A stretch of DNA of 64,000 nt. Origin: Euzebya pacifica. Its GTDB lineage: Bacteria > Actinomycetota > Nitriliruptoria > Euzebyales > Euzebyaceae. Below are positions 1-64,000 of this stretch, in pieces. The stretch is from the NCBI RefSeq assembly GCF_003344865.1, contig NZ_CP031165.1:1555910-1619909 (forward strand), given 5' to 3'. Position 1 is the stretch's first letter. Every line of letters starts with the position of its first letter. Below the pieces are notes generated by a model. That model ran no database searches, had not been told where the DNA came from, and worked only from the letters and a program-made list of their open reading frames with translations. The position numbers were made by a program, and so were the translations under genes.

Positions 1-2336
1 TCGCCCTCACCGGTGACGAGCACTTCGTCATGGACTCCTACCGGCGGCTCATCCAGATGTTCGGCAGCGTCGTCCTCGGCCTGCGAGACGACCTGTTCGA
101 GCACGTGCTCGACGAGGCCCGCGCCGCACGGGGAGTGGCCACCGACGCCGAGCTGACGGTGGAGGACCTGCACGGCGTCGTGCAGGCGTTCCGCCGCATC
201 GCCGTCCGCTTCCCGACCGACCCCATGGAGCAGCTGCGGATGGCCGTCGAAGCCGTCTTCTCCTCCTGGAACGGCAAGCGCGCCGTGGACTACCGCAACG
301 CCGCCGGCATCGCCCACGACCTGGGTACCGCCGTCAACGTGCAGACGATGGTGTTCGGCAACCTCGGCGAGGACTCCGCCACCGGTGTGGCGATGACCCG
401 CAGCGGGTCGACCGGCGCCCCCGGCCTGGAAGGCGACTTCCTGGTCAACGCCCAGGGAGAGGACGTCGTCTCGGGTACACGGGCCACCCGGCCCATCGAG
501 GACCTCGCCGAGCTGATGCCGGCGTCCTACAGCCAGCTGGAGACCATCGCGCGGGTCCTCGAGCTGCACTACCGCGACATGCAGGACATCGAGTTCACCA
601 TCGAGGCCGGCACGCTCTGGCTGCTGCAGACCCGTGACGGCAAGCGCACGGCCCGGTCGGCCGTCCGCATCGCGGTGGACCTGGCCACCGAGGACCTGAT
701 CACCCAAGCGGAGGCGCTCGCGCGGGTCACCCCCGACCAGGTCGACTTCTTCCTGCACCCCCAGCTGGACGCGACCTCGAGGGCCGCTGCCATCGCCGAC
801 GGTCGTGCGCTGGCGACGGGCCTGAACGTCTCGCCGGGCGCCGCGGTCGGGGTCGTCGCCTTCGATCCCGACGTCGCGGTGACCTGGGCGGCGGAGGGCA
901 GGGACGTCCTGCTCGTCCGCGCCGAGACCAAGCCCGACGACGTGCACGGCATGCTGGCGGCCAAGGGCATCCTGACCACACGGGGCGGGCGGACCAGCCA
1001 CGCAGCGCTGGTTGCCCGCCAGTTCGGCAAGCCCGCCGTGGTCGGCGTGGCCGCCCTGGACATCGACATGACGACGCACACCGCCACTGTCGCCACCGAG
1101 CACGGCGAGGTCGTCATCAGCGAGGGGGACTGGCTGTCGCTGGACGGCAGCTCCGGCGAGGTCTTCATCGGGCGGCTGGACACCGTCGTCCCCGACCTGT
1201 CCGACGAGTGGCTGTCCACCCTCCTGGGATGGGCCGACGAGGTCCGGCGGCTCGGGATCCGGGCGAACGCCGACTACCCCGTCGACGCGGAGCGTGCGCG
1301 TGGCTACGGCGCCGAGGGCATCGGGCTGTGCCGCACCGAGCACATGTTCTTCCAGGCCGACCGCCTGCCGATCATGCAGCGGATGATCACGGCCACGACG
1401 ACCGCTGACCGTCGAGACGCCCTCGAGGAGCTCCTGCCCATGCAGGAGGGCGACTTCCTGGGGCTGCTGCGGGCCATGGACGGCCTGCCGGTCATCATCC
1501 GGTTGCTCGACCCGCCGCTGCACGAGTTCCTGCCCACCCACGAGGAGCTCGGATCGCGCATCACCGACGCCAAGATCCGGCTGACCGCGGCGGGGTCCCT
1601 CGCCGACGTCGACGAGCTGCTCGGTGGCCTGCGTGCCGACGAGGACCTCGACGACCGCGTCCGTGCCCTGCAGGAGGCCAACCCGATGCTCGGCCTCCGC
1701 GGCGTCCGGCTGGGCCTGGTGCACCCCGAGATCCTGCGCATGCAGACCCGGGCGATCGTGCAGGCTGCGTGCGCGGCGGTGACCGAAGGGCTCGACCCGC
1801 GGCCCGAGATCATGGTCCCGCTCGTCAGCCACGTCGGTGAGCTGCGTACCGCACGGGAGATCGTGGAGGCGGAAGCGGCGGCCGTCCTCGCCGAGCACGG
1901 CGTCGAGGTCCCGATCGTCATCGGCACCATGGTCGAGACCCCTCGGGCCGCCATCACCGCCGGCCAGCTGGCCGGCGAGGCGGACTTCCTGTCCTTCGGC
2001 ACCAACGACTTGACCCAGATGACGTTCGGCATCAGCCGTGACGACGCCGAGTCGGGTTTCCTGCTGGAGTACCTGCGCACGGGCGTGCTGGCGGACAACC
2101 CGTTCGGCCACCTCGACCCCGACGGCGTCGGCCAGCTGATGGAGATCGCCATCAGCGGTGCCCGTGCCGTGAAGCCCGACCTCGCTGCGGGCATCTGCGG
2201 CGAGCACGGCGGCGACCCGAGGTCGATCGCCTGGTGCCACGAGGCCGGGCTCGACTACGTCAGCTGCTCGCCGTTCCGCGTTCCCGTCGCCCGGCTCGCC
2301 GCGGCGCAGGCGGTGCTGCAGGGGGCGTCGGACTGA
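1..2336 (+). CDS. ppdK: Pyruvate, phosphate dikinase (5' end cut by the window)
   Basis: This enzyme interconverts pyruvate, ATP and phosphate with phosphoenolpyruvate, AMP and pyrophosphate in the cytoplasm. The reading frame is already open at base 3, so the gene begins upstream; about 778 residues are visible, against a usual 870-890, so mainly the start of the ATP-grasp domain is missing. Counting from the first visible ATG at position 30, the phosphorylated swivelling histidine is His324 in GGRTSHAAL, and the C-terminal PEP-binding barrel carries the catalytic Cys723 in GICGEHGG. The gene is convergent with the pyruvate:ferredoxin oxidoreductase operon, and both act at the pyruvate/PEP node. 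A perfect hairpin follows the stop. The identification is very secure. Confidence 0.96.
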   Translation, partial: ALTGDEHFVMDSYRRLIQMFGSVVLGLRDDLFEHVLDEARAARGVATDAELTVEDLHGVVQAFRRIAVRFPTDPMEQLRMAVEAVFSSWNGKRAVDYRNAAGIAHDLGTAVNVQTMVFGNLGEDSATGVAMTRSGSTGAPGLEGDFLVNAQGEDVVSGTRATRPIEDLAELMPASYSQLETIARVLELHYRDMQDIEFTIEAGTLWLLQTRDGKRTARSAVRIAVDLATEDLITQAEALARVTPDQVDFFLHPQLDATSRAAAIADGRALATGLNVSPGAAVGVVAFDPDVAVTWAAEGRDVLLVRAETKPDDVHGMLAAKGILTTRGGRTSHAALVARQFGKPAVVGVAALDIDMTTHTATVATEHGEVVISEGDWLSLDGSSGEVFIGRLDTVVPDLSDEWLSTLLGWADEVRRLGIRANADYPVDAERARGYGAEGIGLCRTEHMFFQADRLPIMQRMITATTTADRRDALEELLPMQEGDFLGLLRAMDGLPVIIRLLDPPLHEFLPTHEELGSRITDAKIRLTAAGSLADVDELLGGLRADEDLDDRVRALQEANPMLGLRGVRLGLVHPEILRMQTRAIVQAACAAVTEGLDPRPEIMVPLVSHVGELRTAREIVEAEAAAVLAEHGVEVPIVIGTMVETPRAAITAGQLAGEADFLSFGTNDLTQMTFGISRDDAESGFLLEYLRTGVLADNPFGHLDPDGVGQLMEIAISGARAVKPDLAAGICGEHGGDPRSIAWCHEAGLDYVSCSPFRVPVARLAAAQAVLQGASD

Positions 2337-2356
2337 CCGCTCGCCACCACGCACCG

Positions 2357-2391
2357 CACACGGCCCCCGGCATCGAACCGGGGGCCGTGTG
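2357..2391. terminator. Bidirectional hairpin between convergent ppdK and the oxidoreductase operon
   Basis: A perfect 14-bp stem (2357-2370 pairs with 2378-2391) with a 7-nt loop lies between two convergent genes. There is no long T-run, as is usual in high-GC actinobacteria. It could end transcription from either side. Confidence 0.75.
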
Positions 2392-2429
2392 GTGTGTCGG
2401 CGACCCCACTCCCCGTCGCCGCGACCGGG

Positions 2430-3428
2430 TCAGCGGAAGCTGTTGGCGAAGGCGATCAGGCCCTCCACGTAGTTGGCCCGTTCGAACGCCGCCGGGTCGC
2501 TGACCCGTTGCTGGCTGGCGCTGCCGCGCAGCTGGGCGACGGACTCGTAGCCGTGCTCGACAGCCCAGTCCACGAGCTGCTGCTCGCACGTCGCGACATG
2601 GGCGGGGCCGTTGCGCAGCAACGCCGACGTCATCATCGTCACGTCCGCGCCGGCCAGCAGCGCCCGGGCCACGTCGAGGCCCGAGTGGATCCCGGTCGTC
2701 GCCGCCAGGTCGGCGTCGAGGCGACCGTGCAGCAGCCCCAGCCACCGCAGCGGCAACCGCAGCTCCGAGGACGAGGACAGCTCCAGCGAGGGCACGATCT
2801 CGCGGGTCATCGGCGACACGTCCGGCTGGTAGAAGCGGTTGAACAGCACCAGCGCATCGGCGCCGGCGTCGACCAAGCCGGCGGCCATGTGGGCGAACGA
2901 GCTGTAGAAGGGGCTGACCTTCACGGCCAACGGGATCATCAGCGCACCACGGACCGCCCGGACGAGCTCGAGCTGCTCCTGCTCCAGCGCCGCACCGCTG
3001 CAGTGGACGTCGGCCGCGACGCGGTAGAGGTTCAGCTCCAGGGCGTCGGCCCCCGCATCCTGCAGCAGCCGGGCGTAGCGTTCCCACCCGGCCGCGCTCG
3101 TGCCGTTGAGGCTGGCGATCACGGGGACGTCGGCTGCCCGCCGCGCCTCCTCCAGATGCCGCACGTAGCGGTCGGCGACGGAGTCGTTGCCCTGGATGTC
3201 GGGGAAGTAGGAGGACGCTTCGGGGCTGGCGGCATGGTCGGCCATCAGGTCGCTGGTCGCCAGCCCCTCGTGGACGACCTGTTCCTCGAACAGCGACGGC
3301 AGGACCATGGCCCCGATCCCCGCGTCGACGAGCGCGCGGACGCCGTCGAGCCGACCGGTCAACGGACCGGCCGAGGCGACGATGGGGGACCGCAGCTGCA
3401 GCCCCATGTACGTGGTCGTCAGATCCAT
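2430..3428 (-). CDS. Dihydroorotate dehydrogenase-like flavoprotein
   Basis: This 332-residue protein has the FMN-binding TIM-barrel pattern of class 1 dihydroorotate dehydrogenases: the N-terminal IVASAGPLTG strand, a LNGTSAAGWERYARLLQDAG segment with the usual Asn, and LAVKVSPF carrying the phosphate-site Lys. It belongs to the DHOD-like group often found next to nifJ rather than to PyrD. Its ATG overlaps the nifJ stop by one base (TGATG), so translation is coupled and the two proteins probably work together. Its electron donor and substrate cannot be read from the sequence. True pyrimidine synthesis is possible but less likely in this context. Confidence 0.8.
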   Translation of the reverse strand: MDLTTTYMGLQLRSPIVASAGPLTGRLDGVRALVDAGIGAMVLPSLFEEQVVHEGLATSDLMADHAASPEASSYFPDIQGNDSVADRYVRHLEEARRAADVPVIASLNGTSAAGWERYARLLQDAGADALELNLYRVAADVHCSGAALEQEQLELVRAVRGALMIPLAVKVSPFYSSFAHMAAGLVDAGADALVLFNRFYQPDVSPMTREIVPSLELSSSSELRLPLRWLGLLHGRLDADLAATTGIHSGLDVARALLAGADVTMMTSALLRNGPAHVATCEQQLVDWAVEHGYESVAQLRGSASQQRVSDPAAFERANYVEGLIAFANSFR

Positions 3429-6400
3429 CACATGACCTCCTCGTTGGCGATGCCGTCGGTGTCGACGACGGCGCCTGGTTCGTGCGGCACCGTGCGCTCG
3501 ACGCCGGCAAGCTGCTCGTAGTACCGCCAGCGCTCGTCGACGTCGGACTGCGCCAGGGTGAGCAGGTGCGCCGCCCGGACGGGATCGGTCCGCTGCAGCA
3601 TGGCGAAGCGAGCCTCCTGCCCGGTGAACGCCGACAACGGCAACGACGGCTTGCGCGAGTCCAGGTGGAACGGCTTGCCGTGTGCCTCCTCGGTCGGGGC
3701 GAACCGGTACAGCGGCCAGTAGCCGCTCTTCACGGCGTCCCGTTGGTGCGTCATGGACTCGCCCATGTCGAACCCGTGGGCGATGCAGGTCGAGTAGGCG
3801 AGCACCAGCGAGGGTCCCGGCCAGTCGGCTGCGCCCTGGAGCGCGCGGATCGTCTGAGTCTCGTTGGCCCCCAGCGCGATCTGCGCCACGTACACGGTGC
3901 CGTACTGCATGGCCAGCATGCCCAGGTCCTTCTTGGCGGTGGGCTTGCCGGACGAGGCGAACTTGGCCACGGCGCCGCGGGAGGTGGCCTTGGAGGCCTG
4001 CCCGCCGGTGTTGGAGTACACCTCGGTGTCGAGCACCAGCACGTTGATGTCCAGGCCGGAGGCCAGGACGTGATCGAGGCCGCCGAAACCGATGTCGTAG
4101 GCCCATCCATCGCCGCCCACGAGCCACGTGTCGGCACGCACGAGGGCGTTCGCGAGGGTGTCCAGCCGATCCAGCCTCTGGTCGGGCTCCGCGTCGGCGA
4201 TCGCCCGCCGCAGGGCCGCGACACGTTCGCGTTGGGCCCGCACGCCCGGCTCCGTGGACTGGTCGGCACCGAGCAGCTCGGCGACGAGCCCGTCGCCGAG
4301 GACGGCGCCGGTCTCGGTCAGCAGCTGTCGGGCCGTGTCACGCTGCTGCTCGTAGCCCAGCCGCAGGCCCATGCCGAACTCGGCGTTGTCCTCGAACAGG
4401 CTGTTGGACCACGCCGGACCTCGACCGTCGTCGTTGCGACCCCATGGGGTGGTCGGGAGGTTGCCGCCGTAGATCGAGGAGCATCCCGTCGCGTTGGCGA
4501 CGACCATGCGGTCGCCGAACAGCTGGGTCAGCAGCTTCAGGTACGGCGTCTCGCCACAACCGGCGCAGGCGCCGGAGTAGCTGAACAGGGGCTGCAGGAC
4601 CTGCGACCCCTTGACGGTGTCGTGGGGCAGGGCGTCGCGGTCGAGACGTGGGATCGACTCGAAGAACGTCAGGTTGGCCCGTTCGCGGTCGCGGTGGTCC
4701 TCCACCGGCGCCATGGTGATGGCCTTGTGGCTGGCGTCGGTCCTGCTCACCGCAGGGCACTGGCCGACGCACACCGTGCACCCGGTGCAGTCGTCGGGTG
4801 CGACCTGGATGGTCAGCAGGTGGTCGCCCTCGAGCTCGCGTGCCCGGAACGGCTTGGCGAGGAAGCCCTCCGGGGCGCCCTCGAGCGCATCGGGGGTGAA
4901 GACGTTCATCTTGATCGCGTCGTGGGGACAGACGATCGCGCACTTGCCGCAGTCGATGCACAGGTCTGGGTCCCAGACGGGGATCTCACTGGCGATCGCG
5001 CGCTTCTCGTACTGCGTCGTGCCGGTCGGGAAGGTGCCGTCGATCGGCATGGCGCTGACGGGCAGCAGGTCGCCCTCGCCTGCCAGCATCCTGGCGGTGA
5101 CCCGTTCGACGAAGTCGGGCACGCCATCGGGCACCGGCGGGCGCAGGCCCATCGTCGAGGTCACCGCCGAGCCGACGGGGACGGGGGTCAGCGCCGCGAT
5201 CGCGAGGTCGACGGCGCGGAGGTTGCGTTCCACGATCTCCTCGCCGCCCCGGCCGTAGGTCCGACGGATCGACGCGCGGATGGCCGCCATCGCCTCGTCG
5301 TCGGGCAGGATGCCGGCCAGGGCGAAGAAGCAGGGCTGCATGACGGTGTTGATGCGGCCGCCGAGGCCCGATTCACGGGCGATGCGGTGCGCCTCGATGG
5401 CGTGGACCTGCAGGTCCTTGTCGATGATCTGCTGCTGGACGGGTGCGGGAAGCGCATCCCACACCATGTCGGCGGGGAACGGTGCGTTCAGCAGGACCGT
5501 CGCCCCGTGTCGGGCGATGCCCAGGACGTCCCGGGTCCCGAGGAACCCGAACTGGTGACAGGCCACGAAGTCGGCGCCGTCCACGAGGTACGTGGACTCG
5601 ATGGGGGACGCCGAGAAGCGCAGGTGCGAGACCGTCTGGGCGCCGGACTTGCGTGAGTCGTACACGAAGTAGCCCTGCGCGTGGAGGCTGGTGTGCTCGC
5701 CCACGATCTTGACGGTGTTCTTGTTGGCACCGACGGTGCCGTCGCTGCCGAGGCCGTAGAACACTGCGTCGACGTCGCCGGCCGCCCTGGGCAGGTCGAG
5801 GTCGGTCGAGGGTGGCAACGACAGGTTGGTCACGTCATCGGTGATCCCGACGGTGAACCGGGCCGGCGGGTGTTCGGCAGCGAGCGCATCGAGGATCCCG
5901 GCGACCATGGCCGGGGTGAACTCCTTCGACGACAGGCCGTAGCGCCCGCCGACGACGACGGGAAGTCGATCCGCGGGTCGGGAGCCGTCCATGACCGCGC
6001 CAGCGAGCGTTGCGATCACGTCGGTCAACAACGGTTCGCCGACCGCGCCCGGCTCCTTGGTTCGGTCCAGGACCGCGACACGGGCGACGGTCGACGGCAG
6101 CGCTGCGAGCAGCGCCTCGGCGGGGAAGGGCCGGTACAACCTGATCACCGCGGCACCGACGCGTTCCCCGCGCTCGGCGAGGTGCCGGACGGTCTGGGCG
6201 ACGGCGCCGGTGCCGGAGCCCATCAGGACCACCGCCCGTTCGGCACGGGGGTGGCCGATCCAGTCGACGAGCCGGTAGCGGCGTCCGGTCAGCTCCGCGA
6301 ACCGGTCCATGGTCGACTGGACCGCCGCCGGGACGGCATCGTGGAAGGGGTTGGCGGCCTCACGGGCCTGGAAGAACACGTCAGGGTTCTGTGCGGTCCC

Positions 6401-7054
6401 CCGCAGCACAGGGGCCGCAGGGTCCAGCCCCCGTCCCCGGTGGGCGGTGACCGCGGCCTCGTCGATCAGCGACCGGAGGGTGTCGTCGTCCAGCACATCG
6501 ATGCGGTTCAGCTCGTGGGACGTGCGGAATCCGTCGAAGAAGTGCAGGAACGGCACACGGGTCCTCAGGGTCGTCGCGTGGGCCACCGCCGCGAGGTCCT
6601 GGGCCTCCTGCACCGAGGAGGAGGCCAGCATCGCCCAGCCGGCGGACCGCACCGCCATCACGTCGGAGTGGTCGCCGAAGATCGACAGCGCGTGCGTGGC
6701 GACGGTTCGTGCCGCGACATGGATGACCGCCGGGGTCAGCTCCCCGGCGATCTTGAACATGTTGGGCAGCATCAGGAGCAGCCCCTGCGATGCGGTGAAC
6801 GTCGTGGCCAGCGACCCGCGCTGCAGGGCACCGTGCAGCGCACCGGCAGCACCGGCCTCGCTCTGCATCTCCACGACGCGGGGGACCGACCCCCAGAGGT
6901 TTCGCCGACCGGCCGACGACCATGCGTCGGCCAGCTCGCCCATCGGCGAGGCCGGGGTGATCGGATAGATCGCCACGACCTCGCTGAGGGCGTGCGCAAC
7001 GCGGGCGGCAGCCGCGTTGCCGTCGACGACCGTGGAGGTGGCCGTCATCATCAT
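3428..7054 (-). CDS. nifJ: Pyruvate:ferredoxin (flavodoxin) oxidoreductase
   Basis: This single-chain enzyme of 1208 residues interconverts pyruvate plus CoA with acetyl-CoA plus CO2, passing electrons to ferredoxin or flavodoxin. The domains are in the usual order: an N-terminal pyrimidine-binding domain (YPITPASPMGE near 30-40), a ferredoxin-like insert with two 4Fe-4S motifs (CIDCGKCAIVCP from Cys699 and CTGCTVCVGQCP from Cys756), then the TPP domain with GACAGCGETPY near 825, the GDGWAYDIG to SNTGGQ motif near 980-1015 and the distal Cys in YSTCIAHGFDM. All cluster cysteines are present. Translation can begin at any of three tandem ATGs (7054, 7051, 7048). The first overlaps the stop of the preceding gene by four bases. 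The enzyme is usually oxygen-sensitive, which contrasts with the oxygen-using paa genes elsewhere in the window. Confidence 0.96.
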   Translation of the reverse strand: MMMTATSTVVDGNAAAARVAHALSEVVAIYPITPASPMGELADAWSSAGRRNLWGSVPRVVEMQSEAGAAGALHGALQRGSLATTFTASQGLLLMLPNMFKIAGELTPAVIHVAARTVATHALSIFGDHSDVMAVRSAGWAMLASSSVQEAQDLAAVAHATTLRTRVPFLHFFDGFRTSHELNRIDVLDDDTLRSLIDEAAVTAHRGRGLDPAAPVLRGTAQNPDVFFQAREAANPFHDAVPAAVQSTMDRFAELTGRRYRLVDWIGHPRAERAVVLMGSGTGAVAQTVRHLAERGERVGAAVIRLYRPFPAEALLAALPSTVARVAVLDRTKEPGAVGEPLLTDVIATLAGAVMDGSRPADRLPVVVGGRYGLSSKEFTPAMVAGILDALAAEHPPARFTVGITDDVTNLSLPPSTDLDLPRAAGDVDAVFYGLGSDGTVGANKNTVKIVGEHTSLHAQGYFVYDSRKSGAQTVSHLRFSASPIESTYLVDGADFVACHQFGFLGTRDVLGIARHGATVLLNAPFPADMVWDALPAPVQQQIIDKDLQVHAIEAHRIARESGLGGRINTVMQPCFFALAGILPDDEAMAAIRASIRRTYGRGGEEIVERNLRAVDLAIAALTPVPVGSAVTSTMGLRPPVPDGVPDFVERVTARMLAGEGDLLPVSAMPIDGTFPTGTTQYEKRAIASEIPVWDPDLCIDCGKCAIVCPHDAIKMNVFTPDALEGAPEGFLAKPFRARELEGDHLLTIQVAPDDCTGCTVCVGQCPAVSRTDASHKAITMAPVEDHRDRERANLTFFESIPRLDRDALPHDTVKGSQVLQPLFSYSGACAGCGETPYLKLLTQLFGDRMVVANATGCSSIYGGNLPTTPWGRNDDGRGPAWSNSLFEDNAEFGMGLRLGYEQQRDTARQLLTETGAVLGDGLVAELLGADQSTEPGVRAQRERVAALRRAIADAEPDQRLDRLDTLANALVRADTWLVGGDGWAYDIGFGGLDHVLASGLDINVLVLDTEVYSNTGGQASKATSRGAVAKFASSGKPTAKKDLGMLAMQYGTVYVAQIALGANETQTIRALQGAADWPGPSLVLAYSTCIAHGFDMGESMTHQRDAVKSGYWPLYRFAPTEEAHGKPFHLDSRKPSLPLSAFTGQEARFAMLQRTDPVRAAHLLTLAQSDVDERWRYYEQLAGVERTVPHEPGAVVDTDGIANEEVM

Positions 7055-7461
7055 CCCGCCTGTCGGGTGTCGGCCCGATCGTTCGACGTGGTCTCGGTGT
7101 GCAGCGCTGGCGTTGCGGTGCGGGCACGGCGACGTCGTGTGCGGCGGCGGTCGACGGTGTGGTCCAGGCGCTGGCGCAGCTTGGTGGTCATCTGTGCGAC
7201 GACCTCGTCCAGGGTGTCGGCGTCGGCGTGCACGACCAGCACATGACCGGGGATCTCGGCGGTGGCCCGCCCGTGGGCCCGCCGTCGGGGGTGGGGGATC
7301 GCCTGCTCGAGGCGGATCTCGATCGATGTCGCATCGACGCCGTGGGACTCCAGCACGCCGGTGACGTGCTCGACAGCCCGTTCCCGCTGGTCGCTTCCGA
7401 CATGTCCCTCGACGGACAGCTCGACCACGGGGGTGGTGCTGCGCTGGCGTGCGTCCGACAT
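7051..7461 (-). CDS. HPF/RaiA-like ribosome-associated protein
   Basis: This 136-residue protein has the beta-alpha-beta-beta-beta-alpha pattern of the S30AE (hibernation factor) domain: VVELSVEGHVG, a long helix, then IEIRLEQ, ATAEIPGHVLVVHADADTLDEVV and a final helix ending LRQRLDHT. An arginine-rich tail suited to RNA binding follows. The start at 7461 is chosen because a GGAG lies five bases upstream; the longer frame to 7557 has no such signal. The stop overlaps the nifJ start (ATGA), so it is the first gene of a three-gene operon. Ribosome protection under low oxygen or starvation would fit the neighbours, but this is inferred. The tail is longer and more basic than in a minimal S30AE protein. 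Confidence 0.6.
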   Translation of the reverse strand: MSDARQRSTTPVVELSVEGHVGSDQRERAVEHVTGVLESHGVDATSIEIRLEQAIPHPRRRAHGRATAEIPGHVLVVHADADTLDEVVAQMTTKLRQRLDHTVDRRRTRRRRARTATPALHTETTSNDRADTRQAG

Positions 7462-7652
7462 CGTTGCTCCGTTCGTCGTTCCTCGACCGTGCACGTTCGT
7501 GCGACGGCCCTGCCAGTGAACGTCGTGCGCAGACCGCACGCAGGGTCGTTGGTCCACGACGCTTCGGGCCCTCCGGCCCTGATGAACGAGGCCGCGCTGC
7601 GGGATGCTCGGGTCACGGATGGGAACGATCCCATCGCTGAAGGGAGCTGGTC

Positions 7653-8804
7653 ATGGAACGCTGGGTGCTCGCACGAAGGGGAGTCCACGGTGACCCCGAG
7701 CTGCTGAAGGACGTGTTGGTCGCCGACACGATCGAGCTCCTGCAGGCCGCGACGGGCGCGCCGCTCGACCCGCCTGCCGGGGACGGTTCGATCACGGTGC
7801 CCCTGCCCGCCAAGCTGGCCGGTCTGCCGGTGCACAAGTCGGTCACCGTCCACGTGGGCGAGGTCCGCCGGATGGAGCACTGGCTCACGATCCCGCTGCG
7901 CTGGGACGCCGGCCACGCCTCGGCGGTCGTGCCCGCGTTCGAGGGCTCCATCGAGGTCGAGGACCTGTCGTCCTCGGCCATGGACCTCGTGGTGGTGGGC
8001 AAGTACCGCCCGCCGTTGGGCCCCATCGGGGACGCCATCGACCTGACGAGCATGTATCCCCTGGCCCAGCGCACGATCCAGTGGCTCACCGAGCGCCTGG
8101 CAGAGGCGCTGACCACCCGGGTCGCCGGTTCCGCCCCGACGACACGCCGGTGGCGGGGATCGATGGTCGTGGCCGATGTCATGACCAGGAACCCGCTCGC
8201 GCTCGCGGAGGACCTCCCGCTGCGTGGCGCGGCCTCGTTGCTGCTGTACGGCAGGATCAGCGGCGCGCCGGTCATCGACTCCGAAGGTCGCGTGGTCGGT
8301 GTGCTGTCCGAACGCGACCTGCTGGACAAGGCCGCACCGCCGGACGACCGGTTCGGCAAGGAGGCCTCGGCGGCACGACGTCGTTACGGCTCCCTGACCG
8401 TCGGCGAGGCCTGCACCCGTCCGGCGCTCGTGACCGAGGCGGACACCCCCCTGCGCGAGGCGGCGGGCGAGATGGCCCGCCACGACGTCGACCGCCTGGT
8501 CGTCATGGACGGGGCCGTGCATGTCGGCATCGTGACCCGTCGGGACATCCTCCGAGCGCTGGTCCGCGACGACGACGACATCCAGGACGCCGTGCGTGAG
8601 GTGCTCGACGGCCTTGACCACCCCGCCGTCCTCGCACATGTCGCCGGTGGTGTCGTGACCCTGCTCGGCGACGTGAAGCGCCTCAGCCAGGTGGGGATCA
8701 TCACCAGCCGGATCCGCATGATCGACGGGGTCATCGACCTCGACGACTCCGCGTTGTCCTGGGAGTACGACGACGTCACCCCGCCGTTCGTCCCGATGGC
8801 CTAA
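7653..8804 (+). CDS. SRPBCC-like / CBS pair / BON domain protein
   Basis: The 383-residue product combines three modules. Residues about 1-155 look like a SRPBCC (START-like) domain with alternating strands and a final long helix. Residues about 165-305 form a CBS pair (VADVMTRNPLALAEDLPLR and VGEACTRPALVTEADTPLR), which usually binds adenine nucleotides. Residues about 310-375 form a BON domain (LDHPAVLAHVAGGVVTLLGDV). An AGGGAG precedes the ATG. It is divergent from the hibernation-factor operon, and its stop overlaps the converging small membrane gene by four bases. CBS-BON proteins are often energy or stress sensors; the SRPBCC fusion is not one I recognise. No enzymatic residues are evident. 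Confidence 0.75.
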   Translation: MERWVLARRGVHGDPELLKDVLVADTIELLQAATGAPLDPPAGDGSITVPLPAKLAGLPVHKSVTVHVGEVRRMEHWLTIPLRWDAGHASAVVPAFEGSIEVEDLSSSAMDLVVVGKYRPPLGPIGDAIDLTSMYPLAQRTIQWLTERLAEALTTRVAGSAPTTRRWRGSMVVADVMTRNPLALAEDLPLRGAASLLLYGRISGAPVIDSEGRVVGVLSERDLLDKAAPPDDRFGKEASAARRRYGSLTVGEACTRPALVTEADTPLREAAGEMARHDVDRLVVMDGAVHVGIVTRRDILRALVRDDDDIQDAVREVLDGLDHPAVLAHVAGGVVTLLGDVKRLSQVGIITSRIRMIDGVIDLDDSALSWEYDDVTPPFVPMA

Positions 8805-8953
8805 CCCCCCGGGACCTGCACCACCGCATCCATGACCGTGCCGTCGGGCAGCTCGCTGTCCGACGGCCCGGACCATCCGGGGGCGAGGAGCAGCAGCAGG
8901 CCGACCACGAACATGAGCAGCCAACCGAGCGGGGCGAGGACGGTGTCGGACAC
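8801..8953 (-). CDS. Small single-pass membrane protein (50 aa)
   Basis: The frame begins at GTG 8953, preceded by a GGAAG seven bases upstream, and encodes 50 residues. Residues about 5-25 (LAPLGWLLMFVVGLLLLLAP) form one strong membrane helix, followed by a short acidic tail. The function is not recognised. It lies downstream of the degenerate ABC ATPase on the same strand, 106 bases away, and its end overlaps the converging CBS gene. A good ribosome site and membrane segment argue for a real gene, but its size leaves doubt. Confidence 0.5.
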   Translation of the reverse strand: MSDTVLAPLGWLLMFVVGLLLLLAPGWSGPSDSELPDGTVMDAVVQVPGG

Positions 8954-9059
8954 GGGAGCTTCCTTCCTGGGGGGCGTACACCCGTCCTGAGCCGGCGGCG
9001 GGGCCCGTGATACGCAGGCGACCACAAACGGTCCCGCTGGTTCCGTCGGTGGCCGGGGT

Positions 9060-10175
9060 TCAGCCGGGCGAGGGGCCGCCGTCGCCGTGCCAGATGGCCC
9101 GACCGTCGGTCGGGTCGAACGCGCTGAGCTGGCGTACCGCGACCGTCAGCTCGACCGCTGCGCCGGCGGCGGGCGAGGTCCCGGGGTCGGCACGTCCCGT
9201 CCATCGTCCGGACCCCACGTCCACGATGACGTGGTCCGTGCTGCCGCGGTGCACGACGCTCTCGACCGTCCCCGCGAGCCGCAGGTCAACAGGGTCCTCG
9301 GGGCGGGAGAGCCACAGCTGGTCGGGTGACGCGGCCAACCGCACGACGGTGTCCAGGCGTTCGCGCAGCGGCCCGGGAAGCCCGCCCGGTACCCGCAGCC
9401 GTTGTGCACCGACGACCAGCCAGCCCAGCCCGCTGGACTCGGCCACCCGGGCATCCACGAACCGGCGGGGCGGATCCCCGACGAATCCGGCGACGAAGGT
9501 GCTGGACGGCCGCCGTCGCAGCTCCTCCGGTGATGCGACCGTCTCGATCCGCCCGGCACGCATCACCGCCACTCGGTCGGCCAGCCGCATGACCTGCCAG
9601 TGATGGTTGGTGGCCAGCACGACGGTGATGCCCGTCGCGGTGCGGAACGACGCGAGCTCCTCCAGCAGCGTGCGCTGCTCCACCGGTCCGAGGTCCGCCA
9701 GCGGCTCGTCGAGCAGCAGCGCCGTCGGCATCCGCTCCATCGCCCGAGACATCAGCCGGCGTGGGATCGCGGGTGGGCCAAGGGGGCGGCCGGTCCGCCG
9801 ACCCCCGCGCCGACCTCGGGCCCACCACCGTGGGTCGGTCGCCTCGTCCTCGTCGTCGAGCCGGCGGAGCTCGGCTGGCAGCACCAGCTCCTCCACCACC
9901 GACATGAGTCGTCGCAGCCGACGGGCGTCGGTGACCAGCGCGACGTTGCGGTCCCGCATCCCGACCGTCGTCATGTCCACGCCGCCGATACCGACGACAC
10001 CCGAGTGGATCGGGTCGACACCGGCGATGGCCCGCATCAACGTCGACTTGCCCGCGCCCGACGGGCCGATCAGGCCCAGCAGCTCGTCGCGACCGACACG
10101 CAGGTCGACGTCGTCCAGCAGGACCGTGCCGTCGGGCGCGGTCCTGCGCACCCCCTTCAGCTGGATGGCCGCCAT
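9060..10175 (-). CDS. ABC-transporter ATPase-like protein with lost signature motifs
   Basis: The 371-residue protein has the length and C-terminal OB/TOBE layout of MalK/UgpC-type ATPases. Walker A is intact (GPSGAGKST, residues 37-45), as are Walker B and its glutamate (LLLDEP, Asp156-Glu157). Other motifs are not: the Q-loop glutamine position reads VALVTD (residues 78-83), the LSGGQ signature before the RAMERMPT helix is replaced by PPAIPRRLM, and the switch histidine region reads ATNHHW. No permease or binding protein lies beside it. It may bind ATP without forming a standard ABC dimer, or have another partner. An arginine-rich insert sits at about 118-132. A GATACT box nine bases upstream suggests a leaderless start. 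Confidence 0.7.
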   Translation of the reverse strand: MAAIQLKGVRRTAPDGTVLLDDVDLRVGRDELLGLIGPSGAGKSTLMRAIAGVDPIHSGVVGIGGVDMTTVGMRDRNVALVTDARRLRRLMSVVEELVLPAELRRLDDEDEATDPRWWARGRRGGRRTGRPLGPPAIPRRLMSRAMERMPTALLLDEPLADLGPVEQRTLLEELASFRTATGITVVLATNHHWQVMRLADRVAVMRAGRIETVASPEELRRRPSSTFVAGFVGDPPRRFVDARVAESSGLGWLVVGAQRLRVPGGLPGPLRERLDTVVRLAASPDQLWLSRPEDPVDLRLAGTVESVVHRGSTDHVIVDVGSGRWTGRADPGTSPAAGAAVELTVAVRQLSAFDPTDGRAIWHGDGGPSPG

Positions 10176-10265
10176 CGGGTGCCCAGTATCCCCCGACGGC
10201 GGACCGGCGACGCGACAAAGCTGGTGCGTGGTCCCCGACGACGTGTCAGCCGGTCACGGCCGTGC

Positions 10266-11207
10266 TCAGCCGAGGGGCACCGATGTGGTGGTGCACGGTG
10301 CGTTGGTGGCGCAGGCGCGCAGGTGCAGGGTGTCGCGGTCGCCGCCGACGCCGGTGACCGAACCCTCGAAGCTGCCGTCGTCGTCGAGGTCCAGGACGGT
10401 CCACTCCTGTCCGAAGGAGGGTGTGGCCGTGTCGGCCTTGCCCACGAACGCCTGGACGGTCCGGCCGGCGAAGAAGGCGTCCCAGCCGTTGATGTATGAC
10501 TCCGTGGTGGTGTTGGAGACGCCGGCCTGGACGGTGGCGGTGATGGAGGAGCCGGCGGTCTCCTCGGGGGCGATCAGGGTGCCGGGCTGGAAGCCGGCCG
10601 CCACGACCCGGTCGATGCCGTCACGGGTGTCGAACGGCATGAACATGCTGACCGTGTTGGCGTCGTCGTCGAACGCGCCGTCGAGGAACGCCAGGTGGTA
10701 GCAGCCGCTGACGGGCGTGCCCTGGTAGGACTCCTGGCATGCGCCGCGCAGCTGGAACCAGTCCTCGCCGCTGGCTGCCTGGTTGGCGTGGCCGACGGGG
10801 TCCTCCGCCGTCGTGACCGACACGAGGTTCGACCGCTTGGCCTGGAGCTGGAAGGACTGGCCGCCGGCGGTGAACGCCCACGTGTAGCGAACACCCTCCG
10901 GCGGGACCTCGCCGAGCTCCTCGAGCTGCCAGACGAACTCCACACCGTCGTCACGGACGTCGACCGACGCCGACTGCAGGTTGATGCCGATGGCACCACC
11001 GAGCTCGGTGCTGGCGAAGTCCGTCACGCTGCCACCGACCTCGAACGGGCCGTCGGCCGCGGCGAAGATCGCGGTCCCGGTCACCTCGACGGTGTCACCG
11101 TCCACGGTCGACACGACGTCCTCGAACGCCGGGCCAACGGCACCGGCGGGCAGGGACGCGAGCGCCAGCAGGCCCACGAGGACGGACAGGAGAGTGGTTC
11201 GCAGCAT
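10266..11207 (-). CDS. Secreted protein of unknown function
   Basis: The 313-residue product starts with a clear signal peptide (MLRTTLLSVLVGLLALASLPAGA, cleavage near residue 23). The mature part is rich in Thr, Val and Asp and predicted beta-strands. Two close cysteines occur in the middle (GACQESYQ and SGCYHL) and two near the C terminus (LRACATNAPC), so disulfides are likely outside the cell. A GGAGG seven bases before the ATG supports the start. I do not recognise a family. It is upstream of the ABC-like gene on the same strand with a 90-base gap, so a link is possible but unproved. Confidence 0.7.
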   Translation of the reverse strand: MLRTTLLSVLVGLLALASLPAGAVGPAFEDVVSTVDGDTVEVTGTAIFAAADGPFEVGGSVTDFASTELGGAIGINLQSASVDVRDDGVEFVWQLEELGEVPPEGVRYTWAFTAGGQSFQLQAKRSNLVSVTTAEDPVGHANQAASGEDWFQLRGACQESYQGTPVSGCYHLAFLDGAFDDDANTVSMFMPFDTRDGIDRVVAAGFQPGTLIAPEETAGSSITATVQAGVSNTTTESYINGWDAFFAGRTVQAFVGKADTATPSFGQEWTVLDLDDDGSFEGSVTGVGGDRDTLHLRACATNAPCTTTSVPLG

Positions 11208-11342
11208 CGAGGTTCCTCCGGGGTGCCGTGCTGGCTCGTGCCAGCGAGGTCGTGCTGCGGACGTTCACCGTCGGACCCCCGAGTTCCTGCACGATCTGTC
11301 GGCCAGACCGTCCCCTTCGTGACCGTTTGTGTCGTCGGAGGG

Positions 11343-12779
11343 TCAGGAACGGCCGAAGAGGGCGTCCATCATGCGGCTGCGAACCGCCTCGACCTCCTTG
11401 GTCAGCGCGTCCTCTGCCCAGCTGGCGGGGTGGGACGCGGGCAGGACCGTCACCTCGATGCGGCCCGACTGGATCAGCTGCCCGCCGCGCGGCATCAACG
11501 TGCCTGCGCCGCGGATCACCACCGGGACCACCGGCACGCCGGCCTGTCGGGCGATGTGGAAGGCACCCTTCTTGAACGGTCCCATCCCGGGCGTGCGCCA
11601 GCGCGTCCCCTCGGGCGCCAGGGCCAGGCTGATGCCGTCCTCCGTCAGCGCCTCGACCGCGGGCAGCAACGCCTCGCGGATCTGGGTGGAGTCGGAGCGA
11701 TCGATGAAGGCGACCCCGCCGACGGCGAACAGCTGGCCGAAGCCGGGGATGTTGCGGACCTCCTGCTTGGCGACAGCCGTCACCTTCTCGCGCAGGACGT
11801 TCATCATGATCAGGCTGTCGAGGTTGGACCGGTGGTTGAAGACGAACACGCACGGCCGATGGGCCCACAGGTGCTCACGACCCTCGACGATGTCGACATC
11901 GATGCCGGCGACGGTCAGCGCAAGGTCCGAGCCGAACCCGATGGCGGTGTCGACGAACGTCCGGCGCGACCGGCGCAGCAGGCCGAGGCCCGCCGCGATG
12001 GCGGTGCCACCGAAGAACCCCGAGTAGGCGGCCGCCGTGCGGACCAGCGACTTCGGGGTGGGCTTGGCCGAGGTCCGGTCCCCGACGAGCACCGGCCAGC
12101 CGCGTTGCTCTGCGGTGCGACGGAGGTGGGGACGTGGGCTCACGGCGACCGGATTGCCGACGGCCTCCAGCAGCGGGACGTCCTCGTCCCCGTCGGAGTA
12201 GGCGAACGACGCGGCGAGGTCCAGGCCGTCGGTCTCGGCCAGCGCATGCAGTCCGATCGACTTCTGCTCGCTCCACAGCGCCACCCCGTCGACCCGTCCG
12301 GTCACCACCCCGTCGAGGACCTCCAGCTGTGTGCACAGCACGTGGTCGGCGTCGGTGATCTCCGCGATCGCCTCGATCTGCAGCATGGTGGCGCTGGACG
12401 CGATGACGATCGTGTGGCCGGCCGCCCGATGGGCCTCCAGCAGCGCCCAGGTCTCGGGTCGCAGGTGTGGGGCGATCTCGTTGTCGAAGATCTCGCGTCC
12501 CCAGCCGCGGAGCTCGTCGACGTCCCGGCCGGCGTAGGCGGCCAGCGACCACCCGAGGAACGCGTCGAACTCCTCGGGCGTCCGCACCCCCCGGATGGCG
12601 GCCAGGGCGATCCGGGCCGCTTCGCGGGCGCCCACCTCCAGCGCCTTGACCCGCGCCTGGATGAAGGCCAGCCCGGAGAATCCGTCGATCAGCGTCCCGT
12701 CGTAGTCGAAGACGGCCGCGACACCGGGGCCGGGTGGTGCCTCGCGGATCCGGTCGATGAGCTCGTCGAGGTCAGCCAT
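11343..12779 (-). CDS. HAD-IB phosphatase fused to 1-acylglycerol-3-phosphate acyltransferase (PlsC)
   Basis: The 478-residue product joins two enzymes of glycerolipid synthesis. Residues about 1-230 are a HAD subfamily IB hydrolase with FDYDGTL near residue 25, IASSATMLQ as motif II and YSDGDEDVPLL as motif IV. Residues about 270-478 are a PlsC acyltransferase with the HX4D motif in FNHRSNLDSL near 315 and the EGTRWRTPG motif. The acyltransferase makes phosphatidic acid from lysophosphatidate at the membrane; the phosphatase substrate is not known. The ATG lies inside the last codons of plsB (8-base overlap), so the two are coupled. The fusion order HAD-PlsC is a known bacterial architecture. 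Confidence 0.88.
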   Translation of the reverse strand: MADLDELIDRIREAPPGPGVAAVFDYDGTLIDGFSGLAFIQARVKALEVGAREAARIALAAIRGVRTPEEFDAFLGWSLAAYAGRDVDELRGWGREIFDNEIAPHLRPETWALLEAHRAAGHTIVIASSATMLQIEAIAEITDADHVLCTQLEVLDGVVTGRVDGVALWSEQKSIGLHALAETDGLDLAASFAYSDGDEDVPLLEAVGNPVAVSPRPHLRRTAEQRGWPVLVGDRTSAKPTPKSLVRTAAAYSGFFGGTAIAAGLGLLRRSRRTFVDTAIGFGSDLALTVAGIDVDIVEGREHLWAHRPCVFVFNHRSNLDSLIMMNVLREKVTAVAKQEVRNIPGFGQLFAVGGVAFIDRSDSTQIREALLPAVEALTEDGISLALAPEGTRWRTPGMGPFKKGAFHIARQAGVPVVPVVIRGAGTLMPRGGQLIQSGRIEVTVLPASHPASWAEDALTKEVEAVRSRMMDALFGRS

Positions 12780-15102
12780 CGGTGCCTCCGGCCACGGCAG
12801 GGGCGGGGCTGTCCAGGTCGACGGTGTGCTCCGAGATCCGCCATGGCCGTCGGTCCAGGTCGGCGATCCGCTGCAGCCGTTGGACCACGGTGTCCAGCTC
12901 CTCGCGGTAGGCCTCGCGGGCCGCTGCTGCCGTCGGACCACCGTCGAGCAGGCCGCGGTTGTCCGCCAGCAGCGCGGTGCCGCCGAACAGCTCGCGTGAC
13001 ACCGACTCGGCCCCGTGGATACGACGCTGGCGCAGCATCTGCTGGCCGTATGACAGGCTGCGGTCGACCAGCGTGTCGGGCTCGATGTGCCCGTCGGTGT
13101 CGACCAGCACGGCCGCGGTGACGACCTGCGCATCGATGAAGGACCGCAGGACGTGGTGGGCGACGAGCGGCCCGGCGGGTGCGGCGGAGCTGCCGTCCTC
13201 GGCGGTGCGCAGCGCGCGTTGCAGGACACGCTCGGCCTGGTCCGCCCGCCCGTCGGTGCGGTTCCACGTCGGGCTCAGCAGCTGCAGCTCGGCCTCGAGC
13301 TCGTCGCGGAACCGTGCCTTGGTCGGGAAGAAGAACTCGAACTTCAGCAGGTCCCGAAGGCGCAGTGCCTCCTCCCAGCCCAGGTCCAGGTGGTTCTCGC
13401 CATCGGGGAGCGTGGCCACGTACAGCACGACGAGCTCGACGATGGCCCGGTTGAGGAGGTGGTGCAGCGCGCCGTTGCGGTAGAAGGCCGCGGTGTGGTG
13501 ACGGCCGGTCCGGATCGACCAGATCGGGGTCGGGCCGTCGTCGAAGACCTCCACGACCCCGGCGTCCTGCAGCCGACCGAGCGTGCGGCACAGCCCGATG
13601 GGATGGCGCAGGTCGTCCTTGGGACGCTCGATGCCGCGCATGTCGAGGTAGTCCAGCAGTGGGGTGACCCGATGCCCGATCTCCTCCACGGTCAGGGCGC
13701 GGTCACGTTCGCCGAGCAGGGCCAGGCAGACCAGCGAGGTGGAGGTGGCCGGGGTCACGTCGTTGATGCGGGTGGCGACCTCGAAGGCCACCTTCTCCAG
13801 CTGCGACGGGCCCTCGCCGGCGTCGGACAGCGCATCCCGCAGCGACATCGGCTGGCCGAACCGGACCAGCACGTCGCCGAGGTGGTGCTGCTGGGACTGC
13901 ACGTACCGGGCGAACCAGGCCAGCCCCTCGGCCTGCTTGGTGCCACCCTGCTCCTCCTCCGCCATCGAGGCGACCTCGTGCAGCTGCTCGTAGACCAGCG
14001 ACACGGGGACGACGATCGGGTCGGCCTCGTCGTGGAGGTCGAGGCCGTCGACGAGGTAGCGCAGGATCCCGTAGCGGGGACGGCGCAGCTTGCCGGTGCG
14101 GGTGCGGCCGCCCTCCATGAACCACTCGAGGTTGAACTTCTTGGCCATCAGGTGGCCGAGGTAACGACGGACCGCGAACTTGTAGACCTCGTCGCCCCCG
14201 AAGGACCTGCGGATGAAGACGATGCCGGCTCGCTTGCCGAGGGGGCCGAAGGGCCAGAAGGAGAGGTTCGCGCCACCGAGGGTGTGGTTGCGGGGGAGGT
14301 CGTGCTGCAGGAGGACGTCGGCGATGATCAGCGGGTCGACGTAGCTGCGATGTGACGGCAGGAAGATCAGCGAGTGCCCACGGTTCAGCTCGCGCAGGTG
14401 GTCCAGGGCCGAGTCGTCGACCTCGACGTTCCACGCCTTGGCGTGCATGGGGCGCAGGACGGTGCGCCACACGTCGATCGCCAGCGGCGACTGGACGGCG
14501 ATCAGCTCCTCCAGCGCCGCCTTGGCCTCCTTGCGCAACCCGCGGATGTCGCGACCGAGCTGGCCCGCCAGCTCGCGGAGGCCCATGTCGAAGGAGGTGC
14601 TGTCCAGCAGCTGCTCGGCGATGAGCCTCGGCACCTTGTACCGGTTGCCGAGCACCTGTCGTTCCGCGCGGTCACAGGCCAGGACCGCCTGACGCGCGAC
14701 GAAGGCAGGGAACCGCGCGGTCGCATGGTCCTCGTCGCCGTACCGCCGGAGGAATCGCCCCCGCAGCTGTTCGGTCGATGCCGGCGTTCCGGTGGTGACC
14801 ACCGCGCCGTCCGGGCGTCGCCGGGTGATCAGCTCCTGCAACGGCCGCCAGGGACGGCGGGGCCCGCTCAGCAGCAGCAGCTCGCCGAGGTTCAGGCGTT
14901 CGCCGGCGCCGCGTTCGTCGGGCAGCCACGTGACCCGCGCGGGGACCACCTGCCCCGCACCCTCCACGGCCGCAGGAAAGCGGTCGTCCTCCAGTGCGAC
15001 CACCGGTGCGCCGGGATGGGCATCGGCCGCCCATTCCTCCACCAGCCGTCGCTCGGTCGTCGACCGCACATCTGCGGCCACCAGCGTCGAGCCCTCCGTC
15101 AT
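12772..15102 (-). CDS. plsB: Glycerol-3-phosphate 1-O-acyltransferase
   Basis: This enzyme adds the first acyl chain to glycerol-3-phosphate at the inner face of the membrane. The 776-residue length fits PlsB. Visible acyltransferase blocks are LPSHRSYVDPLI with the catalytic His-Asp pair near residue 250, GIVFIRRSFGGDEVY, and FMEGGRTRTGKLRRPRYGIL. The start at 15102 is set by a TAGCCT -10 box seven bases upstream, suggesting a leaderless message. The stop overlaps the HAD-PlsC gene, which performs the second acylation, and gpsA, which makes the substrate, is divergent just upstream. Together they form a phosphatidate-synthesis locus. Confidence 0.94.
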   Translation of the reverse strand: MTEGSTLVAADVRSTTERRLVEEWAADAHPGAPVVALEDDRFPAAVEGAGQVVPARVTWLPDERGAGERLNLGELLLLSGPRRPWRPLQELITRRRPDGAVVTTGTPASTEQLRGRFLRRYGDEDHATARFPAFVARQAVLACDRAERQVLGNRYKVPRLIAEQLLDSTSFDMGLRELAGQLGRDIRGLRKEAKAALEELIAVQSPLAIDVWRTVLRPMHAKAWNVEVDDSALDHLRELNRGHSLIFLPSHRSYVDPLIIADVLLQHDLPRNHTLGGANLSFWPFGPLGKRAGIVFIRRSFGGDEVYKFAVRRYLGHLMAKKFNLEWFMEGGRTRTGKLRRPRYGILRYLVDGLDLHDEADPIVVPVSLVYEQLHEVASMAEEEQGGTKQAEGLAWFARYVQSQQHHLGDVLVRFGQPMSLRDALSDAGEGPSQLEKVAFEVATRINDVTPATSTSLVCLALLGERDRALTVEEIGHRVTPLLDYLDMRGIERPKDDLRHPIGLCRTLGRLQDAGVVEVFDDGPTPIWSIRTGRHHTAAFYRNGALHHLLNRAIVELVVLYVATLPDGENHLDLGWEEALRLRDLLKFEFFFPTKARFRDELEAELQLLSPTWNRTDGRADQAERVLQRALRTAEDGSSAAPAGPLVAHHVLRSFIDAQVVTAAVLVDTDGHIEPDTLVDRSLSYGQQMLRQRRIHGAESVSRELFGGTALLADNRGLLDGGPTAAAAREAYREELDTVVQRLQRIADLDRRPWRISEHTVDLDSPAPAVAGGTDG

Positions 15103-15109
15103 GCTCCGG

Positions 15110-15115
15110 AGGCTA
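15110..15115 (-). promoter_or_regulatory. -10 box for leaderless plsB
   Basis: TAGCCT on the minus strand ends seven bases before the plsB ATG, the spacing expected when the transcript begins at the start codon. It lies at the end of the preceding small gene. No clear -35 box is seen. Confidence 0.5.
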
Positions 15116-15325
15116 GGGGTTGTCGTCCGGCTTGTCGTCGGGCCATGCCTCCCACCGTTCGTCCTCGGCCTCCCACTTCTCCTCGCGAGCGTCGCGCGAC
15201 TCCTTCCATTCGCGTGCCGCGTGCTCGGAGGGGTAGGGGCCGAACCGGTCCATGGCACGGCACACGTTGCCGTGCTCCGGTCGGTCGTGGGTGAAGCACC
15301 AGTACCAGCTGTCGTCATCGGGCAT
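15113..15325 (-). CDS. Small conserved actinobacterial protein
   Basis: The 70-residue product resembles a family of small actinobacterial proteins with an aromatic start, a central cysteine and a DR(L/F)GPYPS turn: here [26 protein letters not shown] and then an acidic, Trp-rich helix. The ATG at 15325 is preferred over 15367 because the extra N terminus looks unlike the family, though no strong ribosome site is seen. The role is unknown. The two cysteines plus histidine might bind a metal. It ends ten bases before plsB on the same strand. Confidence 0.65.
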
Positions 15326-15426
15326 GCCGCGATCATGCCCCGGACCCCCGCTCGTCGACACCGACATCTCCTAGACTCCTCCGACGCAGCGATGGCCAGC
15401 AGCGGAGCCGACGGACGGGACACCCA

Positions 15427-16434
15427 GTGACCAGACCCATCAACGTGACGATCCTCGGGAGCGGGTCCTGGGGAACGACGGTGGCGTCGCTGGTGAGCGG
15501 GAACACCCCGACGTTGCTGTGGTCACGGCGGGCCGAGGTGGCGGAGGAGATCACCAGCAGGCAGACCAACAGCCGTTACCTGGGGGACCATCGCCTGCCG
15601 GCATCGTTGGCAGCCACCGCTGACCTTGCCGACGCCGTCGCCCGGGCCGACGTCCTGGTCGTGGGCGTGCCGACGCAGGGGATCCGCGAGACGCTGGAGG
15701 CTGCGGCCCCCCACGTCCGCCCGTGGATCCCGGTGCTGTCACTGGCCAAGGGCCTGGAGCAGTCGACCCGCATGCGCCCGACCGACGTCATCAGCGAGTG
15801 CCTGCCGGGCCACCCGGTCGGCCTGCTGGCCGGGCCGAACATCGCCGGGGAGATCCTCGAGGGCAAGGCGGCGGCAGCGGTCATCGCCACCCCCGACCCC
15901 GACATCGCCGCGTCACTGCAGCCGCTGTTCTCCTCGGTGCGGTTCCGCGTCTACACCAACACCGACGTGCTCGGCTGCGAGCTCGGCGGGGTCCTGAAGA
16001 ACATCGTCGCGATCGCCGCGGGGATGGCCGACGGGCTCGGTGTCGGCGTCAACACGAGCGCGCTGGTGATCTCCCGTGGCCTGGCGGAGATCACGCGGCT
16101 GGGCCTGGCCATGGGCGCCGACCCGGCGACCTTCAGCGGGCTGACCGGGCTCGGCGACCTGATCGCCACCTGCATGTCCCCGCGCTCCCGCAACCGGCGG
16201 GTGGGGGAGGAGCTGGCAAAGGGCCGCACCATCGAGGAGGCCGTCGAGGTGCTCGGCCAGGTGGCGGAAGGGGTCAAGACCGCCCGCAGCGTGGTGGAGC
16301 TCGCGCACGAGCACGGTGTCGACGTCCCGATCTGCGAGGAGGTCGACGCGGTCTGCAACGAGGGGCGCACCGCGCTCCAGGCCTACCGCGGCCTTGTCCG
16401 GTTGCGGCCCGGCAGCGAGCACGACGCAGGCTGA
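15427..16434 (+). CDS. gpsA: Glycerol-3-phosphate dehydrogenase [NAD(P)+]
   Basis: The enzyme reduces dihydroxyacetone phosphate to sn-glycerol-3-phosphate, the backbone for phospholipids. The 335 residues contain the N-terminal dinucleotide fold [10 protein letters not shown], the LAKGLE segment, the GPNIAGEI motif, the helical substrate domain with [15 protein letters not shown] (catalytic Lys) and [12 protein letters not shown]. Translation starts at a GTG with a GACGGGA just upstream. It is divergent from the PlsB operon that uses its product. Its stop codon is inside a hairpin shared with the converging gene. The identification is secure. Confidence 0.96.
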
Positions 16435-16453
16435 CAGAAGGGCCGTCAGCCTG
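16427..16453. terminator. Hairpin covering both stop codons of converging genes
   Basis: A perfect 9-bp stem (16427-16435 with 16445-16453) with a 9-nt loop contains the gpsA stop in its left arm and the stop of the converging gene in its right arm. It could terminate both transcripts. Confidence 0.6.
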
Positions 16454-17378
16454 TCGGGGTCGGGCTGGGGTCGGCCGTCGGCGTGGCACCTGGGGACGTC
16501 GTCGGTGCCGGGGCGGTTCCCAGCAGGACACTCTCCGCGCAGCCCCACACACCGACACCGGTGCCCTCCGCAGAGGCCTGGGCCACTCGCAGCCGCTCGG
16601 TCAGGAACGGGTCGTCGTCGACCTGGTCGGTGTCGAGGATCGCCTCGCCGGCCACGGTCAGGGTGACGTTGAGCGACGAGTCGGGGTTGGAGAGCGCCAG
16701 CACCTCCGCCAGGCGGCGGCCCAGGGCGTCGGTCTCGGGCGCATCGGCCGGCCGCCGCAGGAGGACGTCACCATCGGTGGCCTCCAGCCACGCCTCGGTC
16801 AAGGCAGAGGACTGGGTGTGCCGACAGTCTCCCGGCGCCGGTGCATCGGTCCCGGCCAACCGCACCTGGATGGCCCGTCCGGCGTCGGGGCCGTCGGCCA
16901 GCATCTCGCGCAGGTCGAACCCGACCAGCACGTTGCCGTCGACGACGTCGGTGACGTGCAGGGCGATCTCGACGTCGTCGGCCTCGGCAACGGCCGAGGT
17001 GACCTCCGCGAGGCTCGACGCCGTGGCTGCGTCCTCGTTGGCGTCGGCTTCGGCCGCCGCGGCCGCGTCGGCCACGTCAGCGGCTTCCGACCCAGCGGCG
17101 CGTGACTGGGCCAGCTCCGTGGTCAGCGCCTCGAGCTCGTCCCGCAGGCGGTCGATCTCCCCGGCTCGGTCCTGCAGGTCGCCCCGGAGCTCGGCGAGGT
17201 CACCACGGAGTTCGGCGGCGGTGGCGTCGGCGGCGCTGGCTCGCTGGACGGCTGCATCGATGTCGCCCTGGGCGCCGTTGCCGGCAGCCCACACGGTCAC
17301 CACCACGATGACCAGCACGGCGACAACCGTGCCGATGACCATCGGTGAAGGGGTCGGCAGGGACGGGCGATCGACCAT
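16446..17378 (-). CDS. Membrane-anchored coiled-coil protein with a nuclease-like (SNase-fold) domain
   Basis: The 310-residue protein has one N-terminal membrane helix (residues about 14-32), a coiled coil (about 36-85, with RGDLAELRGDLQDRAGEIDR), an Ala/Asp-rich linker and a C-terminal domain resembling staphylococcal nuclease: VVDGNVLVGFDL, VRLAGTDAP, TDALGRRLAEVL and RLRVAQASAEGTGVGVWGC. The Arg of VRL and the Arg of LGRRLA correspond to the two catalytic arginines, but the catalytic Glu after DAP is replaced (DAPAPG). It is therefore probably not an active nuclease. The C-terminal tail is Pro/Thr-rich. A TACGGT box seven bases before the ATG supports the start. The domain call is by pattern only. 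Confidence 0.6.
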   Translation of the reverse strand: MVDRPSLPTPSPMVIGTVVAVLVIVVVTVWAAGNGAQGDIDAAVQRASAADATAAELRGDLAELRGDLQDRAGEIDRLRDELEALTTELAQSRAAGSEAADVADAAAAAEADANEDAATASSLAEVTSAVAEADDVEIALHVTDVVDGNVLVGFDLREMLADGPDAGRAIQVRLAGTDAPAPGDCRHTQSSALTEAWLEATDGDVLLRRPADAPETDALGRRLAEVLALSNPDSSLNVTLTVAGEAILDTDQVDDDPFLTERLRVAQASAEGTGVGVWGCAESVLLGTAPAPTTSPGATPTADPSPTPTG

Positions 17379-17385
17379 CGGGTGG

Positions 17386-17391
17386 ACCGTA
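17386..17391 (-). promoter_or_regulatory. -10 box for the leaderless nuclease-like gene
   Basis: TACGGT on the minus strand ends seven bases before the ATG at 17378, as expected for a leaderless start. Confidence 0.5.
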
Positions 17392-17459
17392 CTGCACCGT
17401 CCCCGCCACGACGCGCTGCCGCCTCGGCCGTCGCGGCGCACACACGAGAGACTTCGGGC

Positions 17460-17924
17460 ATGCCCGTCATGGAGACCAGCGCCGCTGTCGAGGTGGCCGT
17501 GCGGGCCCCGGACGCCTTCGCGTTCGTGGCCGATGCGACCAACAACCCGCGATGGCAGAAGGGCATGGTCGACTGCACGTGGCTGGCCGACGAGCCGCCC
17601 ATCGGTGTCGGGTCGCGGTACCGCCAGCACGCCCGGTTCATGGGGCGGGACGTGCGCTCGATCTTCGAGGTGACCGAGTACGTCGACGGGCAGGTCATCG
17701 CTGCCCGCACCCTCCGCGTCGACGAGGGCGGGGTCGCCGGTGGGTTCCCGATCACCTTCCGCCGCTCGGTCGAGCCGGTCGGCGAGGGCCGGTGCCGTGT
17801 GCGGACCGTCGTGACCGGGGAACCCGGCCGTTTCTTCGGACTGGCCGCCGGCCCGCTGGCATGGATGGTCCGTCGGTCCATCCGGGCCGACTACCGACGG
17901 CTGGTCGGGGTCCTCGAGTCCTGA
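17460..17924 (+). CDS. SRPBCC-family protein (polyketide cyclase/dehydrase-like)
   Basis: The 154-residue product has the helix-grip fold pattern of the polyketide cyclase/dehydrase group: VEVAVRAPDAFAFVADATNNPRWQ at the N terminus, alternating strands (GSRYRQHARF, VRSIFEVTEYV, ITFRRSVEPV, CRVRTVVTGE) and a final amphipathic helix. Such proteins bind hydrophobic ligands; many have no known reaction. Either of two ATGs (17460, 17469) could be used and neither has a strong ribosome site. It stands alone between a divergent and a downstream co-directional gene. No catalytic function can be assigned. Confidence 0.75.
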   Translation: MPVMETSAAVEVAVRAPDAFAFVADATNNPRWQKGMVDCTWLADEPPIGVGSRYRQHARFMGRDVRSIFEVTEYVDGQVIAARTLRVDEGGVAGGFPITFRRSVEPVGEGRCRVRTVVTGEPGRFFGLAAGPLAWMVRRSIRADYRRLVGVLES

Positions 17925-18056
17925 CCCCGGGTTCCCCTCGGTACAGGCCGGCACGGGATCGAGCGCCCGACCGGGGCCTACCGTGGGGGCATCGCCGCCA
18001 ACCCGCACCACACCGGTGCCGCAGACGCTCCGCCCGCCCCTCCCCGCCGACCTGTC

Positions 18057-19052
18057 GTGTCCAACGACCGCGTCGCGGGCTTCGCGCAGCGGTTCCCGCT
18101 GGTGCTCGTCGCCAGCGGCGTCGTGCTGTACTCGACCGGCCCGATCATGCTGCAGGCCTCGTCGTTGTCGGGCCCCGCGTTCTCCTTCTGGCGGCTGCTG
18201 ATCGGCGCGGTGCTGCTGACGTCGCTGGCCGCCGTCGGCGCGCGACGACGACACGCGTCGGTGCTGCCCGGCCGGGAGGGCCGTCGCTGGACCGTCATCG
18301 CGGGGGTGTGCTTCGGCGTGCACCAGCTGCTGTTCATGACCGCCGTGAAGCTGACCAGCGTCGTCGACGTCTCGCTGATGAACGCCCTTGCCCCCGTCGC
18401 CACGGCGCTGGGTGCCTGGTGGTTGTTCCGTGAACGGCCAGGCCCCAGGTTCTTCGCCTGGTCCGCGCTGGCCATCGGTGGGGGCGCGTGGCTGGCCGTG
18501 CAGGCCTCCGGTCCGACGGGCAACCCCCTCGGCATGGCCATGGCCATCGCCAACGTCGTCTGCTTCGCCGGGTTCTTCCTGTCCTCCAAACGGGGACGCG
18601 AACACGTCGACGTGATGCCGTTCCTCGCCGGGGTGATGACCGTCGGCGTGCTGCTGGTCGGCGTCTTCGTGGCGCTGACGGGGGTCGACGTCGGCAGCGC
18701 AACCCGGGCCGACCTGCTGCTCGCCTTCGGTGTCGCGGCCGGTCCCGGGGCCCTCGGCCACTTCGTGATGACCTGGCCGCTGCGCTGGGTGCCGGCCAAC
18801 ATCCCGCCGGTCATGCGGCTGGCCCAGCCTGCGCTGTCGGGGGTGCTGGCCCTGCTGGTGCTGGGTGAACCGCTCGGCTGGGTGCACGTGGCGGGTGGCC
18901 TCGTGGTCGTCGTCGGTGCCGCCGGTGCGGTCCTGTCACGCGATGGCCGGGCGCTGCAGCGCGCAGCCCGCGAGGGGGCAGGCCTGCCGGTCGGTCAGAC
19001 GACCGCGATCTCGCTGAGCACGTCGCGGGCGCTCAGGACCCCCACCGGCTGA
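18057..19052 (+). CDS. EamA-family (DMT) transporter
   Basis: The 331-residue membrane protein shows ten hydrophobic segments in two EamA repeats, the second beginning near GNPLGMAMAIANVVCFAGF. Drug/metabolite transporters of this type export or import small metabolites; the substrate is unknown. The GTG at 18057 is the first standard start, but it lacks a ribosome site. A TACCGT box at 17979-17984 sits six bases before an in-frame ATC at 17991, and the frame is open from there, so a longer leaderless product is possible. The 3' end overlaps the converging CBS gene by 58 bases, so the last 20 residues may be extra. Confidence 0.82.
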   Translation: MSNDRVAGFAQRFPLVLVASGVVLYSTGPIMLQASSLSGPAFSFWRLLIGAVLLTSLAAVGARRRHASVLPGREGRRWTVIAGVCFGVHQLLFMTAVKLTSVVDVSLMNALAPVATALGAWWLFRERPGPRFFAWSALAIGGGAWLAVQASGPTGNPLGMAMAIANVVCFAGFFLSSKRGREHVDVMPFLAGVMTVGVLLVGVFVALTGVDVGSATRADLLLAFGVAAGPGALGHFVMTWPLRWVPANIPPVMRLAQPALSGVLALLVLGEPLGWVHVAGGLVVVVGAAGAVLSRDGRALQRAAREGAGLPVGQTTAISLSTSRALRTPTG

Positions 19053-19405
19053 CCGTCGTCGTCACCGACCACCACGAGGTGGCGGATGCCGCGCTTGGCC
19101 ATGGCGTTGATGCCGTCCTGGAGGCTGGCGGAGGCGTTGACGGTGATGATGTCGCCGCGGGCACGGTCGGCCAGGTGGACCTCGTCGGGTCGGTCGCCGT
19201 CGGCCAGGGACCGCACGAGGTCGCGCTCGGAGAAGACGCCGACCAGCTCGTCGCCGTCGGTCAGCAGCAGCAACCCGATGTGGCGGTCGCGCATGGCCTT
19301 GGCCGCCTCGCACAACGTCGAGGACGCCGGCAGGGTGATGAACGTCTCGGACATGCAGCGTGCGACCGGCTGCTCGAGGCGGCGGTCCTGGTCGATCGAT
19401 GGCAT
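18995..19405 (-). CDS. CBS-pair domain protein
   Basis: The 136-residue protein is little more than a CBS pair: CMSETFITLPASSTLCEAAKAM, IGLLLLTDGDELVGVFSERDLV, then ITVNASASLQDGINAM and RHLVVVGDDDGQPVGVLSARDVL. Stand-alone CBS pairs usually bind AMP, ATP or related ligands and are common in stress regulons. A GGGAG lies eight bases before the ATG. It stands alone and runs into the end of the EamA gene on the other strand. It is related in type to the CBS domain of the gene at 7653. Confidence 0.87.
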   Translation of the reverse strand: MPSIDQDRRLEQPVARCMSETFITLPASSTLCEAAKAMRDRHIGLLLLTDGDELVGVFSERDLVRSLADGDRPDEVHLADRARGDIITVNASASLQDGINAMAKRGIRHLVVVGDDDGQPVGVLSARDVLSEIAVV

Positions 19406-19475
19406 CGGTTGTGCTCCCCGAGGGGTGGTCGCGTCCCGGCCCCTGTGCAGAGCGGGGGGCCGGGTGAGGCGCAGC

Positions 19476-20177
19476 CTAGTCGCCCGAGCCGGTCTCGTCG
19501 CGTTCCGTCCCGCCTGCGCCCCGCGCAGCAAGCCCGGCGGTCGCGGCCCTGGCCACCGAGAAGATGGGGCTCCAGATGCGGGCGAGGTCCACGGGGAGGG
19601 GGTCCATGGGGCGTCCGCCGAGGTCGCTGACGACCTCGACGTCCTCCTCCACGGCCGTGCGCGCGGTCTCGCGCAGCTCCACGCCGTAGGCGGTCGGGTC
19701 CTCGGGGTGGGGGAACGCCGCCGGGTCGGCCATCACCAGGGGTCGGACGATGCCGACGCCCGCCGCGGGGCCCTTGCCGTCCTCGACCGGGCTCAGCAGG
19801 GCAGCCACCTCCACCAGCACCTGCTCGGACCGGGCGCCCTCCTCAGCCAGGGTCCGGCGGCTGCCCTCGACGTCAGGGGGAGAGGACAGGTCCGCCGGAC
19901 ACAGCACCATGGCGGTGACCAGCAGGCCGCCCGTCGGGATCTCCAGCAGTCCCGCCACGGTCACCAACGACTCGGTGGCCGAGGCGACGCGGACGGTGCC
20001 GGCCAGCTCCTCGAAGACCCGAGGGCTGAGCATGCCGGGGTCCAGCAACGGCACGTCGGCCAGCGGCCCCTCGCCACGGGGCCAGTCAGCGAGGATCTGC
20101 GGGATCGAGGAGATCTGGGGTCGGAGCAGCCGCCGGATCTCGTCGAGGTCCGGCGGTACGAGGGGAGCGTTGGCCAT
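19476..20177 (-). CDS. Hypothetical protein (233 aa)
   Basis: No family is recognised. The protein begins with a helical segment rich in proline and leucine (PPDLDEIRRLLRPQISSIPQILADWPRG), continues as an alpha/beta mixture with LTVAGLLEIPTGGLLVTAMVLCPADL, and ends in an acidic, low-complexity tail. There is no signal peptide or clear membrane helix. The ATG is preceded by TACAAC eight bases upstream, compatible with a leaderless start. It is downstream of the subtilase-family gene on the same strand, 43 bases away. The codon pattern matches neighbouring genes, which supports it as coding. Confidence 0.6.
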   Translation of the reverse strand: MANAPLVPPDLDEIRRLLRPQISSIPQILADWPRGEGPLADVPLLDPGMLSPRVFEELAGTVRVASATESLVTVAGLLEIPTGGLLVTAMVLCPADLSSPPDVEGSRRTLAEEGARSEQVLVEVAALLSPVEDGKGPAAGVGIVRPLVMADPAAFPHPEDPTAYGVELRETARTAVEEDVEVVSDLGGRPMDPLPVDLARIWSPIFSVARAATAGLAARGAGGTERDETGSGD

Positions 20178-20220
20178 GGACAGGAGTTGTAGCGCGTCGT
20201 TGGCCGTTCGGCTCCTCGGG

Positions 20221-21780
20221 TCAGCCCCGGTCGAGCTGCTCCGGACCGTCGGCCGCATCGTCGGTGCCGAGCGCGTTGAGGGCACCGAAGACCGTCGGAC
20301 AGGCCGTCGCCATGGCGGTGGTGAGGGGACCCGACACGGTCGGCAGCTCGGTTTCGCCCTCGACCCAGTAGCCGCCGTCCCAGCCGCCGTGGATCTCCTG
20401 GCGGCACCAGCTGTCGACCACGAACCAGTCGTGTTCGGCCTGCGGGCGGTCCAGCGGTGCACGGACGCCGGTCAGCGGCTCGACGACTGCAGCCACCTCC
20501 TCGAGCCAGCGGAAGTTGTCGGGCAGCCGTCCGAAGAGCGTGCCGTGGCCCTCCGAGGCGTACTCCACCTCGTCGACGGCCGGCGTCGTGACGCCCACCT
20601 GGCCCGGGCGCAGACCCGGATCGGTCTGGCTCGCGGCGTGCAGGAACCCGAACCGCATCTCCGTCGCGTCCACCTCGCTGTCGGCCACGGCGCAGTCGGC
20701 GACGGCAGTGCCACACGACAGGTCGCCGACGCTGATGACACCGTCGTGCTGGATACGTGACGGGCCCGCCATGGCCGTCCGCAGGTCGTAGAGGGCACGG
20801 GCATAGGTGCCCGCGGCGACCGGGGTGGCGTTGGAGGTTCCGCTGAAGTTGCCGCTGCCGTTGATCGTGGCGCCGCCGTACCCAGCCGGGTAGCCGGTAC
20901 CGATGGAGGAGATGTCCGCCGCCTTGCCGGTGCCCGTGTACTCGCGGCCGTCGGTGTCGGTGGCGCCGACGGTGATGATCCAGTCCGGGCCCTCCTGGGA
21001 GGACTGGTAGGTGGTGTTGGGTGCGACGAAGGCGTTGGCCTGTCCGTTGCCAGCGGAGAAGAAGATGGTCTGGCCCCGCTCGGAGGCCTGCCGCTGGAGG
21101 TCGGTGTTGGACCCGTCGTAGATGCGGTCGCGCATCAGGGTGGAGAACCCGAAGGAGTTGGTGACGACGTCGATCCACGGCTGGTTCATCGCCCAGTTCG
21201 AGGCGGCCTCCCGGTCGTCGCCGCCGTAGCGGATCAGCACGACGAGGCATTCGGGGCAGGTGCCGTGGATGGTGCCCGCCGACACCGTCGAGGTCCCGTT
21301 GCCGTGGGAGTTGTTGGCGCCGAAGAAGCCATCGGTGCCGCCACCGAAGTCCAGGGCCCCGACGATCTTGGTGCCCGGGATGTGCCGCATGTGCACGTCG
21401 CCGGCGGAGGACTGGGGCAGCTGGTCGTGGGCGTTGTCGGCGTCCTCGAGCTGCTCGATCGGCACGCTGGTGTCGGTGGTCAACGTCAGGTCGATGGCGC
21501 CGGTGCTGGCAACGCCGACGGCATCGGCGTATCCCGGCAGCCAGTCCGCGGGGTCGGTGTCCAGCGGAAGGTCGTTGCTCGGGTCGCCGTCGAGGTGCTG
21601 GGGCATCAGGTCGGCCCGGAAGTCCAGGTGGTACGGGCTGAATCCGGAGTCCACGACAGCGATCACGACGGCGTCGTCGGCTTCTGTCGCCGTGGGGTCG
21701 GGGATCGGATCGGCCACGGCGGGAAGGGCGCTTGCCATGGCGATGGTCATGGCGAAGGCGGTCAGGCGGGGCAGGCGCAC
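20221..21780 (-). CDS. Secreted subtilisin-like serine protease (S8)
   Basis: The 519-residue precursor carries a signal peptide (VRLPRLTAFAMTIAMASALPAVA) and an S8 catalytic domain that begins almost at once, with no obvious inhibitory propeptide. The triad is Asp44 (VVDSGF), His159 (NSHGNGT) and Ser316 (SGTSNATP), with oxyanion Asn245 in SAGN. The usual GTSMA reads GTSNA. A C-terminal part of about 180 residues with paired cysteines follows. The GTG start at 21780 is supported by GAGG eight bases upstream. It would act outside the cell. It stands divergent from an amidase gene. Confidence 0.92.
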   Translation of the reverse strand: MRLPRLTAFAMTIAMASALPAVADPIPDPTATEADDAVVIAVVDSGFSPYHLDFRADLMPQHLDGDPSNDLPLDTDPADWLPGYADAVGVASTGAIDLTLTTDTSVPIEQLEDADNAHDQLPQSSAGDVHMRHIPGTKIVGALDFGGGTDGFFGANNSHGNGTSTVSAGTIHGTCPECLVVLIRYGGDDREAASNWAMNQPWIDVVTNSFGFSTLMRDRIYDGSNTDLQRQASERGQTIFFSAGNGQANAFVAPNTTYQSSQEGPDWIITVGATDTDGREYTGTGKAADISSIGTGYPAGYGGATINGSGNFSGTSNATPVAAGTYARALYDLRTAMAGPSRIQHDGVISVGDLSCGTAVADCAVADSEVDATEMRFGFLHAASQTDPGLRPGQVGVTTPAVDEVEYASEGHGTLFGRLPDNFRWLEEVAAVVEPLTGVRAPLDRPQAEHDWFVVDSWCRQEIHGGWDGGYWVEGETELPTVSGPLTTAMATACPTVFGALNALGTDDAADGPEQLDRG

Positions 21781-21892
21781 GGTGGTCCTCGTGTCGATGG
21801 AACGGCTGCGCGTCCGGCGGCAGCCTCGGGCGGGGGTTCGCCGTGTACCCGCCGAAGTCCTGCTGGTTGCGGCGAGTAGCGTTCCCGGGCAC

Positions 21893-23359
21893 ATGAGCGA
21901 CGCCGTCCCCACCGCTGTTCCCGATCCCGTCCCCGATCCCGATGCCCGTCCCCGGGTCGTCGCCGACGGGCCGATGGCGGACTGGGACGCCGTGGGGACC
22001 GCGCGTCGGATCACCGGCGGCGACGTCACGGCGACGGAGGTGCTCGACGCGGCGCTGGCAAGGCTCGCGGAGGTCGACACGAGGATCGGCGGTTTGTTCC
22101 ACCTCGACGGGAACCGCGCCCACGAGGTCCTGGCACGCCGCCAGCGCACGGGCGACACCGACCGTCCGCTGCACGGGGTGCCGACCGCGGTCAAGGACCT
22201 GGACCAGCTGGCGGGCATGCCGACGTCGTTCGGCAGCCGGGCGACCGCTGGCCACGTGTCGGGTCGGACCGACGCCCCCGTCCGCCAGTTCGTGGACACG
22301 GGCCTGATCGCGGTGGGGAAGTCCGCGGCGCCGGAGTTCGGCATGACCGCCACGGGGGAGGGGCTGGGCTTCGCGCCGACGCGCAACCCGTGGGACCCCC
22401 AGCACACCGTCGGCGGGTCCTCCTCGGGGGCGGCCGCCCTGGTGGCCGCACGGGCGCTGCCGATCGCCCACGCGGTCGACGGTGGTGGGTCCATCCGCAT
22501 CCCCGCCGCCTGTGCCGGGCTGGTCGGGTTGAAGCCCACCTACGGTCGGCTGGTCGAGGACGAGGACATGCGCGGCCTTCCCGTGAAGGTCGTCTCCCAC
22601 GGCGTGGTCACCCGGTCGGTGCGCGACACCGCTGCGTTCCTGGCCGCCGCCGAGCGAACCTTCCGCAACCCCACGATGCCGTCGATCGCCGGGGTGGACG
22701 GGCCGGGCCTCGGGTCGATGCGCCGTGTGGCGATGATCACCGAGTCGGCCACCGGTCCGGTGGACGGCGAGGTCCTCGAGGCCGTCGAGCGGACCGGCGC
22801 AGCGCTGGAGACACTCGGCCACCGGGTCGAGCCCGTGGTCCTGCCGTTCCCCTCCACCTTGGCCGAGGACTTCCTCCTCTACTGGGGTGCGCTTGCCCAG
22901 GGCGTCACGGTCACCGGGTACGCCAAGGTCGGCAGGGCCTTCGCGCCCGAGCAGCTGGACCCGTGGACGCGAGGGCTTGCCGGGCACTTCCGGTCCAACC
23001 TGCATCGCTTCCCCGGCGCGATCCGCCGGCTGCGGGCCTTCCGGCACGACTACGCCACGTTCACCGAGCGGTACCACGTGGTGCTGGGTCCCACGCTGGG
23101 CACCCTGCCGCCGGAGCTGGGCTGGTTGTCGGTCGAGCTGCCGTTCGAGGACTACCGGGAACGGGTCGAGCGGTTCGTGCCCTTCACCCCGGCCTGGAAC
23201 GTCTCCGGCGCCCCCGCGGTGTCGTTGCCGATGGCGCTGAGCCGGTCGGGCCTGCCGATCGGCGTGCACCTCGGGGCGGCGCACGGGGACGACCGGACCC
23301 TGCTCGAGCTGGCGTTCGCGCTGGAGGCGTCGGCAGGGTTCAACCGGCCGCTCGGCTGA
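21893..23359 (+). CDS. Amidase-signature family hydrolase
   Basis: The 488-residue protein belongs to the amidase-signature family. The Ser-cisSer-Lys triad is visible in PTAVKDLD (Lys), GGSSSGAAALV (cis-Ser) and GGGSIRIPAACAG (nucleophile Ser). Residues between show the usual GKSAAPEFGM motif. The family includes aliphatic and aryl amidases and GatA; GatA is unlikely because no gatB or gatC is near. The ATG at 21893 follows a TAGCGT box by ten bases. The frame is open further upstream but without start signals. The substrate cannot be told. Confidence 0.9.
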   Translation: MSDAVPTAVPDPVPDPDARPRVVADGPMADWDAVGTARRITGGDVTATEVLDAALARLAEVDTRIGGLFHLDGNRAHEVLARRQRTGDTDRPLHGVPTAVKDLDQLAGMPTSFGSRATAGHVSGRTDAPVRQFVDTGLIAVGKSAAPEFGMTATGEGLGFAPTRNPWDPQHTVGGSSSGAAALVAARALPIAHAVDGGGSIRIPAACAGLVGLKPTYGRLVEDEDMRGLPVKVVSHGVVTRSVRDTAAFLAAAERTFRNPTMPSIAGVDGPGLGSMRRVAMITESATGPVDGEVLEAVERTGAALETLGHRVEPVVLPFPSTLAEDFLLYWGALAQGVTVTGYAKVGRAFAPEQLDPWTRGLAGHFRSNLHRFPGAIRRLRAFRHDYATFTERYHVVLGPTLGTLPPELGWLSVELPFEDYRERVERFVPFTPAWNVSGAPAVSLPMALSRSGLPIGVHLGAAHGDDRTLLELAFALEASAGFNRPLG

Positions 23360-23375
23360 TCAGTCGGGCCGCGTG

Positions 23376-25496
23376 TCAGTCGGGCAGGGCGTCGCTGACC
23401 TGCTGGCGGACCGCGGGGCCAATGACGGCGTCGCCGCCGGCCACCACCGCCCAGGCCGCACCGTCGGCCACGGCCAACGCGTCCCGCGTCGCCTCAGGAA
23501 CCGCATCGCGACCGACCAGCAGGACCGGGGCCCCGTCGACCGATGCCGGCGCACCGGCCACCACGGCGTCGGGGAAGTCGTCGCTGCGGGCCACGTACAC
23601 CGTGGGCGCACCGTCGAAGTCCTCCAGCGCGGCGACGGCAGCCGCGGTCGCGACCCGGTCGGGCCCTGCCACGCGGGTGACCGGGCCGCCGGTGATCGCC
23701 GCGATGGCGTCGGCCACTGCGTCGTCGACCGCAGCGGTCCCACCGACGATGACCACCTGCAGCGGGTCGCCGCCGGGCAGCCCGGTGCCGTCGGCCAGCC
23801 GCTGGAGCTCGGCAGCCGTGGCCTCGGGCAGCGTGCCGGCTTCGGTCAGCAGCAGCGGCGCCTGCCGGGCGGCCGCGAGGGGGCCGGCGGCCAGCGCATC
23901 GGGGAACCGTTCGCCGGACGTCACCACGACCGTCTCGGCGGCGTCGAAGCGTGCGGCGCTGACCGCCGCCGCCCGTTGGTAGGCGTCCCCGCTGCCGATC
24001 CGTTGGACGTCGTCGGCCGCGAATCCGAGGGTCGCCAGGGCCTCCTCCACCCCTGTACCGATCACCGTCTCGTCGCCCACGATCACCACGGTGGAGGGGC
24101 GGAGCCGGTGCAGCTCGTCGGCCACCACGGCCGGGATGCTGTCGGGCCGGACGGTCAGGACCGGCGACGCGGTCAGGGCCGCGGCCGGGACGGCTGCCAG
24201 CGCGTCGCTGTATGACTCACCGGTGGCCAGCCACACCTCGTCGGCGCCGGGTGCGAACCGGGCCTGGGACAGCCGAACGGCCGTGGCATGGCGCTCCGAG
24301 CCCCATCGGCGATCGATCCGCTGGGTCGCGCAGGCGCTGCCGGGTGTCTCGTCGGCCCACAGCGGGTCGTGGATGTCGAAGGCCACCGGGATCATGTACT
24401 CGTCGGGGTCGACCAGGAAGCGGGTCGCGGGCTGGCCGATGCCGAGCTCGGTGTTCTCGACCTTCCACAGCGGGACGTACTGGGCTTGGCCGGCGGAGAT
24501 CACCGGCGCCCACGCGTCGCCGTGCTGAGGCAGGTAGACCTTGGGCTGGACCGCGTCGACGTACAGGCGGGGGTCCTGCAGGCCCGAGACGACCTGGTCG
24601 AACCCGAGGATGGCGTTGGACATCACGTCCACGCAGCCGGGGAAGGCACCGAGCGCCTCGCCGACGGCCGGGTCGGTGAAGATCGGCCCGGAGGAGTTGC
24701 CCCACAACAGCGTGAAGTCGCCGGCGACGAAGTGGTACATCCACGTGCCGCCCTGCTGGTCGGACTGTGATGCGACGAACCTGGCGAGCTCCTCGGGGTC
24801 GTCGGCGAAGTGCTCGATGTAGGGCGCTGGGTCGAACACCGGCACCTGGGGGTTGGGCTGGTTGTCCGGGCCGGGCGGGGTGGCCGCGGAGTGGATGTGC
24901 TGCAGCACCGTGATGGGCTCGGTGTCGGCGAACAGCTGCAGCGGCTGGGCGGTGCCCGGCGCGGGGGTGTCGGCCGTGCCGGTGATCACGCAGGTGATCG
25001 TGTTGCCCTCGGCGGTCGCGTCGGCCTCGGCGTTGTCGCAGATCTCCTCGCTGCCCACGATCGGGGCGCCCGTCCGCCCGGCGACGTACCCGGCGTCGGC
25101 GGCGTGGTCGAAATGGCCGTGTCCGATCAGGATCGCCTCGGGCTCCAGGGCCGCCAGCTCCTCGCGGCCGATGGGGGCGTAGTCGTTGGTCGCCCCGATG
25201 ATCTCCCAGGCGTCGAGGAGCAGCAGGTGACCTCGGTAGGTCAGGACGAACCCGGACACCCCGAACCAGTGCATGGTGACCGTGTCGGGATCCAGCGCGT
25301 CGGGACCGAGCAGCTCCGCGCGCAGGGCCTGCGCCTCGGCGCTGACCTCGGCCTGCCCCGCGGCGGGCAGCGGGGTCCAGTCCGCGAGCGCCACGCGGGT
25401 CGCGCCCTCTTGGGCGGTCACCGCCTCGTTGGGGGTGGCGGTCACCACCACGAGGACCACGAGGAGGACGGACAGCAGGGTGGAGGCGGCTCGCAT
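23376..25496 (-). CDS. Exported metallo-beta-lactamase-fold protein with cell-wall-binding type 2 repeats
   Basis: The 706-residue precursor has a signal peptide (residues about 1-29), then an MBL-fold hydrolase domain (about 70-370) with the metal motif HGHFDH at residues 126-131 and further histidines in LQHIHSA and YLPQHGDAW. Three cell-wall-binding type 2 repeats follow (about 385-700), each with a VRLSQARFAPGADEVWLATGE-like or VYVARSDDFPDAVVAGAP-like core. The repeats would hold the enzyme in the cell envelope. The substrate is unknown; lactones, phosphoesters or thioesters are all possible. The gene converges with the amidase (16-base gap). No strong ribosome site is seen at the ATG. 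Confidence 0.85.
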   Translation of the reverse strand: MRAASTLLSVLLVVLVVVTATPNEAVTAQEGATRVALADWTPLPAAGQAEVSAEAQALRAELLGPDALDPDTVTMHWFGVSGFVLTYRGHLLLLDAWEIIGATNDYAPIGREELAALEPEAILIGHGHFDHAADAGYVAGRTGAPIVGSEEICDNAEADATAEGNTITCVITGTADTPAPGTAQPLQLFADTEPITVLQHIHSAATPPGPDNQPNPQVPVFDPAPYIEHFADDPEELARFVASQSDQQGGTWMYHFVAGDFTLLWGNSSGPIFTDPAVGEALGAFPGCVDVMSNAILGFDQVVSGLQDPRLYVDAVQPKVYLPQHGDAWAPVISAGQAQYVPLWKVENTELGIGQPATRFLVDPDEYMIPVAFDIHDPLWADETPGSACATQRIDRRWGSERHATAVRLSQARFAPGADEVWLATGESYSDALAAVPAAALTASPVLTVRPDSIPAVVADELHRLRPSTVVIVGDETVIGTGVEEALATLGFAADDVQRIGSGDAYQRAAAVSAARFDAAETVVVTSGERFPDALAAGPLAAARQAPLLLTEAGTLPEATAAELQRLADGTGLPGGDPLQVVIVGGTAAVDDAVADAIAAITGGPVTRVAGPDRVATAAAVAALEDFDGAPTVYVARSDDFPDAVVAGAPASVDGAPVLLVGRDAVPEATRDALAVADGAAWAVVAGGDAVIGPAVRQQVSDALPD

Positions 25497-25534
25497 CAGC
25501 GCATTGTTGCCGATCGTGATGCCAGAATCGCGGT

Positions 25535-26173
25535 ATGCAGCCGACCACCCTCACCGCCGTGCACGTCGCCGACGATCCGCTGGCCTGGCAGCGGGCCGGC
25601 TTCACCGTCGCGGCCGGGGTCGTCCACCTCGGCGGGCTGGCTGTCGTGCTCGGGGCCGAGGGCGAGGCGGGGGTGACCGGCTGGTCGTTGGACCCAGTGA
25701 CCGACCACGTCGACGGCCTGCCGGTCCTCCCCCCGCCCGCCAGCGGCGACGACCTGCTGGCGGGACAGCCGGCCCACGCCAACACCGCCACGGTGCTGGA
25801 CCACCTCGTCATCGGCACACCGGCGCCGGATCGCACGACCGCGGCGTTGGAGGGACTGGGCTGGTCGGTCTCGCGCAGCGCCGCCCACCCCACGCTCGAC
25901 CGGGCCATGCGGTTCCTCGTCGTGCCGACCCCCGACGGTCGCACGGTGCTTGAGGTGATGGCGCCCTCCGCCCCGCGCCCCGACGACCGTCCGGCGCGGT
26001 TCTGGGGACTGGCCGTGACGGTGGCCGACCTCGACGCCGCCGTGGCGCTGCTCGGCCCCGACCACATCGGCCGAGCCAAGGACGCCGTGCAACCCGGCCG
26101 CAGGATCGCGACGGTGCGTGGTGAACGGCTGGGCATCAGCGTTCCCCTCGCCTTGATGTCGCCACGTCCCTGA
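25535..26173 (+). CDS. VOC (glyoxalase/dioxygenase-fold) protein
   Basis: The 212-residue protein has the paired beta-alpha-beta-beta-beta modules of the VOC superfamily: ATVLDHLVIGTPAPDRTTAALEGLGWSV in one and FWGLAVTVADLDAAVALLG in another. One metal-ligand-type His occurs in LDHLVIG and a Glu in VLEVMAP, but the full set is not clear. Function could be binding or catalysis. Only 38 bases separate it from the divergent MBL gene. A CAGAAT six bases before the ATG could be a leaderless -10 box. Length and pattern support a real gene. Confidence 0.72.
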   Translation: MQPTTLTAVHVADDPLAWQRAGFTVAAGVVHLGGLAVVLGAEGEAGVTGWSLDPVTDHVDGLPVLPPPASGDDLLAGQPAHANTATVLDHLVIGTPAPDRTTAALEGLGWSVSRSAAHPTLDRAMRFLVVPTPDGRTVLEVMAPSAPRPDDRPARFWGLAVTVADLDAAVALLGPDHIGRAKDAVQPGRRIATVRGERLGISVPLALMSPRP

Positions 26174-26300
26174 CACGGCTGGCCCCTGACACGGCCGGCC
26201 CTGGCCCGGCTGGCGGGGACCGGTCGGCCGGGTCGGTCGCCGGGGTCGGTCAGCACGGGAGGGCTGCCGCGGATGGCACGGCCTGCGACACTCTGGCCCC

Positions 26301-27149
26301 ATGGAGACCCCGCCGTCGACGTTGCTGCAGCTGCTGGACATCGAGACCCTGGACGTGGACCTCTTCCGCGGCACCGCACCCAACACCGACGTGCAGCGCA
26401 CCTTCGGTGGCCACGTCGCCGCCCAGTCGCTCGTCGCGGCCGTCCGTACCGTGCAGGAGGAACGCAGCGTCCACTCGTTGCACGCCTACTTCCTGCGTCC
26501 GGGCTCCCCCAAGCACAACATCATCTACACCGTGGACCGCATCCGTGACGGCCGGTCGTTCTCGACCCGACGCGTGGTGGCCACCCAGCAGGGCAAAGCC
26601 ATCTTCCACCTCTCCGCGTCCTTCCAGGTGCACGAGGACGGGCCCGAGCACGCCGAGGCCATGCCCGACGTGCCCTCGCCGGACGAGCTGGAGAACCTGC
26701 CCGACCAGCTGAAGCGCTACGGCGTGGACTGGCAGCCGCCACATCCGGAATGGGCGTCGATGGACATGCGCTACGTCAAGCTGCCCAACGAGGCCGCAGC
26801 GGAGCGGTCGGGGCGGCTGCAGGCGTGGATCCGATCCCTGGACACCTTCCCCGACGAGCCGCACCTGCACGCCTGCGTCCTGACCTACATGAGCGATGTC
26901 TCGCTCCTCGGGGCCTCCATCACGCCCCACGGCCTGTTCCCGGGTGGACCCGACCGGATCAGGCTGGCCTCCCTCGACCACGCCATGTGGTTCCACCGTC
27001 CCTTCCGGGCCGACGAGTGGATGCTCTACGACATGCAGTCGCCGTCGGCGTCGGGCGCCCGCGGGTTCTCGCGTGGCCAGGTGTTCACCCAGGACGGGCG
27101 GATGGTCGCTTCTGTCGTGCAGGAGGGCCTGACGAGGCCCAAGGCATGA
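26301..27149 (+). CDS. tesB: Acyl-CoA thioesterase II
   Basis: The 282-residue protein is a double-hotdog thioesterase that frees fatty acids from acyl-CoA. TesB hallmarks are visible: LFRGTAPNTDVQRTFGGHVAAQSLVAA at the N terminus, VHSLHAYFLRPG, the DRIRDGRSFSTRRV segment, ASFQ, and in the second half DVSLLGASI and LDHAMWFHRPFRADEW with the catalytic Asp region. The length is normal. It is followed after 37 bases by an MFS transporter on the same strand. It most likely acts in the cytoplasm in fatty-acid turnover. Confidence 0.93.
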   Translation: METPPSTLLQLLDIETLDVDLFRGTAPNTDVQRTFGGHVAAQSLVAAVRTVQEERSVHSLHAYFLRPGSPKHNIIYTVDRIRDGRSFSTRRVVATQQGKAIFHLSASFQVHEDGPEHAEAMPDVPSPDELENLPDQLKRYGVDWQPPHPEWASMDMRYVKLPNEAAAERSGRLQAWIRSLDTFPDEPHLHACVLTYMSDVSLLGASITPHGLFPGGPDRIRLASLDHAMWFHRPFRADEWMLYDMQSPSASGARGFSRGQVFTQDGRMVASVVQEGLTRPKA

Positions 27150-27186
27150 CGGGCCGCAGGTCCGGCCGGACGGCGTTGCGGACGCC

Positions 27187-28461
27187 ATGAGCCAGTCCGA
27201 CGCCACGAGCCAGTTCGACGCCGGTGCGGCGGCCCCGACGGCCGCTGCCGATCCTCCCGGACGCTGGCGGGCCCTGACGGTGCTGTCGGCGGCGATGATC
27301 CTGTCCATGGCGACGTGGTTCTCCGCGGCCGCCGTGCTGCCGCAGCTTCGCGAGGACCTCGGCATCAGCGCCGCGCAGGGGTCGCTGCTGACCATCGCGG
27401 TGCAGCTGGGGTTCGTCGTCGGCGCCGTGGCCACGGCCGCGACCAACCTCGCGGACCTGGTCCGGGCACGTCGGCTGGTCCTGCTCGGCACCATCGGGGC
27501 GGCGGCCGCCAACCTGGGCCTGCTCGCGGCGGGCTCGTTCGGCCCGGCGCTGGTGCTTCGGTTCCTGGTCGGGGCGTCGTTGTCGGGGGTCTACGGACCC
27601 AGCCTGAAGTCCATGTCGACGTGGTTCCGACAGCAGCGGGGCACGGCGCTCGGAGTGATGGTGGGGGCGCTGACCCTCGGCTCGGCGCTGCCGCACCTGG
27701 TCAACTCCTTCGGGGGGATCGACTGGCGACTGCTGATCGTGGTGACCAGCACCCTGACGGTGGCCGGTGGCCTGCTGGCCGAGCTCGGCACCGACGACGG
27801 GCCGTTCCCCTTCCCTTCCACCCCGTTCGACCCATCCAAGCTGGGGCTGGTCTTCACCGACCGCAAGGTGCGCCTCGCATCGATCGGCTACTTCGGCCAC
27901 ATGTACGAGCTGTACGCGATGTGGGCGTGGTTCGCGGTCTTCTTCACCGACGTGCTGGACGGCGACACCCGTGGCGCAGCCCTGGTCACCTTCGTGGTCA
28001 TCGGCATGGGGGCGATCGGCAGCTGGGTCGGCGGTGTGCTGGGCGACCGGTTCTCGAGGACCACCTCGACGTCCATCGCCATGGGCATCAGCGGCACGAT
28101 GGCGCTGGTCGTCGGGGCGCTGGTGGAGGCGCCGTGGCCGATCGTGCTCGTGGCAGGCCTCGTGTGGGGTTTCTGGGTGGTCGCGGACTCCGCGCAGTTC
28201 TCCGCCCTCGTGACCGAACACGCCGACCAGCGCTACGTGGGGACCGCCGTCACGATGCAGCTGGCAGTCGGCTTCACCCTGACCGTCGTCACCATCTGGC
28301 TGGTCCCGCTCGTCCGTGACGCGACGTCGTGGTGGCTGGCCTTCGCGATCCTCGTTCCCGGCCCCGTCGTCGGGGTCGTCGCCATGCAACGGCTGGCGCG
28401 GCTGGTCGCCTCGGAGTCGACCGCGTCGCCGGGCGGCGGGGCCCGGACGGCTCGCGCCTGA
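27187..28461 (+). CDS. MFS transporter
   Basis: The 424-residue protein has twelve hydrophobic segments arranged as two six-helix halves, with the inter-helix segments NLADLVRARRLVL and VLGDRFSRTTSTSIAMG in the positions of the conserved MFS loops. The N-terminal region (first 25 residues) is hydrophilic and Ala/Ser-rich. The family exports or imports small solutes; CynX/NimT-type anion transporters look similar, but the substrate is not evident. It is co-directional with tesB upstream and the CPBP gene downstream, though no functional link is clear. Confidence 0.88.
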   Translation: MSQSDATSQFDAGAAAPTAAADPPGRWRALTVLSAAMILSMATWFSAAAVLPQLREDLGISAAQGSLLTIAVQLGFVVGAVATAATNLADLVRARRLVLLGTIGAAAANLGLLAAGSFGPALVLRFLVGASLSGVYGPSLKSMSTWFRQQRGTALGVMVGALTLGSALPHLVNSFGGIDWRLLIVVTSTLTVAGGLLAELGTDDGPFPFPSTPFDPSKLGLVFTDRKVRLASIGYFGHMYELYAMWAWFAVFFTDVLDGDTRGAALVTFVVIGMGAIGSWVGGVLGDRFSRTTSTSIAMGISGTMALVVGALVEAPWPIVLVAGLVWGFWVVADSAQFSALVTEHADQRYVGTAVTMQLAVGFTLTVVTIWLVPLVRDATSWWLAFAILVPGPVVGVVAMQRLARLVASESTASPGGGARTARA

Positions 28462-28509
28462 CCGCCACTCCCCGTGTCATCCGTGGCGCTCGGGGTACAC
28501 AGGAGCATC

Positions 28510-29241
28510 GTGTCCATCGAACGCAGTCAGCAGCTCGACCCCCGGGCCGACCCCGAGCTCGACCGGCAGGTCGTCCGGAAGCTCGACCGGCAGGGCGTCC
28601 GCCTCGCGGTCGCTTTCGTTGGCCTGTCCGTCATCTGGGGGCTTGCGTTCAACCTGACCGGCCTGCCGTTCTTCCCGGTCGTCGTCGCCGGCGGAGTGGT
28701 AACCGGTCTGACAGGTTTCTGGGTGCGGCGGGCCAACGACGAACCCGAGCCGTCGTTTGCCCTGACGTGGCCGGTCGCCGGTCTTGCCGTCGTCGTGGCC
28801 CTGGTGCACTTCGCCGTCGGCCACCTGCTGTTCGGCCTCGCCTCCCGGGTCCTGCCGGCGTTCACCGAGACGGCGCTGGAGGTCTACCAGCGCACCGGCA
28901 CCCTGCCGGTCTGGGGTCAGCTGCTGCTCGGCGGCGTGCTGACCGCGGGGCTGGAGGAGGTGTTCTGGCGTGGGGCCTTCACCACCATGGTGGCCGACCG
29001 GGTGCGTCCCCACCTGCCCGATGGCCTCGGCCGCAAGCGTCAGGGCTTCGCGCTGGTGGTGGTCTCCACCGCCGGCTACGCGCTGTTCCACGTCGCGACC
29101 CTCAAGCTGGCCCTGATCGCCGCCGCCGCACTGGGTGGCCTGGTGTGGGGCAGCCTGCTGCTGGTCACGAGGTCGGTCGGCGCGACGATCATCGCCCACG
29201 TCCTGTGGACCTGCTTGATGATCCTCTTCCCCCCGACCTGA
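28510..29241 (+). CDS. CPBP-family intramembrane glutamic protease
   Basis: The 243-residue membrane protein carries the CPBP (CAAX protease/bacteriocin-immunity) motifs: EEVFWRG for the EExxxR site, LFHVATL for the second motif and IIAHVLW for the third. Six to seven hydrophobic helices are seen. The start at GTG 28510 is preferred over 28474 because AGGAG lies four bases upstream of it and the N terminus then begins with a short charged segment. In bacteria such proteins cleave membrane substrates or help in envelope maturation; the target is unknown. Confidence 0.88.
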   Translation: MSIERSQQLDPRADPELDRQVVRKLDRQGVRLAVAFVGLSVIWGLAFNLTGLPFFPVVVAGGVVTGLTGFWVRRANDEPEPSFALTWPVAGLAVVVALVHFAVGHLLFGLASRVLPAFTETALEVYQRTGTLPVWGQLLLGGVLTAGLEEVFWRGAFTTMVADRVRPHLPDGLGRKRQGFALVVVSTAGYALFHVATLKLALIAAAALGGLVWGSLLLVTRSVGATIIAHVLWTCLMILFPPT

Positions 29242-29265
29242 CCCGTTCCCGGGGCCGGTACGGGT

Positions 29266-29309
29266 GTGGTCAGCCGGTGGTCAGCCGGTGGTCAGTTGGT
29301 GGTCAGCCG
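29266..29309. repeat. Four tandem 11-bp units at the 3' end of the acetyltransferase gene
   Basis: GTGGTCAGCCG is repeated at 29266, 29277 and 29299, with one variant copy (GTGGTCAGTTG) at 29288. The last unit contains the stop codon of the converging acetyltransferase gene. It looks like slippage expansion. Confidence 0.85.
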
Positions 29310-29872
29310 AGGACGTCGAGGTACCACGGTGGCGGTTCGGCGGGTGGTCCCTCCGGTGGGAACCACGCGTCGGCGTCGGGCACCAGGTTGCGCTGGAACG
29401 CCCACCCGACGCCGGCCGGGAACAACACGTCGCGGTCGCGCCGTCGCGTGAAGCCCATGCGCTCGTACATCGCGTGGGCCGCCGGCATCCAGATCATCGA
29501 GTAGATCGACAGCCGCCGGCGACCACGCTCGGTCGCCGTGTCGATGCATCGCTGGACCAGGGTTCGTCCGACGCCGAGCCCCTGCGCGGCGGGGGCGACG
29601 CCGAGCATGCGGAAGCCGCAGTCGCCGTGGGTGTCGTCCTCGAGGTTGGGGTCACCGGCATCGGTGAACGTGACGCTGCCGAGGACGCGGTCACCGTCGA
29701 CGGCCACCCACACCTCCGACCCTGCCTCAGCCCGGGCCGCGGTGTCCTCGATCCGGATGCGGTAGGGCCCCTCGATGCGCCCGGCCGCGTCGTAGGCCGC
29801 CAGCACGATGCGGCCGGTCTCGACGTACTCCTCGGGGCGGACGGGGCGGACGACCAACGTGCTCGGCTGCAT
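29303..29872 (-). CDS. GNAT-family N-acetyltransferase
   Basis: The 189-residue protein shows the GNAT fold: LVVRPVRPEEYVETGRIVLAAY, the strand SEVWVAVDGDRVLGSVTFTD, motif A FRMLGVAPAAQGLGVGRTLVQRCID with the acetyl-CoA pyrophosphate loop, and SIYSMIWMPAAHAMYERMGF. The acceptor is unknown. The start at 29872 is set by a TACCTT box eight bases upstream, giving a leaderless message. It is divergent from the phosphatase gene, with a duplicated element between them. The C terminus is rich in proline. Confidence 0.88.
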   Translation of the reverse strand: MQPSTLVVRPVRPEEYVETGRIVLAAYDAAGRIEGPYRIRIEDTAARAEAGSEVWVAVDGDRVLGSVTFTDAGDPNLEDDTHGDCGFRMLGVAPAAQGLGVGRTLVQRCIDTATERGRRRLSIYSMIWMPAAHAMYERMGFTRRRDRDVLFPAGVGWAFQRNLVPDADAWFPPEGPPAEPPPWYLDVLG

Positions 29873-29880
29873 CGCCGGCC

Positions 29881-29886
29881 AAGGTA
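29881..29886 (-). promoter_or_regulatory. -10 box for the leaderless acetyltransferase gene
   Basis: TACCTT on the minus strand ends eight bases before the ATG at 29872. Confidence 0.5.
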
Positions 29887-29902
29887 CCCGGACGGTTGTC
29901 GC

Positions 29903-30013
29903 GCGATCACGACGGGCGGCCGGTTTCCCGACACGCGTCGGGGTTGAGGGCTCGGGCAGGGGTGACGGGTGTCGGGCGATCACGACGGGCGGCCCGTTGT
30001 CCGACAGGCGTCT
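29903..30013. repeat. Duplicated 38-bp element between divergent promoters
   Basis: Two direct copies (29903-29940 and 29976-30013) agree at 33 of 38 positions. Copy 1 ends in a perfect hairpin (CCCGAC-ACGC-GTCGGG, 29927-29942). Copy 2 can fold with TGTCGG just upstream pairing to CCGACA within it, around an inner ACGGGC-G-GCCCGT palindrome. Copy 2 abuts the -10 box of the phosphatase gene. A regulator-binding role is possible. Confidence 0.6.
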
Positions 30014-30018
30014 ATCGT
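30013..30018 (+). promoter_or_regulatory. -10 box for the leaderless phosphatase gene
   Basis: TATCGT ends seven bases before GTG 30026 and decides in favour of that start over longer frames. Confidence 0.55.
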
Positions 30019-30025
30019 CGGCGCC

Positions 30026-30775
30026 GTGCAGGACCTCATGGAGTTCGCAGTCGACATCGCCCGTGACGCGGGTCGGGTGATCCTCGGCCACTACCGCGAC
30101 AGCAGCCTCGCCGTGGACCACAAGGCCGACGACTCGCCGGTCACCGTCGCCGACCGGGCTGCCGAGACGTTGCTTCGCCAGCGGATCACGGCGGCCTTCC
30201 CCGACGACGCCATCGTGGGGGAGGAGCACGACGACGTCCCCGGCACCAGTGGCCGCACGTGGTACCTCGACCCCATCGACGGCACCAAGTCCTTCGTGCA
30301 CGGGGTCCCGCTGTTCACGACGTTGATCGCCTGTGACGACGCCGACGGGCCGCTGGTCGGCCTGATCGCCGCCCCGGCGCTGGAGGAGATCACCGTCGCC
30401 GGACGCGGGGCAGGGTGCTTCCACCAGGACGCCCCTGCACGGGTCAGCCAGACCACCGACCTCAGCCGGGCCTACGTCATGACGAGCGGGTTCGAGTGGT
30501 GGCCCGACCACCTGCGCGAGCGGGCGGCAACCTCACCGTTCACGATGCGGACCTGGGGCGACGGGTACGGCTACTCCCTCGTGGCGACCGGCAGGGTCGA
30601 GGCGATGATCGACCCCGAGGCGGCCGTCTGGGACCTGGCGCCGCTGCCGGTCATCATGACCGAGGCCGGTGGCCGGTTCAGCAGCCTCGACGGTGGCACC
30701 AGCGCCCACGCCCAGTCGGCGCTGGCCTCCAACGGGCACCTCCACGACGCCCTGCTGGACTACTTCGCCGACTGA
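30026..30775 (+). CDS. Inositol-monophosphatase-family phosphatase (histidinol-phosphatase-like)
   Basis: The 249-residue enzyme has the two metal motifs of the IMPase family: GEEHDDV followed by WYLDPIDGTKSFVHGVP, and later EAAVWDLAPLPVIMTEAGG. The sequence around VHGVPLFTTLIA and the short length are like HisN-type histidinol-phosphate phosphatases, but inositol phosphatase and nucleotide phosphatase roles are possible and no his genes are near. A TATCGT box seven bases upstream makes GTG 30026 the likely leaderless start. The 3' end overlaps the converging lipase by 16 bases. Confidence 0.9.
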   Translation: MQDLMEFAVDIARDAGRVILGHYRDSSLAVDHKADDSPVTVADRAAETLLRQRITAAFPDDAIVGEEHDDVPGTSGRTWYLDPIDGTKSFVHGVPLFTTLIACDDADGPLVGLIAAPALEEITVAGRGAGCFHQDAPARVSQTTDLSRAYVMTSGFEWWPDHLRERAATSPFTMRTWGDGYGYSLVATGRVEAMIDPEAAVWDLAPLPVIMTEAGGRFSSLDGGTSAHAQSALASNGHLHDALLDYFAD

Positions 30776-31623
30776 TCCTGCGCGGACCGCCTCGACGACC
30801 GCTGTCCGGCATCCCTCCGCTCGAGGTTGGCCGCGATGTGGGCGACGTAGTCGAGGACGAGGTGGTCCTGCAGGTTGTCGACGCGGCCGCGCTTCAGCCC
30901 CTCGACGAACCCACGCCAGCGGTCCTGCGCGATGGCCTTGCGTGACAGCTTCCGCAGGACCCCGTCGGCGTCGAGGTACTGCAGATTCCCGACGTGCTGG
31001 TAGCCCATCCACATCGGCGGCACGCGTGCCACGACGTCGTTGTTGTTGACCCAGCGGAGGATGTCGAGGTCGGCATGGCTGACGTAGCGCTTGGTGCCCA
31101 CGCGTGGTGCCCCGAACGTGATGACCTGGACGGGATGGATCGGGATGTCCTCGAGCTCGCAGCGGCCGGCGCAGATCATCGCCATCGCACCACCGAGGGA
31201 GTGACCGGTGAACCAGACGTCGCGACCGTCCGCCACGAGGTGGTCCTTGACCAGCGGCCACAGGTCGTCGACCTCGCGCTTGAAGCCGCGGTGCACCCGG
31301 CCGACGGTCTCCGCCAGGTCGGTCAGGGCGTTGGCGTCGGCCTTGACGTCGTTCCACTCGTGCGGTTCGGTCCCCCGGCAGGCGACCACCCGGTCGTGCT
31401 CGCTGAGGAACACCGTGGCCTGGGCCCCGTCGCGGTCGATGAACTCGATGTCGGCGAACCCCATGACCTCGGCGGGTTCGTCGGCGTCGTGGCCGTCGAG
31501 GTAGGCGATCATCGACAGCTCGGCCATGGCGAGGGCCTTGGTCAGGTCGTCCAGCTCGGACAGTCGGCGACCGTCCAGGCGGGTGTGCAGCTCGTCGGCG
31601 GTGGGGGCGGGGCGACTGGCCAT
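30760..31623 (-). CDS. Class 3 (fungal-type) lipase-family hydrolase
   Basis: The 287-residue protein belongs to the lipase class 3 family. The nucleophile elbow is GHSLGGAM in VWFTGHSLGGAMAMICAG, preceded by the oxyanion segment VVACRGTEPHEWNDV and followed by ITFGAPRVGTKRY and the Asp/His region VNNNDVVARVPPMWMGYQHVG. There is no signal peptide, so it is probably cytoplasmic. The start at 31623 lies eight bases after a TACCCT box, indicating a leaderless message. It stands alone, divergent from a monooxygenase gene. Confidence 0.9.
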   Translation of the reverse strand: MASRPAPTADELHTRLDGRRLSELDDLTKALAMAELSMIAYLDGHDADEPAEVMGFADIEFIDRDGAQATVFLSEHDRVVACRGTEPHEWNDVKADANALTDLAETVGRVHRGFKREVDDLWPLVKDHLVADGRDVWFTGHSLGGAMAMICAGRCELEDIPIHPVQVITFGAPRVGTKRYVSHADLDILRWVNNNDVVARVPPMWMGYQHVGNLQYLDADGVLRKLSRKAIAQDRWRGFVEGLKRGRVDNLQDHLVLDYVAHIAANLERRDAGQRSSRRSAQDQSAK

Positions 31624-31631
31624 GCCCCCGA

Positions 31632-31637
31632 AGGGTA
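31632..31637 (-). promoter_or_regulatory. -10 box for the leaderless lipase gene
   Basis: TACCCT on the minus strand ends eight bases before the ATG at 31623. Confidence 0.5.
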
Positions 31638-31713
31638 GGAAACGACGACACGGGGCCACAAACCCCAGCCCGACGACCGGTCCGCCCGATCGGATGTGCC
31701 ATCATTCCATGGC

Positions 31714-33255
31714 ATGAACGTTGCTGTGCGTCCCGCGTCGTCGCCAACCCGGAGCGATCCTGCTGCCGTCGACCACCAGGTCGTGGTCGTCGGGGCCGGG
31801 TTCGGCGGCATGGGCATCGCCATCCAGCTGCGCCGTGACGGCATCGAGGACTTCGTGATCCTCGACCGCGAGGACGGCGTCGGCGGGACCTGGCACGTCA
31901 ACCGCTACCCGGGCCTGGCCGTCGACATCGCCTCGGTCACCTACTCCTACAGCTTCGCGCCCAACCCCTCGTGGTCCCGGGTGTTCGCGCCGGGGGAGGA
32001 GCTGAGGGCCTACGCCAACCGCATCGCCGACGACCACGACCTGCGCCGGCACCTGCGGCTGTCCATCAACGTCACCGGGGTCCGATGGGAGGAGGAGGGG
32101 CAGCGCTGGCACGTCGACATCGACGGCCAGCCCGGCCTGACCTGCCGGTACCTGGTGATGGCCACCGGGTTCCTGTCCCACCTCAAGGTCCCCGACATCC
32201 CCGGCCTGCACGACTTCGCGGGCGACGTCATGCACACCGCCCGGTGGGACGACGACGTCGAGATCGACGGTCGACGGGTGGCCATCATCGGCACCGGGGC
32301 CACGTCGGTGCAGCTCGTCCCGGAGCTGACGGCCCGGGCCGCCCACCTCGACGTCTACCAGCGGACCCCGATCTGGTGCGTACCCAAGGTGGACGGCCCC
32401 ATCCCACGGCCGTTGCGGACGGTGTTCCGTCACCTCCCCCTCGTCCAGCGCCTTGCCCGGCACGCCAACAGCGGGCTGCTGGAGCTGCTCAGCCTGTCGG
32501 TGCTGTTCCACCGCGACGCGCCGGCCCTGACCGCGTTCGCCGAGCGGCTCGGACGGGCGCACATTCGTCGGCAGGTCCGGGACCCCGAGCTGCGCCGGAA
32601 GCTGACGCCGACCTACGAGTTCGGCTGCAAGCGGCCGACGTTCTCCAACGACTACTACCCCTGCTTCGCCGAGGACCACGTCGACCTGGTGACCGACGGA
32701 ATCCAACGGATCGACGCCGACGGCATCACGACCACCGACGGGGTCCACCACCCAGCCGACGTGCTGGTGCTGGCGACGGGATTCCGGCTGATGGAGGAGG
32801 GGAACTACCCGCCGTTCCCGGTCCTCGGGCGTGACGGTCGGGACCTGGGGACGCAGTGGCGCACGACGCGGTTCACGTCCTACGAGGGCATCACCGTCCA
32901 CGGCTACCCCAACCTCTTTTACCTCCCCGCGCCCTACACCTACTCGGGCCTGTCGTACTTCTTCACCGTCGAGGCGCAGATGGCCCACGTCTCGCGGGTC
33001 ATGGGCCACCTCCGACGGACGGGCACGCAGGTGTTCGAGGCCACCGCCGAGGCCGAAGGTCGCTACGTCGAGGGCATGCGTCGCAGCGCCGCCCGCAGCC
33101 TGTTCACCAGCGGCGACTGCGGCCGGGCCAACAGCTACTACTTCAACGAGCAGGGTGAGGCCGCGATCGCCAGGCTGTCGCCGACCCCGATGGCGGGTGT
33201 GCGGGCACGGACCTTCGACCTCGACGACTATCGCTGGACGGCACCCCCAGCCTGA
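31714..33255 (+). CDS. Flavin-containing monooxygenase, Baeyer-Villiger type
   Basis: The 513-residue enzyme has an FAD Rossmann motif (VVVGAGFGGMG), the GGTWHVNRYPGLAVD segment typical of Baeyer-Villiger monooxygenases, the family fingerprint FAGDVMHTARWD, and an NADPH-binding motif (VAIIGTGATSVQLVPEL). Such enzymes insert oxygen into ketones or act on related substrates; the real substrate is unknown. ATG 31714 is used because the upstream frame to 31696 overlaps a TGCCAT-N6-ATGGCA inverted repeat (31697-31714) that may be an operator. The gene is alone. Its stop is inside a palindrome shared with the converging gene. Confidence 0.92.
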   Translation: MNVAVRPASSPTRSDPAAVDHQVVVVGAGFGGMGIAIQLRRDGIEDFVILDREDGVGGTWHVNRYPGLAVDIASVTYSYSFAPNPSWSRVFAPGEELRAYANRIADDHDLRRHLRLSINVTGVRWEEEGQRWHVDIDGQPGLTCRYLVMATGFLSHLKVPDIPGLHDFAGDVMHTARWDDDVEIDGRRVAIIGTGATSVQLVPELTARAAHLDVYQRTPIWCVPKVDGPIPRPLRTVFRHLPLVQRLARHANSGLLELLSLSVLFHRDAPALTAFAERLGRAHIRRQVRDPELRRKLTPTYEFGCKRPTFSNDYYPCFAEDHVDLVTDGIQRIDADGITTTDGVHHPADVLVLATGFRLMEEGNYPPFPVLGRDGRDLGTQWRTTRFTSYEGITVHGYPNLFYLPAPYTYSGLSYFFTVEAQMAHVSRVMGHLRRTGTQVFEATAEAEGRYVEGMRRSAARSLFTSGDCGRANSYYFNEQGEAAIARLSPTPMAGVRARTFDLDDYRWTAPPA

Positions 33256-33266
33256 CGGACCGTCAG
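33252..33266. terminator. 15-bp palindrome over two converging stop codons
   Basis: CTGACGG-A-CCGTCAG covers the monooxygenase stop in its left arm and the stop of the converging gene in its right arm. It is short, so its strength as a terminator is uncertain. Confidence 0.4.
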
Positions 33267-33898
33267 ATACCCGGGACGATCGAGGCCGTCGCCAGGTTGT
33301 CCAGCCGACGGAACCCGATCAGCCTGCCCACGGCCAGCCCCGCGGTCTCGCGGACCATCTGCTGCAGCGCGGACGCGGTCCCGTACGGCGACTCCTCCGC
33401 CGGAGAGGGATGGGGGTCCAGCCCCACCGACCGGGCGATCTCGGCGCTGCGCTGCAGGTGCCAGCCGTCGGAGACCAGGATCACGTCGGTGATCCCCTCG
33501 GCGCGCATGAACCGGGCCGATGCCGCGAGCGATTCGTACGACGTGCGCCCGTCGACCTCCAGCCGCAGGGCCGTGTCCGGGACCCCCCGAGCCTGCAGGT
33601 AGGCGTCAGCGGCGTTGGCCTCCGACAGGGTGTCGCCCGGCTGGCGGCCGCCGGTCACCACCACGACGGGCGCCAAGCCCTCGGCGTACAGATCCGCCGC
33701 ATGGTCCAGGCGGGCGGCGAAGACGGGGGACGGGCGGCCCTGGTACTGCGCAGCGCCCAGGACCAGGATCGCGTCGGACGGCTCGGACTGGTCGCGGACA
33801 GCCGTGACCGCGATCTGGACGAACGTGAGCGCGGCGTAGAGCAGCACGGTCACGAGCACCCAGACCAGCACGCGTACGGGCAGCGACAGGCGGGTCAT
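33263..33898 (-). CDS. YdcF/DUF218-family membrane-anchored protein
   Basis: The 211-residue protein begins with one membrane helix (about residues 8-30), followed by a DUF218 domain: ILVLGAAQYQGRPSPVFAARLDHAADLYAEG, VVVTGGRQPGD, TSYESLAASARFM and VILVSDGWHLQRS. The family includes ElyC/SanA-type envelope proteins of uncertain biochemical role. A GAGGA seven bases before the ATG supports the start. The domain probably faces outside the membrane, given the N-terminal anchor. It is divergent from the alpha/beta-hydrolase gene. Confidence 0.88.
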   Translation of the reverse strand: MTRLSLPVRVLVWVLVTVLLYAALTFVQIAVTAVRDQSEPSDAILVLGAAQYQGRPSPVFAARLDHAADLYAEGLAPVVVVTGGRQPGDTLSEANAADAYLQARGVPDTALRLEVDGRTSYESLAASARFMRAEGITDVILVSDGWHLQRSAEIARSVGLDPHPSPAEESPYGTASALQQMVRETAGLAVGRLIGFRRLDNLATASIVPGI

Positions 33899-34009
33899 CG
33901 GTTCGTCCTCCGACGCTACCCTCCGGACCTCGTGGCAACAGGTCCTTTCGGCCCGGCCACTCCACCTGTCCAGCCACCCAACGACAGCCACCCTGCAGAC
34001 GAGGTCCCC

Positions 34010-34711
34010 GTGCCCGAACCCCGCACCATCACCGTCCCCCTGACGCCGCCCCAGTCGGTGGAGTCCACGACCGCCCAGGTGTGGGACGGCAGCGATCCCG
34101 ACGCCGCGGCGATCGTGCTGGCCCACGGCGCCGGGACCGACATGACCCACCGGCTGATGCAGCGGCACGCCGCGGACCTCGTCGGCCGCGGTCATGCCGT
34201 GGCCCTGTTCAACTTCGCCTACACCGAGCGGGGTGGCCGACGTCCCGATCCCGCGCCACGGCTGGAGCAGGCGTGGCGCGACGTGATCGCCGCACTGCGG
34301 CCGGCGCTCGGCGCCGACCGCCCGTTGGTCATCGGCGGCCGTTCGATGGGCGGCCGGATCGCGAGCATGGTGGCGGTGGACGCGGAGTCCCTCGGCGTGG
34401 ACGGGGTGGCGTGCCTGGCCTATCCGCTGCACCCGCCGGGCAAGCCCGAGAAGCTGCGGGTGGCCCACTGGCCGTCGCTCACCCGACCGATCCTTCTGCT
34501 CAGCGGTGACCGCGACAGCTTGGCCCCGCTGGACAGCCTCAGGGCACAGCTGGAGGCGGCGATGCCCGACGGCCTGGCGACCCTGCACGTGGTCGCGGGC
34601 GCGGATCACTCCTACCGGGTCCGCAAGTCCGACGGCAGGACCGAGGACGAGGTCTGCATCGAGGTCGCCGACGTCATCAGCGACTGGAGCCAGCAGCTCC
34701 GCACCGGCTGA
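34010..34711 (+). CDS. Alpha/beta-hydrolase (KAT/COG3571-like)
   Basis: The 233-residue protein has an alpha/beta-hydrolase pattern: IVLAHGAGTDMTHRLM for the oxyanion region, the nucleophile elbow GGRSMGGRIASM, the acid in LLSGDRDSLAP and the His in VAGADHSYRV. It resembles the predicted hydrolases of COG3571. The GTG at 34010 is chosen because CGAGG lies just upstream; the open frame further upstream lacks start signals. No substrate can be named. It is divergent from the YdcF gene and otherwise isolated. Confidence 0.85.
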   Translation: MPEPRTITVPLTPPQSVESTTAQVWDGSDPDAAAIVLAHGAGTDMTHRLMQRHAADLVGRGHAVALFNFAYTERGGRRPDPAPRLEQAWRDVIAALRPALGADRPLVIGGRSMGGRIASMVAVDAESLGVDGVACLAYPLHPPGKPEKLRVAHWPSLTRPILLLSGDRDSLAPLDSLRAQLEAAMPDGLATLHVVAGADHSYRVRKSDGRTEDEVCIEVADVISDWSQQLRTG

Positions 34712-34727
34712 CCGTCGCGTCGGTCCG

Positions 34728-34786
34728 GGCACCCCGGCTCCCGGCACCCCGGCTCCCGGCACCACGCACCCCGGCTCCGGGCACCC
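34728..34786. repeat. Short GC-rich tandem repeat downstream of the hydrolase gene
   Basis: A 15-bp unit, GGCACCCCGGCTCCC, occurs twice perfectly (34728, 34743) and once in broken form to 34786. It lies between two converging genes. It is too short and degenerate to be a CRISPR array. Confidence 0.8.
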
Positions 34787-34794
34787 GAGGCGGG

Positions 34795-35520
34795 TCAGCC
34801 CAGCGGCCAGTCAGGCATGCTGTCGCCGACGGCCAGGTCGTCGGGCGGCCCCTGGGACCCCCAGAAATGGTGCAGGGGGTCGGCCCTGACGGCGTCCAGG
34901 CAGGCCGACAACGACTGGCGACGTCGGCGCCCACGGACAACCACCGGCCACCATTCGCCCTGCACCGCACGACGGTAGAGGTGCCATCGTCCGTCGTCGG
35001 TCCGGCGCAGCTGCATCAACGGGTGGGACTCCAGCACACCGGTGGGGTCGCCGGTGGGACGCATCCACCAGACGGTCAGGCGGTTGCGCCAGACGTCGAC
35101 CCGCAGCGCGTCGAGGGGGAAGTGGCGCCGACGCCACGTCTCGATCACGTCGCCGGCGCGCTCCATCAGGCCCTGGTCGACGGGGATCGCCGGGCCGAGC
35201 GCGTCGATCCCCGGCCGTCCGGCCTCGGCCCATGCATCGGCCAGCAGGCGCAGCCGCCGCGGTGCGACGTCGTGATCCTGCGCCAGGCGCTCGAAACGCG
35301 ACACGTCACGCCGCCGGAGGCGGTCGGCTCGACGGGCCAGCCGGGCGGTCGCGGGAGTCGTCAGGTCGTCCAGCGGATCCCTCGGCCGGGTCGTCGAGGC
35401 GGGCGTGGTGATGTCGAGGGTGACGTGAAGGTCATCCTCGGCCCTCGTCCGCTCGTGGCTCGACATCCTCCGTTCAGCATGGCGGAATGCAACCGCCGCG
35501 TCCATGACCAACAGTGACAT
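34795..35520 (-). CDS. Hypothetical protein (241 aa)
   Basis: No family is recognised. The N-terminal third is hydrophilic, with an arginine-rich helix (ARLARRADRLRRRDVSRFERLA) and a second helical part. The C-terminal half has strands with many aromatics (VDVWRNRLTVWWMRP, GRWHLYRRAVQGEWWPVVVRG). There is no signal peptide or membrane helix. The start at 35520 gives a 15-base gap from the Nudix gene, which suggests the last gene of that operon; ATG 35466 is an alternative. Codon use is like its neighbours. Confidence 0.6.
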   Translation of the reverse strand: MSLLVMDAAVAFRHAERRMSSHERTRAEDDLHVTLDITTPASTTRPRDPLDDLTTPATARLARRADRLRRRDVSRFERLAQDHDVAPRRLRLLADAWAEAGRPGIDALGPAIPVDQGLMERAGDVIETWRRRHFPLDALRVDVWRNRLTVWWMRPTGDPTGVLESHPLMQLRRTDDGRWHLYRRAVQGEWWPVVVRGRRRRQSLSACLDAVRADPLHHFWGSQGPPDDLAVGDSMPDWPLG

Positions 35521-35535
35521 GGGCGACGTGGCGAT

Positions 35536-36102
35536 TCATGTATTCGGCGGTCCCTGGACGCTGCGTAGTCCGAGGAGGGCCCCACGCAACCCTTCGTCAG
35601 CACGGTCGATCGCGGCATCCCAGCCGAACCATGCCACGTCCTGTGACTCCTCCGGCGGCGGGTCGGGATCGTCCGGGGCGGCCTGGACCAGGTAGCGCAG
35701 GTCCAGGTGGCGATGGCCCCGGCCACCGTCGTGGGCATCGACGTGGACCAGCGTCGGTCCGCCGGCTGGATGGTCGACCACGAGGCCGGTCTCCTCCGTG
35801 GCCTCACGGACGGCAGCGGCCGCGGGGTCCTCACCGGGGTCGACGTGGCCGCCGGGCTGCAGCCAGATCCCCAACCGCTTGTGCTTCAGCAGCACCACGC
35901 CACGCGCCGACAGCACGATGGCGGACCCGGTGACGTGTGTGGGATCGGCGTCGATGTCCAACGGCTGCGGCAGCGTTCGCAGGCCGTGGAGGACTTCCTC
36001 GATCGACCGTGCCTCGCGGTCGTCCACGGGGTCGAGGCCGCTGACGTCCGCGATCAGCCGGGCTCGCATGGCGTGCAGTCCCTCGGCTGTCCAGCCCTGC
36101 AC
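35536..36102 (-). CDS. Nudix hydrolase
   Basis: The 188-residue protein has a perfect Nudix box, GHVDPGEDPAAAAVREATEE followed by TGL, which binds Mg2+ for hydrolysis of nucleoside diphosphate-linked substrates. The strand before it, GIWLQPGG, is typical. About 65 residues precede the Nudix fold. Translation starts at a GTG one base after the malic enzyme stop (TGAGGTG), so it is translated from the malic enzyme message. The substrate is not evident. Confidence 0.93.
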   Translation of the reverse strand: MQGWTAEGLHAMRARLIADVSGLDPVDDREARSIEEVLHGLRTLPQPLDIDADPTHVTGSAIVLSARGVVLLKHKRLGIWLQPGGHVDPGEDPAAAAVREATEETGLVVDHPAGGPTLVHVDAHDGGRGHRHLDLRYLVQAAPDDPDPPPEESQDVAWFGWDAAIDRADEGLRGALLGLRSVQGPPNT

Positions 36103-36103
36103 C

Positions 36104-37522
36104 TCAGGCGTCCTCGACGGGTGCGGCCCCCGACCGGGTGGCGGCCTCGGCGACGGCGGCGGCCACGACGGGCACGACCCGCCGGTCCAGCGGAGAGGGG
36201 ATGATCATGTCGGGCCCTCGCTCGGCCGGGTCGACGATGCCGGCGATCGCGCGGGCGGCCGCCAGCTTCACCTCGTCGGTGACCGCCGAGGCCCGCACGT
36301 CCAGCAACCCACGGAACAGGCCGGGGAAGCACAGCACGTTGTTGATCTGGTTGGGGAAGTCGCTGCGCCCCGTGGCGACGACCGCCGCGTGCTGCCGGGC
36401 AACGGCAGGGTCGATCTCGGGGGTGGGGTTGGCCATGGCGAAGACGATCGCGTCGTCGGCCATCGTGGCGACGTCGGCCACCGAGAGGGTGTTGCCGGCC
36501 GACAGCCCGATGAAGACGTCGGCGCCGTCGAGGGCCACGGCCTTGCCACCGCGCAGGTCGCGAGGATTGGTCTGCTTGCCGAAGCGGCGGAAGATCGGGT
36601 CGCGGGCGTCCTTGCGGCGAGCGGTCACGATGCCGTCCCGATCGACGCCCACCACGTCGCTGACGCCAGCGGCCATCAGCAGGTTGGCGACCGCGATCCC
36701 GGCTGCGCCGATGCCCTGGACGACGACCCGCAGGTCCGGGCCGAGCGTCTTGCCGACGACCTCGACGGCGTTGATCAGGGCGGCCAGCACCACGACTGCG
36801 GTGCCGTGCTGGTCGTCGTGGAAGACCGGGATGTCCAGCCGCTGCCGCAGCTTGCCCTCGACCTCGAAGCACCGGGGGGCAGAGATGTCCTCCAGGTTGA
36901 TACCGGCGAAGCCCGTCGACATCGCCACGATCATGTCGACCAGCCGGTCGGGATCGCGCTCGTCGAGGCAGATGGGGTAGGCATCCACCCCCGCGAAGTC
37001 CCGCATGAGGATGGCCTTGCCCTCCATGACGGGCATGGCGGCCAGCGGTCCGATGTCGCCCAGCCCCAGCACCGCCGACCCGTCGCTGACCACCGCGACG
37101 GCGTTGCGCTTGATGGTCAGGTCGTAGGCCTTCGCCGGCTCCTCGAAGATGTCCATGCAGGGGCGCGCGACGCCCGGTGTGTAGACCAAGGCCAGGTCGG
37201 TCAGGTCGTTGACCGCCGAGGTGGAGGAGATCCGCAGCTTGCCGCCGTCGTGGCGGGCGAGCACCACGTCGACGTGGTCGACGACGGCGATGCCCGGGAG
37301 TTCGCCGATCGCCGCGACGATCGCGGCGGCGTGCTCGACGGACCCGGCCCGGAAGGTCACCAGGTCGGTGTCGGCGGCCGTCGGGTCGCCGGCCAGCGCG
37401 TCCACGACCAGGCCGTCGTGGTCGTCGATGCAGGCGCGGACGACGTCCAGCCCGTCGGCGGCGCCGGTGAGGCGGACCTCGTGGGTGTGGCTGACGGAGG
37501 GCGGGGGGAACGAGGCAGTCAC
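36104..37522 (-). CDS. Malic enzyme with an N-terminal ACT-like domain
   Basis: The 472-residue enzyme oxidatively decarboxylates malate to pyruvate with NAD(P)+. The first ~85 residues (HTHEVRLTGAADGLDVVRACID to IAVVDHVDVV) resemble an ACT regulatory fold. The malic enzyme body follows: LALVYTPGVARPC, the catalytic Lys region KAYDLTIKRNAVAVVSDGSAVLG-type, PVFHDDQHGTA, the Rossmann GIGAAGIAVANLL and FAMANPTPEI. The GTG start follows a TAGGCT box by nine bases, consistent with a leaderless message. It lies 26 bases after the DtxR-family gene and is coupled to the Nudix gene. It feeds the same pyruvate pool as PFOR and PPDK. Confidence 0.94.
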   Translation of the reverse strand: MTASFPPPSVSHTHEVRLTGAADGLDVVRACIDDHDGLVVDALAGDPTAADTDLVTFRAGSVEHAAAIVAAIGELPGIAVVDHVDVVLARHDGGKLRISSTSAVNDLTDLALVYTPGVARPCMDIFEEPAKAYDLTIKRNAVAVVSDGSAVLGLGDIGPLAAMPVMEGKAILMRDFAGVDAYPICLDERDPDRLVDMIVAMSTGFAGINLEDISAPRCFEVEGKLRQRLDIPVFHDDQHGTAVVVLAALINAVEVVGKTLGPDLRVVVQGIGAAGIAVANLLMAAGVSDVVGVDRDGIVTARRKDARDPIFRRFGKQTNPRDLRGGKAVALDGADVFIGLSAGNTLSVADVATMADDAIVFAMANPTPEIDPAVARQHAAVVATGRSDFPNQINNVLCFPGLFRGLLDVRASAVTDEVKLAAARAIAGIVDPAERGPDMIIPSPLDRRVVPVVAAAVAEAATRSGAAPVEDA

Positions 37523-37531
37523 GACCGCGGC

Positions 37532-37537
37532 AGCCTA
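37532..37537 (-). promoter_or_regulatory. -10 box for leaderless malic enzyme
   Basis: TAGGCT on the minus strand ends nine bases before GTG 37522, in the short gap after the regulator gene. Confidence 0.45.
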
Positions 37538-37548
37538 CCGGTGGACGT

Positions 37549-38214
37549 TCAGGATGCCGCGTTGATCCACACGAGCGAGGCGGCGTCGGGGGACAGCACG
37601 ACCTCCTCGGAATCCACGGTGAGCACGATGTCGCCGCCACGGGCGCTCAGCGCCGCGTCGGTGCCCGGCGCGATGCCCGCGGCGTGCAGTCGCCGCATGA
37701 CGTCGACGTCAGCCTGCAGCTTCTCGCTGATCCGTTCGACGGTGCCGTGCATCGTTCCTGCGGCGGCTTCGCGGGCGGTGATCAGGTTGGTCCACGACTG
37801 TGTGTCGTCACCGGTCGGGATCGGGTTGCCGAACGGCGATGTCGTGGGGTCGCCGAGGACCTCGATCAGCCGTGCCTCGACCATGTCGGAGATCACGTGT
37901 TCCCAACGGCAGGCCTCGTTGTGGGCCTGCTCCCAGTCCAGCCCGATGACGTCGGTCAGCAACCGTTCGGCAAGGCGATGCTTGCGCATCACGCTTGCAG
38001 CCAGGTGGCGGCCGTCCTCGGTGAGGCTGACCCGCCGCTTCTCGTCCAGCTGCAGCAGCCCGTCGTCGATGAGCCGGTTCACGGTCTCGCTGACCGCGGG
38101 CGCGGACACGCCGAGGCGTTCCACGAGGCGGGCGCGCAGCGCAGGGACCCCCTCTTCCTCCAGCTCCCACACGGTGCGGAGGTACATCTCGGTTGCGTCG
38201 ATCAGCGGCGTCAC
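37549..38214 (-). CDS. DtxR-family metal-dependent transcriptional regulator
   Basis: The 221-residue protein has the DtxR/IdeR/MntR layout. An N-terminal winged helix (MYLRTVWELEEEGVPALRARLVERLGVSAPAVSETVNRL) is followed by the dimerisation and metal domain with H and E ligands (MRKHRLAERLLTDVIGLDWEQAHNEACRWEHVIS) and a C-terminal SH3-like domain (about 155-221). It would repress metal uptake or oxidative-stress genes when Fe2+ or Mn2+ is bound. A GGAGG precedes the GTG start. No typical IdeR box is obvious in its upstream region. It is the first gene of the malic enzyme group. Confidence 0.93.
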   Translation of the reverse strand: MTPLIDATEMYLRTVWELEEEGVPALRARLVERLGVSAPAVSETVNRLIDDGLLQLDEKRRVSLTEDGRHLAASVMRKHRLAERLLTDVIGLDWEQAHNEACRWEHVISDMVEARLIEVLGDPTTSPFGNPIPTGDDTQSWTNLITAREAAAGTMHGTVERISEKLQADVDVMRRLHAAGIAPGTDAALSARGGDIVLTVDSEEVVLSPDAASLVWINAAS

Positions 38215-38333
38215 GTCAAGTCCTCCTCCATCTGGCTGCCGATCCTACCCGGCCGGTGCGACAACGGGAGACCGACCTGCACGTCGTCCGACCTCGACCG
38301 AGGGCCATGACGTAGGTTCACCGGCACCGATCC

Positions 38334-38885
38334 ATGACCCACCTCATCGCCGTGCACCTGGACCTCCGCGATGTCCAGAGTGCCCGGGTCTGGGGCTGGA
38401 TCAGGGCGTTGGGGCTGCAGGCGGAGATCGAGGCACGACCGTTCAGCCTCGACGTCGCCGAGCCGTGGGACTGCGAGGCGCCGACGTTCGGGCTCGAGCT
38501 GCTGATGCTGATGGAGCAGGCCCGGGATCACGGTCCCGAGGCGGTCGCGCGGCTGATCGACACGGCCTACGAGCGGATCGGGGTCGACGCGGAGTCTGCG
38601 CACGCGGAGCTGGCCATGTGGTTGCAGGTCGGGGCGGCCGCCGGGCTGCCGCTGGCGGAGTACGACGAGGAGATGGAGCGGCTGAAGGCCGAGGTCGGCT
38701 ACTGGATGGCGGAGGCCCGAGAGGAGCACGGGATCCTCAGGCCACCAACGCTGGTGTTCGACGACGGAACGACCGCCTACGTCCAGCTCGACGCGCCCGT
38801 CGAGGACCCCGAGGACGCCCAGCGCTTCCTCGCCCTGGTCCTCGAGCGGCTGGCGACGATCGACGGGGCGGACAGGGGCGCGTAG
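38334..38885 (+). CDS. DsbA-fold-like protein lacking active-site cysteines
   Basis: The 183-residue protein resembles the DsbA/mycothiol-dependent oxidoreductase fold: an N-terminal strand (IAVHLDLRDVQSARVWGWIRALG), the strand EIEARPFSL, a helical insert (LELLMLMEQARDHG, LIDTAYERIG) and a C-terminal part PPTLVFDDGTTAYVQLD in the position of the cis-Pro loop. The Cys of the usual CPWA motif is absent, so redox activity is unlikely. This resemblance is from pattern only. It lies 24 bases upstream of prfB on the same strand, but prfB has its own -10 box. Confidence 0.5.
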   Translation: MTHLIAVHLDLRDVQSARVWGWIRALGLQAEIEARPFSLDVAEPWDCEAPTFGLELLMLMEQARDHGPEAVARLIDTAYERIGVDAESAHAELAMWLQVGAAAGLPLAEYDEEMERLKAEVGYWMAEAREEHGILRPPTLVFDDGTTAYVQLDAPVEDPEDAQRFLALVLERLATIDGADRGA

Positions 38886-38895
38886 CGTCGCGCGA

Positions 38896-38901
38896 TAGCC
38901 T
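38896..38901 (+). promoter_or_regulatory. -10 box for leaderless prfB
   Basis: TAGCCT ends eight bases before the prfB ATG at 38910, in the 24-base gap after the preceding gene. Confidence 0.5.
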
Positions 38902-38909
38902 GCACGGAC

Positions 38910-40030
<1,121 letters not shown>

Positions 40031-40044
<14 letters not shown>

Positions 40045-40624
40045 CCGGTCCCCGAACCGGTCGATGCAGGTCGTCGGCGCCCCCCGCCGCAGCCTCTTCG
40101 ACGCGGTCCGGCCCGCTGACGTGCAGGCGGCCGGGGACCGGATCAGGGGGCCGGGTGGTGTGGCGCTCGCGGCGCTGCGCCATGCCGGCGTCACCGGCGG
40201 CGAGCTGACCCCGGCCGACGCCGTCGTCCTCGGCGGCCGGGCGTTCGGGACCCTGCGCGAGGGGTGGATGGGGGCGGGGGAGGACGACGCCCTTGCGCTC
40301 GGCTACGGGGTGGCCGCCATCCGCAGCCGGCGGACCGCAGGCGGACGCACCTGGGTGCTGCTGCGAACCGCCGCGTTCACGCAGGGGGCCACGATGGAGG
40401 CTGCCGCGATGCTGCCCGGGCTCGACCCGGTGCGCCTGTGCCCCGTCGTGGTCGGCCCCCGCAGCGATGCGGGACGGATCGTCGGCCTGCTGCGCGCGAT
40501 GGGGTTGTCGGTCCATCAGGCGGACAACGACGACGCGTGGTCGGTCCTCTCGGCCCTGGATCACGCCGTCCGTGATGCCGAGGACGGGGCGAGCGTTGTC
40601 GTGGCCACGCGGGAGGACCGGTGA
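40031..40624 (+). CDS. Degenerate transketolase N-terminal-like protein
   Basis: The 197-residue protein resembles a shortened N-terminal (TPP-binding) half of transketolase. ALRHAGVTGGELTPADAVV aligns with the 'hrAGsGHPGGslSaaDil' region, EDDALALGYGVAAIRSRR with the 'GqGlsvAvGmAla' region and TWVLLRTAAFTQGATMEAAAM with the 'vlLGDGElqEGqvWEAam' region. In the last, the essential GDGE has become RTAA, and the HPG is lost too. Cofactor binding is therefore unlikely. A GGGGGAG lies just before two ATGs (40031, 40034) that overlap the prfB end. Its stop overlaps the next gene (ATGA). The family call is inferred by eye. Confidence 0.55.
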
Positions 40625-41394
40625 CCAACGAGGTCGTGGCGTCGCTGGCGCAGTCGTTCGGGGAGGTCCTGGTACGGCTGGCAGGGGAACGGCCGGGGTT
40701 GCTGGTCGTCTCGGGACCCGACACGTCGCTGGTCAGCTGGTTCACCCAGATCTGGCCCGAGCGGCTGGTGACCGTGGCCCCCGCGGCATCGCGGCTGTCG
40801 GTCGGCCAGGGCATCCGGCGCGGGGGCGGGGAAGCCATCGTCGTGCTCGACGAAACGGTCAGCGTGCTGCCGTCGGGCCTGACCGCGCCGATGGTGTTGC
40901 TGAGCGCCGACCCGATGCACCTGGGGGCTGCCCATCGCGCCGGGACGACGGTCTGCCAGCCCGGCTGGGAGCTGGACCTGCCCGCCCTGCTCATCGGGGC
41001 GTTGGGCGCCGACGAACCCGTCGTGCTGCACCTGCCGGAGCCGCTGGCGGGCCTGCCCGAGCAGCCCGACCCCGAACGCACCTCCTTCGGCGACCCGCGG
41101 GTCCTGCACCGTGGCCGTCGCGGGCTGGTCATCGGTGCCGGCCCCACCGCGCCCGTTGCGGCGTGGGTGGCCCGGCGCCTGGCCGGGCAGCAGGTCGACG
41201 TCCTGGCGCTGGACAGCCACACGATGGGTGCCGACAGCGGCGTGGACACCGAGCTCCTCGTCGACCACCTGCTGGTCGGCCCGATCGACGCGCCGCGCGC
41301 CGGTGCCCTCGACGCGGTGCGTGTTGACCCGTCCGACCTGCACGGCCTCGTCAACGCCGTCCGCAGGGCGCTCCCGGGAATGGCGCGGAGCTGA
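40621..41394 (+). CDS. Degenerate transketolase C-terminal-like protein
   Basis: The 257-residue protein looks like the C-terminal half of a split transketolase: FGEVLVRLAGERPGLLVVSG, PERLVTVAPAASRLSVGQGI, a middle part ending CQPGWELDLPALLIGALGADEPVVLHLP, and a C-terminal domain HRGRRGLVIGAGPTAPVAAWVARRL. In active enzymes the second segment reads 'PeRfinvGiAEqnmvgvAaGl'; here the Glu that activates the cofactor is replaced (APAAS). It starts at a GTG overlapping the preceding stop by four bases, so the two halves are coupled. Both halves being degenerate argues for a non-catalytic or new role rather than recent decay, as the frames are intact. Confidence 0.6.
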   Translation: MTNEVVASLAQSFGEVLVRLAGERPGLLVVSGPDTSLVSWFTQIWPERLVTVAPAASRLSVGQGIRRGGGEAIVVLDETVSVLPSGLTAPMVLLSADPMHLGAAHRAGTTVCQPGWELDLPALLIGALGADEPVVLHLPEPLAGLPEQPDPERTSFGDPRVLHRGRRGLVIGAGPTAPVAAWVARRLAGQQVDVLALDSHTMGADSGVDTELLVDHLLVGPIDAPRAGALDAVRVDPSDLHGLVNAVRRALPGMARS

Positions 41395-41426
41395 ACCGAC
41401 CGCGACGCCGGAACGCCGCCCTGTCC

Positions 41427-41432
41427 TAGGCT
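41427..41432 (+). promoter_or_regulatory. -10 box for the leaderless AAA-ATPase gene
   Basis: TAGGCT ends eight bases before ATG 41441, so the downstream genes may also have their own promoter. Confidence 0.5.
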
Positions 41433-41440
41433 TGCCCGCA

Positions 41441-42094
41441 ATGAGGGATGATCCGTACCTTCGCCTCGGGCTGCATCGCAATCCGTTCGTCGCCGAGGAC
41501 TCCCCGGGGGTCGACGAGGCCGTGCGGCTGGATGTCGGTGTGCCCGACCCACCCCCCACGGGCGTCATCGAGCTCGTCGGGTGCAAGGGAGCCGGCAAGA
41601 CGACCCACCTGATGGCGTGGCTGCGGGACCGTCCGGGACCCTACCGCCACGTCGACCCCGGGCTCGACCGGTTCGGGCGGTTCCCCATGCCCGAGGTCGG
41701 CGGGACCGTCGCCTGGGACGAGGTGGACCGGGTCCCCCCGCAGCTGCTGCGGCTCGCGGTCACGCGGGCACGTCGGCGTGGGGCACTCGTGCTGCTCGGC
41801 ACCCATCGCCGGACGGGGCTCGCCGACCACAGCCACGTCCTGCCCGGACCGACGGCGACGACGGTCCGGGCCTTCGCCGTCCGCCGGATCGAGGCAGTCC
41901 TGGTGGACGGGACCACCGACCGGCTGGACCTGCCCGACGCCCTCGCCGCGGACATCGCTCGCCGTGCGGACGGGTGCTGGTGGACCGTGGGTACCGAGCT
42001 GCACCGCTGGGCCGCCGCGCGAGCCGATGCCGCCTCCCCCGCGGCAGATGCCGCCTCCCCCGCGGCGCCGATGCAGGTCTGGAGCGGCTCGTGA
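41441..42094 (+). CDS. ExeA-like AAA ATPase
   Basis: The 217-residue protein opens with YLRLGLHRNPF, which resembles the start of ExeA/TniB-type ATPases, followed by Walker A (GCKGAGKTTHL, about residues 47-57), a likely Walker B (GTVAWDEVDRVP) and a sensor-like LVLLGTHRRTG. It lacks a recognisable peptidoglycan- or DNA-binding domain. A 14-residue Ala/Ser/Pro/Asp tail made of a duplicated unit ends the protein. It starts 8 bases after a TAGGCT box and its stop overlaps the next gene by four bases (GTGA). The partner of the ATPase is unknown. Confidence 0.6.
   Translation: MRDDPYLRLGLHRNPFVAEDSPGVDEAVRLDVGVPDPPPTGVIELVGCKGAGKTTHLMAWLRDRPGPYRHVDPGLDRFGRFPMPEVGGTVAWDEVDRVPPQLLRLAVTRARRRGALVLLGTHRRTGLADHSHVLPGPTATTVRAFAVRRIEAVLVDGTTDRLDLPDALAADIARRADGCWWTVGTELHRWAAARADAASPAADAASPAAPMQVWSGS
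42026..42067 (+). repeat. Duplicated 21-bp unit inside the ATPase gene
   Basis: Two tandem 21-bp units (42026-42046 and 42047-42067) differ at the last base only and encode DAASPAA twice. They lengthen the C-terminal tail without breaking the frame. Confidence 0.9.
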
Positions 42095-42723
42095 CTCCCG
42101 AGCTGCCGCACACCCTCGCCTCCCGCGGTGACACCGGCCGGCTGACCGCCGTCCCGCTGGTGATCGCCGTGTTCCTCGGCGTGCTCGGCCTGGTCTTCCT
42201 CGCCGTCCCGACCTCCGGCACACGGGCCACCGGTGTGGTCCTGCTGGCCATCACCGCCTTCCTCCTGTGGATCTGGCGACGCAACAAGCGCATCACCGAC
42301 CGGCTCGAGCCAGGGGTCGTCGACGTGCCCTCCACGGTCTTCTTCCTGGGCAGCCGGGTGCCCGTGCGGTTTCGACGGCTGGTCAAGCAGGGGACGACCG
42401 ACACCAGCGACATCACCGCGAGGCTGGTGCTGCGGGAGTGGGTCCGGTACCGGCAGGGAACCGACACCCGCACCGCCACCGAGGAGGTCCAGTCCATCCC
42501 CGTGGAGGTGGCCCGAGCGTGGGACGGCCGGCACGTCATCGGCGAGATGCTCCTGGAGATCCCCTCCTTCCCACCCAGCTTCGAGGCCAGCGACAACAAG
42601 GTGACCTGGGAGCTGCACGTCGACATGACCTTCACCGACGGCTTCACCGAGGACTCCGTCGTCCCGCTGTGGATCGTCCCCGCGGCACAGCGCAGCGACC
42701 TCGACCGGCTGGGGCTGTCGTGA
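42091..42723 (+). CDS. Membrane protein with a beta-rich (possibly arrestin-like) domain
   Basis: The 210-residue protein has two hydrophobic helices (VPLVIAVFLGVLGLVFLAVP and TGVVLLAITAFLLWIW), a basic RRNKR stretch and then a beta-rich domain of about 140 residues: STVFFLGSRVPVRFRRLVKQG, ITARLVLREWVRYRQ, VEVARAWDGRHVIGEMLLEIP and VTWELHVDMTF, ending VPLWIVP. The ending and strand pattern resemble arrestin/Spo0M domains, but this is tentative. Translation begins at GTG overlapping the ATPase stop by four bases. The next gene has a similar domain without an anchor, so they may pair. Confidence 0.5.
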   Translation: MTPELPHTLASRGDTGRLTAVPLVIAVFLGVLGLVFLAVPTSGTRATGVVLLAITAFLLWIWRRNKRITDRLEPGVVDVPSTVFFLGSRVPVRFRRLVKQGTTDTSDITARLVLREWVRYRQGTDTRTATEEVQSIPVEVARAWDGRHVIGEMLLEIPSFPPSFEASDNKVTWELHVDMTFTDGFTEDSVVPLWIVPAAQRSDLDRLGLS

Positions 42724-43082
42724 TCGTCCTGGAGACCGACCGTCGCGTCGCCGTCGTCGGTGACGTCGTCCGTGCCCGGGCCAGCTGGCAGCACGACAAG
42801 GCACCGAAGGAGGTCCGGGTCGAGCTGCGCTGGTACACCGAGGGTCGCGGAACCCGCAACCGGGGGGTCGTCGACCGCGTGGTGCACACCGCCGACGCCG
42901 GGCCCATCCCACCCGTCTTCGAAGCGGTGCTCACCGTTCCCCGGGAGGGACCGGTCACCTACGACGGTTCCATGATCCGCATCCGATGGGAGGTCCACGC
43001 CACCGTCGACGTGGCATGGGCACGCGACCCCGATCAGTCGGTTCCCCTCGTCGTCCGACCCGGGGTGGCCGAGGATGGCTGA
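42720..43082 (+). CDS. Small beta-rich protein, possible partner of the preceding gene
   Basis: The 120-residue protein starts at GTG with a four-base overlap (GTGA) with the preceding gene. It is nearly all predicted strand: IVLETDRRVAVVGDVVRARASW, KEVRVELRWYTEG, VFEAVLTVPREGPVTYDG and MIRIRWEVHATVDVAWARD, ending VPLVVRPG. This matches the terminal pattern of its neighbour and may be a second arrestin-like lobe. There is no signal or membrane helix. Its 3' end overlaps the DUF2071 gene by eight bases. The function is unknown. Confidence 0.5.
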   Translation: MIVLETDRRVAVVGDVVRARASWQHDKAPKEVRVELRWYTEGRGTRNRGVVDRVVHTADAGPIPPVFEAVLTVPREGPVTYDGSMIRIRWEVHATVDVAWARDPDQSVPLVVRPGVAEDG

Positions 43083-43818
43083 GCACGACTACCCCGACGG
43101 CTCTCCACACGTGATCGGTCGGGCTGCCGCCACCCAGGTGTGGCGCGACGTGACCATGCTGCACTGGCGGATCGAGCCTGCCCGGCTGCAGGCGCTCCTG
43201 CCCGACGGGCTCGAGCCCGACCTGTTCGACGGATCGGCCTGGGCGTCCCTGGTGCCCTTCGAGATGGTCGACCTGACCCTCCCCCCGCTGCCGGCGATCC
43301 CGCGCCTGACCACGTTCCCCGAGACCAACGTCCGCACCTACGTCCGTGGCGGGCGGGGCCCGGCGGTGTGGTTCCACTCCCTCGACGTCACCCGGGCCTG
43401 GATGCCGCCCGCCGCCCGGACGCTCTTCGGCGTGCCCTACACCTGGTCGCGCATGCGGATCCTGCGGCGAGGGCCGGCAGGGGAGGGGCAGGAGCTGCGG
43501 TACTGGTGCCGACGTCGCTGGCCCCAACCCGTCGGCGCCACGAGCCTGGTGGGCGTCCGCGTCGGCCCACCGGCCGCGCCCGACGACCTCGACCGGTTCC
43601 TCGTCAACCGCTGGGCGGCGTACAGCGTGGTCAGGGGCGTGCTGCACCATGCGCCGGTCGTCCACGATCCCTGGCCGCTGCACGAGGCGTCGACGACGGT
43701 CGTGCACGACGAGCTCGGTGCCGCAGCCGGGTTGCCGCTCGGGGACGTCGAGCGGGTCCGGTTCGCCCCCTCCGCGACGGCGGTGGTGTTCGACTGGGCA
43801 CGCCCCCTCCCGGATTGA
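43075..43818 (+). CDS. YqjF/DUF2071 family protein
   Basis: The 247-residue protein belongs to the DUF2071 (YqjF) family, whose fold resembles acetoacetate decarboxylase. Typical segments are VTMLHWRIEPARLQALLPDGLEPDLFDGSAWASLVPFEM, ETNVRTYVRG, VWFHSLDVTRAW, and RFLVNRWAAYSV near the C terminus. No catalytic Lys of decarboxylases is evident. It overlaps the preceding gene by eight bases and ends the run that starts at prfB. The promoter of the paa operon follows at once. Confidence 0.88.
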   Translation: MAEHDYPDGSPHVIGRAAATQVWRDVTMLHWRIEPARLQALLPDGLEPDLFDGSAWASLVPFEMVDLTLPPLPAIPRLTTFPETNVRTYVRGGRGPAVWFHSLDVTRAWMPPAARTLFGVPYTWSRMRILRRGPAGEGQELRYWCRRRWPQPVGATSLVGVRVGPPAAPDDLDRFLVNRWAAYSVVRGVLHHAPVVHDPWPLHEASTTVVHDELGAAAGLPLGDVERVRFAPSATAVVFDWARPLPD

Positions 43819-43860
43819 CGTGTTACAGGAAACGGCAAATGGTCTATGATCGTGTAACAC
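43815..43860 (+). promoter_or_regulatory. Promoter and paired operator-like sites of the paa operon
   Basis: TATGAT (43845-43850) is a good -10 box with TTACAG (43823-43828) sixteen bases upstream. Two similar sites flank it: CGTGTTACAGG at 43819 and CGTGTAACACG at 43851, the latter a perfect odd palindrome. Their inner parts make a 7-bp inverted repeat, GTGTTAC-N27-GTAACAC. A repressor that senses a phenylacetate-derived CoA ester is a likely reader, but no regulator gene is adjacent. Confidence 0.6.
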
Positions 43861-43914
43861 GACGATCGCCTGCCCGGACGTCGTCTCGCCGAACACCCGT
43901 GGAGGGCCGAGCAC

Positions 43915-44877
43915 ATGACCACGCTGGACACCGACCTCGAGCAACGAACCGCCGCGTTCGTGGAGCACGTCCAGGCGGGCGGCACCGTCGAGGCCGACGA
44001 CTGGATGCCCGACGAGTACCGCCAGATGGCCATCAAGTTCATCGAGATGCACGCCAACTCCGAGCTGATGGGGGCGCTGCCGGAACGCGAGTGGATCTCC
44101 CGCGCCCCCACGCTGCGGCGGAAGATGTCGCTGACCGCCAAGGTCCAGGACGAGGTCGGCCACGGCCACCTCATCTACCGGGTTGCCGAGGACCTCGGAA
44201 AGCCCCGCCCCGAGATGTTGTCGGACCTGCTCAACAAGCGGACCAAGTTCCACAACGTCTTCCACTACCCGACCATGTCGTGGGGTGACGTCGCCGTGAT
44301 CGGCTGCCTCGTCGACGGTGCGGCGATCATCACGCAGACCGCGCTGCTGACCACGTCGTTGGCCCCCTACCGGCGGGTCATGAAGCGTGTCTGTGCCGAG
44401 GAGTCCTTCCACCAGCGCCACGGCGAGGACCTGCTGCTCGAGCTCGGTGGCGGCACGGAGGCCCAGCGCGAGATGCTGCAGGACGCCGTCAACCGCTGGT
44501 GGGTGCCCGTCATGCACTTCTTCGGTCCCAAGACCCCGGCCGAGAAGGACCGGCTGCTGTACTGGCGGATCAAGACCGAGACCAACGAGGAGCTGCGGCA
44601 GCGGTTCTTCGACCGCTACGTCCCCAAGCTGTGGGACCTCGGCATCTCCATCCCCGACCCGGCGCTGTCCTACGACCCCGACGCCGACCACTGGACGTGG
44701 ACCGAGCCGTCATGGGACGAGCTGCGGACCATCGCCAAGGGCAACGGGCCGATGACCGACACCCGCCTGTCGTGGCGTATCTGGATGACCGACGCCAACT
44801 CGTGGGCGCGTGAGCTGATGGGCGAGCCACGCCTGGACACCGCCGACTCGCCGGCGCTGCAGGGGGCGGGTGCCTGA
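43915..44877 (+). CDS. paaA: Phenylacetyl-CoA 1,2-epoxidase subunit PaaA
   Basis: PaaA is the catalytic di-iron subunit that epoxidises the ring of phenylacetyl-CoA with O2. The 320-residue length is normal. The di-iron ligands lie in EWISRAPTLRRKMSLTAKVQ followed by DEVGHGHLIYRVAED, and in RVCAEESFHQRHGEDLL. A GGAGG lies about eight bases before the ATG. It is the first gene of a tightly coupled paaABCD operon (TGATG with paaB), behind a strong promoter and operator-like repeats. Confidence 0.97.
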   Translation: MTTLDTDLEQRTAAFVEHVQAGGTVEADDWMPDEYRQMAIKFIEMHANSELMGALPEREWISRAPTLRRKMSLTAKVQDEVGHGHLIYRVAEDLGKPRPEMLSDLLNKRTKFHNVFHYPTMSWGDVAVIGCLVDGAAIITQTALLTTSLAPYRRVMKRVCAEESFHQRHGEDLLLELGGGTEAQREMLQDAVNRWWVPVMHFFGPKTPAEKDRLLYWRIKTETNEELRQRFFDRYVPKLWDLGISIPDPALSYDPDADHWTWTEPSWDELRTIAKGNGPMTDTRLSWRIWMTDANSWARELMGEPRLDTADSPALQGAGA

Positions 44878-45200
44878 TGGGCCGCTACCCCGTGCTGCAG
44901 AAGCGTCGCGAGGACGACGACTGGGAGACCGTCGGCTACGTCCGTGCCCCCGACCGCGAGATGGCGCTCGGCTTCGCCCTCCACTCCTTCTTCCGCCACG
45001 GCGAAGGAGTCGACTGCGCGATCCGCGACGGCGACGACGTCGTGCCGGTCGCCGACAGCCGTGACGTCGTCGGCGCCACGGACAAGTCCTACCGGGTGTC
45101 TGCGGGCTATCCGCTCGGTCCGAAGCGTCGACGCGCCGAGCAGCGCATCGCCGACCTCGGTGTCCGCATCGAGGGCACGCGCCCGGGGGTGCACCAGTGA
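44877..45200 (+). CDS. paaB: Phenylacetyl-CoA epoxidase subunit PaaB
   Basis: The 107-residue small subunit bridges the PaaA-PaaC heterodimers. The typical start WETVGYVRAPDREMALGFALHSFFRHGEGVDCAIRDGDDVV and the YRVSAGYPLG segment are present. The ATG overlaps the paaA stop by one base, and its own end overlaps paaC by four (GTGA). The C-terminal tail is basic (GPKRRRAEQR). No enzymatic residues are expected. Confidence 0.95.
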   Translation: MGRYPVLQKRREDDDWETVGYVRAPDREMALGFALHSFFRHGEGVDCAIRDGDDVVPVADSRDVVGATDKSYRVSAGYPLGPKRRRAEQRIADLGVRIEGTRPGVHQ

Positions 45201-46006
45201 CCCGGATGACCAACGTGCCCCGCGCCACCCGCGGATCCTGGACGGCCCCGGACGATCCGAAGCTGGCCCTCGTGCTGTCGCTCGCCGACGACGAGCTGAT
45301 GATCGGGCATCGCCACTCCCACTGGACCGGGGTTGCCCCCACGTTGGAGGAGGACCTTGCCTTCTCCTCCCTGGCCCAGGACGAGATCGGGCACGCCGCG
45401 ATCTGGTACGGCGTCGCCGAGGAGCTGACGGGGGAGGACGAGGACACCCTCGCCTTCGGCCGCCGGCCCGAGGAGTACCGCCACGCCGTCCTGCTGGAAC
45501 GCGAACCCGGCGACTGGGCCTACACCATCGTCCGGCAGCACGCCTACGACCTGTACGACCACGTGCGCATGTCGGTGCTGACGGAGTCCACCGACGCCTC
45601 GATCAACGGGGTGCTCGGCCCGATCATGCGTGAGGAGCGGCTGCACCGTGCCCACGCCCGGGCGTGGCTCGATCGGGTTGCCGACGGCCCCGGTGACGGC
45701 ATGGAGCGGATCCGTGCGGGTGCGCGACGGATGCTGGCCGAGGTCGGTGGCCTCTTCGAGACCCTCCCGTGGGAGGAGGAGCTGGTCAAGGTCGGCATCC
45801 TCCCGGTGTCCTCGCAGGGCATGTTCGAGCCGTGGCGCCAGGCGTTGGCGGAGGACTACGAACGGTTCGGCCTGACCGACACCCTCGACGCCATCGACGA
45901 GGCCGGCGGCCTCGGCGGGCGGCAGGGGACCCACACCGAGGACTTCCCCCCCATGTGGGAGGAGATGACGGCGCTGTACCGCGAGCACCCGGGGGCGACG
46001 TGGTGA
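45197..46006 (+). CDS. paaC: Phenylacetyl-CoA epoxidase subunit PaaC
   Basis: PaaC is the structural, ferritin-like partner of PaaA. The 269 residues contain ALVLSLADDELMIGHRHSHW, AFSSLAQDEIGHAAIWYGV and EERLHRAHARAWLDR, matching the family. It begins at GTG overlapping paaB and ends in TGATG with paaD. The length is normal. The usual role is to support the di-iron subunit rather than to react with oxygen. Confidence 0.95.
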   Translation: MTRMTNVPRATRGSWTAPDDPKLALVLSLADDELMIGHRHSHWTGVAPTLEEDLAFSSLAQDEIGHAAIWYGVAEELTGEDEDTLAFGRRPEEYRHAVLLEREPGDWAYTIVRQHAYDLYDHVRMSVLTESTDASINGVLGPIMREERLHRAHARAWLDRVADGPGDGMERIRAGARRMLAEVGGLFETLPWEEELVKVGILPVSSQGMFEPWRQALAEDYERFGLTDTLDAIDEAGGLGGRQGTHTEDFPPMWEEMTALYREHPGATW

Positions 46007-46536
46007 TGGCCGACGTCGTGACGTCTGCGCTGACCGACCTGACCGCGACCGTCCGTGCGGCCGCGGCGGCGGTCGAGGACCCGGAGATGCCGCCCGTCAC
46101 CATCGGGCAGCTCGGCATGGTCCACGACGTCACCGTGGAGGGGGCACGGGCACGGGTCGAGGTCATCCCGACGTTCTCCGGCTGCCCGGCCATCGACTAC
46201 ATCGGTGCCGACATCGAGTCGGCCGTCCTGGGCGTGCAGGGGATCGATGACGTCGACGTGGTCTGGCGTCGTGACATCGGCTGGGGCCCCGAGCGGATCA
46301 CCGAGTCCGGACGGACCACCCTGACCGAGGCGGGCATCGCCCCGCCGGGGTCCGGTCAGGCGCTCGTGCAGCTCGGCCGTCGTCGGTCCGGTGATGCCGT
46401 GGACGACGGGGTCACCTGTCCGCACTGCGGCTCGCGCAACACCCGGGACGACTCGCCGTTCGGGTCGGCGCCGTGCCGGTCGACCCACTCCTGCCGGTCG
46501 TGCAAGACCCCCTTCGACGCGATCAAGGACTTCTGA
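46006..46536 (+). CDS. paaD: Phenylacetate degradation protein PaaD
   Basis: PaaD is thought to help build the iron centre or Fe-S cluster of the epoxidase system. The 176 residues comprise a MIP18/DUF59 domain (VEDPEMPPVTIGQLGMVHDV, VEVIPTFSGCPAIDYIGADI with the key Cys) and a C-terminal zinc ribbon (CPHCGSRNT and CRSCKTPF). ATG 46006 overlaps the paaC stop by one base. paaE, the reductase that normally follows, is not found; the next gene encodes an unrelated exported protein. Confidence 0.94.
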   Translation: MADVVTSALTDLTATVRAAAAAVEDPEMPPVTIGQLGMVHDVTVEGARARVEVIPTFSGCPAIDYIGADIESAVLGVQGIDDVDVVWRRDIGWGPERITESGRTTLTEAGIAPPGSGQALVQLGRRRSGDAVDDGVTCPHCGSRNTRDDSPFGSAPCRSTHSCRSCKTPFDAIKDF

Positions 46537-46651
46537 CGCGTCAGCGGGAAGATTCTGTCGAACCCGTGCAGGAGAACGAGCCGCCAGGGCGAATCACCGG
46601 GAAGTGGGACCGGACGGGTGGTTCGGCACGACGAGGATGGTGGGTTCTTCA

Positions 46652-47422
46652 ATGGGTTCTGCACGGCGGCTGCATGCGCTGGTCGCGCTCCTGCTCGTGA
46701 CGGTGATGGCGCTGCCTGCGGGGGCGACGCCATCGAGCAGCGCAACGATCGAGGACGACTGCAGCGGGGACCCCACGCAGGAGGGCACGAGCGAGATCGT
46801 GCTCGCCCCCGTCGACATCTGTGCGGTCGGCATGACGCTGCTCAACGTCGACGGCCAGGTCGTGGCCACCGTGGTGATCGACGTCGCCGGCGGACTGGAC
46901 GACGGTGTCCCGACCAGCCACCGCGTCGGCTGGACCGGCGAGGACGGGTGCGACCGGTACGTCGAGGCCCGCGACGAGGCCCCGACGGCGAGCTCGAGCG
47001 CCGCCATCGTGAAGGTCGACTGTGCGCGGGACCTGCAGGTCGTCAGCGACTCGACCCTCTCCCCGGATGCTTGCGTCGGGGTGGTCGATCGTCGCAGGGA
47101 CTGCCTCGGTGACGCCGGTCGGGTCGTGGCCATCCCCGACGAGCAGGTCGAGCGCACCGACGACCGGATCGTGATCACCTGGGACGTCACCGCGACGCTC
47201 CCGTCCGACGTGGACGACGCCACCGTTGCGTCCCTGCAGGCCGGCGCCGTCCTCGTCGACCTCGAGGCGTGGGCGAGCGCGCGGCTCGGCCACGTGCACC
47301 AGCTCGGGCCGCAGCGGTCCGGGTCGAGCTGTGTGATGGGGTACTGCCACCGTCCCCAGGGCACCACCGACGAGCTCCGGTCGACCGCCGAGCTGGTGGT
47401 TCCCCACCCCGAGCAGGACTGA
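46652..47422 (+). CDS. Exported protein of unknown function
   Basis: The 256-residue product has a signal peptide (RRLHALVALLLVTVMALPAGA, cleavage near residue 26). The mature protein contains eight cysteines, several in spaced pairs (DDCSGD, VDICAVG, DGCDRY, VDCARD, DACVGVV, RDCLGD, SSCVMGYC), suggesting disulfides outside the cell. No family is recognised. The ATG at 46652 is preferred to 46637 because the ATG at 46637 is directly next to GAGG with no spacing. It follows paaD by 115 bases; no link with phenylacetate metabolism is evident. Confidence 0.7.
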   Translation: MGSARRLHALVALLLVTVMALPAGATPSSSATIEDDCSGDPTQEGTSEIVLAPVDICAVGMTLLNVDGQVVATVVIDVAGGLDDGVPTSHRVGWTGEDGCDRYVEARDEAPTASSSAAIVKVDCARDLQVVSDSTLSPDACVGVVDRRRDCLGDAGRVVAIPDEQVERTDDRIVITWDVTATLPSDVDDATVASLQAGAVLVDLEAWASARLGHVHQLGPQRSGSSCVMGYCHRPQGTTDELRSTAELVVPHPEQD

Positions 47423-47467
47423 CCGCCGGGGAATAGTCCCGGAGCTGGCTGGGAAAGGAACCGAGGC

Positions 47468-48715
47468 ATGAGCCTCGACACCGACGCTGCCCGCTTCCTC
47501 GACGCCGCCACCGAAGGACTCGGCCTCGACGACGACGCCTGCCGCATGCTGCAGACGCCGTTCAGGGAGGTCACCTTCGAGGTGCCCCTGCGCCGCGACA
47601 CCGGTGAGCTGACGGTCTTCCGTGGGTACCGCGTGCAGCACGACCGTGCCCGCGGCCCCTTCAAGGGCGGCATGCGGTTCCACCCCGATGTCGACCTCGA
47701 CCACTTCCGTGCGCTGGCCGCCACGATGACGTGGAAGACCGCCCTGGTCGACATCCCCTTCGGCGGGGCCAAGGGCGGGGTGGCCTGCGACCCGTCCACC
47801 CTGAGCGCCGGCGAGCTCGAGCGGCTGGTCAAGGAGGTCGTGCAGCGCCTCGACCCCATCATCGGACCGGACCTGGACATCCCCGCCCCCGACATGGGCA
47901 CCGGTCCGGCGGAGATGGCGTGGATGATGGACGCCTACTCCGACGTCCACGGCTACTCGCCGGCCGTCGTGACCGGCAAGCCGCTGGTGCTGGGCGGCTG
48001 TCCGGGCCGGACCGAAGCGACGGGAACCGGCGTCGCCATGGCCACCGAACGCGTCTGTGCGGACATCGGCCTCGACGTCGACGGGGCGACCGTGGCCATC
48101 CAGGGCTTGGGCAACGTCGGCGCGCATGCCGCCATGGCGCTGCACGAACGCGGCGCGCGCATCGTTGCGGTCAGCGACGTCGACGGCGCACGCCACAACC
48201 CCGGTGGCCTGCCCCTGGACACCCTCGCCCGTCGCCTCCGCGAGGACCCCGAGGCCAAGCCACCGCCCGTGGCCGAGGTCCTGCCCGACGCGGAGGAGAT
48301 GGACCCCGACGACCTGCTGACCCTCGACGTCGACATCGTCGTCCCCGCGGCGATCGGCGGCGTCGTGACACCCGAGGTGGCCGAGGCGCTGCGTTGTCGG
48401 GTGCTGGTCGAAGCGGCCAACGGCCCGACCACCGCTGATGCCCACGACGTCCTCTGCGGCCGCGACGTCACCGTCGTACCCGACATCCTCGCCAACGCCG
48501 GCGGCGTGACCGTGTCCTATCTCGAGTGGGCCGGTAACCACTCCCGCACCCCGTGGACGCACGAACGGGTCATGGCACGCCTCGCCGAGGTCATGTTCGC
48601 CGCCGTCGACGAGACGCGGTCACGAGCGGCCGCCGACGAGGTCGACATGCGAACCGCGGCCTACCGCGTCGCCGTCGAACGGGTCCGCCGGGCCCAGCAC
48701 CTCCGCGGCGTCTGA
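47468..48715 (+). CDS. gdhA: Glutamate dehydrogenase (Glu/Leu/Phe/Val family)
   Basis: The 415-residue enzyme interconverts glutamate and 2-oxoglutarate plus ammonia using NAD(P). The substrate site is seen in GPFKGGMRFHP, the catalytic Lys in PFGGAKGGV, the acid in APDMGT and the Rossmann motif in QGLGNVGAHAA. The short ~415-residue length is that of hexameric GDH of the GudB/RocG type. An AAGGAA precedes the ATG. Leucine or phenylalanine dehydrogenase is less likely given these motifs. A 50-bp hairpin repeat follows the stop. Confidence 0.93.
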   Translation: MSLDTDAARFLDAATEGLGLDDDACRMLQTPFREVTFEVPLRRDTGELTVFRGYRVQHDRARGPFKGGMRFHPDVDLDHFRALAATMTWKTALVDIPFGGAKGGVACDPSTLSAGELERLVKEVVQRLDPIIGPDLDIPAPDMGTGPAEMAWMMDAYSDVHGYSPAVVTGKPLVLGGCPGRTEATGTGVAMATERVCADIGLDVDGATVAIQGLGNVGAHAAMALHERGARIVAVSDVDGARHNPGGLPLDTLARRLREDPEAKPPPVAEVLPDAEEMDPDDLLTLDVDIVVPAAIGGVVTPEVAEALRCRVLVEAANGPTTADAHDVLCGRDVTVVPDILANAGGVTVSYLEWAGNHSRTPWTHERVMARLAEVMFAAVDETRSRAAADEVDMRTAAYRVAVERVRRAQHLRGV

Positions 48716-48740
48716 CGATTGTCCCCTCACCGGCACGAGG

Positions 48741-48865
48741 CGCTGGTGAGCCGACACGCATCGGATGCGCGTCGCCTTGCCGGCGTTGTGCGCCGATGAC
48801 GCGACACGCCTCGAAGGCGTGTCGGCTGGCTGGTGTGCCGTGCCGATGAGCCGACACGCGTTGGG
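48741..48865. repeat. 50-bp tandem hairpin repeat after the glutamate dehydrogenase gene
   Basis: Units begin at 48741, 48791 and 48841 (third unit partial). Units 1 and 2 agree at about 35 of 50 positions. Unit 2 holds a perfect 10-bp stem with a CGA loop (48802-48824). Unit 1 has the same stem with one mismatch and a CGG loop (48752-48774), with paired changes that keep base-pairing. The array lies between converging genes and may act in termination. Confidence 0.8.
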
Positions 48866-48871
48866 GTGGGC

Positions 48872-49786
48872 CTAGCGGACCCAGGGGGGCTTGGGGGCGT
48901 CGATGCGCGCGAGGTCGGAGGGGACCTCGGGGAAGCGGTCGGTGTCGTGGGCCTGCCAGCTGCGCCACGCCTCGGTGATCTCGTCCCGGGTCCTGGCGAC
49001 GAAGTTCCACCACATGGCGACCGTCTCGAAGGGCACCCCGCCGAGCAGCAGCATGCGGCCGCCGGACTCGCCGGCCTCGAGGTGGACGTGGTCGTTGCCC
49101 GGGGGCACGTAGCCCAACCAGCCGGGCTCGACGATCGCATCGCCGACCTTCACCGGGCTGTCCATGGGGACGATCGCGTACTCGAAGGTCGGGTCGGCCT
49201 CCAGCTCCAGCGAGCCGGCCCGCAACGACAGGTCGACGCCGACCATCTCGCTGTCCCGGCGGGCCGGTGAGGTCTGGCCGCCCATCGACCCCATCAGCAC
49301 CGTCGCCGGGCCGATGGGGGTGTCCACGACGGGCAGCTCGGCGAGGTGCTGGAACGCCGCGTCGCCGTGGCGTGTCTCCTCGGGCTGGGCCACCCACAGC
49401 TGCACGCCCTGGATCCCGGGCGCGAGCCCCAGCTCGGCGTGGGCGATGCCGGCACCAGCGGTCATCAGGTTGAGCTGGCCCGGGCGGATGAGCTGCTCGG
49501 TGCCCAGCGAGTCGCCGTGGACGGCCTCGCCCTCGAACAGCCAGGTCACCGTCGACAGGCCGATGTGGGGATGCGGCCCGACCTCCATCGGGTCGGGGTC
49601 CTCCGCGTCGGGCGGCAGCATGCAGTCCACGAAACACCACGCGCCGACCGTCCGGCGGCCCTTGGTCGGCAGCACCCGGACCACGTCGACGCCCGGTAGG
49701 GATGCGTGCCGTCCCTCCGTCACCTCGATGCCTGCATGGGGGTGGTCGCCGGGGGCAAGGTCCTGGGGTTCGACCGGTCCGCTCAT
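48872..49786 (-). CDS. Pirin-family protein
   Basis: The 304-residue protein is a bicupin of the pirin family. The metal-binding N-terminal cupin shows GPHPHIGLSTVTWLFEGEAVHGDSLG and AGAGIAHAE, with the two His, further His and Glu expected for iron binding. The C-terminal cupin has AGESGGRMLLLGG and MWWNFVARTRDEI. Pirins can act as quercetinases or redox-sensitive regulators. AAGGAG precedes the ATG. It lies upstream of a hairpin repeat and stands alone on this strand. Confidence 0.93.
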   Translation of the reverse strand: MSGPVEPQDLAPGDHPHAGIEVTEGRHASLPGVDVVRVLPTKGRRTVGAWCFVDCMLPPDAEDPDPMEVGPHPHIGLSTVTWLFEGEAVHGDSLGTEQLIRPGQLNLMTAGAGIAHAELGLAPGIQGVQLWVAQPEETRHGDAAFQHLAELPVVDTPIGPATVLMGSMGGQTSPARRDSEMVGVDLSLRAGSLELEADPTFEYAIVPMDSPVKVGDAIVEPGWLGYVPPGNDHVHLEAGESGGRMLLLGGVPFETVAMWWNFVARTRDEITEAWRSWQAHDTDRFPEVPSDLARIDAPKPPWVR

Positions 49787-49822
49787 GGCCTGCTCCTTCT
49801 CGGGGGTGTCACGGGGGCTACC

Positions 49823-50428
49823 TCATCGACGTCGCAGGTCGATGACCGCTCGCGGGTGATGGGGGTCCTCCAGCACCCTGCGGCGCTGCCCGACCTCGGG
49901 CGCTCCAGCGGCCTCCACGGTCAGGAGCGCCGTCACGACCCGGCCCGACGCGTGGCGGACGTCGACCTCCAGCACGTCTCGGTTGGCCTGCCAGGTCCGG
50001 TGGGTCCGAAGCCGACGCACCGCGGTGACCGAGCCCGTCCACGACCGCCAGATCGAGTCGAGGACCGCGAACCCCTCGGGATGCTGTACCGCCGCCATCC
50101 GGTGGGTACCGCTCAGCCCCCGCACGTAGATCGCCTGCCGGCGGGTGTCGGCATCCATCCGGCGTTCGGCGTTCTTGACGGAGATGGTGCGGGCCAGCCA
50201 GCGCACCCCGACCCAGCCGGCGAACAGCGGGATCACGCCCGGGAAGAGGAGGGCCAGCCAGTCCCCACCGGCGACCTGCACCACCGTCACGTACCCCACC
50301 AGGACGGCCACCACGACCGGCACCGCGGTCAGCAGCGTGGTCGCCCACCACCCCTGGCGCAGCTCGCCCTCGACCCGGTCCACGACCTCTGGCGGCGCGG
50401 GGGTGGTCACGGGCTCGGTGGCGGGCAC
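49823..50428 (-). CDS. Membrane protein of unknown function (201 aa)
   Basis: Two hydrophobic helices ([21 protein letters not shown] and [18 protein letters not shown]) are followed by a cytoplasmic-type alpha/beta domain with [19 protein letters not shown] and [22 protein letters not shown]. No family is recognised. The GTG start lies six bases after a TACGCT box, suggesting a leaderless message. Its promoter is back to back with that of the endonuclease IV gene, so the two may be co-regulated or compete. Confidence 0.68.
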
Positions 50429-50434
50429 CGCCCC

Positions 50435-50453
50435 AGCGTAGGCCGCCTACGAT
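50435..50453. promoter_or_regulatory. Back-to-back -10 boxes of divergent leaderless genes
   Basis: TACGCT on the minus strand (50435-50440, six bases from GTG 50428) and TACGAT on the plus strand (50448-50453, seven bases from ATG 50461) are only seven bases apart. Polymerase bound at one would block the other. Confidence 0.55.
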
Positions 50454-50460
50454 CGACGGC

Positions 50461-51213
50461 ATGTTGATCGGTGCCCACATCTCCCCCTCCGACCCGCTTG
50501 CCACCGCCGAGGCCATCGGCGCGGACTGCGTGCAGGTGTTCCTCGGCAACCCGCAGAGCTGGAAGAAGCCGGCCCCGCGGGACGACGCCGCGACGTTGCG
50601 GGCGGCCGAGCTGCCCATCTACGTGCATGCGCCCTACTTGGTGAACGTCGCGTCGGCAGAGAGCCGCATCCGCATCCCCAGCCGGAAGATCCTGCAGCAG
50701 ACCTGCGACGCCGCCGCCGAGATCGGCGCCGCCGCCGTGATCGTGCACGGCGGGACCGTCACGGGGGACGAGGACGTCGCGGAGGGCTTCGGACGCTGGC
50801 GCAAGGCCCTGCAGCAGCTCGACACCGACGTGCCCGTGCTGATCGAGAACACCGCCGGTGGCGACAACTCCGTTGCCCGCCTGGTCGAGTCGATCCGGCA
50901 GCTGTGGGACACCATCGGTGACCTCGACCCCGGGTTCTGCGTCGACACCTGCCACAGCTGGTCGGCAGGCCTGGACGTCGTCGAGGCCGTGGCGGCGTTC
51001 GCCGACATCGCCGGTGGCATCGACCTGGTCCACTGCAACGACTCTCGGGACGAGCTGGGATCCAGCCGCGACCGACACGAGACGTTGACCAAGGGCCAGA
51101 TCCCCGACGACCGGCTGCTGGAGGCCGTGCGCCTGGCCGACGCCCCGGTGATCTGCGAGACCCCGGGCGACACGGTCGCCGACGACATCACCTGGCTGCG
51201 CGACAACCTGTAG
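50461..51213 (+). CDS. nfo: Endonuclease IV (AP endonuclease)
   Basis: The 250-residue TIM-barrel enzyme cuts DNA at abasic sites in base-excision repair. Zinc-ligand segments are visible: [75 protein letters not shown] and VICETPG. The length is slightly shorter than the usual 280. The ATG is 7 bases after a TACGAT box, so the message is probably leaderless. The trinuclear zinc site appears complete. Confidence 0.93.
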
Positions 51214-51237
51214 CCACGAGGGCGACGTCGGCCGGGG

Positions 51238-51927
51238 TCAGCCCTCGACCAGCGCGAAGCCGACCTCGACGGTCACCGACACGGTGATCGGCTCGGGGTT
51301 GACACGGACCAGCAGGGGTTCGTCCTCGTCCTGCCCCGGGCCGCCGCGCTTCATCGCCCGGGGTGACGCGGCGGCCATCATCTCGGGGCGCGGGCCCCCG
51401 CTGGCGTCGCCGCCGATCCGCAGACCCGGCTCGGCGATCCACAGCAGCGAGCCGACGCGGCTGCCGAGGCCGGCGGCGTAGGACTCGGCCTTGCGACGGG
51501 CATCGGCACCGGCGGCCTCTCGCAGCGCGTCGTATCCGGCGGCATCAGGGGCGATCGCCCATCGCGGGCCGTTGACCTGGACCTGCTCGATCTCGCCGAC
51601 CTCCCGGAGGAAGGCGGTCAGCGCCTCGCCGTTGGGTTCGCACTCGACCTCCGTGGAGCGGGTGGCGAAGTAGCCGATGAGCCGCCGACCCTTTTGACCG
51701 GAGTAGTCCCACTCCTGTCCGGTCCGGACCGAGTAGTCCACCGCACCGCGGACGAGGGAGTTGCGCCGTCCGTCCACCGCCGCGTCGACGGTGCGGCAAC
51801 GGATGGCTGCACGGTCCACCGCTTCGGCCTGCGTGGGGGCGCCGGCCACCTTGACGGTGATGGTCATGTGGGCGGCGGTGGGGGCCAGCCGGGCTTCGGC
51901 CCGGCCCCGCACGAGGATGTCAGCCAT
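51238..51927 (-). CDS. SIMPL-domain (DUF541) protein
   Basis: The 229-residue protein matches the SIMPL/DUF541 pattern: an N-terminal [26 protein letters not shown], the middle [15 protein letters not shown] and a helix [24 protein letters not shown], ending with [14 protein letters not shown]. Some family members are exported, but no signal peptide is seen here. The function is unknown; other members have been linked to oxidative stress. The ATG is seven bases after a TAGCGT box at 51940-51935. Confidence 0.87.
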
Positions 51928-51934
51928 GACCGCA

Positions 51935-51940
51935 ACGCTA
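51935..51940 (-). promoter_or_regulatory. -10 box for the leaderless SIMPL gene
   Basis: TAGCGT on the minus strand ends seven bases before the ATG at 51927. Confidence 0.5.
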
Positions 51941-52086
51941 GACCGACGGAGGGTCGACGAGCGGCACTACCGCGGAATCCGCCGCCCGAGTGGCCAGTGC
52001 TCGCCTCACTGCCGGGGGAGGGGGGCGGTGTTACGTTCGGCTGGCGGGCCGCTCTTCGCCTCCACCCGGGCGCTCCGTCCTCTCCG

Positions 52087-52773
52087 ATGATTCGTTTCGA
52101 CCACGTCTCGAAGACCTACAAGAAGACCATCCATGCCCTTGACGACATCTCCGTGGAGATCGGCAAGGGTGAGTTCGTGTTCCTCGTGGGCTCCTCGGGG
52201 TCCGGCAAGAGCACGTTCATCAAGCTGCTGCTCAAGGATGTCGACCCCGACCGTGGTGACATCTTCGTCGCCGGCAAGCGGGTCAACAGCCTGCGGTCGT
52301 GGCGCGTTCCTGCGCTTCGTCGCGAGCTGGGCTGTGTCTTCCAGGACTTCAAGCTGCTGGACAACAAGACGGTCTTCGAGAACGTCGCGTTCGCCCAGGA
52401 AGTGACCGGGCAGCCCCCGGCCCAGATCCGGGTCGACGTGCCCGACGCCCTGTCCGTCGTGGGCCTGTCCCACAAGTCCGACGCCATGCCCCACGAGCTG
52501 TCCGGCGGTGAGCAGCAGCGCGTCTCCATCGCGCGCGCCATCGTCAACCGGCCGCGGATCATGCTGTGCGACGAGCCGACGGGAAACCTCGACCCCGAGA
52601 CCTCCGTGGGGATCATGAAGCTGCTGGACCAGATCAACCGCACCGGCACGACCGTGCTCATGGCGACCCACGACTCCCACATCGTGGACTCCATGCGGCG
52701 CCGGGTCATCGAGCTGCAGCACGGCCAGATGGTCCGTGACCAGGCTCGCGGCACCTACGGGTACGCGGGGTAG
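52087..52773 (+). CDS. ftsE: Cell-division ATP-binding protein FtsE
   Basis: FtsE is the ATPase of the FtsEX complex that couples the divisome to cell-wall hydrolysis. The 228 residues contain Walker A (GSSGSGKST), the Q-loop (CVFQDFKLL), the signature [14 protein letters not shown], Walker B ([12 protein letters not shown]) and the switch His in ATHDSHIV. The FtsE hallmark [10 protein letters not shown] at the N terminus is present. All ABC motifs are intact, in contrast to the ATPase-like protein at 9060. ftsX follows after four bases. Confidence 0.96.
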
Positions 52774-52777
52774 CGGC

Positions 52778-53656
52778 ATGGCATCACGCTGGCGTTATCT
52801 GATCGGCGAGGTCGGCATCGGCCTCCGCCGGAACCTCGTCATGACCATCGCGACCATCCTCACCGTCACCGTGACGCTGACGATGGTGGGCACCAGCCTG
52901 CTGGTGCAGCGCCAGATCGACCTGGCCCAGCGCGTCCTGTACGCCGACGTGGAGGTGTCGATCTTCCTGACCGACACCATCACGCCCGAGCAGCAGGCGG
53001 CGCTGGAGTCGGACCTTCGCGGTCAGGCGGTGGTGAGCGAGGTCCTGTACGAGTCCAAGGAGCAGGCGTTCGCCAACGCCCAGGAGATCTTCGCCGACGA
53101 TCCGCTGATCCTGGACGGGTTGACCGCCGACGTGCTGCCCGCCTCGTTCCGGGTCAAGCTGACCGATCCGGAGGAGTTCGCGGTCATCTCCTCGTTGTTC
53201 ACGGGCCGTCCCGGCATCGAGGACATCCGCGACCAGAGCGAGATCCTCGACGGCTTCTTCACCGTCATGGGCAAGATCCGCGGCTTCGCGATCGCCCTTG
53301 CCGTGGTCAACGCCATCGCGGCGGTGCTGCTGGTGGCCACGACGATCCGCCTGACCGCCTTCGCCCGACGCGAACAGATCGGCATCATGAAGCTGGTCGG
53401 TGCCTCCAACACCTACATCCGGCTGCCGTTCGTGCTGGAGGGTGTCGCGGCCAGCTTCATCGGTGCGTCCCTGGCCAACCGGTTGCTGCGCGTGGGCATG
53501 GCGTTCTACCTGCCCGACCTCAAGGCCGAGGTGGCGTTCCTGCCGTTCATCGACGCCGGTGACGTCCTCGCGATCTACCCGCTGATGGCGATCGCCGCGG
53601 TGCTCGTCGGCGCCGTCACGAGCGTCGTGGCCATCCACCGCTTCCTGTCGGTCTGA
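52778..53656 (+). CDS. ftsX: Cell-division protein FtsX
   Basis: FtsX is the membrane partner of FtsE. The 292 residues have the FtsX topology: a first helix (MTIATILTVTVTLTMVGTSLLV), an external domain of about 120 residues (VEVSIFLTDTITPEQQAALESD, where the hydrolase partner binds), then three helices and the cytoplasmic motif RREQIGIMKLVGASNTYIRLPFVLEG. Start ATG 52778 is four bases after ftsE. An M23 hydrolase gene follows, which is the probable target of the external domain. Confidence 0.95.
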   Translation: MASRWRYLIGEVGIGLRRNLVMTIATILTVTVTLTMVGTSLLVQRQIDLAQRVLYADVEVSIFLTDTITPEQQAALESDLRGQAVVSEVLYESKEQAFANAQEIFADDPLILDGLTADVLPASFRVKLTDPEEFAVISSLFTGRPGIEDIRDQSEILDGFFTVMGKIRGFAIALAVVNAIAAVLLVATTIRLTAFARREQIGIMKLVGASNTYIRLPFVLEGVAASFIGASLANRLLRVGMAFYLPDLKAEVAFLPFIDAGDVLAIYPLMAIAAVLVGAVTSVVAIHRFLSV

Positions 53657-53714
53657 ACCCTCGACCCGTACTCGACCCGTACGGCGGTTCACCGCACCGC
53701 GGTGTCCGAAGGGT

Positions 53715-53720
53715 TACGGT
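53715..53720 (+). promoter_or_regulatory. -10 box for the leaderless M23 peptidase gene
   Basis: TACGGT ends nine bases before GTG 53730, suggesting a separate leaderless promoter after ftsX. Confidence 0.4.
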
Positions 53721-53729
53721 TCGTACACC

Positions 53730-55058
53730 GTGACGCACCTTCCCCCCTCGCGTGCCGGTCGTGCTTCGGTGCGCTGGCGTCTGCTCGTGTCCCTGATGGC
53801 CGTTCTGGCCATGCTGGTCCCCACCGTCGTGCCCGGAACTGCCACGGCGCAGAACCAGGACGACCGCCTCGACGAGATCGAGGAGGAGATCGACCAGGCC
53901 GAGAACCAGATCGGCGAGATCGACGCCCAGGTCGACATCTCGCTGGAGGAGCTCGACCGGATCCTCGCCGACCTGCAGGACCTGCAGGAGGAGCTCAACG
54001 CCCGAACGGCAGAGCTGCAGCTGGCCGAGTCCGAGCTGGCGGACCGAGAACGCGTGCTCGTCGCCACGACGACGGAGCTGGACCAGACCGCCGAGCGGCT
54101 GGACGCGACCCGCACGACGCTGGACACCCAGCAGGCCACCTACGAGGCCCGCGTTCGCCAGTCCTACATCACCGCCCGACCCGATCAGACGTTGCGGGTC
54201 TTCAGCTCCAGCGACGTCGCCCAGTTCACCCAGGCCAGCCGCTACGTCGAGGCCATCGTCGAGCGCGACCGTGCCGACTTCGAGCAGATCGACGTGCTGC
54301 GTCGCCAGATCGAGGCCGACGAGGCCGAGCTCGAGCGACTGCGGAGCCAGCAGGCCAGCGACCGAGCGGCAGCCGAGTCCGAGCGCAACCGTGTCGCCGA
54401 CCTCGTGGCCCAGCAGGCCTCCTTGGTCGCCCAGGTCGAGGCTCGTGCCGCCGACAAGCAGGCCGTGCTCGCCGGCCTCGAAGCCGATCGCGACTCCGCC
54501 GAGTCGCTGATCGCCAACCTGCAGGCCGAGTCCGACCAGATCGAGGCCGAGCTGCGCGCCGCGGCCGAAGCCGCCGCCGCACGAGCCGCCGCCGAGGCGG
54601 CCGCCGCGCAGGCATCCTCCGGGTCATCGGGTTCGTCGGGCTCCCCGAGCTCGCCGGCGCCCGCCGTCAGCGGGTCGGGCAGGTTCATCTACCCCGTCAA
54701 CGGGCGGATCTCGTCCAACTACGGCTACCGGGTGCATCCCATCTCGGGCGCCCGACGCCTGCACGCCGGCATGGACATCGCGGCCGGCACCGGCACCCCG
54801 ATCGGGGCAGCCGGCAACGGCACCGTGATCTACGCCGGCTGGCGTGGCGGCTACGGCAACTGCATCATGATCGATCACGGTGGCGGCATCGTGACCCTCT
54901 ACGCGCACCAGAGCAGCCTCGCGACCAGCGTCGGGCAGTCGGTCTCGACCGGGCAGACCATCGGCTACGTGGGCTCCACGGGGTACTCCACCGGCCCGCA
55001 CCTCCACTGGGAGGTCCGCGTCAACGGCTCCCCCGTCGACCCCCGCGGGTACGTCTAG
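53730..55058 (+). CDS. M23-family peptidoglycan endopeptidase (EnvC-like)
   Basis: The 442-residue precursor has a signal peptide (LLVSLMAVLAMLVPTVVPGTATA), a long coiled coil (about 45-290) and a C-terminal LytM/M23 domain with the zinc ligands HAGMD, then LYAHQ and HLHWE. An Ala/Ser/Gly linker joins them. The coiled coil is the part that FtsX usually grips, as for EnvC, PcsB or RipC. It would cut peptidoglycan cross-links during division. The domain keeps all M23 residues, so it is an active hydrolase unlike EnvC itself. It stands directly after ftsEX. Confidence 0.93.
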   Translation: MTHLPPSRAGRASVRWRLLVSLMAVLAMLVPTVVPGTATAQNQDDRLDEIEEEIDQAENQIGEIDAQVDISLEELDRILADLQDLQEELNARTAELQLAESELADRERVLVATTTELDQTAERLDATRTTLDTQQATYEARVRQSYITARPDQTLRVFSSSDVAQFTQASRYVEAIVERDRADFEQIDVLRRQIEADEAELERLRSQQASDRAAAESERNRVADLVAQQASLVAQVEARAADKQAVLAGLEADRDSAESLIANLQAESDQIEAELRAAAEAAAARAAAEAAAAQASSGSSGSSGSPSSPAPAVSGSGRFIYPVNGRISSNYGYRVHPISGARRLHAGMDIAAGTGTPIGAAGNGTVIYAGWRGGYGNCIMIDHGGGIVTLYAHQSSLATSVGQSVSTGQTIGYVGSTGYSTGPHLHWEVRVNGSPVDPRGYV

Positions 55059-55155
55059 GCGTCAGCCCGTCCTCGCTGCCGGTAAAGAGTGCATCAACGA
55101 TGCCGGCAGTCTCCCCGTGAGGGATGTGGGGCTGGCAGGCTGGGAGATCCACGAC

Positions 55156-56388
55156 ATGGCCGACACCCCCACCACCACAGCCGATGCTCCGGAGACCCCC
55201 AACGAGTGGTCCACGGAGTTCCTGCGCCAGCCCGGACGCTTCACCACGGTCCTCGCGATCGGCGTGGCAGCCCTGCTGATCGCCGCGACCGGCATGGCGG
55301 GGTACCGGCTGGGCTCCGACAGCGCCGTTCGTGGCCTCCCCGACGAGTTCGCCAACGTCGAGCTGCTGTTCGACGCCGTCGGCAACGAGGCGGTCGACAG
55401 CCCCGATCCGGACGCGCTGGTCACCGGCGCCATCACCGGGCTCCTCGGCACCCTCGAGGACCCCTACGCCGTCTACTACGACCCGGAGCGGTACTCGGCC
55501 CTGACCGCTGACCTCGACGGCGAGTTCGTCGGTATCGGCATCACCATCGAGGAGCGAACCGACGGCATCTACGTCATCGGCGTGGTCCCCGAGTCGCCGG
55601 CCGAGGAAGCCGGGGTCATGGTCGGCGAGCGGATCACCAGCGTCGACGGGGTGAGCGCCATCGACGGGGCAACGTCGCGCGACGTGGTCGACATGATCGC
55701 CGGTGAGGAGGGCGGCATGGTCACCGTCGGCTTCGACATGGGCGAGGACGGTCCCCGCGAGCTGACGCTGGTCCGTCGCGTGCTGAACCTGCCCGACGTC
55801 CGCTCGCGGGTCCTCGACTCCGGTCACGCCTACGCCCGGATCTCGCAGTTCTCACGGCAGGTCGACACCCAGCTGCAGGAGCAGGTCGAGGCGCTCGTCG
55901 CGGCGGAGGACGTCAACGGCCTGGTGCTGGACCTGCGGGGCAACCCCGGCGGCCTGCTGTCGGAGGCCGTGGAGGTCGTCAGCTTGTTCGTGGAGGAGGG
56001 GCTGGTGGTCCGGGTCGACTCCCGTGACACCAGCGTCGAGCGCGAGGTCACCGGCGATGCCCCGCTGGCCGACATCCCGCTCGTCGTGCTGGTCGACGGC
56101 AACTCGGCATCGGCCAGCGAGATCGTCGCCGGGGCCCTGCAGGACCTCGGGCGGGCCGAGGTCGTCGGTACCCAGACCTTCGGCAAGGGCACCGTCCAGA
56201 CGATCCGCGACCTCGACCTGGGCGCCGGCGTCAAGTTCACGACCGCGGAGTACTTCACCCCGAGCGGCGACTCCATCGAGGGCGTCGGCGTGACCCCGGA
56301 TGTTGCCACCGACGACGACCCCGAGGCCCAGCTGGCCGCTGCCGACGACATCCTGACCCAGCTGATCGCGGAGAGCCCCGGCTTCTGA
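55156..56388 (+). CDS. Carboxy-terminal processing protease (S41, CtpA-like)
   Basis: The 410-residue protein is anchored by one N-terminal helix (TTVLAIGVAALLIAATGMAGY) and has a PDZ domain (FVGIGITIEERTDGIYVIGVVPESPAEEAGV) and an S41 catalytic domain with Ser in DGNSASASEIVAGAL and Lys in TFGKGTVQ. It cuts the C termini of envelope proteins. GGGAG nine bases before ATG 55156 decides for this start over GTG 55117. Its position after an FtsEX-dependent hydrolase suggests a role in controlling wall enzymes. Confidence 0.94.
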   Translation: MADTPTTTADAPETPNEWSTEFLRQPGRFTTVLAIGVAALLIAATGMAGYRLGSDSAVRGLPDEFANVELLFDAVGNEAVDSPDPDALVTGAITGLLGTLEDPYAVYYDPERYSALTADLDGEFVGIGITIEERTDGIYVIGVVPESPAEEAGVMVGERITSVDGVSAIDGATSRDVVDMIAGEEGGMVTVGFDMGEDGPRELTLVRRVLNLPDVRSRVLDSGHAYARISQFSRQVDTQLQEQVEALVAAEDVNGLVLDLRGNPGGLLSEAVEVVSLFVEEGLVVRVDSRDTSVEREVTGDAPLADIPLVVLVDGNSASASEIVAGALQDLGRAEVVGTQTFGKGTVQTIRDLDLGAGVKFTTAEYFTPSGDSIEGVGVTPDVATDDDPEAQLAAADDILTQLIAESPGF

Positions 56389-56412
56389 CCGGCCGGGCGT
56401 GCAGCCACCGTC

Positions 56413-56418
56413 TACCGT
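56413..56418 (+). promoter_or_regulatory. -10 box for leaderless smpB
   Basis: TACCGT ends six bases before the smpB ATG at 56425. Confidence 0.5.
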
Positions 56419-56424
56419 TGGCCC

Positions 56425-56892
56425 ATGGCGAAGAAGACCAAGTCCGACGCGAACACGATCGCGGTCAACCGTCGTGCCCGCTTCGACTACGACATCGACA
56501 CCACCGTCGAGTGCGGCATGGTGCTGGTCGGGACCGAGGTGAAGAGCCTGCGTGCGGGCAAGGCCTCGATCGCCCAGGCGTTCGCCACCGTGCGCGACGG
56601 CGAGCTGTGGCTGTACCAGGCCGAGATCGCCGAGTACGAGTTCGGCAACCGCAACAACCACGAGATCCAGCGGCGTCGCAAGCTGCTGGCCAACCGTCGT
56701 GAGATCGCCGCCATGGAGATCTTCACCCAGGAGCAGGGGCGCACCCTGGTCCCGATGAAGATGTACTGGAAGGACGGCAAGGCCAAGATCCTGATCGGGC
56801 ACGGCGTCGGCAAGGCGCAGCACGACAAGCGTCGGGACCAGGCCAAGAAGGACGCCCAGCGCGAGATCGACCGGGCGCTGCGGCACCGCTGA
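56425..56892 (+). CDS. smpB: SsrA-binding protein SmpB
   Basis: SmpB carries tmRNA into stalled ribosomes for trans-translation. The 155-residue length and motifs fit: TIAVNRRARFDYDIDTTVECGMVLVGTEVKSLR, the LIGHGVGKAQHDKR region and a basic C-terminal helix (RRDQAKKDAQREIDRALR) that enters the mRNA channel. A TACCGT box six bases upstream indicates a leaderless message. Its RNA partner ssrA is 2.4 kb downstream, separated by a gene on the other strand. Confidence 0.97.
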   Translation: MAKKTKSDANTIAVNRRARFDYDIDTTVECGMVLVGTEVKSLRAGKASIAQAFATVRDGELWLYQAEIAEYEFGNRNNHEIQRRRKLLANRREIAAMEIFTQEQGRTLVPMKMYWKDGKAKILIGHGVGKAQHDKRRDQAKKDAQREIDRALRHR

Positions 56893-56923
56893 CACCGACC
56901 GCGTCCCGGCCCTGGGGATGGGT

Positions 56924-59107
56924 TCAGCCGAGGACGGCGGTCGCCCCGAACCCGGCCACGAACGCCATCAGCTCCTGGGCCTCCATGGGCTTGGCGAACA
57001 GGTAGCCCTGGACCGACTGACAGCCGAGCGCCTGCAGCTGCGAGAGCTGTTCCTCCGTCTCGATGCCTTCGGCCACACAGTCCAGCGACAGCGTGCGCGT
57101 CAGGTCGATGATGGTCTTGGCGACGGCCGCGTTGCGCTGGTCGTGCAGCTCGTTGATGAACGACCGGTCGATCTTGAGGATGTCGATGGGCAGGCGCCGG
57201 AGGTAGCTCAGCGAGCTGTAGCCGGTCCCGAAGTCGTCGATGGCGACGGTCACCCCGAGATCGCGCAACAACCCGATCAGGCTGATGCGATGGTCGTCGT
57301 CGACGAGGCCGGACTCGGTCAGCTCGAGGATCAGCCGGGCAGGTTCCAGCCCGCTCTGCGCGAGGAGGTCTCGCACGGTCTCGACGAACGCCGGGCGGAG
57401 CTGCAGGCCGGAGACGTTGACGCCGATCTTGAGGTCTCGACCGGTCACGTCCCATTCGACGGCCTGCTGGACGACCTGGCGGATGGCCCAGTCGCCGAGC
57501 TCGATGATCTGTCCGGACTCCTCGGCGATCGGTATGAACTCGTCGGGCCGGACGTTGCCCCGGGTGGGGGACTGCCAGCGCATCAGGGCCTCGGCGCCGA
57601 TGACGATGCCTCGGCCGGTGTCGACGAGCGGCTGGTAGACCATCCGGAGCTCGTCGTTCTCGATCGCCTGGGCGAGGTCGGCGGTCATGCGAGCCCGGTC
57701 GACCAGCGCGGCGCCCATCGCGGCGGTGAAGACCTCGACACGGTTGCGGCCCTCGCGCTTGGCGGCCTGCACGGCGAGGTCGGCCTCGCTGAGCATGTGG
57801 TCGTGGGTGCCGTCGAGGCGCAGCTGGTCGAGGGACCGGTGGCTGACGCCGACGCAGACGCTGACCTGCTCGCTGCGGGCCGCATACCGGAGCCGTTCCG
57901 CCACCTCCGCCACATCCGCGGGCTCGTCGGCAGGGACGATCACGGCGAACTCGTCACCGCCGACCCGGAAGAGGGTGTGGGTTCCCACCGCGGTCTCGAG
58001 GCGTCGGGCCATGGACCGCAGGACCTGGTCGCCCACGGCGTGACCGTCACGGTCGTTGATCCGCTTGAGGTGGTCGACGTCGAGCAGCACGATCCCCAGG
58101 CCAGAGGACGGCGCCGCCCGCATGGCGGTGAAGGTGTCGTGGAAGGCGGAGGCGTGCTCCAGCCCCGTGACGGAATCTCGCCTGGCCCGGAACCGCAGCT
58201 CGTCGAAGGCGTCGGTCATCCGAAGCGCCGAGGCGACATGTGCGGCGTAGACCTCGAGGACCTGGACCATCGACGGGTCGGTCCGCATGGGGGCGGTGTC
58301 GGCGAGGAGCAGCAGGTCACCGGGATGGCCGCTCCGCAGCGGGACGGCGATCCAGGAGCGCAGGCCGGCGTGCGCCAGTCCGGCGTCGTCCCCGTTGGCG
58401 GAGGGCGCGCCGTGGGTGTAGACGCTCACCGTGCCACCGGTCCAGCCGGCGATCACGTCCAGCTGGGTGTCCTCCAGGTGGTCGAGGATGGGCGATGCCG
58501 GTCCCCAGCTGGCGGACCTGATCCGACCGCCTTCCACCCGACGGACCAGGGCCGAGCTCGTGCCAGCGAGTCCGGGTGCCCGCTCGGCCGCAAGGTGCAG
58601 GATCTCGCCCGGGTCGCGTGCCGTCGCGAGGTCTGGGGTCTCACGTGCCAGCGCCTGCCACGGCGAGTCCTGGCCGGGACCGCCGACGGCCTCGATGGAC
58701 GCCTCGAGGTCCGCAACGATGGTCATGAGGTGGACGAGGTCGTCGTCGGACAGTCCGACGCAGGACTCGATGGCGAACACGCCGACCACTCGGCTGCGAT
58801 ACCGGATGGGGATGCAGACCTCTGCGCCGGTGGAACCGCCCGTCGGGACACGCCCGTCGGTCGCGACGTCACGGACGACGGTGACCTCGCCGCGGGAGAA
58901 GGTCGTGCCGAGGATCCCGACCTGGGGTGGGATGCCGTCGTGGACCCGATCGAAGCCACGCTGGGCGAGGCACCGAAGTCGCTTGGCTCGCTCGACGTAC
59001 ACGCCTGCCCGCGGGAAGCCGGCATCAATGACCCGGTCGACGGCGTCGCCGGCGATGGCCTCGATGGTGATGGCGACCGCAAGCGGCGGCGGAGGAGAGT
59101 TGGTCAT
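56924..59107 (-). CDS. GAF-GGDEF-EAL cyclic-di-GMP protein
   Basis: The 727-residue protein controls the second messenger cyclic di-GMP. Two N-terminal GAF-like regions (about 15-150 and 165-305; VCIPIRYRSRVVGVFAIES and AVPLRSGHPGDLLLLADTA) precede a GGDEF cyclase domain with an intact VGGDEF (near 384) and an EAL phosphodiesterase domain with EALMRW (near 506) and DDFGTGYSSLSYL. Both catalytic sites look intact. The start at 59107 has no ribosome site or clear -10 box; the upstream frame lacks domain character. It lies between smpB and ssrA on the other strand, with an inverted repeat in its upstream region. No membrane helix is seen. Confidence 0.92.
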   Translation of the reverse strand: MTNSPPPPLAVAITIEAIAGDAVDRVIDAGFPRAGVYVERAKRLRCLAQRGFDRVHDGIPPQVGILGTTFSRGEVTVVRDVATDGRVPTGGSTGAEVCIPIRYRSRVVGVFAIESCVGLSDDDLVHLMTIVADLEASIEAVGGPGQDSPWQALARETPDLATARDPGEILHLAAERAPGLAGTSSALVRRVEGGRIRSASWGPASPILDHLEDTQLDVIAGWTGGTVSVYTHGAPSANGDDAGLAHAGLRSWIAVPLRSGHPGDLLLLADTAPMRTDPSMVQVLEVYAAHVASALRMTDAFDELRFRARRDSVTGLEHASAFHDTFTAMRAAPSSGLGIVLLDVDHLKRINDRDGHAVGDQVLRSMARRLETAVGTHTLFRVGGDEFAVIVPADEPADVAEVAERLRYAARSEQVSVCVGVSHRSLDQLRLDGTHDHMLSEADLAVQAAKREGRNRVEVFTAAMGAALVDRARMTADLAQAIENDELRMVYQPLVDTGRGIVIGAEALMRWQSPTRGNVRPDEFIPIAEESGQIIELGDWAIRQVVQQAVEWDVTGRDLKIGVNVSGLQLRPAFVETVRDLLAQSGLEPARLILELTESGLVDDDHRISLIGLLRDLGVTVAIDDFGTGYSSLSYLRRLPIDILKIDRSFINELHDQRNAAVAKTIIDLTRTLSLDCVAEGIETEEQLSQLQALGCQSVQGYLFAKPMEAQELMAFVAGFGATAVLG

Positions 59108-59156
59108 GGTGCGTCCACTCGCCCCATCGGCGCGTCCGTGTCGAACTTGAGGTCCT

Positions 59157-59185
59157 CTTGGCAGTCGTCCGCCGAGGGTGCCAAG
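59157..59185. promoter_or_regulatory. Inverted repeat upstream of the GGDEF-EAL gene and ssrA
   Basis: CTTGGCA-N15-TGCCAAG lies between the divergent GGDEF-EAL gene and tmRNA gene. It may be an operator; no regulator is visible. Confidence 0.4.
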
Positions 59186-59290
59186 AACCGCTTCGGTGTG
59201 GTTGCAGGATGGCTGGAGACTGCTACGTTGAGTGGCTCCCGCCATACCCGGGCGGGACGATCGACAACTGCATAGCGACCTTCGATCTCC

Positions 59291-59645
59291 GGGGGCGACT
59301 GGTTTCGACGGGTGTCGGTCGACTTCGAGAGAGCGAGCCGAGGATGTAGGGCTGCCTCGTTAATCCGCTCTGCAACCTATTAGGTGCCGAAGACAACTTC
59401 GCCCTGGCTGCTTAACTAAGCGCCTGTCCGCCCGAGCCACCGCCTGAGGCAAGGGGTCGGACATCGCAATCAGGCTCCACCGCACAGCCGTCTCCATGGG
59501 CTGAGCGGGACACTTAATCGTGGGGTACGGCGGAAGGCAGATCTGGACCAAGGAGGCCCCCGCCCGACAATTTTCTTGGTCCTACGCTCGTAGCGCTCTC
59601 GAGGACGAGACATTCGGACGGGGGTTCGACTCCCCCCGCCTCCAA
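59291..59645 (+). ncRNA. ssrA: tmRNA (transfer-messenger RNA)
   Basis: The RNA rescues stalled ribosomes and tags their products for proteolysis. The 5' end (GGGGGCG, with GACTGGTTTCGACG next) pairs with the 3' acceptor strand CGCCTCC at 59638-59644, with one G-U pair. A T-arm (59621-59637) with loop TTCGACT precedes it. The tag frame runs from GCC 59386 to stop TAA 59413, giving AEDNFALAA after the charging Ala; TAGGT stands before the resume codon. The CCA end is not encoded (the sequence reads AAGA after the acceptor). The mRNA-like part includes CCTCGTTAA. Length is 355 nt before CCA addition. Confidence 0.93.
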
Positions 59646-59777
59646 GACGGCTTGATGGACCACGGTCCTCGAGACGTCTTGCGGGCGTTCAGCTCTGACT
59701 CGGATGATCGTATTGTTCAGAACCTCGCGCAGGCGAGGCGAGGTTGGCATGGAAGCCAAGAGGGCACCCTCGGATGC

Positions 59778-60581
59778 ATGTCCGTGGAACCCCTCGTTGA
59801 CCAGTCGGTCTCGACCGACGAGCTGGTGGTCCCCAGCAGCGCCCTGGGTGGCCTGCGTCGGCTGAACCTCGTCATGGGGTTGCTGCATGCGGGGTCAGCG
59901 GCCGCGATGCTCGTGCTGTCCAACGACTTCGCCATCCCGATCACGGCGACGTTCGCCGACGGTCCGCCGGGCAGCCCGCTGCCGGCCGCCGAGACGCTGT
60001 TCGAGCTGCCGCTCGGTCCGGCCGTCGCTGCCTTCCTCATCCTGTCGGCCATCGCCCATTTCGTGGTCGCCTCGCCGCTGTGGTTCGGTCGCTACGCCCG
60101 TGACCTCGCCAGCGGCATCAACCGCGCCCGCTGGGTGGAGTACTCGTTGTCCGCCTCGTGGATGATCGTGCTGATCGCCCTGCTTCCCGGCATCACCGAC
60201 GTCGTCGCCCTCGGCGCCCTGTTCGCCGTCAACGCCGGCATGATCCTCTTCGGCTGGATGATGGAGCTGCACAACCGGCGGCTTGCCGAGACCCGGTGGA
60301 CGGCGTTCGTCTTCGGGTGCGTGCTCGGCGTCGTCCCCTGGGCGCTGATCGGCTTCCAGGTCATCGGTGCTGGGTCGGCGGTCCCCACCTTCGTCTACGG
60401 CATCTTCGTCAGCCTCTTCGTGTTCTTCAACTGCTTCGCCGTGAACCAGTGGCTGCAGTACCGCCAGATCGGTCGGTGGCGCGACTACCTCTTCGGCGAG
60501 CGGGTCTACGTGTGGCTCAGCATCACCGCCAAGAGCGTCCTGGCGTGGCAGGTCTTCGCCAACACCCTGATCCCCACCTGA
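59778..60581 (+). CDS. Heliorhodopsin
   Basis: Heliorhodopsins are seven-helix retinal proteins with the N terminus inside the cell, opposite to other microbial rhodopsins; their role is unsettled. The 267-residue protein has seven hydrophobic helices and the family hallmarks: counterion Glu121 in RWVEYSLSASWM of helix 3 and the retinal Schiff-base Lys252 in SITAKSVLAWQVF of helix 7. The usual GERVYVWLS precedes helix 7. The ATG at 59778 gives the right N terminus (the frame to 59520 runs into the tmRNA gene). TTCAGC-N17-TATTGT (59689-59717) is a possible promoter. No retinal or carotenoid synthesis gene is in the window. Confidence 0.9.
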   Translation: MSVEPLVDQSVSTDELVVPSSALGGLRRLNLVMGLLHAGSAAAMLVLSNDFAIPITATFADGPPGSPLPAAETLFELPLGPAVAAFLILSAIAHFVVASPLWFGRYARDLASGINRARWVEYSLSASWMIVLIALLPGITDVVALGALFAVNAGMILFGWMMELHNRRLAETRWTAFVFGCVLGVVPWALIGFQVIGAGSAVPTFVYGIFVSLFVFFNCFAVNQWLQYRQIGRWRDYLFGERVYVWLSITAKSVLAWQVFANTLIPT

Positions 60582-60613
60582 ACCCGCCCGGGCCGGTCTC
60601 GATACGGGCTGAC

Positions 60614-62158
60614 TCAGCGGCCCAGCTGCCCCAGGTCGATCGTGCGCACCGACTGTGCGACGTCGATGACCTCGTTGATGAAGTCCTCCTGCGCCCCGTG
60701 CTTGGGGTCCTCACGGGTGTCGACGGCGAAGGCCACCAGTAGCCGGGCGGCCCGACCGTCGTCCTTCAGCCGAAGGACCCGTCCCAGCCGCTGGATCATC
60801 TGCCGCCGTGTCCGGAACGCGGCCAGCACGAGCGCCAGCTCGGCATCGGGCACGTCGACCCCTTCGTCCAGCACCCGGGGGGCCACGACGACCTGGAGGT
60901 TGCCGTTGCGGAACTGCGCCAGGCGGATCCGACGCTTGTCCTTCGCGAGGTCGCCGTGGATCTCCTCGGCGGGAACGCCGTGGCGCCGCAGCGCGACGGC
61001 CGCGAGCTCGGCCTGCTCGACGGTGTCGGTGAAGACCAGCCCCCGCGTGCCGTCGGTCGCCAGCGACGGCGCAAGGGCATGGACGACCTGCAGCTTGGCG
61101 TCGGCCTGTGCCGCCACGTCTCGACGACGGCGCAGGGCGGACAGGAACGCGCGTGCGGCCACGACCTCGCGCCGGACCTTGGTGTTGGGCCTGCCCTCGG
61201 CACCGGCGGACAGCGCCGCGGCCGCGGCGATCAGCTCCAGCGGAGACTTCGGCAGCCCGTGGGCGACCAGCTCCTTGCGGTGCTGCCGGACCTGCCCGTC
61301 GGCGTTGTCGTAGGCGGACCGTTCACCGTCGGTCAGGGGCACGCCCACGAAGGTGATGTCGAACGGGGCGATGACCCCGTCGGCGGCGGCGTCGGCGAAG
61401 GAGTAGGCCTGCACGACGCCGCCGAAGTAGGGCGCCAGCACCTCCACCAGGCCCTCGTCGTTTCGTTCGTAGGTCGCCGTGAGCGCCAACCGCATCGCGA
61501 ACGCTGGCTTCAGCGCCTCGCCCCAGGTGGGCGCCCCGTAGCGGTGGGCTTCGTCGGCCACCAGCAGTCCGACGGCCCCCGCGGGGAGGTCCACGGGCAG
61601 CGCGGCCGCGGAGTGCGGGGTGGCGATGACCACATGGTGGTCGTGCAGGTCGTCGGCCCGGCCGCCACCCAGCTGGCCGACGCGTGCACCGGGGACCAGC
61701 TCGTGCAGCTGGCGTTGCCACTGCGTCAGCAGGTCCAGCGTGGGCACGATGACCAGCGCACGGCCGTCCTGCGCCAGGCAGGCCCTGATGGCGGCGATGG
61801 CCAGCCGGGTCTTGCCGGTCCCTGTCACCGCCTCGACCACGCCGCTGCAGCCGGCCTGTGCCCACGCCGCGAAGGCCGCGATCTGCCAGTCGCGCAGGGC
61901 AAGGCCATCGAGTGGCCCGTTGGACGGCACGACCGGCGCCTCGGGAGCGGTGGCCGCGGGTTCGTCCAGCAGGATCCAGGTCGGTTTGCCCAGCACGTCC
62001 TCGCGGTGGAACCGTGCGTCCCTGACCAGCGCGCGCTCGAGCACCGCTCGCGAGGCCGAGACACCCGACGCTTTCACCGCCCTGACCAGCCTGGGCGTGG
62101 GCAGGCCGTCGGGGTTGTCGGCCAGCAGTTCGGCAGCCACGTCTTCCACGGTTCGCAT
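60614..62158 (-). CDS. XPB-like superfamily 2 DNA helicase
   Basis: The 514-residue protein is a superfamily 2 helicase of the XPB/ComFA-like type. Motifs seen are Q-like LRDWQIAAFAAW, Walker A TGTGKT near residue 113, motif Ia, DEAH (VADEAHRYG) near 203, LTATYER, then in the second domain LVFTDTVEQAEL, HGDLAKDKRRIRLAQFRNG, VVVAPRVLDEGVDVP and the arginine finger region RTRRQMIQRLGRVLR. An extra N-terminal domain of about 85 residues precedes it. The ATG is eight bases after a TAGCGT box. A DNA-repair role is likely but not shown. Confidence 0.92.
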   Translation of the reverse strand: MRTVEDVAAELLADNPDGLPTPRLVRAVKASGVSASRAVLERALVRDARFHREDVLGKPTWILLDEPAATAPEAPVVPSNGPLDGLALRDWQIAAFAAWAQAGCSGVVEAVTGTGKTRLAIAAIRACLAQDGRALVIVPTLDLLTQWQRQLHELVPGARVGQLGGGRADDLHDHHVVIATPHSAAALPVDLPAGAVGLLVADEAHRYGAPTWGEALKPAFAMRLALTATYERNDEGLVEVLAPYFGGVVQAYSFADAAADGVIAPFDITFVGVPLTDGERSAYDNADGQVRQHRKELVAHGLPKSPLELIAAAAALSAGAEGRPNTKVRREVVAARAFLSALRRRRDVAAQADAKLQVVHALAPSLATDGTRGLVFTDTVEQAELAAVALRRHGVPAEEIHGDLAKDKRRIRLAQFRNGNLQVVVAPRVLDEGVDVPDAELALVLAAFRTRRQMIQRLGRVLRLKDDGRAARLLVAFAVDTREDPKHGAQEDFINEVIDVAQSVRTIDLGQLGR

Positions 62159-62166
62159 CCCGGAGG

Positions 62167-62172
62167 ACGCTA
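62167..62172 (-). promoter_or_regulatory. -10 box for the leaderless helicase gene
   Basis: TAGCGT on the minus strand ends eight bases before the ATG at 62158. Confidence 0.5.
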
Positions 62173-62188
62173 CCCGTGGGCTGTGACA

Positions 62189-62875
62189 TCAAGGTTGACC
62201 ACCGACATCGACGCCGTGCGCCCAGAGCAGCGCCCGTACCGCCAGGCCGAAGGCGGCCGCGGCCAGCAGCACGGTGACGACGTCCTCGACCACGCCCGCA
62301 GTCCGGAACACGCCCACGCCGAACCGGCGACGCAGCGGCCAGAGGAGCGGCACGCCGTCCGGGGTCAACAGGTCCCCGACGACATGCGCCAGCATTCCGC
62401 CCGCCACCGCAACGGTGAACCAGCCACCCACCGGGACCCGACCGGTGAGGACCAGCGCCGCCGACCCGGCCGCGGCCGCCAGGAAGCCCACCAGCGAGGC
62501 CCGGCCCCCGAAGGACTCCGCGAGGAGCGGACCCGCGACGGCGACGAGCACGGCCACGATCGCCGCGGCCGGGACGACGGCGCCCGGGTCGACCACGAAC
62601 AGCTGGACCGCCGACCCCGCGGCCGCGACGAACAGCAGGCTGTGGGTCGCCTGTCGATGCCCTCCCGCGAGCATCCTGACGACCGACCCCAAGGCGCGCG
62701 TGGTCAGCCCCCCGCTCCGGCTGATCGTCGATCCGGGATGGTCGAGGTCGGGAGCCGTCGCCGCCCCGGCGCTCAGCAGGGTGCCCACCACCACGGCAGC
62801 GGGAGCGATCGACAGCGTCGGCGCCACCGCGAGGAACGCAGCGGCACCGGACAGGGCATGGCCCCTGGCCTGCAT
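62189..62875 (-). CDS. YdjM/DUF457-family membrane hydrolase
   Basis: The 228-residue membrane protein resembles the YdjM/DUF457 group of membrane-bound metal-dependent hydrolases: an N-terminal GHALSGAAAFLA, the metal-binding APDLDHPGSTISRS, GGHRQATHSLLF and, later, HVVGDLLTPDGVPLLWPL. Some of these are LexA-regulated; no LexA box is seen here. About six hydrophobic helices are predicted. ATG 62875 is the first plausible start and lacks a strong ribosome site. The gene lies 63 bases after another membrane metalloprotein gene on the same strand. Confidence 0.83.
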   Translation of the reverse strand: MQARGHALSGAAAFLAVAPTLSIAPAAVVVGTLLSAGAATAPDLDHPGSTISRSGGLTTRALGSVVRMLAGGHRQATHSLLFVAAAGSAVQLFVVDPGAVVPAAAIVAVLVAVAGPLLAESFGGRASLVGFLAAAAGSAALVLTGRVPVGGWFTVAVAGGMLAHVVGDLLTPDGVPLLWPLRRRFGVGVFRTAGVVEDVVTVLLAAAAFGLAVRALLWAHGVDVGGQP

Positions 62876-62937
62876 CAGGCCACGGAGCGAGGGGTGTTGG
62901 CGGTCACGCCCACCAGTGTGGTCGTGGGGTGTGACGC

Positions 62938-63585
62938 TCAGCTCGCGGGCAGCGACCAGGTCGTGGGCGGATCGTCGTCGGTGTCCCAGGAAGCGGTGCC
63001 TGACGGGCCGTCCCCGCTCGCACCCGAGCAGCGCAGCCGGACGATCTCCGTCACGAGCACGGCCACGGCGACGACCCACAGCACCAGGCCGGACGCCCAG
63101 GCCAGCCGTGCGAGGTCCTCGGCCGCCCACATCGCATCCAGGTGGCGCGGCCCGAGCAGCGTGCCCCAGTCGTGCACGCCGCCGATCAGCGGCAGCCGCT
63201 GGTGGGGCGCATCGGCGATGTAGACCGACGCGTCCTGGGTCGACGTCGCCGCCCAGCCGAGCGCGAGCGCTGCCCCGAGTCGATCCCTCGACCGCCACCA
63301 CAGGCCGGCGGCCACCAGCAGGGGCACCATCACCTGGGTGCCGCTGCCCATGGTCAGCATCCCTGCACGCGGCAACCAGGCGAAGGCGACGTGGCCGAAC
63401 TCGTGCACGGCCAGGTCGATCCAGCCGAGCACCGGCACCCTCGTGCCACGCACGAACGCGTACCAGCCGAGCAGCACCACGACGGGCAGGCCGATGGCGT
63501 GATGCCACCACTCCCGCTCCGGCGCCGTCGGCCAGAACCCACCACGACGGGTCGTGGTGGCGGGCACGGGGCGGGAGAGGTCCAC
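62938..63585 (-). CDS. Membrane metalloprotease-like protein with a HExxH motif
   Basis: The 215-residue membrane protein contains HEFGHVAFAWLP (about residue 60), the zinc-binding HExxH pattern seen in M50-type intramembrane proteases, placed near the membrane after a helix (IGLPVVVLLGWYAFV). Further helices are VPLLVAAGLWWRSR and LARLAWASGLVLWVVAVAVLVTEIV. A distal NPDG-like motif typical of site-2 proteases is not obvious, so the family assignment is tentative. It may be co-transcribed with the YdjM-like gene. The C terminus is hydrophilic and acidic. Confidence 0.65.
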   Translation of the reverse strand: MDLSRPVPATTTRRGGFWPTAPEREWWHHAIGLPVVVLLGWYAFVRGTRVPVLGWIDLAVHEFGHVAFAWLPRAGMLTMGSGTQVMVPLLVAAGLWWRSRDRLGAALALGWAATSTQDASVYIADAPHQRLPLIGGVHDWGTLLGPRHLDAMWAAEDLARLAWASGLVLWVVAVAVLVTEIVRLRCSGASGDGPSGTASWDTDDDPPTTWSLPAS

Positions 63586-63629
63586 GGCCTGTTCATCGGC
63601 ACACCGACGTCAGACGTTGAACGAGCCGT

Positions 63630-64000
63630 TCAGGTCGGCCGATCCGCGAGCAGCGACTGGCTCGCCCGACCCACCGGTCCGTCCAGGTCGTGGAGGATCG
63701 AGTGGGCGTGGCCGATGCCGTGGTCGGTCAGGACGGTGTGGGCATCCAGGCCGATCCACTCACCCTGCGGTTGGCGGGTCAGGTGCACCGTCAGGTCGAC
63801 GTTGACGAACAGGCCGTCCTCGCCCAGGGCGGTGCCGGGACCGCTGCGGGCCGACACCCCGTTGCCCGAGTCCGCGGACACCAGCAGGCGGTCCGTTCCC
63901 GTCGGGTCCTCGTCCGCCAGCAGCCGCACGGGCATGCGCATCCACGCGCGCGCAGGGCCGGGGACCTCCCAGCCGCCCTCGACGAAGCGCGACTCCATCG
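63630..64000 (-). CDS. Acyl-CoA thioesterase-like protein, C-terminal part (cut by the window)
   Basis: About 123 residues are visible and resemble the C-terminal half of TesB-like thioesterase-superfamily proteins: ARAWMRMPVRLL, VSADSGNGVSA, FVNVDLTVHLTRQPQGEWIGLDAHTVLTDHGIGHAHSILHDLDGPVGRASQSLL. The family is usually about 260 residues, so the 5' end lies past the window edge even though an ATG occurs at 63998. The enzyme would hydrolyse acyl-CoA thioesters. Its neighbours give no further hint. Confidence 0.75.
   Translation of the reverse strand, partial: MESRFVEGGWEVPGPARAWMRMPVRLLADEDPTGTDRLLVSADSGNGVSARSGPGTALGEDGLFVNVDLTVHLTRQPQGEWIGLDAHTVLTDHGIGHAHSILHDLDGPVGRASQSLLADRPT

Follow-up and report, generated by a model that had tools for sequence, protein, structure and literature searches.

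In Euzebya pacifica, two small overlapping genes directly behind prfB, the gene for release factor 2, follow the outline of a transketolase divided into an N-terminal and a C-terminal half, and neither half shows the motifs with which a transketolase holds its cofactor, TPP. The locus raises the question of whether such a pair is an enzyme working in an altered manner, a remnant in decay, an accident of sequence, or a pair of proteins retained for another task. A first-pass annotation of the window (the whole 64,000-nucleotide stretch of DNA analysed) had suggested a maintained pseudoenzyme pair or a new function, and motif loss, dN/dS, and profile homology all support the first of these suggestions. 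The reading favoured here, with good though not complete confidence, is hence that the two proteins form a pseudoenzyme pair, maintained and TPP-independent, whose origin lies in a two-gene (split) transketolase.

The gene pair and its attachment to prfB

All features described below lie on the forward strand. The N-half gene (40031–40624; ATG start, 197 aa) encodes a degenerate transketolase PP (TPP diphosphate-binding) domain, and the C-half gene (40621–41394; GTG start, 257 aa) encodes a degenerate Pyr domain together with a better-kept transketolase C domain. Direct reading bears out the first-pass annotation in that both frames are open over these coordinates. The 4-base overlap that it described between the two genes is likewise present; its sequence, however, is not ATGA but GTGA, in which the GTG start of the C-half and the TGA stop of the N-half are combined.

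Upstream, prfB (38910–40044) displays the usual programmed +1 frameshift of release factor 2 genes. Its 5′ part, read directly, begins with ATG at 38910 and continues to the slip site CTTTGAC at 38976–38982, with the zero frame encoding MATEQRNALAEYRTKLAQVKEYL and TGA next (window 38910–38982), and proceeds in the +1 frame from there onward; the part at 39103–40041 matches TIGR00020 at 453.5 bits, above the cut-off of 370. A similar zero-frame end (EYL, then stop) is also found at L021, L023, L024, L025, and L097. In the window, the 3′ end of prfB overlaps the start of the N-half gene by 14 bases, and because successive genes overlap, prfB, the N-half, and the C-half constitute three chained genes.

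This arrangement is largely shared by the relatives of the pair, so that the family is tied to prfB, a link absent from the first-pass annotation. The distance from the end of prfB to the N-half start ranges from −14 to +7 bases in all eight carriers with the three genes on one contig, and the N-half precedes and adjoins the C-half—the layout of split transketolases—in 9/9 members whose two genes share a contig. Overlap between the N-half stop and the C-half start is kept at eight of nine junctions (the exception, G013, has a 19-base gap), and the reading frames are unbroken in all eight contiguous pairs. The likely start of the N-half of G003 is GTG at 5623 of L023; this sequence entered the alignments from position 5632, which is not a start codon. 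With its start either within prfB or immediately behind it, the N-half is probably translated in coupling with release factor 2, and gene chaining would probably keep synthesis of the pair in step with this factor.

Descent from transketolase and loss of the cofactor site

Used as single queries, the window N-half and C-half retrieve nothing significant from Pfam, NCBIfam, or the PDB. Their best PDB matches are a zinc peptidase for the N-half (E 0.36) and the pyruvate dehydrogenase 1ik6 for the C-half (E 0.11), and the sub-threshold Pfam matches are Caa3_CtaG (E 0.0098; 15.7 bits against a cut-off of 27.7) and Pyr_redox_2 (E 0.097). Relatives were gathered from whole genomes because of this lack of significant single-sequence matches. 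Even when these members are scanned singly, Transketolase_N is detected in just two of seven N-halves (best E 0.00068) and Transketolase_C in two of eight C-halves (best E 0.002). Single-sequence AlphaFold2 models of the two proteins are of poor quality, with mean pLDDT values of 48.7 and 37.1.

Profiles are more informative. The N-half profile, built from seven members, finds as its best PDB match 6yak_AAA (E 2.6e-6), which is the N-terminal component of a split transketolase, with other transketolases and DXS lower down. The C-half profile (eight members) matches best the E1-beta proteins of 2-oxo acid dehydrogenases, led by 1um9_B (E 5.3e-8, profile columns 101–230 of 254), with further matches to DXS and to the split transketolase C chain 6yaj_AAA (E 8.6e-5). 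Matches of this profile to vitamin B12-binding proteins, which cover 43 columns at E 0.0017 and worse, were taken as chance.

Comparison by hhalign with genuine sets taken from the searched genomes (7 transketolase N domains and 10 Pyr/C regions) yields scores of 111.3 for the N-half (98.7%) and 107.2 for the C-half (98.4%). The probabilities range over 98.7%–99.3% and 98.4%–99.0%, respectively, and the alignments of both halves span almost the full length. Controls made from the sets themselves, in which the halves were swapped, the templates reversed, or the template columns shuffled (60 templates for each half), do not exceed a score of 19.4 or a probability of 0.7%. The genuine N set comprises 7 of the 10 N-type loci extracted; L119, L120, and L121, which are E1-type N loci of the window's own genome with the motifs GDGE, GDAE, and GEGA, were left out. 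L042 was omitted from the genuine C set as a simple pattern missed its Glu, which is nevertheless present (ISES). On these profile comparisons, both halves are homologous to the matching parts of the transketolase superfamily, in agreement with the initial description of N- and C-terminal transketolase halves. The notion that high-GC reading frames merely resemble transketolase by chance, being unrelated to it, draws on the failure of single sequences to match any Pfam, NCBIfam, or PDB entry significantly; its probability is negligible, however, since both halves match the correct parts of one enzyme, in the correct order and with clean controls.

The cofactor-binding residues were examined in a merged alignment of 9 N-halves and 10 C-halves; the N-half of G026, split over two contigs, was left out, and that of G014 was included without its 5′ end. 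Within the window N-half, the columns of the metal/diphosphate motif [GS]DG[ED], as defined by the 7 genuine N domains, are occupied by RTAA (40364–40375). In the C-half, the column of the TPP-activating Glu, as defined by 10 genuine Pyr domains, lies within APAAS (40777–40791). The two substitutions first noticed by eye—RTAA for GDGE, and APAAS at the 'AEQ' Glu—thus fall in the very columns concerned.

Across the family, the His of the GH motif is kept in none of the nine N-halves, the metal Asp in one (G014), and the metal Asn in one (G015, where the alignment is doubtful), as opposed to 7/7 genuine N domains in each case; the window N-half has P in the Asn column. The activating Glu is kept in 1 of 10 C-halves (G024) and in 10/10 genuine Pyr domains, and six further genuine Pyr domains outside the alignment set all possess it. 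Within the genus, the [GS]DG[ED] block reads RTAA, RTAA, RLGA, and RSRA, and outside it DADA, DAAA, GPGA, EDAS, and DEDA. A Gly four columns past the third residue of this block is retained in 9/9 N-halves. The stretches between motifs are also reduced: GH and GDG are separated by 41 residues in the genus and 47–54 outside it, compared with 76–88 in genuine proteins, and the activating Glu and a conserved Pro by 56–60 residues in C-halves, compared with 80–87, so that the shortening amounts to about 22–47 residues (N) and 20–31 residues (C). None of the motifs of a functional transketolase (GDG...N, the GH His, and the activating Glu) is present in the window pair, from which the TPP- and metal-holding residues and loops are gone. 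Nor does any orthologous pair carry an intact motif set—a check that the first-pass annotation had proposed—with single residues left in G014, G015, and G024.

These residual residues, Asp in the metal column of G014 and Glu in the activating column of G024, are what a TPP enzyme with relocated ligands could point to. Such an enzyme is highly improbable, as His, Asp, Asn, and Glu are jointly absent from the window pair and the inter-motif stretches are shortened in both halves. The acidic residues near the metal site outside the genus, and the Glu of G024, may nonetheless signify weak or altered ligand binding in those members.

Certain other residues are conserved instead. Arg58 of the C-half (40792–40794), three columns past the lost Glu in the alignment, is found in 10/10 C-halves, whereas the same column holds I, M, A, or G in 10 genuine proteins. 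In the N-half, the position immediately preceding the metal-Asp column is Arg in all four congeners and G or S in genuine proteins. The congeners also share the block ADN(D/N)DAWSV(L/V)SALDHA in the N-half and DHLLVG in the C-half; the remaining invariant columns across all members hold G, P, D, L, a further Arg (R160, in the C-half), and the initiator Met. Arg58 and the congener N-half Arg may mark a re-used cleft, and the invariance of Arg58 near the lost Glu hints that this cleft still binds something. A remodelled cleft between the halves could thus accommodate a new ligand or a new TPP-free reaction, making the pair a neofunctional enzyme or sensor, for which the two Arg residues and the conserved blocks in both halves may be cited. 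This alternative is considered unlikely: the N-half Arg is not kept outside the genus, where the position reads D, D, G, E, and D, and the invariant columns do not supply a full new catalytic set.

The closest genuine relatives are recognised by the N profile itself. Among the 16 non-pair genomes of the phylum that match it, [GS]DG[ED] is present in 16/16, the GH pattern in 13/16, and the Glu, sought with a simple pattern, in 14/16 at the same locus. The genuine Pyr/C profile matches a frame at all 16 of these loci, which is separate from the N frame in 15; at L134, both parts lie in one frame. Given that these relatives are mostly two-gene and motif-intact, a two-gene transketolase is the most likely ancestor of the pair. 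Within the same taxonomic order, split-transketolase-type N genes with SDGE and Asn intact are also present at L070 (G006) and L073 (G002), the latter in a genome that possesses the dead pair as well.

An intact transketolase, for which the first-pass annotation had proposed to look, is encoded elsewhere in the window's own genome: a full-length gene with GH, SDGD, and Glu. Full-length transketolases exceed the family cut-off in 9/10 carriers (the motifs were read in the window's genome), and in G013 no full-length match is found at E 1e-30. The possibility that the pair serves as the sole transketolase of the cell was ruled out on account of this coexistence in 9 of 10 carriers.

Selection and distribution

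Between G000 and G002, the closest species, the N-halves share 95% and the C-halves 91% identity, and omega (dN/dS) is 0.076 and 0.089, respectively; the values for other genes are 0.030 (prfB), 0.045 (PaaA), 0.135 (DUF2071), and 0.144 (the gene at 38334). The pair is under purifying selection in its own genus. The remaining congener pairs are more divergent, with 42%–64% identity for the pair against 79%–83% for prfB, and with omega of 0.28–0.84 at dS of 0.73–1.11; between G013 and G026, omega is 0.27 for the C-half and 0.05 for ftsX. This fast divergence, together with the fact that the pair was not found in 20/30 genomes of the order, would suit a decaying remnant of a split transketolase. 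Decay is nevertheless very unlikely, because dN/dS is low and the frames are open: the eight contiguous pairs are uninterrupted, the overlap persists at 8/9 junctions, and omega is only 0.08–0.09 between the closest species. The initial judgement that the pair is maintained rather than decaying accordingly holds within its own genus.

Profile searches of the order's 30 genomes show the pair in 10, namely G000–G003 (own genus), G013, G014, G015, G024, G026, and G029, and do not find it in the other 20. The rest of the class (36 genomes) yields no full-length profile match to it. Searches with single proteins recover the C-half in 9/41 genomes, including G022, and the N-half in 4/30; G022, whose weak match is by eye an ordinary E1-beta adjoining E1-alpha, was not retained as a family member. 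Many class-wide matches of the C profile cover only columns 100–215 or thereabouts and were excluded from the pair count, some having been read and others judged by coverage. Partial matches to the early columns of the C profile occur at G057:C241 (with an internal TGA), G063:C125, G053:C231, and G040:C5.

A phylum sample of 396 genomes, with 6–8 candidates scored per genome, gives 23 genomes with the N profile at E 1e-13 (7 with the pair and the 16 with genuine transketolases) and, with the C profile at 1e-13, the same 7 pair genomes together with partial matches in G073, G225, and G327. No relative of the pair was found in plasmids by tblastn, nor in a genome-contig collection—which may omit records near the window's genome—queried with the window C-half and the four-congener alignment.

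Outside the genus, ftsE lies 3′ of the pair, which is not so within the genus. Among 36 non-carrier loci that were read (18 from the order and 18 from elsewhere in the class), ftsE is the next gene after prfB in 32. The four others (G017, G020, G021, and G022) have neither ftsE in that position nor the pair, and the loci of G017 and G020 reach the contig end; in G025 and G028, the prfB search gave no match over the cut-off. By eye, prfB is followed at L094 (G021) by a glycosidase-like frame and at L095 (G022) by a short epimerase-like frame, both on the opposite strand. In a prfB/FtsE/FtsX tree, the carriers are scattered over several places and many inner nodes are weakly supported. The distribution fits presence of the pair in the ancestor of the order followed by repeated loss; alternatively, it may stem from lateral spread.

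Candidate roles and comparable proteins

Membership of an enzyme family, loss of the catalytic motif, and maintenance of the gene—the attributes of a pseudoenzyme—are all found here, with the fold inferred from homology. As the cofactor site has been lost and yet the genes are kept under selection, the function is probably other than transketolase chemistry. In a maintained pseudoenzyme pair, the N and C chains would still fold and assemble in the manner of transketolase, the assembled pair would bind no TPP, and it would exert its effect by contacting proteins, its most likely role being that of a non-catalytic regulator of, or scaffold for, some other protein. A first guess at the partner, tentative and rather doubtful, falls on the catalytic enzymes of transketolase fold in the same cell, by analogy with dead paralogues that control live ones.

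Among known systems, the pair most resembles in layout the split-gene transketolase of Carboxydothermus hydrogenoformans (ChTK-N/ChTK-C; PDB 6YAK), whose TPP/metal ligands include Lys68, His70, Asp148, Gly149, Glu150, Asn178, and, from the C chain, Glu55 (PMC7661550). The pair shares with ChTK and with two-gene relatives in the phylum adjacent genes in the order N (PP), then C (Pyr + C), and ChTK-N is the best PDB profile match of the N-half. Unlike ChTK, however, the pair lacks the ligand residues in the matching columns and is short, at 197 + 257 aa. As for the E1-beta proteins favoured by the C-half profile, the Glu that the C-halves have nearly all lost is intact in the frames of E1-beta type that were aligned, and no E1-alpha, E2, or E3 gene was recognised among the neighbours of the pair that were read.

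A second comparison is human TKTL1, a transketolase-like protein whose N domain lacks 38 residues; human transketolase with this 38-residue deletion is reported to show no specific cofactor binding and no detectable activity (PMC3485151). The inactivity of TKTL1 is disputed (PMC6334435). Both TKTL1 and the pair have a large deletion in the active-site region of the N domain; TKTL1, though, is a single chain close to TKT, whereas the pair is split and bacterial and has lost the motif residues too. Regulation of a live enzyme by a dead relative is reported for the trypanosome AdoMetDC prozyme (PMC6221367) and plant PDX1.2 (PMC6829848), in which an inactive protein modulates its active counterpart; the pair may, by analogy, behave likewise.

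A more elaborate proposal combines the re-used cleft with the position behind prfB. Here, the pair would be a new TPP-free two-subunit factor derived from a split transketolase, its cleft marked by the invariant Arg beside the lost catalytic Glu and its production wired to translation termination: synthesis would follow release factor 2, whose level is set by the prfB frameshift, and the pair would in turn act back on termination, on the rescue of ribosomes, or on flux through the pentose-phosphate pathway. This proposal is regarded as a distinct long shot.

Pseudoenzymes as a class are well known. A limited literature search, however, produced no bacterial pseudo-transketolase or dead split transketolase among the matches listed. 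If the pseudoenzyme reading is correct, a two-gene enzyme has here, within a limited lineage, given up the cofactor site in both of its subunits together and yet been retained, and the pair would allow one to ask what use is made of a transketolase fold without TPP. Its steady position behind prfB offers a testable lead on regulation.

The gene 3′ of the pair (window 41441–42094) encodes 217 aa with a P-loop-like GCKGAGKTT and matches nothing in Pfam at E 0.01. G002 has a similar frame behind the pair, but in G001 and G003 the genes in this position are different. Further downstream (43915–46003) are phenylacetate oxygenase genes of the PaaA, PaaB, and PaaC type, with PaaB recognised by Pfam and the others by eye.

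Follow-up and report, generated by a model that had tools for sequence, protein, structure and literature searches.

A gene for heliorhodopsin, a light-absorbing membrane protein, begins just behind ssrA, the gene for tmRNA, in Euzebya pacifica. This raises the question of whether the two genes are neighbors for a reason and, if they are not, how the heliorhodopsin came to be there, what its role is, and what supplies its retinal. We examined the locus within a window of 64,000 nucleotides (the whole stretch of DNA that was analyzed), taken from a genome of 6.37 Mb on two contigs. We are fairly confident of the reading that a canonical, functional heliorhodopsin (HeR), probably a light sensor and not a pump, lies by coincidence in an interval of variable content that runs from ssrA to a helicase gene; the ancestor that this species shares with its sister species probably acquired it. 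The features of the locus are as follows.

56425..56892, plus strand: smpB (Pfam SmpB).
56924..59245, minus strand: gene for a GAF-GGDEF-EAL protein, located across ssrA from HeR and assigned by Pfam and synteny; the sister species alone keeps it there.
59291..59644, plus strand: ssrA (tmRNA with the tag AEDNFALAA), found by ARAGORN; its link to HeR is not conserved.
59690..59713 (ends approximate), minus strand: 3' remnant of an HNH endonuclease gene (YDHPSQS, then stop), of which the sister species has an intact copy.
59778..60581, plus strand: HeR gene, 267 amino acids from an ATG start, supported by PF18761, NF038020, PDB matches, fold, and dN/dS.
60614..62158, minus strand: gene for a DEAD/ResIII-type helicase (Pfam), convergent to HeR and forming the constant distal boundary of the variable interval.

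The Pfam profile search matched the HeR protein to PF18761 over profile positions 1-242 of 242 (323.4 bits versus a cut-off of 26.7), and the NCBIfam HeR equivalog NF038020 scored 315.7 bits versus 100; hmmscan returned PF18761 alone, with no match to PF01036 (Bac_rhodopsin). The PDB search found the solved heliorhodopsins (E about 2e-71 for the 48C12 match, and about 1e-70 for both 48C12 and TaHeR), with an identity of about 49% to 48C12 and 46-51% across the solved 48C12 and TaHeR sequences. The initial annotation had described a complete heliorhodopsin with a Glu121 counterion site and a Lys252 retinal site and had proposed an alignment to 48C12; profiles, PDB matches, and alignment agree with that description, in that Glu121, in helix 3, corresponds to E107 and Lys252, in helix 7, to K241 (48C12 numbering). 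Both residues are invariant across 50 aligned homologues, and equivalents of 48C12 residues H23, S76, H80, E107, S237, and K241 were all found. The protein is an ordinary, canonical member of a known family. Its ATG and the 17 bp preceding it are identical in the sister species; a longer same-frame start at 59520 is not credible because it falls within ssrA.

The AlphaFold2 model (pLDDT 92.5) has seven helices and an A-B loop that forms a beta hairpin, and Foldseek ranks 1 to 10 are all HeR structures (best TM 0.87), with type-1 rhodopsins far behind. Lysine and arginine residues number 13 across the four regions predicted to be cytoplasmic and 0 in the regions predicted to be outside, a distribution in keeping with the predicted inverted topology, in which the N terminus would lie in the cytoplasm. 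Between the HeR genes of the window and the sister species, 65 of the 78 base differences fall at third positions (dN, 0.020; dS, 0.414; dN/dS, about 0.05). HeR is under strong purifying selection and is apparently a working, functional gene.

Next, we looked into whether the position behind ssrA is informative. HeR does follow ssrA directly and on the same strand, as first annotated; the gap is 133 bp, not the 132 bases given then. The upstream neighbor is an RNA gene and the downstream neighbor is a convergent helicase gene, so HeR appears to be monocistronic, without an operon partner. Predicted promoter sharing with a neighbor has been reported for only 38.6% of helR genes (PMC11109279), which makes solitary HeRs common. 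Simple promoter and terminator scans of the ssrA-HeR region returned nothing, the former not covering actinobacterial promoters and the latter being crude.

The initial annotation had also suggested that the neighbors, ssrA foremost, might be informative and that gene neighborhoods should be compared; the comparison spoke against this. A tmRNA gene lies near HeR at 2 of 113 HeR loci, those of the window genome and the sister species, a count that only bounds the frequency, as many of these loci are short or clipped by contig ends. The gap in the sister species is 649 bp versus 133 bp and contains an HNH_3 endonuclease gene on the opposite strand. In a congener without HeR (G002), ssrA is followed by an HNH gene (72% identical), a CBS-domain gene, and then the same helicase gene, and in the congener G003 the interval between ssrA and the helicase gene holds genes for an uncharacterized protein as well as a protein kinase and an ABC-type ATPase. 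The helicase gene is thus found downstream of ssrA in the sister species, G002, and G003 as well, and the same interval in the congeners is occupied by unrelated genes. Because the HNH gene follows ssrA in the sister species and G002 and its last eight codons remain in the window, the tight spacing is probably the result of a deletion; the simplest reading of these sequences is that the HNH gene was probably lost in the window's lineage, which moved HeR close to ssrA. An HNH_3 endonuclease gene was seen directly after ssrA in two congeners (L035:9105-9635 and L192:7793-8290).

Clustering of the genes around 114 HeR loci revealed no recurrent family beyond large promiscuous ones. It did place an SDR gene upstream of HeR in some Chloroflexota and in G003, an SDR-HeR group that had already been reported (PMC11109279). 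A literature search for HeR together with tmRNA found no relevant paper. From gene order, ssrA and HeR look like neighbors by chance in a variable interval, and a tempting but false lead, a heliorhodopsin tied to tmRNA, is thereby removed.

How HeR entered this interval was assessed across the class as sampled, where 35 of 66 genomes have a HeR match, in one case to a broken gene. The HeRs of the class form several separated clades in the tree, and a single clade for the two types within the genus is rejected (AU test, P value = 0.004). The second type, that of G003, lies away from ssrA, 70 bp before tRNA-Leu; although it belongs to the same family and occurs in the same genus, it is 51% identical to the window HeR and falls in a separate clade (AU test, P value = 0.004), and by its place in the tree it is a separate acquisition. 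The two genomes differ further in that G003 has Blh and two type-1 rhodopsins and the window genome has neither kind. For the window species and its sister, HeR was probably gained by their common ancestor. The pair sits on a long stem, so that the tree gives neither the donor nor the date of the gain. HeR may alternatively have been lost in the other congeners and not gained by the pair.

tmRNA genes are often integration sites, and we considered whether the downstream flank of ssrA is such a site, with HeR having arrived as the cargo of a mobile element. The contents of the interval differ congener by congener and include an HNH endonuclease gene in two of them; elsewhere, a congener has an unrelated HeR next to tRNA-Leu, a relative has a broken one next to tRNA-Arg, and HeR is also carried on a small mobilizable Lactococcus plasmid. 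These points are consistent with integration, which we nevertheless regard as doubtful: there is neither an integrase nor a second copy of the ssrA 3' end around HeR, HeR is nearer to tRNA and tmRNA genes than expected only at a P value of about 0.05-0.1, and G002 has the HNH gene without HeR, so a joint arrival is not required. A search for att-type repeats around ssrA and HeR found none, and no HeR was found in phage records.

Several of the loci surveyed bear description. At five separate loci (L034, L036, L038, L076, and L125), less than 400 bp separates HeR from a tRNA or tmRNA gene, which is only marginally above chance. The decayed copy (L038:9526-9901, genome G046), just downstream of tRNA-Arg, has lost its N-terminal part and has a broken frame and one stop. 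The plasmid copy (L206, NZ_CP141705.1, 5592-6368) is on a 10.5-kb mobilizable plasmid of Lactococcus petauri, between an IS6 transposase gene and a recombinase gene.

As to what the protein does, its photochemistry can be proposed from family membership. All-trans retinal would be bound at Lys252 with Glu121 as the counterion in a protein whose N terminus would face the cytoplasm; illumination would isomerize the retinal, and a slow conformational change through the arginine-rich cytoplasmic loops would be passed on to a partner encoded elsewhere. The retinal itself may be taken up, or endogenous beta-carotene may be converted to it by a lone RPE65-family oxygenase or by an enzyme not recognized as such. 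Published HeRs modulate glutamine synthetase (PMC9529153), photolyase (PMC9769723), or an ABC transporter (PMC11109279), and HeR has been linked statistically to two-component genes (PMC8612252); judged by these precedents, the window HeR is most likely a slow light sensor whose partner is encoded at an unlinked site. Proton transport by a viral HeR (PMC9448325) indicates that not every HeR is a sensor.

The supply of retinal was evaluated at the level of the whole genome. It had been noted that the window holds no carotenoid cleavage gene and no other rhodopsin gene and that retinal must come from elsewhere. In the whole-genome searches, the window came out free of Blh, RPE65-family, and type-1 rhodopsin genes, and the deduction holds, where elsewhere means another part of the genome or a source outside the cell. 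The genome check for blh and crt genes that had been proposed came out positive for crt and negative for Blh. A GGPPS-CrtI-CrtB cluster and a CrtY-type lycopene cyclase are present, so beta-carotene is probably made; a CrtYc/d-type lycopene cyclase is absent from the genome. No Blh was found in the genome by a search that detects Blh in 11 relatives, one of them in the same genus, and there is no type-1 rhodopsin (PF01036) in the whole genome. In G003, the Blh gene adjoins a type-1 rhodopsin gene (L205:8870-10688), and the second type-1 rhodopsin gene is elsewhere.

One RPE65-family oxygenase is encoded in the genome, at 5.33 Mb, 3.7 Mb from the window, and it could make the retinal of HeR in place of Blh. 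The gene is present in both species with an ssrA-linked HeR and missing from the HeR-free G002, its product keeps the four iron-binding histidines (H183, H231, H294, and H474) in conserved motifs, and the beta-carotene route is in place. Across the 66 genomes, HeR is associated with the presence of Blh or the RPE65 family (15/17 versus 20/49; Fisher's test, P value = 0.0007, with kinship ignored). Against this supply stand the closest solved enzyme, which is a 9,10-dioxygenase, and a score below all specific NCBIfam cut-offs. Moreover, the gene adjoins a thiolase gene, and homologues of it are clustered with genes for an importer, a CoA ligase, a thiolase, and an aldehyde dehydrogenase, so that it looks like part of the catabolism of an imported compound. 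Neither enzyme family was found in 20 of the 35 HeR-bearing genomes, including G039, which is a single contig, and HeR in the absence of genes for retinal synthesis has been reported for Ca. Actinomarinales (PMC7771536); a HeR that lacks a known retinal enzyme is therefore not unusual. Taken together, we think it unlikely that the oxygenase supplies HeR, and improbable to a further degree that HeR and RPE65-made retinal, with both genes present or absent together among congeners, give this actinobacterium, which has no pump rhodopsin, a light sense based on HeR alone. Uptake of retinal from outside is possible. The conserved cluster itself (L208:5-10539, also L207, L209, L210, and L211) comprises an RPE65-family oxygenase, a lipocalin-like protein, an aldehyde dehydrogenase, a thiolase, a CoA ligase, and a branched-chain-type importer.

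A partner closer at hand would be the GAF-GGDEF-EAL protein across ssrA, with which HeR could set cyclic-di-GMP by light. Both genes flank ssrA in the window genome and the sister species, the GAF-GGDEF-EAL gene is not at that place in G002 or G003, and GGDEF and EAL domains occur near some HeRs (PMC8612252); we nevertheless find this very improbable, given that the gene is a divergent, separate transcription unit, that the genome has many GGDEF/EAL paralogues, and that the gene is not a recurrent neighbor in the 114 HeR loci. Least of all do we favor a functional adjacency, whether by read-through from a strong ssrA promoter or by light sensing tied to ribosome rescue, because the short same-strand gap, the lack of a terminator-like site within it in a simple, crude scan, and the ssrA-HeR order kept in the sister species are set against the longer gap and opposed HNH gene of that sister, the lack of tmRNA near any other examined HeR locus, and congeners with the same ssrA but no HeR there.

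A slow sensor with an unlinked partner, placed behind ssrA by chance, is the reading that we retain. The locus offers a clean case of a solitary HeR, with no pump rhodopsin and no Blh and with a beta-carotene route in the genome, and the congeners that lack HeR or gained it separately are a useful set for testing the role of HeR and the source of its retinal. Compared with the solved structures of 48C12 (PDB 6su3 and 6uh3) and TaHeR (6is6), the window HeR shares the seven helices, the A-B hairpin, and the key residues (TM 0.84-0.87); it differs in an N-terminal tail that is about 14 residues longer than that of 48C12 and in short gaps within the D-E and E-F loops. The actinobacterial and firmicute HeRs with published partners, AbHeR with glutamine synthetase, TfHeR with photolyase, and OcHeR with OmrDE, belong to the same family and have the same key residues, but they work with their operon neighbors, whereas the window HeR stands alone.
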